DNA from: Diprion similis
Taxonomy: Eukaryota > Arthropoda > Insecta > Hymenoptera > Diprionidae
Direction of reading: 5' to 3'
DNA length: 64,000 bases
Assembly (NCBI RefSeq): GCF_021155765.1
Contig: NC_060110.1
Span: 248,001 to 312,000, forward strand
The position numbers and the translations under genes are program-made. Numbering within the stretch: the first letter of the stretch is position 1; every line of letters starts with the position of its first letter. This document shows positions 1 through 64,000 of this stretch, piece after piece. The notes beneath the pieces were generated by a model. The model saw nothing but the letters and a program-made list of their open reading frames with translations, did no database searches and was not told the origin of the DNA.

Positions 1-1
1 A

Positions 2-1714
2 AATGCACTAATACGAAACAAGAAAGGCAAAGCTGTCATCCGTGCTATCAACACGACTGACGAAGACAAGTTAGTAATCGTGCCCACTGTTGAATCATTA
101 GATGCAAGCGAAGCTATTCCGCTCGCTGGAATAGATGACGCAGATGAGCAAACGGAAAGTAATAATATTGAAATATCAACTTGCAACTCTAGAGAGCGTT
201 CAGATGCCATAATCGAACTACTCCGGTTAGATCACCTTGCCGAAGAAGAACGAGATAGTGTCGAAAGAATTGTTAGGGAAAATGCCGACATATTCCATAT
301 TCCCGGTGAAGCATTAGGTAGCACCACAGCCATAAAACATAAAATAACAACTACAGATAGTATTCCTGTACACACAAAACAATACAGATTTCCTCCAATA
401 CACAAGGAAGAAATAGCAAAGCAAGTTAAAGAGATGGAAGAAAACGATATAATTAGACAATCAGTATCACCATACAGTTCTCCTCTCTGGATCGTGCCTA
501 AAAAACCCGATTCGAAAGGAAATAAAAGATGGCGAATCGTGATAGATTACCGAGGCTTAAACGAAAAAACAATCGGTGACGCGTACGCATTACCAAATAT
601 CACAGAAATTTTGGATCAGTTAGGAAGCGCGCGTTACTTTTCAATATTCGACTTAGCATCAGGTTTTCATCAAATACAAATGGACGAAGAAGATGCATGT
701 AAAACCGCATTTTCCACTCCATATGGACATTACGAATTCATGCGAATGCCCCTTGGATTAAAAAACGCACCTGCGACTTTCCAAAGATTAAAGGACCAAG
801 TACTTTTGGGTCTACAAGGAATAGAATTATTCATTTATCTAGACGACATTGTCGTTCATGCTACTTCACTCAAAGAACATGAGACAAAAATAAATAGATT
901 GATGAACAAACTCCGCAATGCCAATTTAGTTTTGCAACCAGACAAATGTGAATTTTTGAGACACGAGGTCACGTACCTAGGTCATATAATCAGTGATAAA
1001 GGAGTCGAGCCAGATTCGAAAAAAATTGAATCAGTAAAAAAATTTCCGACGCCTAAAACAGCGCGAAACATCAAGCAGTTTCTTGGACTAGCAGGGTATT
1101 ACCGTCGCTTTATTCCAGGATTTTCAAAATTAGCAAAACCCCTCACAAATTTATTGAGAAAAGATACAAAGTTCGAATGGAAAAGCGAACATCAGGAAGC
1201 TTTCGAGATATTGCGTGATAAATTGTGCGAAAAACCCATTCTCCAGTACCCGGACTTTGAACGTCCGTTTTTACTTACAACAGATGCATCGGGACACGCA
1301 ATCGGAGGCGTATTGAGTCAAGGTGAAATAGGGAAGGACTTACCCATATCATATATATCTAGAGTTTTAATGTCAGCGGAAAGAAACTATTCCACATTTG
1401 AAAAAGAATTATTGGCCGTAGTATGGTGTGTAAATTATTCCAGGCTTCATGGACGAGAGTTTACCGTAGTATCCGACCAAAAAGCGTTGTCGTGGTTTCA
1501 CAAAAATAAGAACCCTTGTGCACGATTGGTCAGGTGGAAAACATTACTTGCAGAATTTCAATGCACTATAAAGTATGAAAAAGGACACGCTAATACGAAT
1601 GCCGACGCGTTATCTAGAAACCCAATAGACAAACGATCCGAATCCATTAGAACCCGAAGTTGCATATATACAAACAATGGAGTTAGAAACGACAAACGAA
1701 TCAGAAACAACTAA
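2..1714 (+). pseudogene. pol: Ty3/gypsy pol, part 1: reverse transcriptase and RNase H
   Basis: The frame is open from base 2, so the protein enters from outside the window and the protease is missing. RT motifs in order: the WRIVIDYRGLN block near 530-560, FDLASGFHQI (motif A aspartate) near 650, and FIYLDDIVV (motif C, YLDD) near 832-860. The fingers-to-thumb part continues with the FLGLAGYYRRFI block typical of Ty3/gypsy. RNase H follows with the TTDASG aspartate near 1280, the FEKELLAVVW glutamate near 1400 and the SDQKALSWF aspartate near 1475. RT and RNase H active-site residues all look present. After the RNase H tail the reading frame changes between about 1625 and 1677, and the product continues in another frame with the macrodomain ORF. 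This could be decay or a recoding site. The domain style resembles the 17.6/297/gypsy group of insect elements. Confidence 0.88.
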
Positions 1715-2690
1715 TGAAGATATTTTTGAACAACCGCCAGTAATAGAAGAATTGACAGGAGATTTATTCACTGCAGATGAAAATTTCTCATTAGTCCATT
1801 GCGTGGCAGAAGACTTGCATATGGGCGCAGGCATTGCTGTTCACTTTAAGAAAAAGTTTGGTAAAATCAATGAACTCCGAGAACAAAATAAAAAAGTCGG
1901 AGATGTAGCTCAGTTGCAAGTGGGAAGAAGATTCATTTATTATTTGAACACGAAAAAACGAAGTAACGACAAACTCATTATCAAAAATTTAGAAAAAGCA
2001 TTAATTCAACTTAGACGCACGTGTAAGCGTAATAATGATTATCGACTCGCAATGCCCAAGATAGGTTGCGGTCTAGATATGTTGTCATGGAAAACGGTTA
2101 ATAAATTATTTAACAAAATCTTTAAATATCCTTTCAAAATTCGAATTTATTCTTTACCAAACCCAGAAGAAAATTTAGATAAAGACGCCGAACTTACTTT
2201 GGCCGATGATTTAGGTGACATGACGATCACCCCCTTTGAGGAGGTACCACCGATTTATCGAAGCATAGACCTCGAGACAATAGCAGAGGTACCCGATCAG
2301 GTAGAAGAGGCAGGAACCAGCGGAGCTTCTCTCCCCAGGTTACCTGAAAATTTAAACGTAACATTCAAAGATAATGAGGTTGATAATCCTATAGAAAATC
2401 AGGATAATTCAGATGTGAGTGATCAGGAAGAGAATACAGATTCCGAATCAGACAATGACGAACTTTTACACATTGATAGTGACATAGGCGACACCGATGA
2501 AATTTTAGAACCCGGTTCAAGACCTTATGAGTTACGAACGGACTCGGAACTCAAGGTCACAAGGAGCAAAGAAAAACTGTCGATGCATAAAGGTAATGTG
2601 GCTTTCTTTATAACACAGCAGGGCGACCTGTTGATAGCGGAGCACACGACATGCTCAGTAAATACAAAACATGAAAATTCGAAGATTTAA
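1677..2690 (+). CDS. Macrodomain (TARG1/OARD1-like) plus acidic linker within retroelement pol
   Basis: This 337-residue ORF lies exactly between RNase H and integrase, where these elements normally have only a short linker. Residues about 26-165 look like a macrodomain of the ALC1/TARG1 (OARD1) type: a GDLF start, the phosphate-binding loop in EDLHMGAGIAVHFKKKFG, a YYLNTKKR strand and the PKIGCGLD loop with a terminal aspartate. TARG1 enzymes remove ADP-ribose from glutamate/aspartate using a lysine and an aspartate; both residue types occur at the corresponding motif places, but exact alignment is my inference. The rest is acidic and serine-rich (about residues 235-280). The frame differs from both neighbours: a stop (TAG 1626-1628) precedes it in frame, and near 2625-2632 the integrase-side frame takes over. 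Alternatives are another macrodomain subfamily; the fold call is fairly firm, the exact subfamily less so. Confidence 0.8.
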   Translation: MELETTNESETTNEDIFEQPPVIEELTGDLFTADENFSLVHCVAEDLHMGAGIAVHFKKKFGKINELREQNKKVGDVAQLQVGRRFIYYLNTKKRSNDKLIIKNLEKALIQLRRTCKRNNDYRLAMPKIGCGLDMLSWKTVNKLFNKIFKYPFKIRIYSLPNPEENLDKDAELTLADDLGDMTITPFEEVPPIYRSIDLETIAEVPDQVEEAGTSGASLPRLPENLNVTFKDNEVDNPIENQDNSDVSDQEENTDSESDNDELLHIDSDIGDTDEILEPGSRPYELRTDSELKVTRSKEKLSMHKGNVAFFITQQGDLLIAEHTTCSVNTKHENSKI

Positions 2691-4021
2691 CGATGGGTAG
2701 AGCAAGATTGATAGAAAGAGAAAATAGGAAGATAATAGCTCTGCCAATTAAGGAATCGAGAAAACGAAAAGTAGATCCAGAAATATTCATCGAAGCAATA
2801 GCGTCCCTATTGGACGTCGTCATGCAAGTCGAGCTTCCAGAAGTATCAATTTCTAGAACTAATTTTATTGACAATATATTATGGAAAGAAATACTCAGTC
2901 GAATAAAAGCAACGCCTAACGACTGTCCGTGTACGCTAACTATTTACGACGACTTAATAGAAACTCCCCCGGAAGAGATTAGACAGGGTATAATACGAGA
3001 AAATCATGAATCATCCATAGGCGGACACAAGGGTGTTACTAAAACTTACCTTAGAATCGGACAAAAATATTTATGGCCAAATTTGAAGCGCCAGATACAA
3101 GAATATATAAGTAAATGTTTCGAGTGTGCAACATAAAAACTCACTCGTGTAAAGCATAAGCAACCTATGGTAATTACTGATACCCCAGAATCAGCTTTTG
3201 AGAAAATTTCAATGGACATCGTAGGCCCTGTGCCTATGACAAGGATGAATAATAATTATATATTAACAATTCAAGACTTACTTATAAAATATTCTTTAGC
3301 AATGCCTCTTAAAGAAACCGATTCTGTGGCTATCGCAGACGCTTTAATTAAAAATTTTATTTGTATCTATGGTGCGCCTAGACATATCCTAACGGATCAA
3401 CGATCAAATTTAACCAGCTCTCTGATGAAAGCAATAGCAAAAAGATTCCGTATAACTCAAAATAGAACTACAGCATTTCACCCACAGTCTAATGGATCGA
3501 TAGAAAGATCACATCACGTATTAGTAGAATATCTCAAACAATACGTAAGTAATAAATCCGATTGGGACGAGTGGATAGAATTAGCAATGTTTTCATATAA
3601 CACAAGTACCCATGAAGGTACTAGATACGCGCCATACGAGCTAGTTTTTGGCAAAGAAGCCAGAGTCCCTTCAAACTATGCGTCAATTGAACCTGTGACG
3701 GATAGGACGTATGAAGAATATTTGATCACTCTGTGTGAAAAACTGCGCGAGCTCCAAACTCAAGCGGGAAAGAACCTTGTCCAGGCAAAGAATAAATATA
3801 AATTCTATTACGATAAAAGGATAAGATCATTGCAATTAAGACCTAAAGACGAAGTATTTTTACTAAAAGAACCTCATAAAGGTAAATTAGGAGACCAATA
3901 TACAGGCCCGTATGAAGTTTTGGAGATATTACTTAATAATAACGTTAAGCTATCCATATGTGGTAAGAACCGAGTTGTCCACATGGACAAACTGAAGAAG
4001 GCAAGAAGTAATCTAAAGTGA
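2675..4021 (+). pseudogene. pol: Ty3/gypsy pol, part 3: integrase, interrupted
   Basis: The stretch holds an integrase zinc-binding region (the H-x-H part in ENHESSIGGHKG near 3000-3035 and the CFEC pair near 3115-3130). The catalytic core follows with the first aspartate in SMDIVGP (about 3215), the second in LTDQRSN (about 3400) and the glutamate in NGSIERSHH (about 3490-3515). After it comes the FGKEARVPSN region and a C-terminal GPYEVLEI segment near 3905. An in-frame TAA at 3134-3136 separates the zinc finger from the core, and a TGA at 2672-2674 lies just upstream in the same frame. The catalytic triad itself is intact by reading. The ORF ends at 4021; an A-rich stretch and about 140 bp of AT-rich spacer follow before the first nested insertion. 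Confidence 0.87.
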
Positions 4022-4159
4022 TTTTTGAATTACAAAAAAAAAAGAAAACTCATGCCGACCCTTCGATTTTCGTCCACAGGAACACATAACACTTGAAACC
4101 TTTTGTTTAACACCATTTAAATATAAGCTACTATATAAGGCTTGTACACATATATATAT

Positions 4160-6315
4160 TGTAACGGCCACACTCACCTTACGGGGAATCTAAGAATAAG
4201 CTAGGTCGCCAGCAAACGCTCGCAACGTGCACCAGGAATAATTATAAAATTTAATTGAAATCCGAAAGGGAAGAGCTGTTGGGCGCCAGGTCGCAATGAC
4301 CACGATATAGGTAGCGATACGTTAAAGCAGATCAAAAGAAAAAGAAAAAAAAGGAGGTAAACAGCTGCTCTCAGCTGCGGTCCTTGACCTCGGGATGCTC
4401 AGCTGTGAGTTTTTGGCAGAGGGGAACGTGGGGGCAAAGAGTGAAACAAAACACGTAAAACAAAGCACCGTAGGTTAGTAGCTGAAAGAGGGATTTATTT
4501 GAGGTAGATAAGGAAAGTCTCAACTACGCAACCTTGAACATGCCACCTCGTCGGTAAAACAGAGTACAGATAGGTCCCCGTGACGCGTCACGAAAGGCGA
4601 CGGGAAACACGGGGCGGGGGGGGGGGGGGGGGGACGAGAATAACAAGGTTTTAACAAAAGAATTAATATCAGGGATACAATTAATGGACGGTGACGCCAA
4701 GCTAAGCGACACAAAATGGCAAAACTAGAACACCTAACTCGACATACAATATTTCAACAAATTATTTATCGATAATTACACACGCGGGATTGAATATTAA
4801 TTACTCTAGGACTTATTCGATAGAATATCACAAGATCACATAGATAGTTACAACGATATGAATAACACAAACAGGCAGGAAGATATTATACAAAAGGGAC
4901 AACACTCAGTAGTTGTCGCGAATATTTATCGAATACTGACTATTTTTTCGGTCCTTGTTATTTTATATTAACAATTGCGGTCGACTATACGCGATGTCGG
5001 TAACAAACTATACTGTGACACGGAGTATATGGACTAGATAAGGGCGGAATAATGAAGAGACGCTACTAACGCAAATAAAGAATCGCACGCACATGCACAC
5101 ACACACTCACACAGGGGGGGAGGTGATACACGTGATAATACAATAGAAATGAAATGGGGATAAGAATATTAAGAAAATATTAGCACACACCAGGTAAATA
5201 AATTAAAAGGTAGTTAATCTAAAGGTCATAAGCACACGAAAACCCGAGAGAAAAGCAACGGATGGAAGCACCGGTAATGGCGGCTTCGATCAGTTGCGTC
5301 TAAATCGGAATGGGATATATTCAAGAGAGATTCAAGGTAATAACTCGGGGAGTCGTGCGGGAATGGAAGCTTACTCACAAAATTCAGGAGTTAGTAATCC
5401 GTAGGAAAACGATAACAACTAAACACAAAAACACAGAGGTAATTTCAGTGATGCAGATAAGGTACGTCAGGTCACTATGATAGCAGGACGAGAAGTGACG
5501 CTATCATGGCGGTCTTCCCCTAGCTTCGTCAGCGTTGCCAAAACAGTAACAGAAGACAATCGGGAGATGGCATTGGCGCGTTGTCTCTGGAGAAGCCGGC
5601 CGGTAGGTGTCCGGGAAGGGCTCGCGGCTCTCAGCTGTTTCTCCGGGTCCCTCTCGTTGTGCGATAGGCGGCGAACCGTCGGGTTGAGCGGGGTCGAGCG
5701 AGGGTGGTTACGTTCACCGCCGGTAGCCGGGGCCGTTGTCGGCCCGCCGAGGACGAGTTTGCATCTTTTCGATACAGATGGAACTGCGATGCTGGACCAT
5801 CAGGATTTGCGGTTCACCAATTTGACGCCAGATAATATTAGCGGTATTGGAATTGGCGGAATTGGCTAGACGTCGTTCGGTCTCGGCGGCAGTCGTTCGG
5901 AAATGCTCTTTCCCTTCAGTTGATGAACACAGTCCCGTCGATAGGCAGCAGCCCTGGCGATATCTCGGGAGTTCGGTAGCAGAGACCCAGGTACTCGTCT
6001 GAGGCGTTGAGGAACCTGCCTGGGGTGAATCCAAGGAGATGCTCGCATTCCCAGGTTGTTAGGATCGTTCGGGAGGTTAGGTGCTGCCGGCGTTCTCCTT
6101 CTTGACGTGCTCTCGGGGTGCCCGCTCATGGGAAGGGATTGGAGGTAGTCGGGACATAGGGAGAGATATTTAAAACAAACAGAATGAGGAAAATATTCTA
6201 TTTAATTTTAATTCCGCCCATATTGTACGCCATGACTTCTCATCGCTACCGTTTTATAAGAGAATTTGGGGTAGAGGTGGCGGTCTATAACATGCGTTAT
6301 AAGCGCAATGTTACA
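4160..6315. mobile_element. Long solo-LTR-like insertion A (about 2.16 kb), TSD ATAT
   Basis: The unit begins TGTAACGG and ends ATGTTACA, giving TG...CA ends with a short inverted TGTAAC/GTTACA repeat. It is flanked by ATAT on both sides (4156-4159 and 6316-6319). It has no internal copy of its own start, so it is one LTR-like unit rather than a full element. About 115 bp in, at 4278-4290, is a GTTGGGCGCCAGG motif that recurs at the same relative place in insertion B, so A and B look like relatives. A-rich and TACGATA-rich filler makes up the middle; a GC-rich stretch lies at about 5580-6130. The ORFs in it (for example 5477-5869) show no recognisable domain. An 18-base run of G sits at 4616-4633. 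The alternative is a non-autonomous LTR element with very short internal sequence. Confidence 0.7.
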
Positions 6316-6358
6316 ATATATACATATATACGCATAAAAATATATACTCGATATACAC

Positions 6359-9032
6359 TGTGACGCTAAATTCTGTTACCCTCTGACAAGGACTTACCGT
6401 TAACACTTTGGCGCGATTCTCCAATTATTCGATACGATATTTAAGATACGAAAAGATACTCGTTGGGCGCCAGACGCTTCAGCGTCAATTTTTAGAGAAA
6501 AGGGAAAGATACGATACGATAATAATAACTAGAGAACCCGTTGTATGGCTGGCTAGGCTCAAGTACTCACACGAACTGGTAGAGTGGCGGTATCCAAAGG
6601 CAGTTACAACAGTTACGGAAATAAGGAAATAAAGAAATCAAGAAATAAGCTCGAATCAAGTAAATTAACAAGTCAATCCATCGTGTATTATTGATCAGTT
6701 CACAAGCGGTAGTCTAGTCAGGTTTGTTACAGAAAGGTAGCAAAAGATAATTGGTCAACGAGACTAGTTTACAAGATTTTGGTTAAAAGAAGCTAAGCGA
6801 TAATTCGCACAAAAGTGATAGGTAACAAAAGAAATTAATCGTAGGTCGAGAGAAGCGATATAATGCAAAAAGTCTACCTCAACTAGACGTCATTGGGCGA
6901 CGTGATCTTACCCAAATTTCAAAAGCGGCACTACGAGAATTGGTAATTTGTTAAATTAAAGCAAAAGTGAAACTTTAGCGAAAATCGGTAGTTGACGGAA
7001 TTGACGGTAGCTTAGAACGATAGTGACAAGAAAATAATATTGAAATTACGACAAACGGTAATTAGCGAGAAAGATTGACAGTGATATACGATTCACAAAT
7101 GTCGGTAGCTTATACGGAAGAATTATTCACGGCAAGTGAATCGATAATTACAACAGTCAAAATTACGATATTAAATTAACAAGGAAATTCGAAATTACGA
7201 TAACGAGAGAAAATACAAAAGTTATACGAGATTGAGAGGTTTACAGAAGGGATCGCAGAGTAAAAATAATACACTAAATACCCCTGGTTACAATAAGCAA
7301 CTTAAGATAACACAGAAATACGATATTCGGGAAACAAGAAAATATTACAAGGTAATAAGAAATGTAAATCAATATAAGCGATAGAAAACAAAGGTGCGGT
7401 AGTATTTAGCGGCTTAATCTACGCTCAGCTGTACTCCAAGTAGCTCGATATACGATACGAAATTTCATGCACAAAGCAAATAATATAAAACAAGCGATAC
7501 GATACAAAGCGATAGGCAATACTAGTAAGAAAAGTAAAGATAGCGATAGCGATAGACAGTAGAAATTACACAAGCGTTTCTAGCATAAAATTACGAGAAG
7601 CAAAGAAAATCAGATATACAAAAGATAAGCAAAGAAATTCAGACATACAAAAGATAGTTATTCGGTAGTTACAAGGTCGCTCACCATAGGTTTTCGGAAA
7701 TTAATTACAAAACGAAATTATGCAGTCGCACGGCGGCTTACAGCACCTCAATGTCCGTGGACCATGATTCACAAAGATACCGGCATCATTCGATGCAACC
7801 AAAACGATAATTAAGATACGATACAAGAAACAGAAATTAGAGCAACTTCGTAACGGTACGATACATAGGCGAAAGCCTTACCTTAGTCGGCGACGAGATT
7901 AGACACTGACTTTATTTTAAATTAAACTTAAAGAAAAGCATAAAAGAAAGGAAGTGATTTTACAGGAAGGAGTGAAGCTAAAAGATCAAAACGATAGTGG
8001 GTGCGAAAAAGGTAACGATAGCGATAGCGATAAAGGAATAAGCGATAGTGGTAGAATATAAGAGGAAGGTTGAAGGATTTCTAACTAAACGAGAGCGAGG
8101 TGGTAGCGAAGCTGTCTCCTGGCGGGTTGAGCGTAGTTCGGAGTCCGGATCAGCGATCTCGCCGATGTCGTCAGGTGATTCTCCTTCCCCTTCGGCGGTC
8201 ATTCAATCCCCACCATAATTGGGTCATCCCTCTGGCGAATATTGGCTACGCGTTATCGACGATTACCGCTAGATGAGCGTAGTTGACATCACACGTACTT
8301 TTCTTCGGCTGCTGCGTCGTACTGTCCAGATTGCCTGTCATTGGGGGTTCCCTCCACGAAGGCAGGTACGTAGGCTACCTCCGGAAGGTTACCGGATGGG
8401 GTGCAACTCCACATTGTTTGCCTTCGCCGGCTTCGTCGTCTAGGTAGTGGCCAACTGCCCACGATATATCACGAAGATCATGCAGTCACACGGCGGCTTA
8501 CAGCACCTCATCGTCCGTGGACCATGACTCACAATGATTGTAGCCCTTACTGACAGGGAGGCTGCGTCGATCCTCAGGACGAGGGCTTCATCAACTTTGG
8601 ACGTAGTGTTTTGGGTTCGGTCCGGCTCCTGGCCGGTAAGTCGGTGAACGACAGGCTGCGGTCTGCCCTTAATGTCGAACTTACGGCATCCGAAAAAGTA
8701 GGCATTCAAAGTTGTACGGGAGATTCATGTTTACGGAACGGTAGTTGAATTCGTCGGTAGCTGGAACTGTAGTTTTCGGTAGTTGTCGGTAGTTGTCGAT
8801 CTCTCGGTGAATCAAAGAAACGTGTTGATCCCTCGGTGATCGTGATTGCGGTACCTGTTTAGCTTGCGCCGAAGCGCGGGATTACAAAATTTGTACAGAA
8901 AATATTAGTAACTAGTATTTTTCGCCTATATCGTATCGAGCTTGCTTGGAGTACCCCGCCAGGGACGCGTTTTTGGTAGTTTCCTTTAGATTTTTAGCCT
9001 TGTAACGAGCCATTCTGAAATGCCACGTTACA
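6359..9032. mobile_element. Long solo-LTR-like insertion B (about 2.67 kb), TSD ACAC
   Basis: The unit begins TGTGACGC and ends CACGTTACA, with the 4-base duplication ACAC at 6355-6358 and 9033-9036. Only 43 bp (6316-6358) separate it from insertion A. Shared features with A: TGTRACG start, the GTTGGGCGCCAG motif about 100 bp in (6459-6471), long A-rich and CGATA-rich interior and a GC-rich block near the right end (8090-8700). No transposase or polyprotein motif is visible. Four-base TSDs fit gypsy-type integrases. The ATAT and ACAC duplications differ, so A and B are separate insertion events, not one element with two LTRs. Confidence 0.7.
7721..8535 (+). repeat. Two direct copies of a 55-bp motif inside insertion B
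   Basis: A block starting TGCAGTCRCACGGCGGCTTA at 7721-7775 recurs at 8481-8535 with only a few differences by eye. The copies are about 760 bp apart. They suggest a local duplication inside the LTR-like unit or a shared regulatory block; nothing in the sequence tells which. Confidence 0.6.
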
Positions 9033-9086
9033 ACACATAAGTATACATATACACGTATAAATAGTTTTAAAAGGAAAAACCTAACA

Positions 9087-9548
9087 ATGAAGTTACCGGC
9101 AAACGAAGATGGGTTTGACTTTGAGGTAATTTTCTTACAAAAACCTGTCTCTAATAACAAACGGTTAGTTACCATTGAAATTAAGATGTATTCAATAAAA
9201 ATTATAACAAATTTTGGATGCGATGCACTCACGAAATTTACCCTTGTAGAACTAGTTTGTAAGACAAACATAGCTGAAGGCGTTTATGAATTTTTTCGTA
9301 AAATAGTAGAGAGTGTAGATGAAGTAGATGATATGATAACTGATTTCCAATTAGTAGACGTAACAAAGAAACAGATATTGTTTTTCATCAAGATTCATAA
9401 TGGAAAATGGTACCCACCGAGCCTTATCTTCGTAGGCCAGGGAACCATTGGGATACTTTCGGAATATTCCAGGGTAAATAATAAAATCACTTGTATGGAA
9501 ACCGAAAATTATAACAAACTGTTAGAGGACAGTGATATAGAGATATAA
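9087..9548 (+). CDS. Unknown 153-residue ORF between pol and env of the gypsy element
   Basis: I do not recognise this protein. It is uninterrupted, starts at an ATG preceded by an A-rich stretch (AAAAGGAAAAACCTAACA), and ends about 70 bp before the env start. The composition is mixed: hydrophobic strands (IEIKMYSIKIITNF, ILFFIKIHNGKW) alternate with acidic stretches (ESVDEVDDMITD) and an acidic C-terminus (EDSDIEI). No signal peptide, membrane segment or zinc-binding pattern is evident. Its place suggests an accessory protein of the env-bearing element, expressed from pol read-out or a spliced message. It could also be host-derived cargo like the macrodomain. It is one of the few fully open frames in the element. 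Confidence 0.6.
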   Translation: MKLPANEDGFDFEVIFLQKPVSNNKRLVTIEIKMYSIKIITNFGCDALTKFTLVELVCKTNIAEGVYEFFRKIVESVDEVDDMITDFQLVDVTKKQILFFIKIHNGKWYPPSLIFVGQGTIGILSEYSRVNNKITCMETENYNKLLEDSDIEI

Positions 9549-9603
9549 ATTAACCGTTTAAATTTAAGCTAAAATTAAGCAATTGTCAGAAATTCAGTAC
9601 GAA

Positions 9604-9615
9604 TAAACCTTCCAG
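9604..9615 (+). promoter_or_regulatory. Possible splice acceptor just upstream of env
   Basis: The sequence TAAACCTTCCAG ends four bases before the env ATG at 9619. Errantivirus env is known to be made from a spliced subgenomic RNA whose acceptor lies near the env start. The pyrimidine run is short, so this is only a candidate. Confidence 0.35.
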
Positions 9616-9618
9616 GTT

Positions 9619-11607
9619 ATGATGTTAAAATTCGAGGTAACCATCACCATCATCCTATTATGGAACAATGGAGCGCTCAGCCTCATCGGATATGACTGCG
9701 GAGGAGCAGCCTTAAACGTAACAACTATTAGTTTATTGGAGATAGACGAGTGCGATATAGACCCCCAACAGACACAGACAGAAAAAACTTATATACAGTT
9801 GCTGCAGTTGACGGAATATAAGCAGACAAATGTCATACAATGTAAAGTGGAAATAGATCGGACGGTGTACAGATGCGGATCATTTTCACACAATTCGGTA
9901 ACCGATGGCGGAAGGAAGGCCTACCTCCCTCGAGTATCAAGAGAAGCATGCGAACTACTGCACCGCTCCGGAACAATTGCTATAGGCACAAAAACCAATT
10001 TTGTGGAAATTCCAGTTAATGCAACGACGCTACGCGACGCGACCTTAGCGGGAAGCCTGACGTCAGACGGAACCTGCCAAGGCGAATACTATAATGACGG
10101 CTACGGACAATGGGAAAAGGCCGTGGTGCAAGCTATCATTAAGATTTCAACCCAATCTTATACTGCAGATGTCAAGATTTCCAGGAATCAGATGATTTTA
10201 ACAGGCGGAACAGTATGCCCCTTCGCCGACGGACATTGCATCGACGAAGACGGCGGACACACATATTGGGCCACCATGCCATTCGACGAATGTAAATTCG
10301 ATAACTACGATGTCTTATATACAGGATATGCAAACAGAATGAATGCAACAAATTCACCTACAATTTACTCCTTGGAAACAGAAGAAACGACTTTCGCTTT
10401 AATGGAAAAATCAAGAACCAACGTTTGCGGGTACCGCATCATCAATACGGAACACCCACGATTATATATTTTCGAAACAAATCCAACTGAAACGTTCAAG
10501 CAGCGAACGAAATTAGCAGTATCAAACATCGACATGTTTTCATGCATGAACTCTAAATTTATCTATGTGGAAAAACGTATACGAACACAGACGACAAATT
10601 TATATCGAGACGTAATTGAACAAAAATGTAAATTAGAACAACAAGTGTTAAAAAATGCATTAAATTTAGCTGAAATATCGCCAGACTACTTTGCATATAA
10701 CTTGATGAAAGGACCAGGATACTTCGCTACAGTCGCTGGAGAGGTAATATACATTATGAAATGCATACCAGTGGAAGTTGAGTTTAGAAAGATCGAAGGA
10801 TGTTATAACGACTTACCAGTTAGATACCAAAACAAGAGTATGTTCCTACGAACTAAATCAAGAATTATTGTTAAAGCAGAAATATTAGGAAATTGTAACG
10901 AAATTGTACCACCCATGTTTAAAGTAGAGGACACCTGGTATAAATTTACACCTCGTGCCGCAGAAGCTAAAATACCACAAAGACTAAAGCCTTTGACGTC
11001 AATGAAATGGAAATACAGCAGCCCCGGACCACTTGGAACGAGCGGGATCTACACAAAAAAGGAATTGAAAGAATTGAGGGACCACATCATGTTTCCGGTT
11101 GAGAAACCCGCGCTACTGGACACAATCTCGAGAGGAGCGCGAGGCGAAAACATAGACTCCGGTTCAATTAATATGTACAATCTATTCGACGAAAAGACAT
11201 TGTCTAAAATTGCAGAATCAACGGCACGCATGCTATTCTCAGGTTTCACAACATTCGAAAGTATAATTGGAAGAATTTGGGGATTGTGGGCCATATGGTC
11301 ACTTTTAAAATTTCTTATTGACACTTGTGTACATGGTTATACACTTCATGCCGCGTACGGGTGGAATTTTTAGTTAATAACAGCATTATGGGACTCTATA
11401 ACTAATCTGTTAATGCATTTAAGTCATCGTGAAATTAATGAATCTACGACCGAAACTGTGTCGAACGATCAGGAAAACATTGAACAAACCTCCTGTCCTT
11501 CACCAACACAGCCTATCCGAGTTTATGAAGTAATGAATTCTGACATAGAATTAAGAAAATTGGAAGAAAGAGCGCAAAAGCGAGCGAAAGATCTTGATAT
11601 TGTATAA
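9619..11607 (+). pseudogene. env: Envelope glycoprotein, chuvirus-like, with one in-frame TAG
   Basis: The first open part (9619-11373) is 584 residues. It starts with a hydrophobic signal-peptide-like segment (residues about 6-24), then a cysteine-rich ectodomain with several N-glycosylation sequons (NVT near residue 34, NAT near 135). A hydrophobic helix close to the end (about residues 552-575) could be the membrane anchor. The pattern of cysteines and the SLLEIDECD, LLQLTEY and IQCKVEIDR segments read to me like the glycoproteins of arthropod chuviruses (Jingchuvirales), which are known to have been captured by insect LTR elements. TAG at 11371-11373 interrupts the frame right after the anchor region; the same frame then stays open to 11607 with a charged, coiled-coil-prone tail. 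The family call is from memory of motifs and needs a profile search. A baculovirus-F-type env seems less likely because no furin-like site followed by a fusion peptide is visible. Confidence 0.72.
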
Positions 11608-11644
11608 TGATCTTTCAGGAAATAAACCCTTATTTCCCTGAAAT

Positions 11645-11655
11645 AAGGAGGGGGG
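11645..11655 (+). other. Polypurine tract and start of the 3' LTR
   Basis: AAGGAGGGGGG directly precedes TATGACGTCCC, where the 3' LTR should begin. Its position about 40 bp after the last env-frame codon fits plus-strand priming of an LTR element. Confidence 0.65.
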
Positions 11656-11751
11656 TATGACGTCCCTAGGTAACGTCCTATATATATTTTTCACAACTAT
11701 ATACATTATAATACTAATGCTCTCTTTCTTAGCCTTTGTGGAAATATTGTG

Positions 11752-11955
11752 TATTGAGGATTGTGTAGGAATGTATGAGTGGTGAGAAAAGAAATATAAA
11801 GGTTCGGATAATGTAGACGTATGTGTTTATTGTATGACGTGCTACCGACAACTGAACAGAAAAGTAAGGACGAAAGCTCGAACCTTGATATGCGATCTGC
11901 GCGCGCATGTGCTGGTATTATTCTCGACGTGCGAGAACTATTTTATTTTTCAACA
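11752..11955 (-). repeat. Copia 3' LTR
   Basis: This 204-bp LTR matches 16131-16334 with no difference seen. The last codons of the RNase H frame run into it (frame ends at 11943). The adjoining minus-strand polypurine run is GGCGGGAG at 11956-11963. Confidence 0.9.
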
Positions 11956-13474
11956 CTCCCGCCGTTTGAGTATGTCGAGACTCCTATACCTAAATTAACA
12001 CATAAGAAATTAAATTGGCTCTTTGGGAGTGCCTTGGTGAATATATCGGCTAATTGCCGTTCTGTCGGTACATATTCCACCGATATTTCGCCATTTTCAA
12101 CAATCTCTCGTATGTAGTGATACTTAATGTCTATATGCTTAGTTCTTTTATGAAATTCGGGATTCTTTATTAGACGAATTGCACTTTGATTATCTATTTT
12201 TAATGCTGTCGCAGTATTTGGTAAACACCTGAGATCGCGTAACAGTTTCCTTAGCCAAACGGCTTCTCTCGCAGCCGCTGCTGCTGCAACATATTCGGCT
12301 TCGGTGGTGCTGAGCGTAACTAGTTTCTGTCGTTGTGACGACCATGACACAATACCATTCGACACACAAAATGCATAGCCTGTCGTGGATCTGCGCGTTT
12401 CCACATCGCTCGCAAAATCGGAATCAGAGAAACCCAGTAATTCTAAATTACTCCCGCCACTTGTATAATTTATACCGACTTTAGTAGTTCCGATCAAGTA
12501 ACGAAAGATTCTTTTTACAGCTTGCCAGTGACTTTCGTTATGATTGCTCAGATATTTACTGACCGAGTTCACAGAATACGCGATATCTGGTCTTGACACA
12601 ACTGCGAGAAACAACAAGGACCCTACTGCTTCTCGGAACGGTACATTATTCGATTCTACAATATGGCTATCATTTAGAGTTAACTTTGCGTGTGGATCGG
12701 CAGGGACGCTTGCAACTTTTGCTTCGTTCATCTTAAATTTACTTAGAATTTTATTAGTCTACGCTTCTTGATGCAAGAAAAGTGCCTTTTTCTCTCGATC
12801 TCGTACTATTTGTACTCCGACAAAGACTGTCCCGTCTCCAAGCGTAATCTCGAACGCGTTTTTCAAGGATTTGACAACCGACTCGAGAGCTTGACTATTG
12901 TTTGCTGCTATGAGCCCGTCATCCACAAACAGAGCTAAAAATACTTCGGTACCGTCGACATGGCCCCGAAATATGCACTTGTCGGCCTCTGTCTCGCGAA
13001 AACTGTACTGTCTCAAAAATTCACGAAATTTTTCGTTCCAGCACCGAGGTGCTTGTTTCAAACCATACAAAGATTTGTTTAGTTTGCTAACTAATTCTTG
13101 ACTTTCTTCTTTCTTGATCTCGAGCCCCTCTGGTATTTTCATGAGAATTTCCTCCTTCAGTTTCCCATGGAGGAAAGCCGTCCTCACGTCGAATTGTGCG
13201 AGTTCTAAGTCCTTTTCAGCCACCACGGCCAGTAGGACTCGTAAGGTGTCGTATCGTACGACTGGTGAGAAGGTCTCGTTATAGTCAAGGCCCTCTTTCT
13301 GTTTGAACCCTCGAGCGCAGAGTCGTGCTTTATATCGGTGCACATTGCCTGATGTGTCTGTTATAACTTTGAATACCCATTTTGAATCGATGGGTTTTCG
13401 ATCGTTCTTTTTCGGTACGATTGTCCAAGTTTCGTTTCGTTCATGTGCGTCGAATTCTTCTCTTATTGCTCGAC
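11943..13474 (-). pseudogene. pol: Copia pol, 3' half: reverse transcriptase and RNase H
   Basis: The frame downstream of the one-base shift near 13475 carries the copia RT: the HRYKARLCARGFKQ block, motif A in AQFDVRTAFLHG, the SLYGLKQAPRCW block and motif C in LALFVDDGLIA (FVDD). TAG at 12759-12761 then interrupts the same frame. RNase H follows: GFSDSDFASD aspartates near 12410-12440, the STTEAEYVAA glutamate near 12300, IDNQSAI near 12190 and the HIDIKYHYIRE segment near 12120. The protein ends at 11943 inside the LTR. Apart from the shift and the stop, no other lesion is visible and the catalytic residues look intact. Confidence 0.9.
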
Positions 13475-15949
13475 CCAGTTTTCGGCCTCTGGACTATTCA
13501 TTGCCTCCTGGAACGTATTTGGCGGATTATATTCTGCAACATCGACCACATACCTGGCTGGCAACCGAATGTTGTTTCGGTCTCGCAGTTGTCTAGCCTG
13601 ATTGGGTTGTTCGAGTTCTTCTTCGCGAAGAACTTGTACTTCCTCGACTGCCTCAGGTTCAACTGCTTCGGGTTCTTCCTGTTCCTCGAAAACTTCTGGC
13701 TCGTCTTCGTTATCAGCGACAGGGAAGGTGTATTCTAATTCTTCTTCTTCCGACGATCCATGCTTCGACTTCTCATTGAAGGTGACGTCCCTAGACACTG
13801 ATATTTTCTTTGTTTCAGGGTTGTACAGACGATAGTTTGTTGAATCGTTCTGATACCCGACTAAAATCAATTTTGCTGATTTCCAATCTAGTTTCTTACG
13901 AAACTGCTTGTCAATGTGCATGAAGGCGTCTGACCCGAACACACGGAAATGGGATACGTCTGGTGGTTTTCCCATCCAAATTTCATATGGCGTTTTCACG
14001 TTACCGGCTGATAATACTCGATTAAGCACGGTAACTGCCGTACCGACTGCTTCAGCCCACAGAGAGAGAGGAAGACCTTTTGCTGAAATCATCGTGCGAG
14101 CACTCTCTACAATCGTCCGGTTATCGCGCTCGGCTTTGCCATTTTGCTGCGGCGTGTATGGCGCCGTGTTTACCAACTGGATCCCTCGAGTTGCGAGATA
14201 CTGCTCCATTTCTCGATTGCAATATTCACGCCCATTGTCCGTGCGTAATATCTTCATTGGTTTGCCGAACTTGTTGTTGATTAGCCTCTCGAACTTCTTG
14301 AAAATAACAAAAACGTCAGACTTATGTTTCATGAAATACACATGCCGGAAACCTGACGCGTCGTCTTTAAAGTTTATGCAATATCTCGAGCCACCTGTTG
14401 ATTCTACCGAGAACGGACCACATACATCTGAATGTATGTACTCTCCGGGTTGTATGTTTCTTTTTCTTTCGGTCTTCTTGAACGCGAGCCTGTGAGATTT
14501 TCCGTAAGCACACGATTCGCAAAAGAAATCGTCAACGTCGGTAGGTTTCACACCACGAATTAACCCTTTCTGTATCATTTCCCGCAACACTCTATTGTTT
14601 ATATGTCCCATGCGCTCGTGCCACAAGTGCAAGTTCACTGTTGACACATTCGCTTCGTTTTTGACACTCGAGTTCTTGGCTCTGAAAAACATGCGGTAGA
14701 TTTTGTTATCTTGTCTCACACCGATACCGAAAGTTTCACCGTCACGATTTACAGTCACGTATTGTCCTTTGAACATAACCTCGAACCCCTTCGACGTACA
14801 CACGCCGACCGAGAATAGATTTTTTCTCCGTTTGGGAACGTATAACACGTTTTCAATGCGCGCTTCGCACCATTCGCCATCCACGAGTCTATCGATTACC
14901 ACAGTGCCTGTACCGGCAATCTCGCACACGCCGTTATCCCCGAGCGATATTGATTCGCCGCTCCTCGGGTAAAACTCACTATACCACTCTCGTCGGTAGG
15001 TGATGTGCCTAGAGGCACCACTGTCGGTAATCCAAACGTCATTTGTATCGACTGCCATGAGTCGTTGGATGACCTCACTAGATGGTGCTGCCTCTGTTTT
15101 CTTGTGTTGCTGACCGCTCTCACGACCGCGTGCACCGGAAGTCGCAACAAACGCACATTCGCGAGAATTTTCACCGCTTTTCTTTTTGTCCTTTTTCTTT
15201 TTTCGACACTCGCGAGCATAATGACCTCTTCTTTTGCAATAAAAGCACTCGACACTTGTTTTATCACTTTCCCGATTTTTCTCGCTATCTTTACTTGCAC
15301 TCGCGGTAAACTTTTTCTTGCTGTTCCCGCCAAGACTCACAGCGGCTAGCGCTCGGGCGACGTCATCGTCTCCTTCGAGTCGTCTCTCTTCCTTTATTAA
15401 TCGTTCCAGCAAATTTTCGAGCGATTGGTTGTCTTCGGGTACACTATCCCACGCTGTTTGGAGGGCGTTATATCGGGATGAAAGGCTACCTAGAACCTTT
15501 GCCATAATGGCAGTGTCCGAGACGTTCTCTCCCAGATCCTTTAGCTGAGCCGCCATATTCTGTACTCGAGACACGTAATGCACTACTGATTCGTTCAAGT
15601 CCATGCGGTGCCCATGAAATTTTTGCAGCAACAGCATCTTATTTGACGCGGATCTCTGTTCGTGGATTCTTACCAGTTTATCCCACATTTGTTTGGCTGT
15701 CGTGCATTCCAGCAAGCAGTCAAGCTGAGAATCCTCGATCGAGGACGATACAATGCACATGGCCGTGGCATTGTCATTTACCCACTTTTTGCCGTCCGCA
15801 GATTGAGCGTCTGCCGGCATCACTCTCGCACCCGTCACGATATCTTGGATCGCGTTCGCGATGAGCATCGAATTCATTCGAAATTTCCAGGCTTGGAAAT
15901 TCGAGCCATCAAACTTTTTGATACTTTTGAACAGAGTTGTTTCCGACAT
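13463..15949 (-). CDS. gag-pol: Copia Gag, protease and integrase
   Basis: This 828-residue frame begins with a copia-type Gag (FDGSNFQAWKFRM, then the SNKMLLLQKFHG and LEERR-type helices). A CCHC zinc knuckle is at about residues 236-249 (CFYCKRRGHYAREC). An aspartic protease has the DSGASRHI active site near residue 312. The GAG-pre-integrase zinc finger has LWHERMGHINN and the FCESCAYGK cysteines near residue 480. The integrase core shows HSDVCGP, LRTDNGREY and NGKAERDNR, giving the D-D-E triad. The ATG at 15949 lies about 180 bp inside the 5' LTR junction at 16131, giving a short leader. The frame ends early because of a one-base loss near 13475, so the RT half is in another frame. Confidence 0.93.
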   Translation of the reverse strand: MSETTLFKSIKKFDGSNFQAWKFRMNSMLIANAIQDIVTGARVMPADAQSADGKKWVNDNATAMCIVSSSIEDSQLDCLLECTTAKQMWDKLVRIHEQRSASNKMLLLQKFHGHRMDLNESVVHYVSRVQNMAAQLKDLGENVSDTAIMAKVLGSLSSRYNALQTAWDSVPEDNQSLENLLERLIKEERRLEGDDDVARALAAVSLGGNSKKKFTASASKDSEKNRESDKTSVECFYCKRRGHYARECRKKKKDKKKSGENSRECAFVATSGARGRESGQQHKKTEAAPSSEVIQRLMAVDTNDVWITDSGASRHITYRREWYSEFYPRSGESISLGDNGVCEIAGTGTVVIDRLVDGEWCEARIENVLYVPKRRKNLFSVGVCTSKGFEVMFKGQYVTVNRDGETFGIGVRQDNKIYRMFFRAKNSSVKNEANVSTVNLHLWHERMGHINNRVLREMIQKGLIRGVKPTDVDDFFCESCAYGKSHRLAFKKTERKRNIQPGEYIHSDVCGPFSVESTGGSRYCINFKDDASGFRHVYFMKHKSDVFVIFKKFERLINNKFGKPMKILRTDNGREYCNREMEQYLATRGIQLVNTAPYTPQQNGKAERDNRTIVESARTMISAKGLPLSLWAEAVGTAVTVLNRVLSAGNVKTPYEIWMGKPPDVSHFRVFGSDAFMHIDKQFRKKLDWKSAKLILVGYQNDSTNYRLYNPETKKISVSRDVTFNEKSKHGSSEEEELEYTFPVADNEDEPEVFEEQEEPEAVEPEAVEEVQVLREEELEQPNQARQLRDRNNIRLPARYVVDVAEYNPPNTFQEAMNSPEAENWVEQ

Positions 15950-16114
15950 ATTCGTTCGATTATTTTACCGAGTCCGCGGATACCGTTACACCACGACACT
16001 AGGATGGCGACCACGTGTCGACCAACAAGAGAAAAAAAATCGAGATAACACTTTATTTATTTTAACGTCCACCGTTCTTTCGACTACACAAATCTATTTT
16101 TCTGCAGGCTGCTT

Positions 16115-16130
16115 GCCTGGGCCCATAACC
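16115..16130 (-). other. Copia primer binding site
   Basis: On the minus strand GGTTATGGGCCCAGGC directly follows the 5' LTR (16131-16334). It matches the type of site used by Drosophila copia, which primes from an internal fragment of initiator methionine tRNA. Confidence 0.8.
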
Positions 16131-16334
16131 TATTGAGGATTGTGTAGGAATGTATGAGTGGTGAGAAAAGAAATATAAAGGTTCGGATAATGTAGACGTA
16201 TGTGTTTATTGTATGACGTGCTACCGACAACTGAACAGAAAAGTAAGGACGAAAGCTCGAACCTTGATATGCGATCTGCGCGCGCATGTGCTGGTATTAT
16301 TCTCGACGTGCGAGAACTATTTTATTTTTCAACA
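16131..16334 (-). repeat. Copia 5' LTR
   Basis: This is the second 204-bp copy, identical by eye to 11752-11955, next to the primer site. If the shared TAT at the outer edge is counted as flank instead, the LTR is 201 bp and the flanking match is 8 bp (TTGTGTAT). The 5-bp reading is preferred because it is the usual size and puts the primer site right at the LTR edge. Confidence 0.9.
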
Positions 16335-16763
16335 TTGTGTATTAACTAAGTTACACAGAATAAGTTTTGCTTATATAATTTATTCATTATAAAGAAGACG
16401 AAATAACGTGGAAGAGAAATGACATTAATATAATGCATACGAATATGGCTCGCCTCATGAGATTGTCAGCGACCATCTTGTTCCGTCTTCACTCTGCAAC
16501 ATATATAGACACACATACGTATATTAGATTTGTGATACCGCTAAAAAACTGTTTTATTGGGAAAAAGTATATAATTATTAGAATTATAACTAAGTTGCGA
16601 GTAACAATACTCGATATTCGTACAATAATGCATATCATTATATTAACTAAGAAAATGTATTGAGAATAATATCAAACAATATCTAAGGAGACGAGTGTAC
16701 CTCACGTCAAAGAAAAGCTATATCCAAGAGCGTTCGTGTACACCGAGTAAATAATTATATTTC

Positions 16764-16928
16764 AATATACAATTGACCACACGATTTGTAAACGTTTATA
16801 TTAAAATATACATTTGGTCACGATTTGTAAACGTTTATATCAGAATATACTTTTGGTTACAATTCATAAACGTTTATAGTGGAATAAACTGGCGGCCACG
16901 ATTTCTAAATGTTTATACCAAGATAAAC
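16764..16928 (+). repeat. 39-bp tandem repeat, about four copies, in LTR U3-like region
   Basis: The core ACGATTTGTAAACGTTTATA recurs at 16781, 16820, 16859 and 16898, exactly 39 bp apart, each copy diverging slightly. It lies a few dozen bases upstream of the GC-rich part of the LTR, where enhancer or insulator repeats occur in insect retroviruses. The role is inference. Confidence 0.85.
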
Positions 16929-17250
16929 AAGTATTAAGTATCTATCAATAATGCGATAGCCCGACGCCCGGGAATGGAGTCGAATAAACACTCTCAGGCT
17001 CTCGGACCAACGCCATCTTGGAGTGGGAATGCCACGCGGGAACCCCCGGACTGGTGAAAGGGAAGCGGCCATTTGCAAAAGCACCTCCTACCACACGGCC
17101 GAGGCGGTCGACTGCAGAGCACGGACTCCTCACTTCTTCGCCGAGTTTTGTTCTGTCTACGAGCTTCAAGATCTGTTCTCTTGAATATTAATCTTAAATA
17201 TTAACTTTAACGTGTAACTTCTTCATCACTTGTACATTTATTCATGAGAT

Positions 17251-17702
17251 TTAATTGAAAGAGTTTGTAATAATATATGGGTTACAGACCCAAAAGTTAA
17301 ACAAAGTGTATTCATTTCTTAGAAAGTATTTAAAAACTAAAGTCAGTGAAATACCCAAATTCGAAGTTATCCAATTCACAATCAAGAGTCTCCTCCACGG
17401 GCAGATCCAGGCCCTAGTTCAACACATTCCGACGACGGAGTAGTCCACGAGGTCACCCAGCAGGTGATCAGAATACCTGAGGTTATCACGATTGATTGAA
17501 AAGTAAGTAAAAACATTCCATGTTACTATATTCCATAAAGTCTCATTCTTCCAAAAGAAATCCCGTGAAATATAATCCGTGGCAGGGGCCCGGGTCCCAC
17601 AAATAAAAATAGGGCTCCTTAGACTCTCGGGCGACGTGTCGGTCGCGACTGTAAAAATAGAGAATTTTTTTTTTTTTTTTATTGAACATTCGCTCTGGGA
17701 CG
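17251..17702. other. Unassigned AT-rich stretch before satellite
   Basis: This holds an unrecognised 62-residue ORF (17255-17443) and a 17-base T run (about 17666-17682). It could be the tail of the retroelement LTR, or host sequence. No domain, terminus or repeat copy is visible. Confidence 0.4.
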
Positions 17703-18110
17703 TCACAAAACCCTCGATTCTCGTCGGTTCTGACCGTTCTGAAAACCTGAAAGTGTTGGGTGCGTTTGTCAGAATCGCAGACACTTAGGTCAGCCCAGCA
17801 GAAAAATTGAAGATATCTCGATTTGGAGACGAGATAGCCAGGAATTCTACATTTTTCAACGGATTTTGGCTATTTCTAAATCGATCCTGAAATTCTTGGG
17901 TGGGTTCGACAGAGTTGCAGACAGTCAGCTGCCCCGCACCGAAAATTCAGAAAAAAGTTGGTATTGGGCTGAAAAAACCTCGATTCTCGTCGTTCCTGAC
18001 CGTTCTGACCAAGTTACGATCAAAACCTGAAATTCTTGGATGCGTTTGTCAGACTTGCAAATACTCAGGTCAGCCCAGCAAAAAAATTAGAGATATCTCG
18101 ATTTGGAGAC
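17703..18110. repeat. Satellite block 1 (about 281-bp monomer)
   Basis: About 1.5 monomers, recognised by GATATCTCGATTTGGAGAC, GTTCGACxxAGTTGCAGAC and ACCAAGTTACGAT motifs also found in blocks 2 and 3. It belongs to the subtype with ACATTTTTCAACGGATTTTG. It breaks at 18110 at the insertion site of the solo LTR, and the duplicated GAGAC restarts the monomer at 25766. Confidence 0.85.
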
Positions 18111-18155
18111 TGTTCAGTATGACGCGTCGATTGATGTCGCTAGGTGTCGAATATG

Positions 18156-18393
18156 TGTGGCAGAACCAGCGCGACGCCACTGCCATTGGTTGGCAACACT
18201 GATACCCGCTACTGCGGAAACTAGACACCCTTAGGTTGGCAATAAAAAAAAACTAGAGTCTTTTACTCACTTCCTTTCTACCGCTACAAGTGTGGCATCA
18301 TCATCACGTACCTGTCAAATAAAGAAACAAATTTATGCATAAAGTTAACCCACATAACATGTTTTGTTACTGATCACTCAAGAGAAGACTACA
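18156..18393 (+). repeat. 5' LTR of CsRn1-like element
   Basis: TGTGGCAGAA...GAAGACTACA, 238 bp. It contains GTCAAATAAAGAAAC as a possible polyadenylation signal. The partner LTR at 25337 has the same length. Confidence 0.9.
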
Positions 18394-18394
18394 T

Positions 18395-18411
18395 TTGGTG
18401 ACCCGGACCAA
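18395..18411 (+). other. Primer binding site, tryptophan-tRNA type
   Basis: TGGTGACCCGGACCAAG begins two bases after the LTR and resembles the complement of the tryptophan tRNA 3' end used by CsRn1-group elements. The assignment is from memory. Confidence 0.6.
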
Positions 18412-18476
18412 GACTGTGCCCGGATTACAGTGTATTACTATTCTAACCTAACTTTTGTGCGTCCCTACGAACACAC

Positions 18477-19455
18477 ATGGCCACCGTGAGCCACCCGCCC
18501 GAAAAGAACCCCGACCTGAATCAATCGCTGATTGACTTGGACGACGCACCAGATTTCCGCGACCGCGACGATCAGAAAAAAAACATCACAACCAACCAGG
18601 TACAACAAATTCAACCTTCGATGGATAATCATGGAACAGAAAACCTCTACGCAGTAGGGAAGCACAAACTACCGTCCTTCATGCGTGACACCCCGGACAT
18701 TTGGTTCATCCTCATCGAAGCGGAATTCAACGCAGCAGAAATTCGCAGCGATGAAACTAAATACCTCGCTGTATTGAGAGCACTAGATGCAAAAACAATG
18801 AGGCAGCTCACAGATGTTCTCCGTAACCCCCCTGCCGAGAATAAATATACTCACCTAAAAAAGGTAATACTCAACCGTGTTACTGAATCTAGACCTAAAC
18901 AAGTTGATAAATTGCTTAAAAACCTAGTTCTTGGCGACAAAAAGCCTTCACAACTGCTACGCGAGATGCAAGACCTGGCCAAAGGCGAAATCGGTAACGA
19001 AATACTACATCAACTCTGGCTGGAACGATTTGCCGGCGCATATAAGACCACACCTTCTCACTTCAAGCAACCTTAGCGTGGATGATGTAGCTGAAATGGC
19101 TGACCGAGTCATCGATCTCTTCAGCAGCTCATACATCATGGCGACCGCCCCTTCTACGCACCAACCTAGTTCACAACAGCAATTAGGTCAGAAAATTGAT
19201 GAAATGCAAGCTCTACTTATCACTTGCATGCAAGAGATCAAAGAACTAAAAGAGAACAAACTACAGCAACAACCTCAAAATCAACAACAGCAAAGCCAAG
19301 GATACTCCTCAAGAGGGAGGTCTAAAACACCCACACGCTCTAACCACCTCTGCTATTACCACGACCGCTTTGGCAAGAAGGCCACACAATGCCAAGAACA
19401 CTGTCTACTTTATCCCAATTTCAACAAAACACAGCAACCGCCTGCGGAAAACTAG
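18477..19455 (+). pseudogene. gag: Gag of CsRn1-like element, frameshifted
   Basis: The first frame (18477-19076) starts at the first ATG after the leader and holds the capsid-like part: KLPSFMRDTPDIWF near residue 62 and the DAKTMRQLTD and QLLREMQDLA helices. Near 19030 the product shifts to the frame of 18931-19455 by an apparent one-base change. That frame holds the capsid end (VDDVAEMADRVIDL), a glutamine-rich stretch and the C-H-C-C finger (LCYYHDRFGKKATQC ... C) near 19348-19405. The gene ends at 19455 and pol follows in another frame. Confidence 0.85.
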
Positions 19456-19486
19456 CACAGCTGTCATCAACAGGAGCCCTTGGTGA

Positions 19487-21110
19487 CGGCCATCTAATAC
19501 TATAACAAACGAGCTCCGCCTGCATGTATACGACAAAAAGACAAACCAGCAGTTTCTGATAGACTCTGGATCGGTTTTTTCTCTCGTACCTTCCAACAAA
19601 TTTCGCAACCACGAAGCACAAGATTATCTCACTCTTTTCGCTGCTAACTCCACTCAAATTCCAACATTTGGCAAGAGAGACCTCAACCTAGATCTGAGTC
19701 TCCGCAGATGCTTCTCCTGGCCATTTGTAATCGCTGATGTAGCCACTGCTATCATTGGAGCAGATTTCCTCACACATTACAACCTACTCATTGACCTAAA
19801 GAACCAGAGACTCATCGACTCAACCACAGGACTCACTTCCAAGGGAGAAATCCTTCAAGCTCAACACGTCAACGTTTCGACTATCATTCTTCCAATGCCT
19901 TTCTCTGATCTTCTTTCAAAATACATCAAAATCACTAAGCCTTCACCCAAATTCAATTTCAAACAATCTGAATTTGCACACAGAATCACCACAGGTCCGC
20001 CAATCGGAGATAGATTCAGGAAGATTTCTGGCACGAAGGCTGCTGCAGCTAAAGCCGAGATCAACGGCCTGCTAGATGCTGGTGTTCTGAGGCCCTCACG
20101 CAGTCCGTGGGCAAGCCCAATACACGTCGTTCCGAAGAAAAATGGGAAATTCAGACTTTGTAGAGACTACAGAAAACTAAACGCTGTCACCGTACCTGAC
20201 AGATACCAACCTCCACTCGTTCAAGATGTTTTTCCAGCCTTTAATGGCAAATCAATCTTCACTACACTCAACCTTCAGAAATCATACCACCAAATTCCTA
20301 TGCATGAAGATGACATCGAATCATGTCTTCAGAGGTCTCGACTTCGTTTTTGTCTACGTCGATGACATTTTGGTCATGTCAGAGAACGAACAACACCACC
20401 AACACCCACAACAGGTATTCGACAGACTAAAAGAACACCACCTTTCAATCAATGTCCAAAAATGCAAGTTTGTTTGTTCAGAAGTCAACTTTCTTGGTTT
20501 TAAGATCAACGCCGAAGGATACTCTCCAACTACCGACCGAGCTGAAAAGATAACTAACTTCCCCAAACCTTCGACAGTCATGGAGCTCAGAAGATTCCTG
20601 GCAATGATCAACTACTACAGAAAATCTCTTTCTCGATTGGCGCAGCATCAAGCACCTCTCAACGACTACCTCAAGAAGTCCAAAAAGAACGACAAAACTC
20701 CAATCCCTTGGACAACCGAAACTGAAACTGCTTTCACAACCTGTAAAGAAAGCCTCGCCTCGATCACCCTACTAAAATATCCTGCAACCAACGCTCAGCT
20801 ACGCCTAGCTACTGATGCGTCTACGACAGCCATTGGAGCCTCACTGAAACAAGAAGAAGATGGTTTATGGCAACCGATAAGTTTCTTCTCATGGAAATTG
20901 AGTGACACCGAAAAACGATACTCAACCTATGATCGAGAACTACTGGCAGTTTTCGCAGCTATCAAACATTTCGAGTACCTACTAGAAGGCCGCCCCTTTG
21001 TTATTCACACTGACCACAAGCCTCTCACACACGCCTTCAAACAAAAACCTCACAAAGCCTCGGATCGACAATTGAGACAACTAGAATACATCTCGCAATT
21101 CTTCATGTGA
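19487..21110 (+). pseudogene. pol: Protease, RT and RNase H of CsRn1-like element, with RT deletion
   Basis: The protease active site FLIDSGSVFS is near 19553-19582, in the frame that becomes the RT N-terminal half (open to 20365). RT shows the VVPKKNGKFRLCRDY block near 20128. The motif A position reads TLNLQKSYHQIP, so the usual catalytic aspartate is asparagine here. At about 20322-20345 the sequence jumps directly from the segment after motif A to the one just before FVYVDDILVM, so a block normally of several dozen codons is missing and the frame changes. The second frame (to 21110) has YVDD, the thumb and RNase H (ATDASTTAIGA, YDRELLAVFA, HTDHKPLTHA). The RT cannot be functional. Confidence 0.87.
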
Positions 21111-21893
21111 AAGGTGAAGAAAACGTGGTAGCAGATGCACTGTCGCGAATCAACACAATTGAGGTGCCCACGAAACTAAGCCCTCAAGAAATTCAACAAA
21201 ACGATCCTGAATTGCAAGACCTACTCAATAATCAAGACCAAACATCACTCCAACTTCAGGAACTTTCTGTCGAACCCGACGTCAAAATCTACTGTCAAAT
21301 CTCTGGTAACCGTGTAAAACCATACTTACCTCTTTCTCTCCGTCGGACCGCCTTCGATGTCGTACACAACCTTGCACACCCAAGCAACCGCAACACCTCT
21401 CGTGAACTTCGTGAACGGTATACCTGGCCTGGAATTGAAAAAGATGCTACAAAATGGGCACGTGAATGCATAGCCTGCCAGAAAGCCAAAATCCAAAGAC
21501 ACAACAAAATCAAACTAAATCACATCCAAGTTCCTGATAACAGATTCAGCCACATCCATATCGATATCATCATACTTCCAGCAGTCAACGGCTATCGGTA
21601 CTTTTTAACTATAATTGATCTTTTCTCCAGATGGCTGGATGCTATTCCTCTTGAAGATATTAGAGCAGAAACACTTACCAAAGCACTGTTCGCACACTGG
21701 ATTTCTCGCTTCGGTACTCCAATCAAAATCATTTCTGACCAAGGAAGCGAATTTGAGTCCGCTCTCTTTCAATCGCTTACACAAGCAATCGGAGCACAAA
21801 AACACAGGACGTCGGCGTATCATCCACAATCAAATGGCATCGTTGAACGTTCGCACAGAACCCTCAAAAGCGCACTCATGTGCTCATCAGAAC

Positions 21894-24795
21894 TAGAGAT
21901 GTAAAAATACCGGTATTAAGATTCTCGGTAAAATTACCAAATAAATACCGTAATTTTACCGTAAATTGACGTCATTTTTTTTCCATCTAATTTTGTGTTG
22001 TAAAATTACGGTCACAATTTTTTTAGTCATTTTACGGTAAAAATAGGTTAACACCGCCTTAGGCTAAGCTAAGCATAAGTTAATTTTTTTCCACCAAAAA
22101 GCAATATAACATTCACAGCTAATTATGAATAGATTGATAAATTTATTATAGTTTCATCACAAAAATATATGCCTAAAAAAATCATTTTTAGATTTCTTAG
22201 TTTTTCTTAGAATTTTTTATCAGAATATTCTTCTTAGATTAATTATGTATTTTGAGATTTAACAAGATAAAAATATGTATTATATAATAACGGCAGTTCA
22301 ATAATCTCTGATAATTAATAATATTAGGAACTGAGTTCTTGAGTATCGTTTCAGTCTTTTTTTTTTCTCATTTCTATATCTCGCAAATCAAATTTCCGTT
22401 TCGATGTTTTCCATTTCTTCGTCGGGCTCTCCATCTCGTGCTTCATCTTGATCTTGAACGAAGTCTTCTTCAGGTTCAGATGATTCAACATTTAACTCGT
22501 GCACATCTGATATCGGAGCTGCTCTCAGTTTGCGTTTGTGCGTCTTTTTACCTTGCAGAGCTAAATTGTGGGCAATATAGGTCAACATGCCTGCACGTTT
22601 TTTTGTCAAGCGGTTACGCTTTGTCGAATGAATCCATCCATAGGTACTGAAAGAACGCTCGATTGCAGCCGATGTGGGTGGCAAATTCAAAATTGCGACA
22701 CTGATTTTGCTCAAGCAAGTTTTATTACAGATTCCTTTCCACCAGTTAACAGCGGATGTTACGGAAATGGCTCTTTGCACGTAGTTCTTACTCCAGACTC
22801 CTTGATCGATCATATAGTCAGCGAGTTCAGCCGGAACTTGATTGTCGTCCAACTCGAATTTTATTGCTAATTCGAAAATAAGTTGGTTACCTGCCATAGA
22901 TTCTTCGTTGGTCAAGCGTTTACCCTTGTACCCTGGGTCCAAAATATTTGCCGCGAAATGGATTGGATGGATCGCCATATCACGTCGTTTTTTAGCGCAG
23001 ACATAACTTTTTCAGTTTCCGCGACGGGAAGAGGACGCAGAGTCGACATCTCTAGTTTCTAGTAGAAAACTTCAGGAACCAAACTAAGCTTTGGTTCATC
23101 GCTTTCCAACTGACTAATCCACATACCGATCGGTTTGAAAAGAATAAGCATTTTGTTGAGTAGAATCCAAAATTCTTCTCCGAGAACAACTAATTTCGTA
23201 TCTCGTTTCCAATACGGTTGAGCTTTCGGCAAAATCGCGAGTGCTTGAAGATTATGTTTGTTCTGCTGCAAACTTTCGAAGCAGTGAATGATGTATCCAA
23301 ATCAAGTCTTTACAGGTAACTTGAGAGTCGTTCGTATTGCGGTCTCGTCTTCCTTTTGGACGTCAGCGAATAAGGCTGAAATTACATGACCATCTTTGAT
23401 TTCTCTCACTATCGCCGCTGCGTTTTTGATGAGATGTACAACCACTGGCTGAGCTGCGATATCCTTAATTAACAAATTAGGAATATGAGCGATGCAACCG
23501 TAAAACGCAATCTTGTGAGCCGCGTACTGATTGTCCAATATTTTCCAAGCTCTCTTCATAGCAGCCGCATTGTCAGTACAGACACCGAGAACTTTATTAG
23601 CATCAATTTTCTTGATTACCTCACTCATCTTTGTTGCTATGAATTCTGCCGTTTTTGAGTTGGCCTCAGTTGAGATAATTTCAAAGAATACTGGATCCGG
23701 TGTAGTCACGATGAAGTTGATAATACCCTCGTTTCTAATATTGCTCCATCCATCGCATTGAATGCCCACGGTTGGAGCAGATACCACTTTTTCCTTGACA
23801 CCATTTTTGACTTTCTCATGAGCATTATCGAGCAGAGGATTCGATAATTCATATCTCGTTGGTAATTTCAAGGAAGGGCGAGCTGCCGCGAAGAACTCTT
23901 GCCAGTAAACGTTCTCCGTAACAGAGAGAGGAGTACCCGATGCAAATATTGCCAATGCAAGCTGACTTTGAAGATTTTTTTGTTTTCACTCTTAGTTATA
24001 GTATCACAGAATTTTAATACCGAGTCAGACTCCTTACTTTTCTGTCGGTTTAATTTGCTTGTCGCAGTTGATAGGCTTGTGCCGGCAGCCACGATATCCT
24101 CAACGACGAAAGAATTTTCGCTGCGACTGGTCTCTGCTGAGCGACTAGAGTGACGGCGACGGTGTTGTCCTTCTCTATTGCGTCTGCTGTGCTTTGCCGG
24201 TGATTTGAGAAAATCTTTCAATTTTTGTGGGCAACTTTTACAACCGTTTTTGAGGTGCTTTACCATCCTTGTGACGTTTAGAACGTATTTTTTTTTACAA
24301 TGATTGCAGACATACTGCGTTATTTTTTGATTCGGCTGAATGCCGGACACTGTGAAGTGTTTTTTTACAAGGGCCTGTGTCCGCATCGTCTGTTTGGAAG
24401 GAGGTTGAAAATGCATTTTAAAGTAAACATTATAAATAATAAGACGGTGAATTTCGAACCCAAACATTTCTAACCTCTCATTCGTGTCTGTCGACGTCGA
24501 CCCAAATCTCGAACCCGCCAACGCTAACCAACAATCTACCGTAGTTATTACAACAGAAACCTTATTCACATTTCTACGAAAACAGACAAGACATTTTCAA
24601 GCTGATTGAATTTTCGCATTACTTACGAAATTATCGCACAATCAGAATATTAGAATATTAGAATTGCGAGATCTCGCGTGAGATGGCGCTAGCATGTGTG
24701 TGACCAATGTGGTAATTTTTTCGCCGTCACGTTACCGGTTTGTGACGGTAAAAATACAGTAAATTTACCGGTCACGTTTACCATTTACATCTCTA
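21894..24795 (-). mobile_element. hAT transposon with BED finger, TSD ATCAGAAC
   Basis: Ends are TAGAGATGTAAA at 21894 and its inverse TTTACATCTCTA ending at 24795. The 8-bp duplication ATCAGAAC is perfect (21886-21893 and 24796-24803). Size is 2902 bp. Subterminal regions on both sides are rich in short TTTACCG/CGGTAAA motifs (21910-22030, 24712-24785), possible transposase binding sites. The transposase lies on the minus strand and is broken. The 3' LTR of the host element lies beyond, intact. Confidence 0.95.
22388..24414 (-). pseudogene. hAT transposase (BED finger, DUF659, dimerisation domain), broken
   Basis: Three main frames are read on the minus strand. The N-terminal part (24414 down to about 23868) has a BED zinc finger (YVCNHCKKKY ... 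H...C near 24230-24310). The middle (23955-23302) has the DUF659-type core: IQCDGWSNIRNEG near 23760 and GVCTDNAAAMKRAW near 23570. A short piece (23271-23059) continues it. The C-terminal part (22978-22388) has the hAT dimerisation motif LPPTSAAIERSFSTYG near 22640-22685 and ends in an acidic tail. Frame changes and stops separate the parts, so no full protein can be made. Confidence 0.9.
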
Positions 24796-25336
24796 ATCAG
24801 AACCATGGCTAGAAATGCTTCCACATATCCTACTGGGACTCAGAACTTGCTTCAAAGAAGATCTACAAACAACACCGGCAGAACTACTATATGGCATGAC
24901 GCTATGGATTCATGGAGATTTCTTTCTACAAATCTTCGTAGAAAAACACCGGACAATCATGCGGGCTCTGCGCCCAACTTCAACTGCACACCACAACAAA
25001 GCGAAGATGTTCATTCTCATGCCTTCATTCGCTCTGACCACGTTAAAAAACCTCTTGAACCGCCATACAATGGTCCCTACGAAATTCTCAGAAGGATCAC
25101 GGACCGATTCTACATAATCAATGTAGACGGCACTGACAAAAACATATCAAACGATAGACTGAAACCCGCCTATATCAACAAGACTGATAACATAGTACCT
25201 GACAATGAGAAGAAGCACTTCGACCTCAACAACCACATCACTGAACATCAAATATGGACCAGCCAAGACGCACCTACAAAAGCGTCAAATTTAAAACGCC
25301 CGCTTAACCTTTCTCGTCAGAAGGAGGGGGAGTGGT

Positions 25337-25574
25337 TGTGGCGGAAGCAGTGCGACGCCACTGCCATTGGTTGGCAACACTGATACCCGCTACTGCGGAA
25401 ACTATACACCTTTACGTTGGCAATAAAAAAAAACAAGAGTCTTCTACTTACTTCCTTCCTACCGCTACAAGTGTGGCATCATCATTACGTACCTGTAAAA
25501 TAAAGAAATAAATTTATATAGAAAGTTAACCTACATAACATGTTTCGTTACTGATCACTCGAGAGAAGACTACA
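25337..25574 (+). repeat. 3' LTR of CsRn1-like element
   Basis: 238 bp, TGTGGCGGAA...GAAGACTACA, preceded by a purine tract at 25321-25335. It differs from the 5' LTR at about 19 sites by eye. Confidence 0.9.
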
Positions 25575-25765
25575 TATTCAGGTCTCCCGTGCTCGCGCCG
25601 TCACAAGAGGCCCCGCTCGAGAGTATGTAAGTCAAGATGGTGACAAGCGAGGAGAATGCATGCTGGTCGTCTCTCCGTCGTATACAATAAACAAGATTTA
25701 AAAAAAATTAAGTGAGTTCGAGTTTTCTAAGCCCCTCTCGAATCGACCAATCAACATTTCAAACA

Positions 25766-26432
25766 GAGACGAGATAGACAGGAATTCGACATTTTTCAAC
25801 GGATTTTGGCTATTTATGAATCAAACCTGAAATTCTCGCGTGGGTTTGACAGACTTGCAGACACTCAGCTGCCCCGCACTAAAAAATCAGAAAAAAGTTG
25901 GTATTCGGCTGAGAAAACCTCGATTCTCGTTGTTCCTGACCGTTCCGACCAAGTTACGATAAAAACCTGAAATTCTTGGAAGCGTTTGTCAGACTTGCAA
26001 ACACTTAGGTCAGCCCAGTAGAAGAATTGAAGATATCTCGATTTGGAGACGAGATAGCCTGGAATTCTACATTTTTCAACGGATTTCGGCTATTTATAAA
26101 TCGAACCTGAAATTCTTGCGTAGGTTCGACCGAGTTGCAGACACTCAGCTGCCCCGCACCAAAAAATCAGAAAAATATTGGTATTCGGCTGAGAAAACCT
26201 CGATTCTCGTCGTTCCTGACCTTACTGACCAAGTGACTGAGTTCGACTAAGTTGCAGTTACTCAGCCAGCCCGCACCAAAAAATCAGCAAAATGTTGGTA
26301 ATCAGCCCGGAAAACGACAATTTTCGAAGTTTTTCGACCGATCTGACCAAGGGACGATTAATATAAAAAATTCTAGAATGGGTTCGTTAGGCTTGCGAAC
26401 ACTTGGGGCAGCTCAGCAGAAATATTCAAGAT
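25766..26432. repeat. Satellite block 2, with switch between two monomer subtypes
   Basis: About 2.3 monomers. The first two carry ACATTTTTCAACGGATTT as in block 1. Near 26233 the sequence jumps within the monomer (GACCAAGTGACTGAGTTCGACT) and the remainder resembles the block 3 subtype (GTAATCAGCC, TTTTTCGACCGATCTGACC). The block ends near 26432 against LTR-like sequence of gypsy-3. Confidence 0.85.
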
Positions 26433-26640
26433 TTCGTAGTGGTTTATAATATCAAACCACCTTATCTGATGTAATAACATTTATTAACCAGAAACCATTG
26501 CACAAAGCATACACACGTCATTCCGCCATTCTCTATAGACTGTCTCCTGTTTGGAGCCTACCGGATCAGGCACCTACAGTTCGGCAATCCTGACAGAAGT
26601 TCGTCTCGAGCTCAGCTAACAGTTTACATCGATATCATAT
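26433..26640 (-). repeat. Putative 3' LTR of gypsy-3
   Basis: On the minus strand it carries GAGACGAACTTCTGTCAGG and an AATAAA near 26480. The first of these matches the LTR-like segment at 45458-45740 (34 of about 41 bases by eye around 26580 and 45709), which lies downstream of a related integrase. Both border satellite blocks. I could not find a matching 5' LTR for gypsy-3, so the call rests on similarity and place. Confidence 0.4.
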
Positions 26641-26649
26641 ATAAGAGAA

Positions 26650-27654
26650 CTAGGGGCTCCGCCCCTGCGCGCTTCCCGCGCCAACCCCGGGTCGGCGCTT
26701 CGCGCCTCGAAGATTGTTTTATTTATGTAATCATCATTTGTCTTTGTTTAAATTCATGTTGGTAATCTATATTCTTCTACGATATGAAAATCATTATCCG
26801 TTGCTTTTATGTGCATATCACAGTGAACTCAAGTATATCCTTGATTTAAAGCATTTCCAGTTTAACCCTCCTAAGAATCTTTTTTTTTTTCATTGTTATG
26901 ATAAAGTAATCAGTCTAATTTTTTTTTCTTTTTATCGAGAAAAGCAACATATAATATCATTTAAAAATTCGCTGCGGATATATCAACTAATTCTAAAAAA
27001 ATGATATCTAACCCTTTTTTCACCCCCTTGAGTGTCAAATTTATAAAAACGCTATAAGTACTTTTAAGGTATGGAGATAAGAACCCGTTTGAACGAAATA
27101 CCAAGTCAATATCTCATCGTGTCTCGGAGATATCTATGAATCCGTTACAATAATAACGGTTAACCCCTTTCCACCCCCTTATGAGCCAAATCTAAAAAAA
27201 ACGCTATAAGTACTTATGAGGTATTTATATTATGAACTGTTTGAAGCAACAACCGAATCTATATCTCATCGGGTTGTGGAGATATCTACGAATCCTTATG
27301 AATCACGTTTAACGGTTTTTCACCCCCCCCCCCCCCCCCCCCCCCCCGTTAAAATCACGATCACCTGCTTTTCAACCCCTTATTGTCTAAATTTCTGAAA
27401 ACGCAGAAAGTACTTTTTAGGTATTTATATTATGAACTGTTCGAATCAATAACCAGGTCGATGTCTCATCTGTGTACGGAGATATCTTCTAATCCTTAAA
27501 AATCACGTTTAACCACTTTTCACCCCCTTAGGGTTCGAATTTCTAAAAATCGCTTCTTAGTGGGTGCTTACGTTCCGAGGTGAATATGCATCCTAAATTT
27601 CAATTTTCTATGTCAAGGGGTTTGGGCTGTACGTTGATCGTACTTGTTCCTTTA
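26650..27654 (-). mobile_element. Possible Helitron-like fragment with GC hairpins and tandem repeats
   Basis: At 26651-26712, AT-rich DNA changes abruptly to three short GC-rich hairpins in a row (GGGGCTCCGCCCC, GCGCGCTTCCCGCGC, GGCGCTTCGCGCC). On the minus strand the block ends GGGGCGGAGCCCCTAG followed by T, resembling a Helitron 3' end (hairpin then CTAG, insertion before T). To the right are about four tandem copies of a 150-bp unit. No Rep/helicase coding is seen and the 5' end is not defined, so this could be another repeat family. The single 60-residue ORF at 27216 is poly-proline from a C run and is not a gene. Confidence 0.35.
27003..27560. repeat. Tandem repeat, about 150-bp unit, four copies, with poly-C expansion
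   Basis: Units are marked by TAACCxCTTTTCACCCCCTT at about 27009, 27161, 27310, 27372 and 27510, and by AACGCTATAAGTACTT, ATCTCATCG and GGAGATATCTA. A run of 25 C (27323-27347) replaces the CACCCCCTT position in one unit, suggesting slippage. Confidence 0.75.
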
Positions 27655-27656
27655 TA

Positions 27657-28064
27657 CAGGGTGTCTCTAAATTGCCTCCCACGGACTAGCCAGCGTGATA
27701 CGTCGCTAAAATCCAACCGACAATTTCTTTACCGGAACCTCGTACGACGCATAGTTTTTGAATTATAAGCGATAGCGCTAGGCCAATCCGAGTACAGCTT
27801 TTCTTCTGGATTTGCCGCCACGGAAATTGCCACTTTGTTTGTCTCGGTAAATTATGATTATTTTTTTACGAATTAAATATCGGCACCGCTAGCGACCAGT
27901 ATTGTCGCCGCGGTATTGTTGCCGCGGTCCGCGGTGCTAGCCGCACTATCGCTTATAATTCAAAAACTATGCGTCGTACGAGGCTCCGGTAAAGAAATTG
28001 TCGGTTGGATTTTAGCGACTTATCAAGCTGGCTAGTCCGTGGGAGGCAATTTAGAGACACCCTG
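27657..28064. mobile_element. MITE with about 130-bp inverted repeats, TSD TA
   Basis: Arms start CAGGGTGTCTCTAAATTGCC on both sides and extend inward through CGTACGACGCATAGTTTTTG and CTTATAATTC. TA flanks both ends (27655-27656, 28065-28066). The 408-bp unit has no ORF. A TA duplication and CAGGGTGT ends fit a Tc1/mariner-type non-autonomous element, though other families share such ends. Confidence 0.85.
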
Positions 28065-28066
28065 TA

Positions 28067-28440
28067 CATGGAGATTAACGAACATATCCTCTACATACAT
28101 CATACAATCGTGACAGGAAACTTAATTACTTAATTAACAAAAGCAAGACTTAATGATAAGCTAAGTAAATATTCAGCACATATTCAAACACATTTTCTTA
28201 CGAATATAGAACTTGAACTTATTTTCTACTGTTACACGAATTTTGGTTGTTTCGACTTAGAGTACTCGTACCATACTACTCAATTAATTATAAGATGTGA
28301 GCTTTAAGGTAATCAGGTAAGTATCAGGTAAAGTAATTCCATATATTTCATTTTTATTTTATAGTATATAATTCTTTAATCATGTATTTTATATCTATTT
28401 GTTTTCAGCGAGTCAGCCATGGACGAAGATTGACCGACTC
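28067..28440. other. AT-rich non-coding 3' end of gypsy-3
   Basis: No ORF or repeat is recognised. By analogy with gypsy-4, where about 270 bp separate integrase and LTR, this is probably the 3' untranslated part of gypsy-3. Confidence 0.4.
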
Positions 28441-29625
28441 CTAGGTACCCACATATGGCCTCTGAGCATTTTGAAAACCCTGTCTATCTGCAACATCGTA
28501 CTGATTGTTTCTGAGGACTCTGGTTATTTCATACGGACCTTTAAACCGAGGTATTAGTTTCTTTGAGGTACCTGGTGTGCTATCGAAGTTTCTCACTAAA
28601 ACTAGATCTTCCTTGTTATACACGTAAGGTGTCTTATGCCTCTTATCATAAGCACGTTTTGTTCAGCCTGAGCTTGCGTGATTTTTTGAGCAGCCTGTGC
28701 ACGAACGTCAACCAGATTACGGTTGTCACTGATGTTCTCTAGCTCGACCATCTCTCTCAAACTATCTGGGACGGTGCCTCGTTGTTTGATACCAAATAAT
28801 AATTGACTAGGTGAGTTTTTGGTAGTTCTGCTTATTGTATTGTTCATTGCATATTCTACTTCTCCTAACACTGGTTACTATCGCTTTCCACCTGTGTGGT
28901 CGTGAGCTTAGCATGCATTGGAGCTAAATCTCGGTTAACACGTTCTACCTGCCCATTTGCCTGTGGTGAACCCGAAGCTATCTTTATATGTTTGATACGG
29001 TATTCCTGTATAAAAGCTTCGAATTCCGCAGATGTGAAAGTGCTTCCGCGATCGGATATAATTATTCTAGGACTACTATAATTATTAAAATATTGTTTCA
29101 GGTAAATAATAGCTTCTTTAGAGCATGTCGTTTTAGTCGCATAAAGGCGAACAAATTATGTGAACGCGTCAATAATCAAGAAAATATATTTTTTTACCAC
29201 CACTCGATGATCCACCGGTCCGAAATGATCAATATGTATCATTTGAAAGGGTTCATTCCCTTTGGGTATCGAATTTAGATAGCCTTCTTTCCTCCCTGTG
29301 GACGGAGAGAAAGAAATACATCTAAGACAATGACTTACGTGATCGTCGGACTTAACTCGTAACTGGGGAATCCAATAAGTTCGCTTTATATTCTCCATCA
29401 TTTTCTGGACCCCAACATGTCCCATTTCATTATTATAATGAAACAATACATGGTTTTCCGTTATAGCGGGAACTAGGAAAAGACTGTCTCTTCCTTTTTT
29501 TTTTGTACACAAGTCCATTTCGCAATTCGAATTAAGGATCGTCTGCTTTCTCAAGTTTTTGTATAACCTTTTGAATTTTTTTATCTTTGTTTTGTAAAAT
29601 CATTAGATTCCACTCGAACGGGTCG
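28441..29625 (-). pseudogene. pol: gypsy-3 integrase
   Basis: On the minus strand the zinc-binding part is at 29554-29300 (FHYNNEMGHVGVQ, CLRCISF), the first aspartate in IHIDHFGP near 29230, the second in IISDRGSTF near 29060 and the glutamate in NGQVERVNR near 28940. The C-terminal half (28871-28441) has the LLFGIKQRG segment and GPYEITRVLRNNQYDV. A stop lies near the start of this piece (about 29540), another before 29156, and the frame changes twice more. The first codons after 29633 connect to the RNase H tail across the hAT insertion. Confidence 0.85.
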
Positions 29626-30519
29626 TCTTCGACCAGCGCCGGCGACTTTCGTATGGAGTATATGGAGAACTCCATACCCAGAATAACTCAGGGTATGGAA
29701 TTCCACACCCAGAATTATGTAGATGCGGTACGAAAAAATCACGGTTTTCAAATTTATTATTGCCGATTGCACATTGCGCGTCGGTAAGAAAGTACAAACC
29801 CGTCGAGCAAATTTTGTGTATATCATATTTCATATTAGTTACAATTCTCTCCACGCGCGCTGCGGACTCACTTCTGCCCGCCATAGTGCGGTGCCTTTAA
29901 ACCTTTCTGTGTGGAGAAGTTGTGTGTTTGTGTGCCTCATTGTGAAGCGAAGAGAAGGATAGCGAACTCAACCAAACTTTGATTCGGTATGGATAAGTTT
30001 GTAGTAGAGAGAGAAAGAAATGGCCAGGTGTTGCAACCGGTGATCCGGTTCCTGAAGCCGGCAGTTCGAAATCTCAATTTTCTAGAGAACGACCGTTGGT
30101 CGAGTCCCTGTGTGAAAATCCCGATTCAGAGAAATAAAATAAGGAAATCGAAAATAAAAAAGGTAGGTATATAGATTGATTTTATGAAATTCGAATGATT
30201 CATAATTTTCTCTTTTTCACTTTTTCAATGAAATTTCAGCTCATTGGCTCCTAAATTTATATTATCAGAAATGGAGTAATTTGAAATTCGTATACTTATT
30301 ATTTCAATTCCACACGGTTTTTGGGCGTTGCAAGATGCTGCTGGCTGGTAATTGGTAATGCTCAAATTGAAAATTAAAACGAAAGAATAGAAATAATTAA
30401 TAGGTTCTGAGTGAATGAAGAGTATGTTTTAATCTTTAGAAGAAATTAGATTTTATACCAGCCAGATATTGTTTTTGTTTCGAGAATATCCGCGTCCACG
30501 GCACTGAACGTACGATTTT

Positions 30520-32900
30520 TTGTCAATTCCAGGTCGTGGAGTGCCACAAGCTTTTCGAAAGTGGCAGAGTACTTATCCATGGCTCGATCTGAATTCAAAC
30601 AGTAGAGCCATTTGGAAGCTCTGTACTGAGGCAACGCAAAAGAAATTGCCATTAGCGAAGAATAGTCAAACTGTAATTGGTCAAAGTACTTGGGTAGAAA
30701 ACGGTTTTGACACGTGGAAAAACGCCGTTCTACGGTTCATGAAGCACGAAACAAGTGAATTGCATCGTGAAACTTTAACTGGAATAGCCAATTTGAGTAA
30801 GCCAACGGTTGTGAGTTCTTTGTCACACGGAAAGCAAAAAGAGATGGCTGATGCACGAATAGCTCTTGAAAAGATGTTTAACACTGTCAACGTCTTAGCC
30901 AGACAAGAGTTGGCATTGCGAGGAAGGGATAACGATGAAAATTCTAATCTCATCCAACTATTGAAAATGAGAGCCGAAGATGTTCCGCAGCTTGAAGCGT
31001 GGTTGAAACGGACGAGTTATAAATGGCTGCACCATGATTCTGTCAACGAAATCTTAGAGATAATGGCTGGAGATTTAATTCAGAAACTCGTGAGGAAAAT
31101 AAAATCGGTTGCCTATTTCGCGCTCATAGCAGATGAGACAGCTGACGTTACTAGAGTGGAGCAGGTATCCATTTCCATCAGGATTGTCTTGGATGATTTA
31201 TCAATTGAAGAGATCTTCATGGGCTCCTATGCAACGAGTAATACGAGAGCAGAGACACTATTTAAAATTATGAAGAACGTTTTACTTCGCTTCAACTTAA
31301 ATATTGCCACTCTACGAGGCCAATGCTACGACGGTGCGCCCAACGTCAGTGGAGGTTTGACTGGGCTACAGGCTCGAATCCGCAAAGAAAAACCTCGGGC
31401 ACTTTACGTGCATTGTTCGGCGCATACAACGAACCTTGTTGCTCAAGATGCCATGGAAGCCGTTAAATCGGCTAGAAATTTCATCGGAGTAATCAAGGAG
31501 TTAATCAATTTTATTCGGGATTCTCCTAAGAGAGTGGCAGAGTTCAAACTTCTCCAAACAGAAGACTCACCTACATTGTCGCAATTTTGTCCTACGAGGT
31601 ATGAGTGATTCAAATATTATCAAAATGCGGTTGCGAATGCGATGTTTTATCTATTGTACATTCAGCAGAGTAGTCAATGCGATTTTTTTCATAATCTGCT
31701 TTCTGCTTTAGGTGGTGCATGCGGATCAAATCTTTAAAAAGTATGAGGCCTAACTTTGGAGCCGTTCTATCATTTTTGGAGCAATCAAAAGATGATCTGA
31801 GAATAGACAGTGCTGCATCAACGAAAGCTTCAGGATTTCTAAAGCACCTTGAAAGTTTTGATTTCTTCTTCCATCCGACCCTCATCATCAGCGTATTGGA
31901 AAGAATAGAAATTCTTAACACTGAGCTGCAGAAGAGTGACCTCTGTTACAACAACTCACACAAAAAGGTGAAGGCAGTCGTTGAGTCTCTTCTTTCAACA
32001 CGGCAATTCGGATTTGAGACTGTGTGGGCCGATGCGATTACTGGCGCAAAAGAGCTCGATTTGGATAACCCGGAACTCCCTCGACTCCGAAATCGTCCGA
32101 GAAAACTTCGAACGGAAAGCGAGCCTGAAATTCATTTTTCCACGGCAAAAGAGTATTTCGAGAATATTTTCAATAATATCGTTGATCAGGTACTCGATTC
32201 GCTAAATACCAGATTTCAGTCGGAAACTATGACTCTCCTTAATAAGTTGGAGGATTTCGTTGTTGGGAGAGAATATGAATGTGCGACGGTAGTTTCTTTT
32301 TACAGAGACGACTTCGAGGTTGACAAATTATTGTTGCACAGAAACATGTTTCTCGATATATTAAAACAGAAAAAATTGAAATATCTACCCTACACGACGT
32401 CGTATCATTCTTAAAAGCAAACTTGAGTATTGCAGAGCTTTTGTCCGAATTTTGTAGGTTGATCAAACTGTTGTTGACAATTCTGGCATCGTCGTGTACG
32501 GCAGAAAGATCATTTTCTGTCCACTAAGCAGAAAGTGGCAACTTTCTGCCGCCTGCGCAAAACGAAGTTACCACTTTCCGGCTCTGTCGGGCAGAAAAAT
32601 GGTGTACTAACCTTGGGCAGTAAAAAAGAAAGCCTCAGATCGCATGTTTGTTAGCCTCGGCTTCGCCTCGGCCAACAATTACATGTGATCTGAGACTTTT
32701 CTTATTTTACTGCCCTAGGTATGTAATATACTATTTCCTCTCTTCTCCGTCTAAAAACATACCTAAGATCGGGGATGTTGTAATTGCGTCTGAATAACTT
32801 GGCGACACTCTACGTCCATGCGGACTTAGCCGCTGAATACGATCGGAAAAAACTCATAGACGAATTTATAAAGCGAAACAAGGTGCGTCGTACTGCATTT
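30520..32900 (+). pseudogene. hAT transposase of the DUF4371 type, broken
   Basis: The first frame (30520-31608, 362 residues) has the N-terminal TWVENGFDTWKNA segment and the DUF4371 core: FALIADETADVTRVEQ near 31118-31165 (first catalytic aspartate region), RGQCYDGAPNVSGG near 31318-31360 and VHCSAHTTNLVAQDA near 31408-31450. TGA at 31606-31608 ends it. The second frame (31719-32414) continues the helical insertion domain. The C-terminal dimerisation motif (TAERSFS, near 32500) is cut by an insert of about 205 bp and resumes near 32733 with LRRLKTYLRS and NNLATLYVHADL. Multiple lesions mean no functional product. Confidence 0.88.
32520..32727. mobile_element. Small hairpin MITE-like insert inside the hAT transposase
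   Basis: The insert separates TAERSFS from LRRLKTYL of the hAT C-terminal domain. It contains a long hairpin: TTGGGCAGTAAAAAAGAAAG at 32613 pairs with CTTTTCTTATTTTACTGCCC near 32693, and the centre repeats CCTCGGCTTCGCCTCGG. The left half has a second small palindrome (AGAAAGTGGCAACTTTCT near 32531). A clear TSD was not found; edges are approximate. Confidence 0.6.
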
Positions 32901-33051
32901 GCGTTGTCTGAATAAAGTCGTTGAAAAAATGAAAAATATGTATTGTGAGTTGTGGCCCCCCCCCCCCCCCCCCCACCCCCCTTCTGCCGCCCATCACTAT
33001 ATTGTAACTCCATACCCAAAAATTTTGCAAGTCACCGGCCTTGTCTTCGAC

Positions 33052-34873
33052 TACAAGGATATTGAAACCGCGACTGAGGGCATCTACATATTTCATTTGG
33101 TTGCCTGGTTTGTGAACAATTTTAAAGTCATAACTTTGTAGCTCTAAACTCCATCGGGCAATTCGAGAGTTAATATCGCGTTTGTCCAAGGTCTGTATGA
33201 CTCCAGCGCAATCTGATATTATAGTAAACAGTATCCCTTGTAAATATATTCTAAATCAGCGAAGGGCATAGATAATAGCAAGTGTTTCCAGCTCAAAACT
33301 ATGATATCGTGATTCGGTTTCCGTTGTTCGTTTGCTAAAATAGAAGACCGGATGCATTTTTTGATCCAGCTGTTTCTGTAATAAAACCGCGCCAAAGCCG
33401 AGTGCGCTAGCGTCACAGTGTAATTCCGTTGTTGCACAAGGATTGTAAATAGCTAATATTGGTGCCTCAGTGAGTTTACTTTTCAATGACTCGAATGCTT
33501 CTCTTTCTTTTTTACCGAAGGTAAACGTCATATCAATCTTAATTAGATCGGATAACGGTTTCGCTATTATAGAAAACCCTGCTATGTACCTCCGAAACCA
33601 TGATGCTAGACCGAGGAAGCCTTGTAGTTCGCGAACGAACTTAGGCATAGGAAAGTTAGCTGCAGCCGTTATACCGTTTTGAGTAGGGCTAACTCCCTGT
33701 TTAGTTATAAGATACCCCAAGTGTTCGATTTTTGTACGGAGGAAAGAACATTTGTCCAATCGTAATTCAAGTTTACTTACGACCACGCTTCTTAAAAGTG
33801 TTAAACACGCTTCTTAGAACACTGAGATGTTCTTCGATTGTAACGATTGCGATTAGTATATCATCCATATACACAACTACATTTCCTGTTCTAATAAAAG
33901 GCGTCAATACCTGATTAATAAATCGTTGAAAGCATTGCGGACCTATCTTTAAGCCAAACGGCATCCTCAGGTATTTAAACTGTCCCATTGGTGTAATAAA
34001 TGAGGTATATTTTATGGAATTCGGAGCAATGAAAACATGATAAAACCCATCTTCAAGGTCTAGCCCACTAAAACATTCCTTGTTTCTTAATTGATCAAGT
34101 TGATCGTCTATCAACGGAAGAGGGTAATTATCACGAATCATTATTTTGTTCAATGCTCTGTAATCCACGCACATGCGGATATCTCCATTTTTCCTTCGAG
34201 TCAGTACAATTGGTGAAGCGTATTCTGATGTACTCTCCCTTATTATGTTTCCTTGTAATAATCGATCTAAAATAATGTGAACCTTTTCTTTGTCAGTATA
34301 AGCAAGCCTACGTGGAGCGAAAGGAATCTGCTGTTCATTTCTTAATATTATACGCGCTTCTCCTTGTATTTTTGGAGCCGTTGGTCGTTCGGGTTGGTCA
34401 TAATGTTCTTTAAATATTTTCTCAAATTCGTTATAATACTGTACAGGAATATCTGGGTTAATGATAATCTCTTTAGATTTAATCTCTTTATCTATTTCGA
34501 CATGCATAAGGTCTATTACCGCTGAATCGTAATTTGGATTTTTTGTAAGTACATAGCCAAATTTTCGGAGTGTATCTCTACCTAACAACGCCGGAGTAGT
34601 CATAGTAGTGTCTGAAACTACACCGAGAACAACTTCTTCACACTCTCCTTCTAACGTGACTGTAGCTGACACAGCTCCTTTTACATGTAATGCTGACTTA
34701 TTTATGCCATTATATTTTTGCCATTCTTGACCTGGATTACGCATCGCTTTACTACTTACGAACTGTTCCTGTATAAGACTAATAGGACACCCTGTATCGA
34801 TTCGGGAAATTATGGAAAAAGGTGGAATTTCTTTTATTTGAAAGCTGGTGATCTTCTGAAACTCATCTCGCAC
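33052..34873 (-). pseudogene. pol: gypsy-3 protease, reverse transcriptase and RNase H
   Basis: Read on minus. Protease has SRIDTGCPISLI near 34800 (the D-T-G site) and PALLGRDTL near 34580. RT has NGDIRMCVDYRALNK near 34170, FSGLDLEDGFYHVF near 34060 (motif A) and VVVYMDDILIAI near 33860 (YMDD). Near 33780 the frame changes (33773-33786 overlap). The thumb and RNase H follow: LHCDASALGFGAVL near 33400, ESRYHSFELETLAI near 33300. The RNase H end is in 33189-33052 (RIARWSLELQSY, YVDALSRG). A stop lies near 33245 and the hAT insertion follows. Active-site residues of RT look intact. Confidence 0.88.
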
Positions 34874-35059
34874 ATCAGCCTGCAGGTCTACGATGCTGAT
34901 CTCTTCTTCTCCGTCATCTTCAGGTTCCTCAGTATAATCTTCGTGATCCTTCAGGGACTGAGTATCATCTTCTGGTCCTTGTTCTGGTATTTGACAGACG
35001 CAACTGACTTGTCGGTCGATTCGTGTGCTCGTACTGCTAGGTGCAGCAGTCCGGTTGTG

Positions 35060-35375
35060 ACGTTTGGGCTACTTACAGTCTTTGGCGTAATGCCCGTTCA
35101 CATTACAGTTACAACACTTAATAACGCCTCTAGTAATAGTCTTAAGGCTACTATTTGTTTCCTTATTTTTGGTGAATGCACTTTGTTGAGTTATTGACTC
35201 CACTTTGGATTTAAACTGATTGTCTTCTTTCGGTTGCAAATAATTACGATTTCAATGGGCCACTTTGGATGTACTCAATTGAATGTTCTTAAAAGCCTGT
35301 AATATACTCTTAACAGAGAGAAAAGATTGCATGCAAGCCTGATTTTTTAGATTTTCAGACGGGATTCCGTCGATA
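35060..35375 (-). pseudogene. gag: gypsy-3 Gag C-terminus with zinc knuckle
   Basis: A CCHC-like knuckle, CCNCNVNGHYAKDC, is encoded at about 35072-35115 on the minus strand. Upstream (35375-35260) the frame encodes IDGIPSENLKNQACM, which directly continues the Gag piece at 39138-38979 once the LTR element at 35380-38974 is removed. A frame change lies between the two parts. Confidence 0.75.
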
Positions 35376-35379
35376 ATAT

Positions 35380-36014
35380 TGTTACAAAGGGTAAAATCAC
35401 CCGTTTTACCCCCCCCCCCCCCCCCCCCCCTTTCTAATGATCTAGTAGTCGGCATGTGACGCAAGAAAACTAAGTCTTCTTATGTCATCAAATGAATAGG
35501 GTTGCTGCGTCAACCGCTATTATTGTAAAAACAGTCCTGTTTCAGACTCAAAATGAGAAACACATATTGCCATTAAAGCATTTTTCCTCCAAATATTTCA
35601 CATAGCGCCTTTTATTGATTCCGTTAACTAAGCTCACGTACCCACATTTTATTTGAAACGCGAGTCCGTTTCACTGTGAGCTTAGTTAACGGAATCAATA
35701 AAAGGCGCTATGTAAAATATTTGGAGGAAAAATGCTTTAATGGCAATATGTGTTTCTCATTTTGAGTCTGAAACAGGACTGTTTTTACAATAATAGCGGT
35801 TGACGCAGCAACCCTATTCATTTGATGACATAAGAAGGCTTAGTTTTCTTGCGTCACATGCCGACTACTAGATCATTAGAAAGGGGGGTAAAACGGGTGA
35901 TTTTACCCTTTGTAACACTACTCCCCCAGTGAAACGGAAACGGACGGATATTTTATTGATTCCGTTAACTAAGCTCACGTACCCACATTTTATTTGAAAC
36001 GCGAGTCCGTTTCA
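35380..36014 (+). repeat. 5' LTR complex: LTR, inverted purine-tract-plus-LTR copy, partial LTR
   Basis: 35380-35673 is a full LTR (294 bp; 16 longer than the 3' LTR because of a 22-base C run at 35409-35430). 35677-35917 is the reverse complement of the LTR from its start to AAGCTCA, and 35918-35929 is the reverse complement of the purine tract (CTACTCCCCCAG). 35951-36014 is the last 64 bp of the LTR in direct orientation, followed by TGGTGTCAGAATCGG at 36016, a likely primer site. This order fits a strand-switch or self-integration product of reverse transcription. Confidence 0.85.
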
Positions 36015-36076
36015 CTGGTGTCAGAATCGGGATTTAGAGCTTTTCTTTCGCGAATCAATTCTGTGTGCGATTTAAA

Positions 36077-37457
36077 ATGAGTGCCAGCCGTCAAACACGC
36101 TCCAGACGCCAAGAAACCTGCGGAGATCGTCCTTCTCAGGACGAGACGCTTCAGGCACCCACACCAACCTTGGCGCCTTCTTCGGCTCCTGTAGAAACAG
36201 CGCCGACCTCAGTCATACCGCTTGACTTCTTGAAGGTCCTGCAACATCAACAAGATGTAGCGGAGCGTCAACAACAACAGCTTTTCCAGTTATTACAGGC
36301 ACAAGAACAACAACGTTGTCAAGAACAGCGAGAACTGCGTGAACAACGTTGTCAAGAACAGCGAGAGCTGCGTGAGCAACGCGATCGAGAACAGCGAGAG
36401 CTGCGTGAGCAACGCGATCAAGAAACGACAGAGAGACCGGAGGATCCGAAGGAAGCCCGAGGACTCCACGACCCTCTCCTGTTCCCTCTCCTGTCGTTCT
36501 GGCTGCTCCAAGGTCTGTTAACTTTCCTAAAGATGCTGAAACATCTCCTGTCGTTAGATCAAACGTGCATCAAAGTAATTTAGATCAGTCTTTCCTGAGC
36601 TACCAAGGGCGTGACCCAGAGGTTCATTTAAATGACGCTAGAGAAATTTCTCAAATACCTCAAACAAGGCTGCAGCGCCCGTAAAACCTCCTATTTTTGA
36701 CGGGCAGATTTCGTGGTCAGACTTTGAAAGTTAATTTTTAGCTGCCGCTTTCCATAATAATTGGAACTCTGTAACCAAAGCGACTAATCTCGCAGTGAGT
36801 CTGCGTGGTCCCGCAGTTTCTGTCTTATCAACTGTGTCTCCTTCTGAGACATTCAATTACGGAAAATTGAGCTCTGCTCTGAGACTGAGATTTGGTACAG
36901 AACATTTAAAGAAATTACACTTGACTCAGTTACAAAACAGACGACAGAAACGCAACGAGGATTTGGCCACTCTTGGTCAAGACATTGACCGGTTAGCTAG
37001 AGCAGCCATTCCAGATGGCGGACATTTAACTGATTTTATAGCCGTAAAAGCGTTCATTAAAGCAATCAGTGATCCCGAGATTAGAATTGCTGTAAGTACA
37101 GCCGGGGTCACTACACTTCGGGAAGCCATTGTTAAGGCCCTCGAAATCGAGGTAGTTCGACGGCAACATTTACCAGTTGCTAGAGTTTGCCAGGTAGAAG
37201 TTGGAAAAGACGCCCCTGGAGAGCGTCCGCAAAACAGCTCAGGACAGACCAGGCCAAACGCCCGAAAGAATAATGGCTGTAATAGAAATTTTCAAAAAAA
37301 AATACTCGTGGTTCTCCTCAGAACCAGGGCGGAAGACCCGAATACGCCAAAGAGAGTGAAGACAATAGGTCCACTCTCACTTGCTTATTTTGTAAACGAA
37401 AAGGCCATGATGCCAATCATTGTTTCGCGCTAAAACGTAGAGCAGATGCTCCGTCCG
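36077..37457 (+). pseudogene. gag: Gag of the Gag-only LTR element
   Basis: Start is the ATG at 36077 (MSASRQTRSRRQ). The first frame (to 36583) has a proline-rich part and a coiled-coil region made of an 11-residue repeat (CQEQRELREQR, about 3.5 copies at 36310-36425, a 33-bp DNA repeat). After a frame change the capsid-like part is at 36795-37300 (YGKLSSALRLRFG, LHLTQLQNRRQ, FIAVKAFIKAISD, TTLREAIVKALEIE). A CCHC zinc knuckle, CLFCKRKGHDANHC, is at about 37381-37425 in yet another frame. Order and motifs are typical of Ty3/gypsy Gag. No pol follows. Confidence 0.85.
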
Positions 37458-37459
37458 AA

Positions 37460-38683
37460 AACTTAAACTCAGATACATGTAATTGGCGTAGTAAAAATGC
37501 TTTATACTCTGAAAACAATAATTGGAGAAACCATGATTCTCGAGACAGAGATAAGCCTGAGCAGGAATAGAGCTGCAGATGGGAATTTTCCTAATCAATA
37601 ATCTTTAATTTTATTCTAATTTTTGTTGACAGCTACTTCTAATTTAACTTCAACTAACTCATTCATAAGATTATTGAACTTTGTTTAGGATTAGAGATTC
37701 CACAGAAACTCTTCTGTCAAACGAGAATATTTCTAACCTCGTATTCTCATGTATCACATGTCAAAAAGAGACGTTAACAGTCAACTCCTTTTTGTTCCAT
37801 TTCTTCTTCCCTAAAGGTTAATTTTACAAAAGCTGATTTTCGCTCAGTTTTGTTTGCTTCTAGAAGATTCTTTTTTTGAATCGAGTTTTGTGTTGGACCG
37901 GCTCTGATTTCTTTATAGTCTGAATGGAGCCAAGATTATTATTTTTCATGGTCGATAAGCGATTATTTGATTTTCGCGTTTTTCTAACCCATGTGTCAGT
38001 TTTTGTCAGCACATTTTCAGGTTCCCTGACACAACATCTTTCCTGTGATTCCTTTCTTCATTCCCAAGGACGACTGGTGATGGACGAGCCGGGTTTTTCT
38101 TCTCCAGATTCAGATAAGATCGTTTCTTTTCTTTTAATAGAAATAAACGTTTAGTGATTTAATAACGATCTTTATTAATGAATCTTTCTTTGACTAAATT
38201 CTTTGAACGAATTTGGAATGTACGATCACCATTGCTCACGTATGTCCTCCCGATCTAGGGTGTGCTGTTTTCGGAGAAATCCCAGAACCGGCCCACCACC
38301 TTTCCTCCTCCTTTTCTCAGTAGTGAAATCATAACTCCAGGATCCCTTTTGGACTTCCGCTCGAGTCCTTCTTGATTTTCCAGATCCTGTGACACCCTTG
38401 GATTCTTTCATGAAGAGGGTTTCATAACACTTATACACTTTACACCAACTTTTTATAACACATATTACAGAATATTGTGAAAATCTTGATTTTTGGGACT
38501 TTTGTTCGGCTATCTGTTCAAGGCTTTCTATGGTTCACCTTGAGACTGTGGGCAAATGCCAGATAGTTAAAAAGGGAGTCTTTAAATCTTTAGAGCCATA
38601 GCTCCGACTCACCTTCGAGCAACGTCTGCTAGATCAGGATCACTATTGTTTCAATTTGCACGAGCCGGGACGACTCTTTTCCT
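37460..38683. other. Non-coding interior of the Gag-only element
   Basis: About 1.2 kb where pol would be expected. It is AT-rich and shows no protease, RT or integrase motif in any frame that I can read. A short ORF at 37924-38154 has no recognisable domain. Confidence 0.6.
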
Positions 38684-38696
38684 CAGGGGGGAGTAG

Positions 38697-38974
38697 TGTT
38701 ACAAAGGGTAAAATCACCCGTTTTACCCCCCTTTCTAATGATCTAGTAGTCGGCATGTGACGCAAGAAAACTAAGCCTTCTTATGTCATCAAATGAATAG
38801 GGTTGCTGCGTCAACCGCTATTATTGTAAAAACAGTCCTGTTTCAGACTTAAAACGAGAAACACATATTGCCATTAAAGCATTTTTCCTCCAAATATTTT
38901 ACACAGCGCCTTTTATTGATTCCGTTAACTAAGCTTACGTACCCACAATTTATTTGAAACGCGAGTCCGTTTCA
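38697..38974 (+). repeat. 3' LTR of the Gag-only element
   Basis: 278 bp, TGTTACAAAGG...CCGTTTCA, preceded by a purine tract. It differs from the first 5' copy at a handful of sites by eye, apart from the C-run length. Confidence 0.9.
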
Positions 38975-38978
38975 ATAT

Positions 38979-39138
38979 AATCAATGATCTCCTCACTCGC
39001 TACCGGCACTTGATTTCCGAGAATTATTTTGCTGTGACAATAATCACTAAAAATTTCTCCCCGTTGCCACTCTCTGGCTTCGAATTTCTTAAGTAATTCC
39101 ATCCTCGCTGGTCGTTGACCAAACATGTCCTCCATCTG
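38979..39138 (-). pseudogene. gag: gypsy-3 Gag, middle piece
   Basis: The minus-strand frame encodes MEDMFGQRPARMELL, FEAREWQRGEIFSDYC and PVASEEIIDYI, a capsid-like segment. It continues to the left into 35375 (IDGIPSEN) and to the right into 41905 (KAEHLAMNMAELL) when the nested elements are taken out. Confidence 0.8.
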
Positions 39139-39156
39139 TAGGGTAAGTCCGGGGGA

Positions 39157-41890
39157 GATGGCCTTAAGGGAGAGATGGCCAACTCAAAAAAATTCTATAA
39201 ACACTCGCTTAGTGTCGCTAGTTATCACTCAGTTCGCTTCAAGTCGTGCGTACGAAGATCTGCGCGCAAAAATATTTGCGAATAAATGACCAAAGGTAAG
39301 TAAATCCACCTGTTTTCTTTTGCCTCGTGTGAAAATTAGTTAAGGAGTTCATGTTACCAGTTCTGGTTGCGCAGCTTTTGAAAAATAATATAATTTCAAG
39401 TGTTTTCGGAACGGCTCACGAGTCGAGCTTGAACATAACCTCAAAATAACCACAAGAACTCATACATTTTGTCTCGTGGCTAGTGTGGCCATCTCTCCCC
39501 GAAAATTAGGAGAGATGGCCACATTCGGTCAGGGTGTGATGGCCTTACTATGAATAGCGATGTTTTTATAATTTTTGAATTGAGAAAACATGTTTACGTT
39601 AATTTCAGATGCCAAATAAATACCAAAGACAAGCTTCAGCTACCCGAGGGAATTGGACCGAAGAGTCATTAAAGGCTGCAATAAACGCTTTGAAAAATGG
39701 TGAAATGTCAGTTTATGCAGCTGCCAAAGCCTATCAAATTCCAAGGAAAACCTTAGAAAGGCGTTTCAAAAACAATAACGACAAAAAAGGACCTACGGGA
39801 CCAACTTGCTTTTTTGGCGACGAAAATGAAAGGAAGCTCGCAAACCACATTAAAGTCATGCAAGCGAAAGGTTTTCCTTTAACGATTGATGATGTCAGAA
39901 AGGTCGCTTACCTGCTGGCTGAACAATTGAATTTAAATCACAGATTCAATAAAGAAACTGGAAAAGCAGGCTACGATTTCGTACGATCGTTTTTGAGTAG
40001 GCACCCTGATATTGCAATCAGGAAGTCAGAAGGTGTTTCGTTAGCGCGATCGACTGCTATGAACAAGGCGGAGGTGGACGCTTATTTTAAGCTTCTGGAA
40101 AATGTTTTGACGGTCGACGACGTGATGTTGGAATCAAGTCATATCTTCAATATGGATGAGACAGGGCTTCAATTGAATAACCGTCCTGGATATGTACTTG
40201 CTGAGAAGGGGTCCAAAGCTGTGTCGACAGTTACATCGACTGAAAAAGGAGAGACAATAACTGTTATAGCCTGTTGTAGTGCTGAAGGAACTTTTTTGCC
40301 ACCTGCTTGCATAATGAAGGGTAAAAATAAAAAAGCTGAGTTTGAGGACGGAATGCCTCCTGGATCGAGGATTTTTATGTCTCAGAAGTCTGCATACATA
40401 ACTTCGATCATATTTTTGGAATGGTTGGAAACACACTTCGTCTCAAGGAAACCTGCAGGAAAAGTTCTTTTGTTGTTGGACGGCCATTCAACTCATTGCA
40501 ATTCTGTTGAAATGTTGGAATACGCAGAAAAAAATGACATAGTTTTGCTATCAATGCCGAGTCACACATCTCACTACCTTCAACCGTTGGATCGTGCAGT
40601 GTTCAAGTCATTGAAAACCCATTTCTACGAACAATGCCGACTGTGGCTGAAACAAAATACTGGTCGTCGTATTACAAGACTGTCGTTCGGAACATTGCTT
40701 AATAAAGCGTGGGGAAAAGCAGCTTCTGCAGAGAATGCTATTACAGGATTCAAAGCTACCGGAGTCAGTCCTTTCAATCCAAGCGCAATCCCAGACTATG
40801 CTTTTACACAAGAACCAAGGGAACTCACATCGACCTCTCAAAAAGACTCCCCAGCTACAATTACAGATTCGATATCAACAAACCTGGAACAAGTTTCACG
40901 AATTTCAGAAGAGCCAGTAAGCGAGTCTGTTACAGTCTCTGAGCAAACCTTTTGTGCTGAGGAACACCGAATCTCAAACGCAAACCCTGAAATGTTTCCG
41001 AAGAAAAGTCCTAGTGAGAACATGATCAGTGGTTCTCAAGTTGCCGTGATGCTGTCGTCGACCTCAAGAACTCCACCAAATAAAAATGACGTCCCAGATT
41101 TAACTCCAACGCGAATTTTAATGGAAATATCTCCTGTTGCACAAAAAGTTTTCGAAGTACGTAAACGGGCTAAGCAAGTCGGCACACTCCTAACATCAGA
41201 AGAACACATTCAAATGAGAAAATGTAAAGAAGATATGAAGTATGCCAAAACGCTGAAAAGTATTGCCAAGAAGAATGTACAAAAAGAAAACAAGACAGAG
41301 AAAATAGAAAACAAAACCGAGAAAGACAAAAAAACAGCAGTGAAAAGTGCCCCACGAAAGAGAAAATCCTTAAGAATGATATCTGACAGCAGCGGCGATG
41401 AAGAACAGCCAGTTCTATGCGATACATCAGACAAAAAGGGTGAAGGGAGAGAAAAAAAAAACTGTGTGGGCTGTGGAGAGAACTATTTCGAAACACATCT
41501 TATCGAAGACTGGCTTCAGTGTATCATTTGCCAACTTTGGTTGCACGAGAATTGCACTGAATTTGACAACATGTGTTCAAAATGCGGACAAAGGAAAAAA
41601 AGAGAACTGAAACTCAAAAAATGCACGGTGAAAAAGGAGAAACAGTAGAAGTATTTACTGGCCAACTCTCCCGTACTACTAAGGCCATCTCTCCCGGACG
41701 CGCCGGGAGAGATGGCCAGTTGTGATTTTCAAATTTTATTGTTTTTAACGTTGATCCTATTAGAAATTATTAGATTTTTGTTATTCAATTTATAGTATAA
41801 TATTCAGAGTTTAAATACAAATAATAATTACAGTCTATATAAATGTAGTTTTATTTTAACTGAACCTTGGAAAAACTATGGCCATCTACC
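39157..41890. promoter_or_regulatory. Repeated GGCCATCTCTCCC motifs at both ends of the pogo-like element
   Basis: Copies in either orientation are near 39157, 39170, 39488, 39508 and 39536 on the left and 41661, 41683, 41703 and 41879 on the right. Two pairs form palindromes, one around 39490-39522 and one around 41683-41717. They look like transposase binding sites or promoter elements; this is inference from repetition and position. Confidence 0.6.
39609..41648 (+). CDS. pogo-like DDE transposase with N-terminal psq HTH and C-terminal zinc domain
   Basis: The 679-residue frame is open from ATG to stop. Residues about 10-55 form a psq/CENP-B type helix-turn-helix (WTEESLKAAINALKNGE, YQIPRKTLERRF). 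A second DNA-binding CENP-B-like part follows (about 70-150, FVRSFLSRHPDIAIR). The DDE core has FNMDETGLQLN near residue 183 (first D), VLLLLDGHSTHC near 292 (second D) and LQPLDRAVFK near 327 (third acidic residue). Residues about 540-600 are lysine-rich, probably nuclear targeting. The C-terminus (about 620-660) has C-x2-C...W..C..C..W.H..C...C-x2-C, a PHD-like zinc finger. Family is pogo/Tigger-Jerky. An ATG just after an AG (TTTCAG at 39603-39608) suggests a 5' intron. Confidence 0.92.
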   Translation: MPNKYQRQASATRGNWTEESLKAAINALKNGEMSVYAAAKAYQIPRKTLERRFKNNNDKKGPTGPTCFFGDENERKLANHIKVMQAKGFPLTIDDVRKVAYLLAEQLNLNHRFNKETGKAGYDFVRSFLSRHPDIAIRKSEGVSLARSTAMNKAEVDAYFKLLENVLTVDDVMLESSHIFNMDETGLQLNNRPGYVLAEKGSKAVSTVTSTEKGETITVIACCSAEGTFLPPACIMKGKNKKAEFEDGMPPGSRIFMSQKSAYITSIIFLEWLETHFVSRKPAGKVLLLLDGHSTHCNSVEMLEYAEKNDIVLLSMPSHTSHYLQPLDRAVFKSLKTHFYEQCRLWLKQNTGRRITRLSFGTLLNKAWGKAASAENAITGFKATGVSPFNPSAIPDYAFTQEPRELTSTSQKDSPATITDSISTNLEQVSRISEEPVSESVTVSEQTFCAEEHRISNANPEMFPKKSPSENMISGSQVAVMLSSTSRTPPNKNDVPDLTPTRILMEISPVAQKVFEVRKRAKQVGTLLTSEEHIQMRKCKEDMKYAKTLKSIAKKNVQKENKTEKIENKTEKDKKTAVKSAPRKRKSLRMISDSSGDEEQPVLCDTSDKKGEGREKKNCVGCGENYFETHLIEDWLQCIICQLWLHENCTEFDNMCSKCGQRKKRELKLKKCTVKKEKQ

Positions 41891-41904
41891 CCGAACTTAC
41901 CGTA

Positions 41905-42457
41905 TTAATAACTCTGCCATATTCATCGCTAAATGTTCTGCTTTTGAATGATACCGCTGGAAAGCTATTCCTTTGAGTTTAGATCCAATCATAATTCTCA
42001 CCTCATTTTCATCTAACTCGTATGTCTGGCGCAATAAATTCCCTTGAGCCTGTCGAAATCTTCTCCCGCTCCGTTATATTCGGTCAGTAATTCGCTTATC
42101 CCTTCAACATTAAGAGATGAACGATGAGATGTTATTGGCATTTGACTCGGAACTGGGGATGCTCTTAATAATGCATTTTCTCTTCGCAATAAATCAATTT
42201 CCCTCTGCATCAACTCTCGTTCTCTCTCTAACAGCTGAATTTCTCTCTGTTGGTTCCGGTTGCCGATTCATCGTTTGAGTGATCTCTACTTCCTCTGCGT
42301 GTTTAGATGTATTCGACATTTCTTCTGTCAACCATTGACCCGACGGATTAGCTTCCTGTATTTGTTGAATTAATTCTGCTTCCGATCCAACGTTTGACAA
42401 ATTATTTCTGTCGAGAATATTTCTCAGCTGGGTTACTTTCAATGTTTGTGAATTCAT
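41905..42457 (-). pseudogene. gag: gypsy-3 Gag N-terminus with SAP-like domain
   Basis: The minus-strand ATG at 42457 starts MNSQTLKVTQLRN; residues about 5-37 read as a SAP motif (LKVTQLRNILDRN ... EAELIQQIQE), a DNA/chromatin-binding fold. A frame change near 42210 leads to a leucine-rich coiled segment (REIDLLRRENALL) and then capsid-like helices (VRIMIGSKLKG, AFQRYHSKAEHLA) down to 41905, where the pogo-like element interrupts it. SAP-like N-termini in Gag are seen in other insect gypsy elements, as I recall. Confidence 0.75.
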
Positions 42458-42933
42458 CGTACGCGTGTGTTAATGCTCTATCGTTTAACTGACAATTATC
42501 GTTTATCTAACAATTATCGATCTACTCGTAAGGTAAACTATTTGTATACTACCGAACTTTGATCTTACCGATCACCCGTGAGATGACGATGTTTGCTATT
42601 GTTTGCTATTACCGACTGATATATGCGTTCAATTGGTGTTTCTCAATAGTTATTTGGCGTGTTAATTTTCGATTTTTTTTTTTAAATCAGTTTCAGGCAC
42701 TAAGCTCACTTTATTTTTTTCTTTTTCAGCGTCCTGGCGCACAGCACTAGGATACACCGATTCGTGTCGTAGCACACACCGTAACGACTATCTTGGACTA
42801 CGCGGCACACAGCTCAACGAAGCCTCTCAGCACACAGCTTTTTTTCGGACTACGCGGCACACAGCTCGACAGAGCCTCTTTTCCGTCTTCAGCACACAGC
42901 TTTCAGACTTCACTATCTTTGGCCACACAGCGC
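42458..42933 (-). other. gypsy-3 leader / 5' LTR region with 52-bp direct repeat
   Basis: No ORF of note. GGACTACGCGGCACACAGCTC occurs at 42795 and again at 42847, a 52-bp tandem pair, and CAGCACACAGCTT recurs nearby. The right edge meets the satellite near 42934. It should hold the gypsy-3 5' LTR but I found no match to 26433-26640, so the element may be rearranged there. Confidence 0.4.
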
Positions 42934-45457
42934 ATAAAATTCAGAGAAATGTTGGTAATTAGCCGAGAAAACCACAATTGACGTCGTTTTTCGACCGATC
43001 TGACCAAGTTACGATTAAAACCAGAAATTCTCGAATGAGTTCGTCAGACTTGCGAACACTCAGGTCAGCCCAGCAAAAAAATTCAGGATATCTTGATTTG
43101 GAGACGAGATAGCCAAGAATTCTACATTTTGCGGCGAAATTTCTTCAGTTATGTGCCGGACCTGACATTCAGACGTAGGTTCGACTAAGTTGCAGACACT
43201 CAGCTGGCCCGCTCTGAAAAATCAAGGAAATGTTGCGAATCAGCCGAGAAAACCACAATTTGCGTCGTTTTTCGACCGGTCTGACCAAGTTACGATTGAA
43301 ACCAGAAATTCTCGAATGCGTCCGTCAGACTTGCAAGCTCTTGGGTCAGCCCAGCAGAAACATTTAAGATATCTTTATTTGGAGACGAGATAGCCAAGAA
43401 TTCCACATTTTGCGACGGAATTCCTTCAGTTATGAACCAAACCTGATATTCTGGTGTGGGTTCGACTAAGTTGCAGTTATTTAGCCAGCCCGCACCAAAA
43501 TGTCAGAGAAATATTGGTAATTAGCCGAGAAAACCACAATTTTCGTCGTTTTTCGACCGATCCGACCATGGGACGATTGAAACCAGAAAGTCTCGAATGG
43601 GTTCGTCAGATTTGCGAAGACTTGGCTCAGCCCAGCAGAAAAATTCAAGATATCTTGATTCCGAGACAAGATAGCGAAGAATTTCACATTTTGCGACGAA
43701 ATTTCTTCAGTTATGAGCCAAACCTGAGATTTTGACGTGGGTTCGACTAAGTTGCAGACACTCAGCCAGCCCGCACCGGAAAATCAGAGAAATGTTGGTA
43801 ATCAGCCGAGAAAGCTACAATTTCGTCGTTTTTCGACCGATCTCACCAAGTTACGATTGAAACCAGAAATTCTGGAATGCATTTGTCAGACTTGCGAACA
43901 CGTGGGTCAGCCCAGCACAAAAATTCAAGATATCTTGATTTGGAGACGAGAGAGCCAAGGATTCCACATTTTGCGACGGAATTTCTAGAGTTATAAGCCG
44001 AAACCGAAATTCTGACGTGAGTTCGTTTAAGTTGCAGACACTCAGCCAGCCCGCACCGAAAAATCAGAGAAATGTTGGTAATCAGCCGAGAAAACCACCA
44101 TTTTCGTCGTTTTTCGACCGATTTGACCAAGTGACGATTGAAACTAGAAATTCATGAATGCGTTCGTCAGACTAGCGAACACTTGAGTCAACCCAGCAGG
44201 AAAATTCTGGATATCTCGATTTGGAGACGAGATAGCCAAGAATTCCACATTTTGCGACGAAATTTCTTCAGTTATGAGCCGAACATGAAATTCTGAAGTG
44301 GGTTCGACTAAGTTGCAGACACTTAGCAAGCCCGCACCAAAAAATCAGAGAAATGTTGGTAATCAGCCCAGAAAACCACAATTTTCGTCGTTTTTCGACC
44401 GATCTGACCAAGTTACGATTGAAACCAGAAATTCTGGAATGCGTTTGTCAGACTTGCGAACACGTGGGTCAGCCCAGCACAAAAATTCAAGATATCTTGA
44501 TTTGAAGACTAGAGAGCCAAGGATTCCACATTTTGCGACGGAATTTCTTGAGTTATGAGCCGAACCTGAAATTATGACGTGAGTTCGACTAAGTTGCAGT
44601 TGCTCAGCCAGCCCGCACCACAAATTTAGAGAAATGTTGGCAATCAGCCGAGAAAAATTTTACCAAGTGACGATTGAAAGTAGAAATTCTGGAATGCGTT
44701 CGTCACACTTGTGAACACTTGGGTCCGCCCAGCAGAAAAAATTAAGATATCTTGATTTGGAAACGAGATAGCCAAGAATTCCACATTATGCGACTGAATT
44801 TCTTCAGTTATGAGCCGATCCTGAAATTCAGACGTGGGTTCGACTTAGTTGCAGTTACTCAGCCAGCCCGCACCAAAAATTCAGAGAAATGTTGGTAATT
44901 AGCCGAGAAAACCACAATTTACGTTGTTTTTCGACCGATCTGACCAAGTTACGATTAAAACCAGACATTCTCGAATGCGTTTGTCAGACCCTCGAACACT
45001 TGAGTCAGCCTAGCAAAAAATTTCAGGATATCTTGATTTGGAGACGAGAGAGCCAAGAATTCCACATTTTGCGACGGAATTTCTTTAGTTTTGAGCCGAA
45101 CCTGAAATTCCAACGTGGGTTCGACTCAGTTGCAGACACACAGCCAGCCCGCACCAAATATGAGAGAAATGTTGGAAATCAGCCCAGAAAACCACAATTT
45201 TCGTCGTTTTTCGACCGATCCGACCAAGTTGCGATTGAAACCAGAAATTCTGAAATGCGTTCGTCAGATTTGCGAACACTTGGGTCAGCGCAGCAGAAAA
45301 ATTCAAGATATCTCGATTTGGAGACGAGATAGCCAAGAATTCCACATTTTTTGACGGAATTTCTTCAGTTATGAGCCGAAACCGAAATTCTGACGTGGAT
45401 TCGTTCAAGTTTGCAGACACTGAGCTAGCCCGCACCGAAAAATCAGAGAAATGTTGT
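42934..45457. repeat. Satellite block 3, about nine monomers of about 281 bp
   Basis: The marker GGAGACGAGATAGCC (with variants) recurs at about 43099, 43381, 43664, 43942, 44222, 44503, 44758, 45038 and 45323, spacings 279-284 bp except 255 bp where one monomer has lost about 26 bp (near 44655). Monomers are several percent to over ten percent apart by eye. Each contains AAGTTGCAGACACTCAGCC, AGAGAAATGTTGGTAATCAG and GACCAAGTTACGATTGAAAC. ORFs of 60-147 residues inside recur because the monomer repeats; they are not genes. Confidence 0.93.
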
Positions 45458-45740
45458 TTATGTCAGAGGATGGCTTCACAAATAAATGAACTCACAGAGG
45501 TTTAATGTAAAAACGTTTATTATTTATACGGACCGAAACGGAACGGTTATACGTCTCGATTCCGACGCGGTCTCCTCAGGTCTCTCTGCTCTGTTCCCCT
45601 CTCCGTGCGTCTCTCATCAGAGATGCGTAACTGGCGTCACCGTCACTCCGTATGGTGGCGCTGCCTTACAGTTACCGTTCCAACTTATATTTAATTCTTA
45701 CAGTTCGGCCAGCCTGACAAAAGTTCGGCTCGAACTTTAT
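45458..45740 (-). repeat. gypsy-4 3' LTR
   Basis: On the minus strand it begins near TGAAAATAAAGTTCGAGCCG and ends in GACATAAACA at the satellite edge. It shares the TTCGGCC...CTGACAAAAGTTCG block with 26433-26640. AATAAA-type motifs occur near the end. Confidence 0.55.
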
Positions 45741-45804
45741 TTTCAGATTTTTTTTTTTTTCTCACTTCCGTGGTAGTGATCATCATTCTAACACAGGTAA
45801 GTAT

Positions 45805-45945
45805 TAATCGCAGTTTTACATGTTACACAAATACAGTATAAATCACAGTTCTACAGGTTATAAAAATACAGTATGAGTCACAGTTTTACATGTTACACAA
45901 ATACAGTATAAATCACAGTTTTACAGGTTATAAAAATACAGTACA
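45805..45945. repeat. 35-bp tandem repeat, four copies
   Basis: CAGTTxTACAxGTTA starts at 45811, 45846, 45881 and 45916. Alternate copies are more alike (70-bp dimer), so a 70-bp unit was duplicated after an initial 35-bp duplication. It lies between integrase and LTR of gypsy-4. Confidence 0.9.
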
Positions 45946-46013
45946 CAGGTCATGTAAATGTATAGGATAGGCTTAATTTACGTAATTTGGACCTTCGGTG
46001 ACTTGCCAAGGCC

Positions 46014-46626
46014 TTATATTGCAAGCTTCCCATGTTCCGGTGTACGGTTTTTGCGTAATCGATGGTTTCTTAAAATTCTAATGATCTCATAGGGTCGTTT
46101 GTACCGTGGGATTAGCTTCTTGGCTGCACACGGAGTATTGTCAAAATTTTTTGTCATTACATAATCACCTTCTTTGTACTTATACGGTTCTTTCCGTTTT
46201 TGATCGAAATACGTTTTGTTGTACTCTTGTGACTTATTAATTTTATCTTTGGCCTTATCTCTTAATTCTTTTGGGTTCCTGTCATCTTTACTTTGTTCGT
46301 GCTGAAGGCATTCACCCAAAACATCGACTACATTGCCGCGTTGGTCAACGCCGAACAACAGCAGACTCGGTGTTTCACCTGTAGTTTTTTGGACAGTATT
46401 ATTGAGCGCGAACTCAACATCGGTAAGTACCTTGTACCAATATTTACCAGAGGCGTCATCGGATAATTTTGCTAACATGGGATATAATACGCGATTTACT
46501 CTTTCGACCTGGCCATTTGCTTTAGGCGATCCGGTCGCAATCTTTACATGTTTGACGTTATTTTCCAGGAGGAAATTTTGAAATTCCTGCGACGTGAAGG
46601 CAGTACCGCGATCATAAACGATAGTA
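46014..46626 (-). pseudogene. pol: gypsy-4 integrase, partial
   Basis: On minus, the piece starts just before the second catalytic aspartate (YDRGTAFTSQEF near 46600), then NGQVERVNR near 46500 with the catalytic glutamate, the LLFGVDQRGNVVD segment near 46350 and the C-terminal DYVMTKNFDNTP and KRPYEIIRILRN parts. The first nine residues of the longest ORF come from the inverted LTR-like sequence at 46627-46643. The C-terminal end loses frame near 46070. Confidence 0.85.
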
Positions 46627-47611
46627 ACAATTGTATGTAACATTATTTAATACATTTTTCTATGAATAATAAAAAATAAAAGATTGCGGTGTTGGGACAG
46701 CGCTCCGTTCGAAAAATGTATTAAATAGTGTTACATACAATTGTATTCAGAGAAAAAAAAATGCACAAGCTTCGTTGAATGCGTAGATATGTTTTGAAAA
46801 TTTAGAGAGTATTTTCGTAATATTTTTCAGGTAATTGACAACAACTTTCGTCTATACGTTTTTTTTTATTTGGGCCTCTATAAAAAGTTACAGAGCATCA
46901 AATGTTGGAACAATTCGGTGCGGATAGTCCTAACGGGAGCGAAAGAGACCAAGCGCGCCCGAGAGAGACGAACCGTTCCCCCTCCACTCGCGCCCGGCCG
47001 TAAAACGCTTCAGACCGCACAAATCTCCCATACTTAGATCAGCTCATTTCGGAATGCATGGCATATTTTCCGATCAGATATATTTACAACTGAAGTACAC
47101 ATATTTGAGAACCTGCATACCAAATTTCAAGTTGAAATATTAATTACTTTCATTGTTATCAGCCGAAACGCGTTATGCTGCGTATCTACGGAACCACTGA
47201 TCCGAATCAAATTTTTTTTTTTAATACTCGTTTTTTCAATTACCAATCGGGTACGGAATAGAGATTTTGAAAACACGTGAAATCGTAAAGTTATGCCGCT
47301 TTTTTGTCTCGGAATTTCGCATGTTTGTCTAAGATATTGTTTAAAACACGTGAAAAGGAAATTTTTTTTTTTTTAGATGCGCGATCGATACTGCATACGG
47401 TTACGGTTTCCCCCTTTGAATATGCATGTATTGATTTAATTAATCAAAATGAAGATCTGATGTTCCCTGACAACGGTCGTCTTTTGGAATCAATGAGGAT
47501 CCTTCTGGCATTCCTTGAACGGACTTTAAAAGCGACACATCTCCTTGTACTTTTGTCCTAAATAAACCGCCCCAGTCTTTTTAATAATCTCCTGACTATT
47601 TATTACACCCG
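46627..47611. other. Probable solo-LTR-like segment with inverted start
   Basis: 46711-46743 (GAAAAATG...ACATACAATTG) is the reverse complement of 46629-46661 with a 49-bp spacer. From TGTTACATACAATTG (46731) to ATTTATTACA (about 47607) the sequence has TG...CA ends, and AAATAAACC near 47561 looks like a polyadenylation signal. So a solo LTR of about 880 bp is plausible. T-rich runs are common and no coding domain is recognised. Confidence 0.35.
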
Positions 47612-49941
47612 CATATGAGCGGATCCACGTCACTTCACTCAAAAAAAAAACCGTCAAGTCACGGATCTTTGCGCCATTTGAAATATCCGTAGTATTATGT
47701 GAAAAAAAAATACAATTTCAAGGATTTTGAAATTTTTTCAAAAATTTTCTGAGTTCGAGCTATGTAAAGTTTTGTATATCACTGTTGCACTGCTATGTTT
47801 GAAAATTCATATCTCCGAAAGTATACATCGGAGCGGACTAATCCTGCAATCGTTCTGTTCGTAAAAGAATGCGCTTCGATAAAAAAAAAAGTTATTTGGG
47901 AAAAAAAAATTTCTTTCAATATTTTTTTACCCTTTCTTTTTTTGATTTCGCTGCCATTTCCGCGGGACTAACAACAATTCATGGAGATAATTTTTTTCGG
48001 ATACCTGTATCCTTCCTCTTTGATCCTAAAAAAAAAAAATTGATGGAGAAGTCACCAGGGCCGGAGAAAAAAAATGAAACGTCTCGTCGCGCGTCACCGC
48101 GCGCGCCGATCCACGTCAGCGCTACTCCCGCGAACTCGGTGTGTTGTGTATATGTATATGTATCGAAGTGAGGAGGTCAGTCACATAATTCCAGGTCAAA
48201 GAATCTGCATAACCGTTGAAAGAAATGGTGAAAAAATATCGGTTCAGAAGCATCTGATGTTGAATAATCTGAGAGAATTGTATCGATTATTCCGTGATCG
48301 TTATCCGGGTAAAAAAATCGGTGTTTCTAAATTTGCAGAGTTGGTGAATTTTTAGTAGTATGCGATTTCGCTGAGAATTATGCATTTGTTGTACAAGATT
48401 CCACGCAAGGGTTTCACTAGACCAATAATCAGGCTACTATTCATCCAATCGTGGTTTACCATAAAATTCACGCCGACGACCAGTTGAGACATTTTAGTTT
48501 TGGGATAATTTCAGAGCATCTGAAACATAATACAGTCGCGGTTCATTTATTTCAAAAAAAGTTGATCAACTTTATGAGAGAGAAGTTTCAAAATTCGATG
48601 CCTGTAGAAAAAATAATTTATTTCTCCGATGGAGCAGCTTCCCAATATTAGAACAAAAAGAAATTTCATAAACATAACACATCACTTCGAAGACTTTCAA
48701 TGCGAAGCCGAATGATATTTTTTTGCTACATCACATGGAAAATGGCCGTGTGATGGTGTTGGTGCAACTGTTAAGAGATTAGCTTCGCGTACGAGTTTAC
48801 AACTGATTGGCAATTCCTATCCTATCCAAACACCGCTGGATCTGTATAATTGGGCAGGTTCTTATTTTCGGAGCATATCTTTTGCGTATTGTACGTCTGC
48901 AGAATATCAAGCGGAAGAATCTATTTTACAAAATCGATTCGATAAAGCCTTGACAGTTCGTGGCACTCTAAAATTACATGCGGTTATTCCAGTATCTCAT
49001 AAACTCATCAAACACAAAATTATTTTCCGCATCAGAAAAATTTGATTCGACGAAAATTATGAATTAATTTCAAACAGAGGTTGGCTACTAAGCGTTATCC
49101 TGCGAATCATCGCTGAAAATATCGGCCCTTTTCAGAGCCACCAACATATTGCAAGATTATCTATCAGTCATGTAACACAAACTGAGTGAAATAGAATTAA
49201 ACCCAATTTCAGCACAGGAGTGCTCAACGAACCATAACCGTACTGGAATTATCAGAACAGGTATACAGTTTAACTCCAAGAAAGAATGACCAGTGGACGG
49301 ATACTTAAGGGCTAAGGTGGTTAATATCTATTTCCGTAGAATGGATAGCCCGGGTAAGTGGAAGAGCATCAAATCAAATTGAACTCGACTTTATCGTATA
49401 TAATATACGCAACACACCGAGTTCGCGGGAGTAGCGCTGACGTGGATCGGCGCGCGCGGTGACGCGCGACGAGACGTTTCATTTTTTTTCTCCGGCCCTG
49501 GTGACTTCTCCATCAATTTTTTTTTTTTAGGATCAAAGAGGAAGGATACAGGTATCCGAAAAAAATTATCTCCATGAATTGTTGTTAGTCCCGCGGAAAT
49601 GGCAGCGAAATCAAAAAAAGAAAGGGTAAAAAAATATTGAAAGAAATTTTTTTTTCCCAAATAACTTTTTTTTTTATCGAAGCGCATTCTTTTACGAACA
49701 GAACGATTGCAGGATCAGTCCGCTCCGATGTATACTTTCGGAGATGTGAATTTTCAAACATAGCAGTGCAACAGTGATATACAAAACTTTACATAGCTCG
49801 AACTCGGCCATTTTTGAAAAAATTTCAAAATCCTTGAAATTGTATTTTTTTTCACATAATACTACGGATATTTCAAATGGCGCAAAAATCCGTGACTTGA
49901 CGGTTTTTTTTTGAGTGAAGTGACGTGGATCCGCTCATATG
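47612..49941 (+). mobile_element. DNA transposon with about 540-bp inverted repeats, unclassified
   Basis: The left arm 47612-48152 and the right arm 49405-49941 are inverted copies that differ at only a few sites and in A/T-run lengths by eye. Both start CATATGAGCGGATCCACG. The central 1.25 kb holds a decayed transposase. Flanks beyond CATATG do not match, and CATATG is itself palindromic, so the TSD could be part of it (for example TA or ATAT) but cannot be fixed. High arm identity against a decayed gene suggests arm homogenisation or recent inversion. Confidence 0.85.
48150..49045 (+). pseudogene. Decayed transposase of unassigned DDE family
   Basis: Fragments in successive frames: VSKFAELVNF to 48355, then CDFAENYAFVVQDS near 48363, IHADDQLRHFSFG and SEHLKHNTVAVHLFQ (48451-48560), and IIYFSDGAASQY near 48615-48648, ended by TAG at 48649-48651. 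Next come AEWYFFATSHGKW near 48705-48740 and RLASRTSLQLIGNSYP near 48780 in other frames. I remember this combination (DFAENY, FSDGAASQYK, ATSHGK) from many arthropod repeat proteins, but I cannot name its superfamily. At least four stops or shifts are present. Confidence 0.65.
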
Positions 49942-50582
49942 TAACAATACTTTAAAGTGTGTGCAAAAAAATAATCACTAGATGGAAAAATTTTGTTTGG
50001 CCGTGATGCAATTTGCAATTAAGGCTCTGAATATTTAAAAGAAATCAATATCTCGAAAACGGTTCGATCAGCCATAACCGCGTTTTGCATACTTCATTAT
50101 ACTCACATAAACATTTATTCCCAAGATTATTAAGACTATTCCACAAGTTCTGTACTCATTACGAAAGATTGAAAAAAGACCACTTTTTACGAATCAGCGG
50201 GCGCTGCGCATTCAATTTCAAATTGTCGAACATCGGACGGGTCCCATTTTGTAGGAAATTTCTTCACGAACAAAAAAGGTATGTATGAGTTTTTTTCGAA
50301 ATTCGGATGGAAACGGAGTTATTCTAGAAAATGTGTGGCAATTTTCATAAATCAATTTTTCAACAATTGTTGCACAACTTGTTCAAACTGTGGATGGTTA
50401 TTTTCTCAATATCTATCTTACGAAGAAGTGATTACAAAAAAAAAATTACCTATATTTCCGTTTTCCTTTTTCGGCCACTTTTCAAGCTATTTCAACTGGA
50501 CTAGTACCAGCAACGGCAACAACAGCAACAAGGCGCCAACACAAGTCAACGAAGTAATCCAGGAGCAAGCGCATGGATAGCG
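49942..50582. other. AT-rich stretch, nothing recognised
   Basis: The ORF at 50281-50580 shows no known domain. CAACGGCAACAACAGCAACA near 50511 is a short CAA-rich run. No terminus or repeat copy is seen. Confidence 0.5.
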
Positions 50583-52539
50583 ACGGCATTATTCGTGAAG
50601 GGCTTCAGTGAACCTCGAACGCGCTCTTGTGGCAAATCACCCATTGTTACTTCTAGCGATTTTGGATTGCGACGATAACATTCGACCCAACTTCTTGTCA
50701 CTTTCTGAGATTCTCGACGGCCGTTGAGAACCCAATATCGTTGTCTAATCGAATGCAACAATTGCTCGGATCCGCAATGAAGCAAACGTTGATGCTCTCT
50801 TTTTAATAAAATCTTTGTCACGTGATGTCTGTCCGGCAGGATGATTGGGTGCTTCTTTGTTTCCGAAATATTTGCTCTAGACAGTCTCCCACCTACTCTG
50901 ATAACTCCGTCGTCATCGAGATAAGGGCTGAGTGGTGCGAGTTTGCTACCTTTTGGTACTTGCTATTTCTGCTTTAACGCGAGTTGCTCTTGCGAAAACG
51001 ACTCTCCTTTCGTCATCCTCGCGATTGCTGTTTCCGCGTGCGCAAGTTCTTGCACCGATAACGCGTCGTTTCTCTTCGCGCCTAACGCGTTCGTCTTGAA
51101 TCTAATGCAATATGCAATTACCCGTTGCATTTTATCGAATGAAGAGAAGTCCTTCAGGGCATCGCATGTCATTCTCGTTACGGCGAGTACCGCTGCTACT
51201 TTCATCTCCGAAGTGTCCATGTCGATTTCCCTTCGCTTAGGCCATTCTCCTGTGGTCAGCCACGCTGGTCCGTGCCACCATTGCTTGCTTTGCATCCATT
51301 CTTCGACCGACATTCCTCTGGATATCAGATCCGCGGGATTGTCCTGCGACGGGACATGCAACCACGATGCTTCGCGGGTTAAATCTTGAATCTGCGTTAC
51401 ACGATTTGCAACGTAAGTTTTGCACATGTTCGGCGAGGTTGCGATCCAACTCAATACAATTGTTGAGTCGCTCCAGAGGGCTATGTTCCGGATTTTGTCG
51501 CCGAAGGCTGCTTTCGCTGTGTTGCACAGTTTAGCAAGTAAGAGTGCCGCGTTCAGCTCGAGCTTCGGTAGCGATATAGTTTTGAGCAGTGCCACCTGAC
51601 TCTTGGAGCTGATTAGGTGTGAATTCATTATACCCTGCGAGTCTCTCGAGACCGCATAAATGCACGCACCGTAGGCCCTTTCAGAGGCGTCGCTAAATCC
51701 GATGAGGTCGAATCTTACCTCGTAATTTTTCGGATTTATGTTTCTCGAAATGTGCATGTCATTGATTTTTGAGAACGACCCGTAGTATTGTTCCCAACTT
51801 GCTTGTAGATCCTGCGGCAGACTTTCGTCCCATCCTATTGGCAATTGCCACATCCGCTGCATTATGCTCTTTGCATTGACGAGTACTGGTGCCAAGAGGC
51901 CTGGCGGGTCGAAAATCTGTGCTATTGTAGACAACACCACTCTCTTTGTTCTTCTCGGTGATTCATCGATGAATACTTTATATTTCAAAACGTCAAATTT
52001 AGCATCCCATAGAATGCCTAACGTCTTTAATGCTCCTTCTTGGTCGATTGTCAAAAGAGGGTCCACTTCTCTGTTTTGCGATATGCTTTCTAAAATCTTG
52101 TCGTCGTTCGAGCGCCATTTTCTTAGATTGAACTGGCCTCGCTGTAATATCTGTCGCAATGCGATTGCTTTCTCAATTGTGTCCGTACCCGTGAGCACGT
52201 CGTCCATATAGAAGTCTCGATTGAGTGCTTCTGCTGCCTGCGGGAATTCCGCATCCTCGGCTGCTACAACTAGCAAGTTGACGTAGACAGCGAATGGCCA
52301 AGTACGGCGCTGGTGCTGTCACGTAGGTAACCGTATTAAGCCTGTACAACTGAATCGGTTGCGTTGAATCCGATCTCCAAATAATCCTTTGAAGGTCACG
52401 GTCTTCCTCTCGCACAAGGATCTGTTGAAACATGGCCGCAATGTCGGCGGTTAAAACGAATTCATGTGCTCTGAATCGCAGAAGAATATCGAAAAGATCC
52501 TTCTGCAGATTTGGCCCAATCATTAGTCGATCGTTTAAG
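50583..52539 (-). pseudogene. pol: BEL/Pao pol fragment: RT, RNase H, integrase zinc finger
   Basis: On minus, the N-terminal RT part (52539 to about 52270) has NDRLMIGPNLQKDLFDIL and LTADIAAMFQQI (motif A). After a frame change near 52265-52290 the 437-residue frame has RDFYMDDVLTG (motif C, YMDD, near 52200), GILWDAKFDVL, LLAPVLVNAKSIMQ, the BEL-type RNase H with FSDASERAYGA near 51690 and WSDSTIVLSWI near 51470, and the SQDNPADLISRG linker near 51340. 50821-50583 carries the integrase zinc finger (HQRLLHCGSEQLL, H and C residues). It ends at about 50583 before the integrase core. The right edge is the hAT end at 52540. Both element ends are missing. Confidence 0.87.
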
Positions 52540-52607
52540 CAGGGTGGCCACTCAATTCCGCTCACAGAATTCCTTGACATTTCCCGGTTTTTCCTGACTG
52601 AAATCAT

Positions 52608-53134
52608 TATTTTTCCCTGACATTTCGATGCACAATTCGTGCAGAAATCACTAAATACTATAGTAATCTAGGTAAAGCGTGACCAAAAAATGATGATACA
52701 TTCATCTTTATCGGATTGTCTTAAAATTTCAATCTTAGAGGATAAAATAGACACGTGAAAACATGATACACATTTATTGAATGATCAGACATCACTTTGA
52801 ATCGCTTACTAATAAACTTATACAACTAAAGACATAGACTAAAAATTATCCGCAAACACAAGAATTGCATAAAGATAGTATATCATAGTACTGATTTTGG
52901 TTAGTATATCATTCTATTATATTTAGTAGGTCTTCATGCTTAATCACGAAGGGTTTGTATGTCCCTCTACACCTATACATATAACTATCAAAATAGAATA
53001 AACATTGTTAGCAGAAATAGGAATTGCCCAAAGTTGGCAGTATACCACAAGCAGTATATCACTGTACGGATTTTTATTACTAATCGTAAGCTTGTCTCAT
53101 ATAGTAAGCAAGATTTCGTAGTGTCATCAAGCGC
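52608..53134. other. Subterminal and 3' part of the hAT element
   Basis: AT-rich, without a gene. AGTATATCAT-like motifs recur near 52877, 52911 and 53054. Nothing further recognised. Confidence 0.5.
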
Positions 53135-54700
53135 TTATTTACGAAGCGTCTGTATCTCCTCTTCGATCAATGTTGCTTCTTTCGCAGCGTCTTGCAAAAC
53201 CTTTTGTTTCTTCACAGATAACTCTTTCACCCTAATTGCAACTCTTTTTGTCTCCTGTAATGCAATCTTTTCAGCATCTGCTTCAGTGCGGCGTTTCTCC
53301 AATTCTTCAATATACCTGCGGTGAGCGTTTCTAGCACTAAGAATGAGTGACTTCGTAATAGGACCCGATTCCAATCCTCCATTGGCGATAATAGCATCGT
53401 ATATTTGCTTTTGTGCGACCAGTGATTCTTCAGCAAGATTTTCCACGAGACATTCCTTGTTTACTGAAAATCCTCTCTCTAGTGATGCATTTCCATGCGA
53501 AAGAATGAAAATCATTTTTAAAAAAGATGATAGTTCTTGCGGAACCTCAGATCCACCGACCACTGTACGGAACCAAAAATGGTCCAATCTTTCTTCTTCG
53601 GAAAATGTTTTTAAAGCTTCGATAAAGTGACTTGCAGCGCATAAGTCTTTGAACTGTCGCTGTACTCTGTCTGCGAAAATACCAGACAGCCATTTATGTT
53701 CTACAAATATCTCTAATGTGGTTGCCAGATATTTATCTCGAATAGAAGACTGCCCAGCAATTTGAGGATCAAGAAAAGAAATAACCTTCGTAACTTTAAA
53801 TTTGAGGGGTGAACGTTGCATTAATTTCTGACATAGTGTTACCATGGCGTTGCGGCAATCCCGGCGAAAATCGCTAATGTCACGATCCTTCAAGCCATGA
53901 GTACGGCAGAGCGTGTCGCGTGTTGCGAAACCCACATCAATTTCTTTATATCCGATGAGGTTTTCTTTGTTAGAAAGGTCCACTTTCGATGAATCTTTCT
54001 CAGTGTCAATAATTTCTGCTTTCACAAATCTCGTCATTACAGTCCGCATCGTTGCGATTAAAGACCCATAAAGTAACGGTACAAGCGGTGCATCAGATTG
54101 AAATTTTCGCAGAAATGGTTCTACGTCCGATGCCAATGACTGAAAAAAGCTCAATTTTGAACCCAGCATCTTATCTTCTATAGCTGTCGCGATGATTTTG
54201 AAGCTGTTGCAGGTGGGCGTCCGTTTGTTCTTTTTGGCGGCATCGACGTACTTGGTAGTGTTTGGAAGAATTGATGTAGCTCTTTCAGCTACTTTGGCGT
54301 TTTCAAGCCATCTAATTGCGCAGAATTTCAAGGGGAAGGTTTTGGACCCCGAGTAATGAGTGTAATCCACGGTCGAGCTAGCACACGATTAAATAAATTG
54401 TATAGTGCTCTAAGAAATTCAACCACCTTCCAATCAGTCACATTCATCCCTTGCTTGAATGCGTTGTGTAAAGCATGGAGCCCACAACTGCCAATCTGCA
54501 CCAACGTAGGGTCATCAGGGTCACCTTGGAGATAAGTCTGCAGATTCTTGTGGAACTTCAAGTTCACGTTAGGGCCATCCATGGACACCTGCAACAGTTT
54601 CTTTAGGTTAATTCCATTCAAAGTCTCAGTGAATCCTTTCAGCAAATCTGCAGCTGTTGCATGTTCGAGAAAAGATGAGCCAAAATATCGCACGTGTTAT
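53135..54700 (-). pseudogene. hAT transposase, C-terminal two-thirds
   Basis: On minus: VRYFGSSFLEHATAADLL near 54690, LLQVSMDGPNVN near 54590 (catalytic aspartate region), IGSCGLHALHNAF near 54490, then a frame change near 54330-54370. The 411-residue frame has FCAIRWLENAKVAERA, a long helical domain, and the dimerisation motif LSHGNASLERGFSVNKE near 53460-53510. A basic coiled-coil tail ends at 53135. Motifs are those of a hAT family with H-G-N-A-S-x-E-R-G-F-S-V-N instead of the usual ERxFS. One frameshift is visible in this part. Confidence 0.85.
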
Positions 54701-56754
54701 GGACTGGGTTGGCTAATGACCAAACTACTCCCAAAAATATAACGCTTGGCTCGGACTAGTTCTCCCGGATGGTTAATAATTTGAATTTTGATGTCGTTTT
54801 CCCTCTTGGTTGAACTGACTTTGATAATAAAATGGTCACTTACCTTTAGCTGGTGACTGTTGATTCGGGCTATGTGGGCGGCTCTGCGTGTTCGGCCGGT
54901 GGTGAGATCGGTATAAAGCTACTGATTGTTTAACTTATATTATGCGTTGAAGGTAATTAATTGTTTAACTCGCGATGTAGGTTTAACACACGAATATTTG
55001 TTTATTTAATTTAGGTTTAAAGAAAATGCTTATAACGATTTTGATAATAAAAAAGGTAAAACGTTTTGTTCGGTCCTATACAACCCGATATGCCGTAAAA
55101 AAAATATGTAAATAATTAGTATAGAAAATTAAGGCTCATGGAATTTCCCACACTATGAGGGCAGGCAGTCCCAGGCCAAGTCTAAACCTTCGGGTATTTT
55201 CAAGTACCAAGAATATTGCATTTAACCGTTAAAGAAATTGACCATGCCTGGAAAGGTAGCGTGCAAAACACATGCCAGACACGTTCGGTACCTCTTGGTG
55301 TCCCACGAGTTAGGGATTTCCAACTTTCTCTAGTTTATGACGTTCATATGGTGCTGAACGCCGTCTCGCGGCCTTCCCCGAATGGCCCGCGCCGAGGGCC
55401 TCACAAGAGTCACACGATTGACTCTGGGTTTTTTCCAACCCCTACCGGACCACGCATGGCGGTATCTGGCGTTGCCTCCCACCCTCTCGGGTTCAGTTGA
55501 AATATCCCCGTTTGAGACATTTCAAACGGGGAACACAACGTCAGTCTTCGTCGAGTATCCAACTAGTAATACACGTCTCTTCGCGGGTGAACGTACACCC
55601 ACGAAACACACGAGACTCATGAAGTTGACTTATACTTCCGCATAACGGTCACTAAATAACCTTGTTTAGTTCGTTACATTCGCATAATAATTAATTTTTC
55701 AATATATGTAATGTCTAATAGCAGATAAACAATTTGGTTGGTCATTTTGTATATATTGAATTTACACACCGAGAAAATAATTCGACCCTAGAAAACTTAT
55801 TCTATGGTAACTTTACACGTTTAAATGAAAAGTCACGGAATTCCCTTTTAGCACTTTAGTTTGTTGAGTTAAATAAAATAAAAAGACCTTTTGAATTTCT
55901 AACAGATTCTCTGATCTGATTGATCTGTCTAAAACTGAGGGAACGATTTCTCGTTGAAGACTGTTAATAACTGAGAAGATATATTAGAAAAATGAAGCCT
56001 GAGGATGAGACTTGAGAAAATGAGAATTGCGAATGAACAATGAGCAATGAACGTCTTGAAAAAGAACTGAGAGCTGCTTCTTCTTGTTGAAGAATGGCTA
56101 ACGACTATGTCAGGACTGGTTGACGAAAATGTAACGACTGTGTAACGGCTGTGTAACGACTGCTTGACGAAAATGTAACGACTGACTGTTTAGAAAACTG
56201 AGTATTGAGAATTGAGAGAAACTACTTCCTGATTGGTTCCCAGCATCTTGAGAGAGCTGCCCAATAAGGAAGTCTTGATAATATTTTGAGTTTTCCATTC
56301 GCCCTTAACTACCCCCGCCCTTTGGGTACGGTGTAGCATGCAAAACTATCTTGTCTAATCCCGTCTCTTCCATGAGTGCGGGTGGGAATTGCCGTGCTTG
56401 TTTTGGTACATTGGTAAAAATATCCTATTGTATGTTCGGGACGACCCTGTCCAAACAGACACTTCAAAAATGGCTATATGGATTTTAATCCGTTGCATGT
56501 GCTGCCAGATTCTGCATACCTGGAAATATCGAGAAGCGATTTCCGGTCATCTGGTTACTCTTAGAGAGTTTGTATATACTAGTCTGTTTAGGTAAGGATT
56601 ATCCCGTAACATTATTTAATGAGTGAGACTATTATAAGTGGTTATTTCCCAGAGCCGTAAAAAGTGATAAAGAAAGCCGTATGCATACAATGCATACGGA
56701 GATTCAAAAATAGAAAATATAAATGAATTTAATCGTAAACTGAAATAAAACTAA
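54701..56754. other. 2.05-kb unassigned insert splitting the hAT transposase
   Basis: It separates two adjoining parts of the hAT protein. A perfect hairpin CCCCGTTTGA/TCAAACGGGG lies at 55506-55531. A 20-30 bp tandem motif (TGTAACGACTG, TTGACGAAAATG) runs at about 56115-56185. A short inverted repeat CCGTATGCAT...ATGCATACGG is at 56677-56699. A GC-rich block is at 55250-55620. No coding domain, LTR ends or TSD could be recognised. It could be an intron plus repeats, a SINE-rich stretch or a non-autonomous element. Confidence 0.45.
55506..55531. repeat. Perfect 10-bp stem hairpin
   Basis: CCCCGTTTGA GACATT TCAAACGGGG: ten paired bases with a six-base loop inside the unassigned insert. Confidence 0.9.
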
Positions 56755-57454
56755 TGAGTAGGAGCCGAGGGCATCGAGGATGTGACACACGCATAGTTCA
56801 CTAGATTTGGAGTTCCAAAATCGTACAGAGATGTCCATTTGTCATTTTTGTGCAATTATGTTGTGCGATTCATCAAACCCGACGACTATATGAGAGCAAT
56901 TGGTGATCATGTCAAATAGTTCCTTTTGGAAGAATAACGCTATTCCATACAAAGAGTGTATACCCGATTTTGGTTCGTCCGAGTTGAACTTTACTCGCGA
57001 TTTCTGAGTTAGGAAACATAGATTTGAACACAGGTACCGTAGATACGCTACTGCGAACAGAGTGATGCTGCACGATCACGTGTAAACACCAAATAATTTC
57101 CGCTATCGTGACTTTTTCATTCATAACAAATGCCTGAAGTCCTCGCGGTTGTGGTTGTAGTAACGCCGGTCGATGTCCACTGTCTTCCATTGATGTAATG
57201 ACTGGAGTAGGTTCTGAAGAATTTCGTGGTGACGGTCCAGCTGCATCATTACTTCGGAAAAACACCTTCAAACTCGCAGATTTTGTTCTGATCGAAACAG
57301 CAGAGGTATGTTTCCGCCCACGCATGTGACTCGTTACCGACTGTTTCCCCATATTGCTGAGAGAAAATGAGGTACAGCATGTTGAACAATAGGCTGAATG
57401 AGGGTCTTTTCGACTCATCGCAACCAGGAAGAAAATGCAGGATCCAGAAGCCAC
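56755..57454 (-). pseudogene. hAT transposase, N-terminal third
   Basis: On minus, residues about 19-55 carry a degenerate zinc finger (AYCSTCCTSF ... NMGKQSV ... MRGRKH, a C-C-H-H layout). The segment EKVTIAEIIWCLHV follows near 57120, then FKSMFPNSEIASKVQLGRTK near 56980, typical of this hAT family. A stop ends the long frame at 56912. Homology seems to continue in other frames to about 56755 (VVGFDES, QMDISVRFW) with stops and shifts. The remaining part lies left of the insert at 54700. Confidence 0.75.
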
Positions 57455-57749
57455 ATTTCATTGAAAGTAGTTTTTCTCGCTTTGGAAGACATTGTATCTA
57501 AAAAGAAAAGTCTATGCATTGCGTGGTGTACACGCTGTGAAACGTACTACAGCATTGTACTCAGTAGGGAATTTTGTTCCAGAAGGTCAATTCGAATTCT
57601 CGCGTTGGATATGCACTCATTTTACATTTTTTTGTTAATTCAATATACAAATTAGTTATTCTGAGATAAAAAAATGTTAAAATCAAAACAAATTATAAGT
57701 GAATTTTCTGGAACAAAAAATGTGTTGATATGTAACAATACGTTATACG
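57455..57749. other. Upstream part of the hAT element, nothing recognised
   Basis: AT-rich, ends at the left TSD of the MITE. It probably holds the 5' untranslated part of the transposase gene. Confidence 0.4.
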
Positions 57750-58314
57750 CAAAGATGTACAAAATGGTTTAATAATAGTATTCAAATACAAAATACAAAT
57801 ACTTTTTCAGTTTGTCAATTTAAATGCAAATACAAAATAGTTTCTTCGTTTTATATTTAAATACTAAATGCAAAATAGGTATTTCTGAAGTACGTTTTTT
57901 AAATAAAATGCTTTCATAAAGACAAATTATCAGTTTTCTATATTGATATCAATATTTCTTATAAGTCCTACATACAAACTTGTCACAATTCGAAAACATG
58001 GTCCACAGGCCACAACAATATACAAAGTTCGTAATATAACTTGGTTTATCACGCCTGTAGTGGTCAGTGTGAACAAGTTTCGTAAAATTTATGTGATAAC
58101 TTGTAACGTTCCATCGATAATGTTGGTAATACTTAAGAAATGTCAAAAAAATGTATTTTGCATTTACTAAATACAAAATACGTTCGAAAAAGTATCTGAA
58201 ATAAAATGCAAAATGCTTTTTTCAAAAAGGTATTCAAATGCAAAATAGAAATGGGTATTTTGTATTTTGTATTTGCATTTTAAATGCAACTATTTAAAAT
58301 ATATCACATCTCTG
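57750..58314. mobile_element. hAT MITE, TSD GTTATACG
   Basis: Ends CAAAGATGTACA (57750) and, inverted, CAGAGATGTGAT (to 58314), with perfect 8-bp flanks GTTATACG at 57742-57749 and 58315-58322. The 565-bp body is made of ATACAAAATACAAATAC-like repeats facing inward from both ends. ORFs of 75 residues on both strands in the centre lack any domain. Confidence 0.92.
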
Positions 58315-58322
58315 GTTATACG

Positions 58323-59599
58323 TAGAATGACTGTGAGCTGCTCTTCACACTTTGATTAGTTCGAAGAAACTACGGTAAAAAGCATTTCAGAATAAATAAT
58401 GAAAAAATTAAAAATCCAGACCAAATTTACACAGCACTGACAGAATACAAATATCTCTACGTCTGTGAATTATTTCTGATTTAAAAAAACTTTTTCCAAA
58501 ACCCGAATTGTTTTAAAAAATTGAGAATATTTTATAATTAGGCAAAAAAAATTTCTTATTTGCGAAGAAAATAAGTCCAAGCCAGTTCCCGCACGAAAAA
58601 CGTAGCCGGAGTTATGAATTTTTCAAAAAACGAATGCGCCTTAACCAAAAATGTGAATAACTTCGGAAATATTGAAAATTTTGCTAACTCTGTTATCGGA
58701 ACCTCAATTTACTGTTTTTTCTGTTGTGTGCACGGTTTTTGTGATTCATTAGGGACATGGTATGTTTGAATGGCGGCGTGACGGAGGACCGCGCTCAATT
58801 ACAATGTTGCAAACAAGTGTTTGGTCAAACGTTCGAATATTACATGGCATGTAGATTCATATGTTTCGTTATTTATTATCTAAACATTTCATACGTGAAA
58901 AAAACCTTAAGCCACATGTCAAATGTTTAGAATTATAAATATTATATTTATACACTTCAATAATCGGCTAAATAGCATCGGATTACCCAACTTACTCCGA
59001 CAGTGGCACCGTAGTGCTCACTTTTTGAATTCACGAAGTTACGAAAAGTAATCAAATGCATAGCGAGAATTAATAATGAGGGTAATTTTCATATCCATTA
59101 TTATTGGTGATGGGTATTGATTTTTAAGCAATAAACGTTATTTAAGAGACCAAGATATTCCGTTAGAACCTCGATGAGAACGCATGTATTTCTGCATGGG
59201 TTTTCAGTTTCCGTAATCCCGCCATTTAATTAGAGCTGTACAGTAACTTCGATAACAATGAAATGCAACAAAATGTAGATAAAAGTGGTAATTATATATG
59301 TACAAACCATGTGTTGAGTAATTCTCCGTTAAATCGAGCGTCGATAATGGCGGTGTCTTGATTTCTGAACTATAAAACAACTGAAAGTATCACGACGGTG
59401 GTAGGCTTTCAGCCGAGGGAGAGATAGTTCGAACGAGAATGCTGTCTCTTTCTACTAGCCACTGCGCATGCGTGCAACAGTCTAAGCAAAAGAGAACGCG
59501 TGCGAAGGGAAGGACTGTACCGGTGCGAGAAAGACACTTCACCTTCGAGCGAGCAGTATACCGAGCAATGCAGTTCTGTAAATCATAATCTGACATTTT
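58323..59599. other. AT-rich stretch, nothing recognised
   Basis: No domain-bearing ORF. A GC-richer stretch at about 59390-59570 has an ORF on minus (68 residues) without recognisable features. Confidence 0.5.
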
Positions 59600-61150
59600 T
59601 TTTCATTTTCCCCGTTGGTAAAAATTGCAATTGTTATTATTGAAAAACAAAAAAAACAAAAAAATGAAGCCAAAGTTTTTTAGCAATAACTCAAAAAGTA
59701 TAAGCGCTAGCAAAAATTAAAAAAAACGATTCTTAAAGAGAAGGAAATTTCTAATCAAAAAGTCCCGACTCCCGGAACTCTATCTCCAGTATTAATGATT
59801 TTGATTTAACTTTGAAAATAGGGCTCCGCACGACCGCAATGGCATGGGCGCGCCGCGTTTAAAGACAGTACATCGCAGAAAATGATTTTTTTACTGTATT
59901 AAAGATCAGTTCAAAAATTTGGATAAATTATGGTGTATTCTTAACACTTGAAAGAAAAATGTCCCATTGGAAAAAAAAAATTCATTTAATTTTCCAAAAA
60001 GTCACATGTTTGCTAATTAATCAGAATTTTTCGAACCTTGATTTCCATTGCAAGCGACATAAATGCTTAAATAATAGCTCTGAAAATATTTTGTTTCTTG
60101 GAGCCCCTTCTTAAATATATGCTCAACAAGACCACGGTATAAGAGTTTTTGAAAGTTGTTTATTTTGTTCAATATGATATTTCAAAGTTGGAACATAATG
60201 AAAATTTCAAAAAACGATGTTAAAAAAAGTTTTTTAAACATATGTTATGCTATTACTAGTTTTTCATCTAAGAAAGGCGTTAAATAAGGGTGAGTAAATT
60301 TTTTTTACGTCTTTTGTTCATAAATTATTTATAAACAAATGAAGTTATTTAATATTTTCGAAAAAAAAAATTCTACTTCTTTATTGTCTTGATAAAATAA
60401 TGATTTATAGAAGAAAAAAATTCCTAAAAAATTGTTTGTCTTGGTTATAATCGTTTTTTTTTTATATTTATTATTTAAATGATTGGTTAGAAAATTATTT
60501 TTTCTTTAAAAATCATTATTCGCACTTCTCAATGGAATACAAAAAAAAAAATTTCCATAATTTTGAGAAATTTTCATTTTTTGTTAACTTTGAAAAATCA
60601 TAACGAACAAAATAAACAATTTTTAATAACTCTTACAACATGGTCTTGATATATTTTAGAAGAGGTTCCAAGAAGCGAAATATTTTTAGAGCTATTATTC
60701 AAATATTTATGCTGTTTGCAATGAAAATCCAGGTTCGACAAATTATGACTAACTAACGAATGTGTAACTTTTTGAAAAATAAAGTTAAACAGTTTTTTCC
60801 GGTGCGACATTTTTTTGTGAAGTGTTAAGAATACACCATAATTTTCCAAATTTTTAAATTGAAGATCACTACCGTAAGAACTTATTTTGTGTGATGTACT
60901 GTCTTCTGACGCGTCGTGCCCATGCCGCAACGGTCATTAAATTAAATTTATTAGTATTGAAGATGGAGTTCCGGGAGTCAAGACTTTTTGATTGGAAATT
61001 TCCTCCTCCTTAAGAATCGTTTTTCAAATTTTCGCTGCCGCTTTTACTTTCTGAGTTATTGCGAAAAAACTTGGGCTTAATTTTTTTTTTTTTTTGATTA
61101 CTAATGACATCAATTTTAATTTTTATTGGCGGGGAAAATAAAAAAAAACG
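59600..61150. repeat. Long imperfect inverted repeat (foldback), arms about 650 bp
   Basis: The left arm from about 59600 to about 60260 pairs with about 60520-61150. Examples: CCCGACTCCCGGAACTC near 59764 against GAGTTCCGGGAGTC near 60967; TATGGTGTATTCTTAACACTT near 59929 against AAGTGTTAAGAATACACCATA near 60819; TGATTTCCATTGCAAGCGACA near 60040 against the inverse near 60720. Identity by eye is around 80%. The loop region is A/T-rich. A 110-residue ORF on minus (60598-60930) lies in one arm and has no domain. Confidence 0.85.
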
Positions 61151-61450
61151 TCTTTCTCAGAAGCACGTTCCGAATCGAATGAGCTATCGCTCATATCTTT
61201 AGAAGGCTCGGAAAGATTTTTGCAGGAATCACACTTGTGGACTAGACTATTCGGCATCGGTGACCGTGCATCTCCGCACGCAATAACAGACATACATAAA
61301 TCAGACCGATGTCTGCTCGTACTACCGAATTCAGGTGACAGTCAACAACTAAGCTAATTAATCGTCAATTAAAAAAGAGAAAAAAAATTGTGACAGTGCG
61401 GTGATATCGGCTCAGTTTTATTGACAGGGCTTTTGAAATCCGTGAGATAT
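61151..61450. other. Unassigned stretch before the hAT subterminal repeats
   Basis: No ORF or repeat recognised. From about 61448 the CCCTGACATTTCCCTG-type repeats of the hAT right end begin. Confidence 0.45.
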
Positions 61451-61566
61451 AAAAAATCCCTGACCAACCGAAAAATTCCCTGACATTTCCCTGATTTTTC
61501 CCTGATATACAAAATTCTCTGACATTTCCCGGTTAACCCGGTTTTCCAAACGGGTGGCCACCCTGG

Positions 61567-62290
61567 ATAAGGAGCAAGTCCGGGGATGATGTTACAAAGG
61601 CCATGGAATCTGTGCTAACTCAAGGACGTGTACCGAAAACATTACACGTGGATAGAGGAACGGAATTCTACAACCCAAAATTTGAATCTCTTATGTCACG
61701 CTATGGAATCAAACTCTACTCCACGTACAGTAATTTGAAGGCTTCGATCTGTGAACGGTTTAATCGTACGCTGAAAAGTAAAATGTGGAAACGGTTCAGT
61801 ATGCAAGGAAGCTACAAGTGGCTCGACATCTTATCTGATTTAGTATCGGCTTACAACAACACGAAACACCGAACCATAAGAATGAAACCATCGGATGTCA
61901 CCGTTGCGAACAAAAGGCTGGTATTACGTCAGTCGTACGGAGGGCTTCGAGCGAAACCTTCCAAACCGGCAAAGTTCAAAACCGGTGACAAAGTTCGAAT
62001 CTGCAAGTTCAAAAACGTCTTTGAGAAAGGTTACACTCCCAATTGGACGGCTGAAATATTCACAATAAGCCAAGTAGAAAATACCAATCCTGTGACGTAC
62101 AAGCTCAAAGCTACCAAGGTCAACCTATCGCTGGTGGTTTCTACGAACAGGAGCTCCTCAAGGTGGAACATCCGGACATCTATCTGGTGGTGAAGGTGCT
62201 TCAGAAGCGGGGAAAAAAATTATACGTCAAGTGGCTAGGTTTTGATACTACACACAACATGATAGTTGGATAAATGAATCTGATATGTAA
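61567..62290 (+). pseudogene. Polinton integrase with chromodomain, 5' truncated
   Basis: The frame is already open at the hAT junction (SKSGDDVTKAM). The 196-residue ORF from 61603 has HVDRGTEFYNP near 61650 (second catalytic aspartate) and NLKASICERFNRTLK near 61735-61775 (catalytic glutamate). It continues with GSYKWLDILSDLVSAYNN and KHRTIRMKPSDV, signatures of Polinton integrases. From about 62130 the frame changes into a chromodomain-like part (HPDIYLVVKVLQKRG, KLYVKWLGF) to about 62260. A second shift leads to the stop near 62290, followed by GAATAAAC (62294), a possible polyadenylation signal. The zinc finger and first aspartate are missing left of 61566. Confidence 0.87.
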
Positions 62291-62616
62291 TGTTGAATAA
62301 ACAAAATTATTTTTCAAGTATTTGTCTTTATTTTTACATCTTGGAGATGCAATTCATACCGATGTTCAGTTTAACTGCAGGTCTTGTAGCCCCACGGCAG
62401 CGTATCGGTTGCGTTTCGAAATACGATACGCTTATCGTCGTTCCAGCTCAGTGCTACTTTTTTCTGTTCAATGGTATAGACCTGATGCTTCTGACTCTGT
62501 ATCAGACTCTGACGTTCGACTAAATTTTCGTGTTCTAAGGCACACTTTAAGTAATCATTGAAGATTATAGTTTTTAACAGGGACACCCTTTGACACCCTT
62601 GGCTCGTTTTTCATCC

Positions 62617-63717
62617 TTATCCTCCCCCATCACTCCTGAATGAGTACAACTTCGCTCTCAAGCCAATAAATTCCGCCATTATTTTTCCGTTACACTCATC
62701 TTTCATCAAACCCAGAACCTTTTTGTTAACCAACGGCATTTCGTAGACATTGTCAGGTGGATAATCGGAGGTATCAAATTTATCCAAGTCCTGTTTGATG
62801 CATTCGTAAATGTTGGGGACGGTGAAGTGATATATCAAACTATCCGTGTCAGTGTACATTAATTTTGCCTGCTGCCCAAATTTCGTTTTAATCTACTTGT
62901 AGTGAAAATCGTAGATAAAGGTCTTCGCAAGATCTAAAATGGAGAAGCCTGCATACAATGGTTTGTTGAGTTTGACTGTCGTTCTACGCAATTCAACTAT
63001 TATCATATCTTTATCAAAGATTGTACAACTGTGGAAATTTGGTTTGGCTATAGTAACTCTAGCACCGTATCTTCCATCCAATTCCGTGATCAGCCTGACA
63101 TCTCTATACTTCCTAACATTTTCCATTGTCTTACCGAAAACTGCGTTGTTCATCAGTTTATAGAAGTTTTTTTCGAATTCATTGTTTGATTTTTTGCGTA
63201 AGTCTGTATTTAAATCTATGTACTTTTTGAGCCACGGTGTTTGTCTGAACTTTAAAACTCTATGAATTTTAGCTAGTTTTAAACCTAATTCTAAGCATTG
63301 TTCCAAGACACGGTAATGAACAACATAGTTTTGCTTGAAAAGTAGCGTGGTCGTCAATTTCGGCTGCTTACTTTCTGAGATGGGAGGTATGTAGTGTTCC
63401 GGACACAGTGGTAAATCTTTATGCATTTCATGCAATTCCTAGGGATATTCCAAATCGACCTCTAATATGTAGCCAAACTCTGCCTCGTCTGTGATGGCAA
63501 AAACATCGAATGGTCTGAAATCTAATATCCATTCGAAAGAACTGCATGGCAGAGCAAAGCTCATAGCCGCGCCATACAAGTTGTTAACGTCGAAGTACAT
63601 GAGATAAGACTCTTCGAGCGCTGGATTAAAAGCATCTCCCATGTATCTATTGTTAGCCTTTGCATATCGATTAGAGCATTGGGACACACCACCTCGAATA
63701 CCTTTTTCTATAAACAT
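62617..63717 (-). pseudogene. Polinton protein-primed DNA polymerase B, partial
   Basis: On minus the piece has [14 protein letters not shown] near 63600 (motif A), [16 protein letters not shown] near 63140 (motif B) and [13 protein letters not shown] near 62840 (motif C, DTDS). Two in-frame stops (63439-63441 and 62893-62895) break an otherwise continuous frame, and a one-base gain near 62620 ends it after [11 protein letters not shown]. Exonuclease and terminal-protein regions lie beyond the right break at about 63721. Catalytic aspartates are present. Confidence 0.9.
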
Positions 63718-63721
63718 AATA

Positions 63722-64000
63722 GTCCAGGAACTTTAGACAAAAAATGGGCTAATCTTCGGAAAAAGTCCAACCAAGCTGAAAATTGGTATACACTTACCTT
63801 TCAGCTCTCCAAATAAGGTGTGAAAAGTCCCCTGAATTCGGTTGTACGCATAACTTGTGACAGCCCAAAAACGGTGAAAAAATGACCCTTTTACGTTTTT
63901 CACGAATATCTCCGTTCCTGTCGGTCTTACGGTTATAAGGTATACTTATAAAAAATAAAAAGCGAAAAATTTCCTACAAAAAAGGTCCAATAGAGTTTAT
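63722..64000. other. Unrecognised repeat-like sequence at the right edge
   Basis: This sequence interrupts the polymerase homology at 63721 and runs out of the window. No ORF of note. Its style (AAAACGGTGAAAAAATGACCC) suggests another non-coding repeat. Confidence 0.4.

What the first reader, a model, noticed from the sequence alone, without database searches (positions are those of the whole stretch)
1677..2690. Macrodomain embedded in a Ty3/gypsy pol between RNase H and integrase
The ORF has the macrodomain signatures MGAGIAVHFKKKFG and PKIGCGLD and resembles TARG1/OARD1, an ADP-ribosyl-glutamate hydrolase. Host ADP-ribosylation restricts several viruses and some carry macrodomains to reverse it. 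A copy inside an env-bearing retroelement would suggest the same use, or control of modification of integrase or of DNA ends. I do not recall a described errantivirus with this layout.
Basis: partly seen in the sequence, partly recalled or inferred. Interest (0 to 1): 0.87.

Follow-up and report, generated by a model that had tools for sequence, protein, structure and literature searches.

The report
ADP-ribose eraser inside insect retroelement pol
Several families of virus-like jumping genes in what is probably an insect genome, with relatives in a sawfly and an aphid, carry a copied host enzyme that should erase ADP-ribose marks, built into their replication protein between the part that copies RNA and the part that inserts DNA, which suggests that this chemical mark limits how such elements copy or insert themselves.

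Summary
Window 1737-2159 encodes a TARG1/OARD1-type macrodomain (PDB E 2.6e-36; above Pfam's Macro cut-off; model closest to TARG1 4j5s) in a Ty3/gypsy pol between RNase H and integrase. It is not a chance insertion: the genome has 110 matches; in 26 of the 30 loci fetched there the domain sits between RNase H and integrase. Athalia rosae, Uroleucon formosanum and unnamed assemblies share the order (14 of 24 proteins). TARG1's Lys84 and Asp125 are kept in 25 of 25 rows chosen as intact; unselected, in 36 of 38 and 32 of 34 loci. The element is LTR-bounded and env-bearing, but its env is a Monjiviricetes-type fusion glycoprotein, not the errantivirus type. Families D and E show no env in the one copy of each that was read. 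Best reading: an active mono-ADP-ribosyl hydrolase made as a Pol product and used on cDNA or at integration rather than for entry. Activity and substrate are untested.

The parts
80..1714 (+). pol part 1: reverse transcriptase (about 497-991) and RNase H (about 1178-1558)
   Evidence: RVT_1 E 1.1e-35; RT_RNaseH_2 E 4.7e-31; RT_RNaseH E 1.2e-30
1737..2159 (+). macrodomain 1, TARG1/OARD1 type, catalytic residues kept (TKKR, GCGLD)
   Evidence: own HMM 1743-2153, E 1.5e-57 (the HMM was built with this sequence in it)
2160..2602 (+). acidic, probably disordered linker
   Evidence: pLDDT mostly under 50
2603..2968 (+). macrodomain 2, degenerate, abutting the integrase zinc domain; read in the frame of ORF 2693-3136
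   Evidence: HMM from B, Athalia, D and L054, window not in it: E 2e-16; profile comparisons
2966..3130 (+). integrase zinc-binding domain (H2C2)
   Evidence: PF17921 E 1.2e-17
3167..4021 (+). integrase catalytic core and C-terminal part
   Evidence: rve E 1.1e-8; Integrase_p58_C 0.0023 (below cut-off)
9619..11373 (+). env: Monjiviricetes fusion glycoprotein type, open frame of 584 aa
   Evidence: PF24664 E 8.3e-212
11656..11758 (+). 3' LTR, first part, preceded by a purine-rich tract
11752..16334 (-). nested element with two identical 204-bp repeats, splitting the 3' LTR; copia type by its ORF (label recalled, no family search made)
   Evidence: 11752-11955 and 16131-16334, 100%; ORF 11943-12731, minus
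16331..17707 (+). 3' LTR, remainder; about 91% identical to the 5' LTR that lies before the window

Best explanation
A TARG1-type gene was taken up long ago into the pol gene of insect Ty3/gypsy elements, just before the integrase. In the lineages of this genome that have it twice, by duplication or by a second capture, a catalytic copy lies further upstream (macrodomain 1) and a degenerate copy is fused to the integrase zinc domain (macrodomain 2). Macrodomain 1 is an active mono-ADP-ribosyl hydrolase made as part of Pol, hence in step with RT and integrase, and so reaches the reverse-transcription and pre-integration complex. There it removes ADP-ribose that host PARP-type enzymes put on the element's DNA ends or bases, on integrase, or on chromatin at the target, and so aids completion of cDNA or integration. 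Macrodomain 2 has become a structural N-terminal extension of integrase. Shown: presence, order, spread, conserved catalytic residues, purifying selection in one pair, presence in families where no env was found. Inferred: activity, release from Pol, substrate, step.
For: Fold and family. Lys84 and Asp125 (TARG1 numbering) kept in 25 of 25 rows chosen as intact; only five columns (D37, G43, K84, K90, D125) are invariant there. All 30 rows aligned (near-copies, both L012 rows and the extra L024 copy included): K84 30, D125 28. Unselected loci L010-L039, L042, L054-L060: K84 in 36 of 38; D125 in 32 of the 34 that cover it. Order RNase H-macro-integrase in 26 of 30 loci and in 14 of the 24 distinct proteins. 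Purifying selection: two B copies, 28 synonymous against 22 replacement changes (85.5 and 319.5 sites), dN/dS 0.17, Fisher p 5.8e-9. Recent activity: one D copy's LTRs 99.1% and one B copy's 99.8% identical; open frames of 1676-1841 aa. Tied to pol rather than to one env: A and B have a PF24664 env, aphid predictions a Baculo_F env, D and E none found. TARG1 removes ADP-ribose from DNA thymidine and from DNA and RNA ends; K84A cannot rescue (PMC8501950, passages).
Against: No activity was measured; no substrate is known here. Absence of env in D and E rests on one copy each, and E's 3' LTR was not located. Other gypsy families in the genome lack macrodomain 1: G (three loci read; frames up to 1896 aa) and L073 have only macrodomain 2, H (one locus read; 1140-aa frames) neither. 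Asp125 is lost in the full L012 copy and the extra L024 copy; K84 is E in L031, a gap in L058 and Q in the truncated prediction P0031. Other close pairs do not show selection clearly: A pair dN/dS 0.38, p 0.14; C pair 0.30, p 0.025; further B and D pairs 0.28-0.81 with at most 8 changes each. The L014/L023 pair may be mosaic (dS 0.43 in the macrodomain, 0.09 in RNase H, 0.16 in RT). PARP genes of this genome could not be searched.
Confidence: 0.45

Rival explanations
1. Counter-defence: the macrodomain erases antiviral protein ADP-ribosylation made by the host during infection, as the macrodomains of alphaviruses and coronaviruses do.
For: Known use of viral macrodomains (PMC9087173 passages; PMC7729036 passages). 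The window, B and aphid elements have env genes.
Against: Kept in families D and E, where no env was found in the copies read. Insect-restricted alphaviruses lost the catalytic residues, in correlation with absent antiviral PARPs in mosquitoes. The domain is of TARG1 type, not the type of those viruses.
Confidence: 0.25
2. Reader, not eraser: the macrodomains bind ADP-ribose or poly-ADP-ribose on chromatin and tether the integrase to chosen sites, as chromodomains do in other gypsy elements.
For: Macrodomain 2 abuts the integrase zinc domain. The window copy is flanked on both sides, and one B copy on its 3' side, by tandem repeats.
Against: Hydrolytic residues of macrodomain 1 are among only five invariant columns. 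Macrodomain 2 has lost ADP-ribose loops and varies at K84 and D125. Two insertions are no test of targeting.
Confidence: 0.15
3. A captured gene fragment without function that hitch-hikes in these families.
For: Some tandem copies are degenerate; some families lack macrodomain 1; most pairwise selection tests are weak.
Against: Open frames in several families, catalytic residues among the invariant columns, purifying selection in one pair.
Confidence: 0.05
4. On origin (not exclusive with the above): two or more independent captures of host TARG1 rather than one old capture followed by duplication.
For: In the gene tree the A, B and Athalia macrodomains sit among cellular TARG1 rows while D and E go with the P0003 type (91/89), whereas the RT tree joins A, B, C, D and E (98/100) and the rve tree A-E, G and Athalia (84/93), each apart from the P0003 type. 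Macrodomains also occur before RT (P0009), after protease (P0035) and beside a tyrosine recombinase (P0008).
Against: One clade of the 23 embedded rows is not rejected (p-AU 0.193; L024, P0008, P0009, P0033, P0035 and macrodomain-2 rows were left out). Macrodomain 2 is at the same place in A, B, C, D, E and G, so at least that one is probably shared by descent.
Confidence: 0.5

Closest known systems
TARG1/OARD1 (C6orf130), terminal ADP-ribose protein glycohydrolase
   Same: 47% identical over the domain, same fold (rmsd 1.2 A), Lys84 and Asp125 kept
   Different: Stand-alone cellular enzyme, in this genome two tandem genes that I read as two-exon (L049); here intron-less and embedded in pol
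Fish endogenous retroviruses with macro domain or CNPase reading frames (Basta et al. 2009, not held; cited in PMC4977317, one passage seen)
   Same: A retroelement that carries a macro domain gene
   Different: Described there as additional open reading frames of fish retroviruses, not as a domain inside pol of Ty3/gypsy elements; the passage does not state the macrodomain class
Insect errantiviruses (Ty3/gypsy with env)
   Same: LTRs, RT-RNase H-integrase order, 4-bp target duplication, env downstream of pol; aphid macrodomain predictions include Baculo_F
   Different: The window env is of Monjiviricetes type. No macrodomain is mentioned in the two papers on insect env-bearing gypsy elements that I searched for 'macro' (PMC13172572, PMC12992720; passages only); no held paper has both 'macrodomain' and 'errantivirus'
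Chuvirus-type glycoprotein in retrotransposons (PMC7642597, listing and start of abstract; PMC10084718, passages and results section)
   Same: Chuvirus-like glycoprotein beside LTR retrotransposon sequence, including Gypsy fragments in Hymenoptera
   Different: PMC10084718 reports no clear evidence of capture by Gypsy; here the env lies between the LTRs of a Gypsy element, and a related, broken one follows pol in a B copy
Macrodomains of alphaviruses, coronaviruses and hepeviruses
   Same: A macrodomain inside a viral polyprotein
   Different: Another macrodomain class (recalled as MacroD type); 18-20% identity for the alphavirus and coronavirus rows of the structural match list

Membership tests
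TARG1/OARD1 class of macrodomains | Macrodomain fold, closest to TARG1 | tested here: met
TARG1/OARD1 class of macrodomains | Catalytic Lys84 (role read) and Asp125 (role recalled) | tested here: met
   window copy keeps both; 25 of 25 rows chosen as intact; 36 of 38 and 32 of 34 unselected loci
TARG1/OARD1 class of macrodomains | Hydrolysis of mono-ADP-ribose from Glu/Asp, thymidine or phosphate | not testable with these tools
   needs purified protein
Ty3/gypsy LTR retroelements (Metaviridae) | RT-RNase H-integrase order, LTRs ending TG...CA, short target duplication | tested here: met
   (AAAC on both sides; the 3' LTR starts TA where the 5' LTR has TG)
Errantivirus | Env of the baculovirus F type | tested here: not met
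   the window env is PF24664, no Baculo_F match at E 0.1; met in aphid predictions
MacroD-type viral macrodomains | Closest structural and sequence match among those viral domains | tested here: not met
   TARG1 first, DarG next, alphavirus domains lower
Macrodomain superfamily (macrodomain 2) | Detectable homology to macrodomains | tested here: met
   (E 7.6e-7, 3.8e-9, 3.9e-18 in single profile comparisons); an HMM from only D and L054 did not reach the window's copy
Macrodomain superfamily (macrodomain 2) | Both TARG1 catalytic residues | tested here: inconclusive
   K84 in 4 of 9 rows and D125 in 4 of 9 rows; the window's copy aligns K and D but lacks the glycine loops

The most novel reading that the evidence does not exclude
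TARG1 was captured early in the pol of insect Ty3/gypsy elements, and the long RNase H-integrase spacer of this group is a macrodomain or its remains; ADP-ribosylation of cDNA or of the integration complex is thus a general host barrier to retroelements in insects, and the elements carry its eraser inside their replication machine.
Probability: 0.3. Interest if true: 0.92.

Novelty: new variant of a known kind. Interest (0 to 1): 0.78.

Why it matters
Macrodomains in viruses are mostly seen as answers to interferon-induced PARPs of vertebrates. A TARG1-type eraser kept in pol of recently active insect-type elements, in families where no env was found as well as in env-bearing ones, would point to a different use: ADP-ribosylation acting on reverse transcription or integration. 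That becomes directly testable (which mark, on what, by which enzyme) in animals thought to lack antiviral PARPs. The degenerate second macrodomain at the integrase N-terminus looks like a case of an enzyme turned into an integrase extension.

Tried and rejected
Chance insertion in one copy: rejected. Host gene beside a broken element: rejected; the likely host TARG1 genes are elsewhere and split by an intron. Env belonging to another element: disfavoured, because it lies between the LTRs just before the purine tract and a B copy has a related env after pol; the 5-kb stretch 4022-9086 is unexplained. Relatives in viral contigs: 109 matches, 80 kept, none of the 80 with pol matches at E 1e-3; taken to be phage macrodomains, hosts not checked. 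Structure of macrodomain 2: low confidence (pLDDT 53.7, two sequences); its 50 listed fold matches (of 1517 at E up to 10) are macrodomains or designed hydrolases that I recall to be built on that scaffold; supportive only. One clade of embedded macrodomains: not rejected, not shown; the pol trees disagree with it for A and B, for which I raised the odds of several captures from 0.4 to 0.5 on re-reading. Paper searches (listings of at most 20 rows each) showed no description of a macrodomain inside Ty3/gypsy pol; the nearest was the fish ERV passage. Two accessory-domain papers searched for 'macro' held none of relevance (PMC6338049, PMC5408684; passages). Subscription journals and Repbase were not searched. 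PARP genes and env copies in this genome: requests unanswered.
Full report
What is there. The window opens inside the pol gene of a Ty3/gypsy element. RT and RNase H (80-1714), a 337-aa ORF (1677-2690), integrase zinc domain (2693-3136) and integrase core (3167-4021) follow on one strand. Residues 21-160 of the ORF are a macrodomain: PDB match to human TARG1/C6orf130 at E 2.6e-36, Pfam Macro 25.3 bits against a cut-off of 22. AlphaFold gives pLDDT about 94 there and mostly under 50 after residue 180; the model's best PDB match is TARG1 4j5s_A, rmsd 1.2 A, TMt 0.93, with DarG next.

The element. The 5' LTR lies before the window (C6:243514-244820; one search placed its start at 243516, the two extra bases are my reading). 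The 3' LTR is window 11656-17707, split by a nested element (11752-16334) with identical 204-bp repeats. LTR identity is 91%, 91% and 84% over pieces of 1048, 228 and 101 columns; AAAC lies on both sides. The env ORF 9619-11373, shortly before the purine tract, is a Monjiviricetes fusion glycoprotein, E 8e-212. So the element is env-bearing, but not an errantivirus by env type. Pol of this copy is split over four ORFs; I describe it only.

Not a chance insertion. The macrodomain has 110 matches in the same genome (a lower bound, and some rows are pieces or tandem copies in one element). By my count of that table 39 of 110 lie in frames of 1000 aa or more (two of these with one stop inside the match) and 20 of 110 in frames of 1676-1841 aa. 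Of the 30 loci fetched there (L012 and L026 are one element), 26 have RNase H upstream and integrase downstream on the same strand; L024, L025, L027 and L031 do not (which reads 32 of 36 because six loci repeat places). Families, by identity to the window's domain: A 95%, B 54%, C 49%, D 39%, E 34%, and others.

Other species. A search with the B macrodomain gave 9 proteins and one with P0003 gave 17, itself included; 24 are distinct. In 14 of 24 the order is RNase H, macrodomain, integrase (in P0001 and P0026 only the last part of RNase H is left): P0001 of Athalia rosae (67% identical to the B domain), P0026-P0028 and P0031 of Uroleucon formosanum, and nine unnamed ones. Baculo_F was found in the predictions P0025, P0026 and P0031 together with integrase and in P0007 with RNase H; P0028 is listed with it. 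Not of that order: four cellular-type proteins (P0002, P0004-P0006), P0007 (no zinc domain), P0008 (tyrosine recombinase), P0009 (macrodomain before RT), P0025 (no RNase H), P0033 (macrodomain alone), P0035 (protease, macrodomain). A search with the window's domain alone gave 11 short proteins, among them a flea OARD1-like protein.

A second macrodomain. In L054, L056, L057 and L060 two macrodomains lie in tandem before the zinc domain. In D the one directly before it is 32% identical to D's macrodomain 1 (E 4e-22). Profile comparisons tie the D/L054 type to TARG1 relatives (E 3.9e-18) and the A/B/Athalia type to both (3.8e-9 and 7.6e-7). An HMM built without the window finds it at 2603-2968 (E 2.3e-16); a stricter one from D and L054 alone does not. 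Two-sequence AlphaFold of the Athalia piece is poor (pLDDT 53.7), yet its 50 listed PDB matches are macrodomains or designed proteins that I recall to use that scaffold. It is present in A, B, C, D, E, G and L073, and not found in the one H locus read (L072), whose spacer is about 130 aa. In the P0003 type a single macrodomain ends 2-8 residues before the zinc domain in the 13 proteins with both besides Athalia's (BLAST limits that depend on how I cut the query), and its catalytic residues are mostly kept.

Catalysis and selection. On TARG1 numbering, K84 and D125 are kept in 25 of 25 rows chosen as intact, with D37, G43 and K90 the only other invariant columns. All 30 aligned rows: K84 30, D125 28; the losses are the full L012 copy and the extra L024 copy. 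In 38 loci taken without choice (L010-L039, L042, L054-L060) K84 is K in 36 (E in L031, a gap in L058), and D125 is D in 32 of the 34 that cover it (R in L012 and L026, one element). Macrodomain 2 keeps K84 in 4 of 9 and D125 in 4 of 9 rows. dN/dS of macrodomain 1: 0.17 for L014/L023 (p 5.8e-9), 0.38 for the A pair (p 0.14), 0.30 for the C pair (p 0.025), about 0.22 for A against B with near-saturated dS, and 0.28-0.81 for other close B and D pairs with few changes. In L014/L023 dS is 0.43 in the macrodomain, 0.09 in RNase H and 0.16 in RT, so recombination is possible.

Env, as far as seen, is not required. One D copy has 442-bp LTRs with 4 mismatches and about 1.17 kb between pol stop and 3' LTR, with no Pfam match and no env match. 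One E copy has no plus-strand ORF of 90 aa or more in 3.2 kb after pol and no env match at E 0.1; its 3' LTR was not located. One B copy has LTRs 99.8% identical over 1078 bp and an env-like stretch that is broken and lacks the middle.

Origin. The genome has two tandem TARG1 genes, each in two pieces with the break at the same place (L049), so the pol copies are intron-less. The rve tree joins A with A2 and B with Athalia, as the macrodomain tree does. But the pol trees also join A and B with D and E (RT 98/100; rve 84/93), whereas the macrodomain tree puts D and E with the P0003 type (91/89) and A, B and Athalia among cellular rows. One clade of the 23 embedded rows tested is not rejected (p-AU 0.193). 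A second capture in the A/B line is therefore about as likely as duplication.

How it works, most likely. A domain kept in Pol, in families with two kinds of env and in families where none was found, should serve a step that Pol performs. TARG1 removes ADP-ribose from thymidine and from DNA and RNA ends, and K84A cannot rescue (PMC8501950, passages). In vertebrate viruses macrodomains counter antiviral PARPs; insect-restricted alphaviruses lost the catalytic residues, in correlation with absence of these PARPs in mosquitoes (PMC7729036, passages). I therefore favour removal of ADP-ribose from cDNA, integrase or target chromatin around integration (0.45), over counter-defence (0.25), tethering (0.15) and no function (0.05). 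That the domain is a hydrolase at all I put at 0.8.

Novelty. Retroviruses with macro domain reading frames are known from fish (PMC4977317, one passage; the original paper was not held). Inside Ty3/gypsy pol I saw no description in the listings of nine searches of the held library. Hence new variant of a known kind.

Noticed in passing
window 9619-11373: Env-like ORF of 584 aa is open although the LTRs of this copy differ by about 9% and pol is split; host use of the env is possible and was not tested.
   Followed up: no
window 4022-9086: About 5 kb between pol and env with no family assigned; in a B copy the same gap is about 0.4 kb, so a nested insertion is likely. ORF 9087-9548 has no Pfam match.
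   Followed up: no
L009 1-2501 and window 17708-18110; L040 3440-4501: The window element is flanked on both sides by related tandem repeats (unit about 278 bp) and a B copy abuts a 148-bp tandem repeat on its 3' side; possible preference for satellites. The two repeats are not alike.
   Followed up: partly
L050 and L024 (C14:3855436-3862500): Family C: RT, RNase H, macrodomain 2, integrase, then a divergent macrodomain, an aspartyl protease and a TARG1-type macrodomain after integrase; an odd order, with a stop inside the last one.
   Followed up: partly
L071: Family G has a 668-aa spacer rich in Ser/Thr between RNase H and macrodomain 2 with no Pfam match at E 1.
   Followed up: partly
L049 (C2:13508900-13513000): Two tandem host TARG1 genes, each in two pieces with the break at the same place.
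   Followed up: yes
P0004, P0005, P0006: Cloeon dipterum predictions with helicase and Tudor domains and a TARG1-like macrodomain; might be a piRNA-pathway fusion or a gene-model artefact.
   Followed up: no
P0008, P0009, P0033, P0035: TARG1-like macrodomains beside a tyrosine recombinase, before RT-RNase H, alone in an 892-aa protein, and after a protease: other elements seem to have macrodomains in other places.
   Followed up: no
L076-L155: Viral contigs of IMG/VR carry many TARG1/DarG-like macrodomains (109 matches); none of the 80 kept has pol matches.
   Followed up: partly
L023 against L014: Synonymous divergence is 0.43 in the macrodomain but 0.09 in RNase H: a mosaic of two variants is likely.
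   Followed up: no
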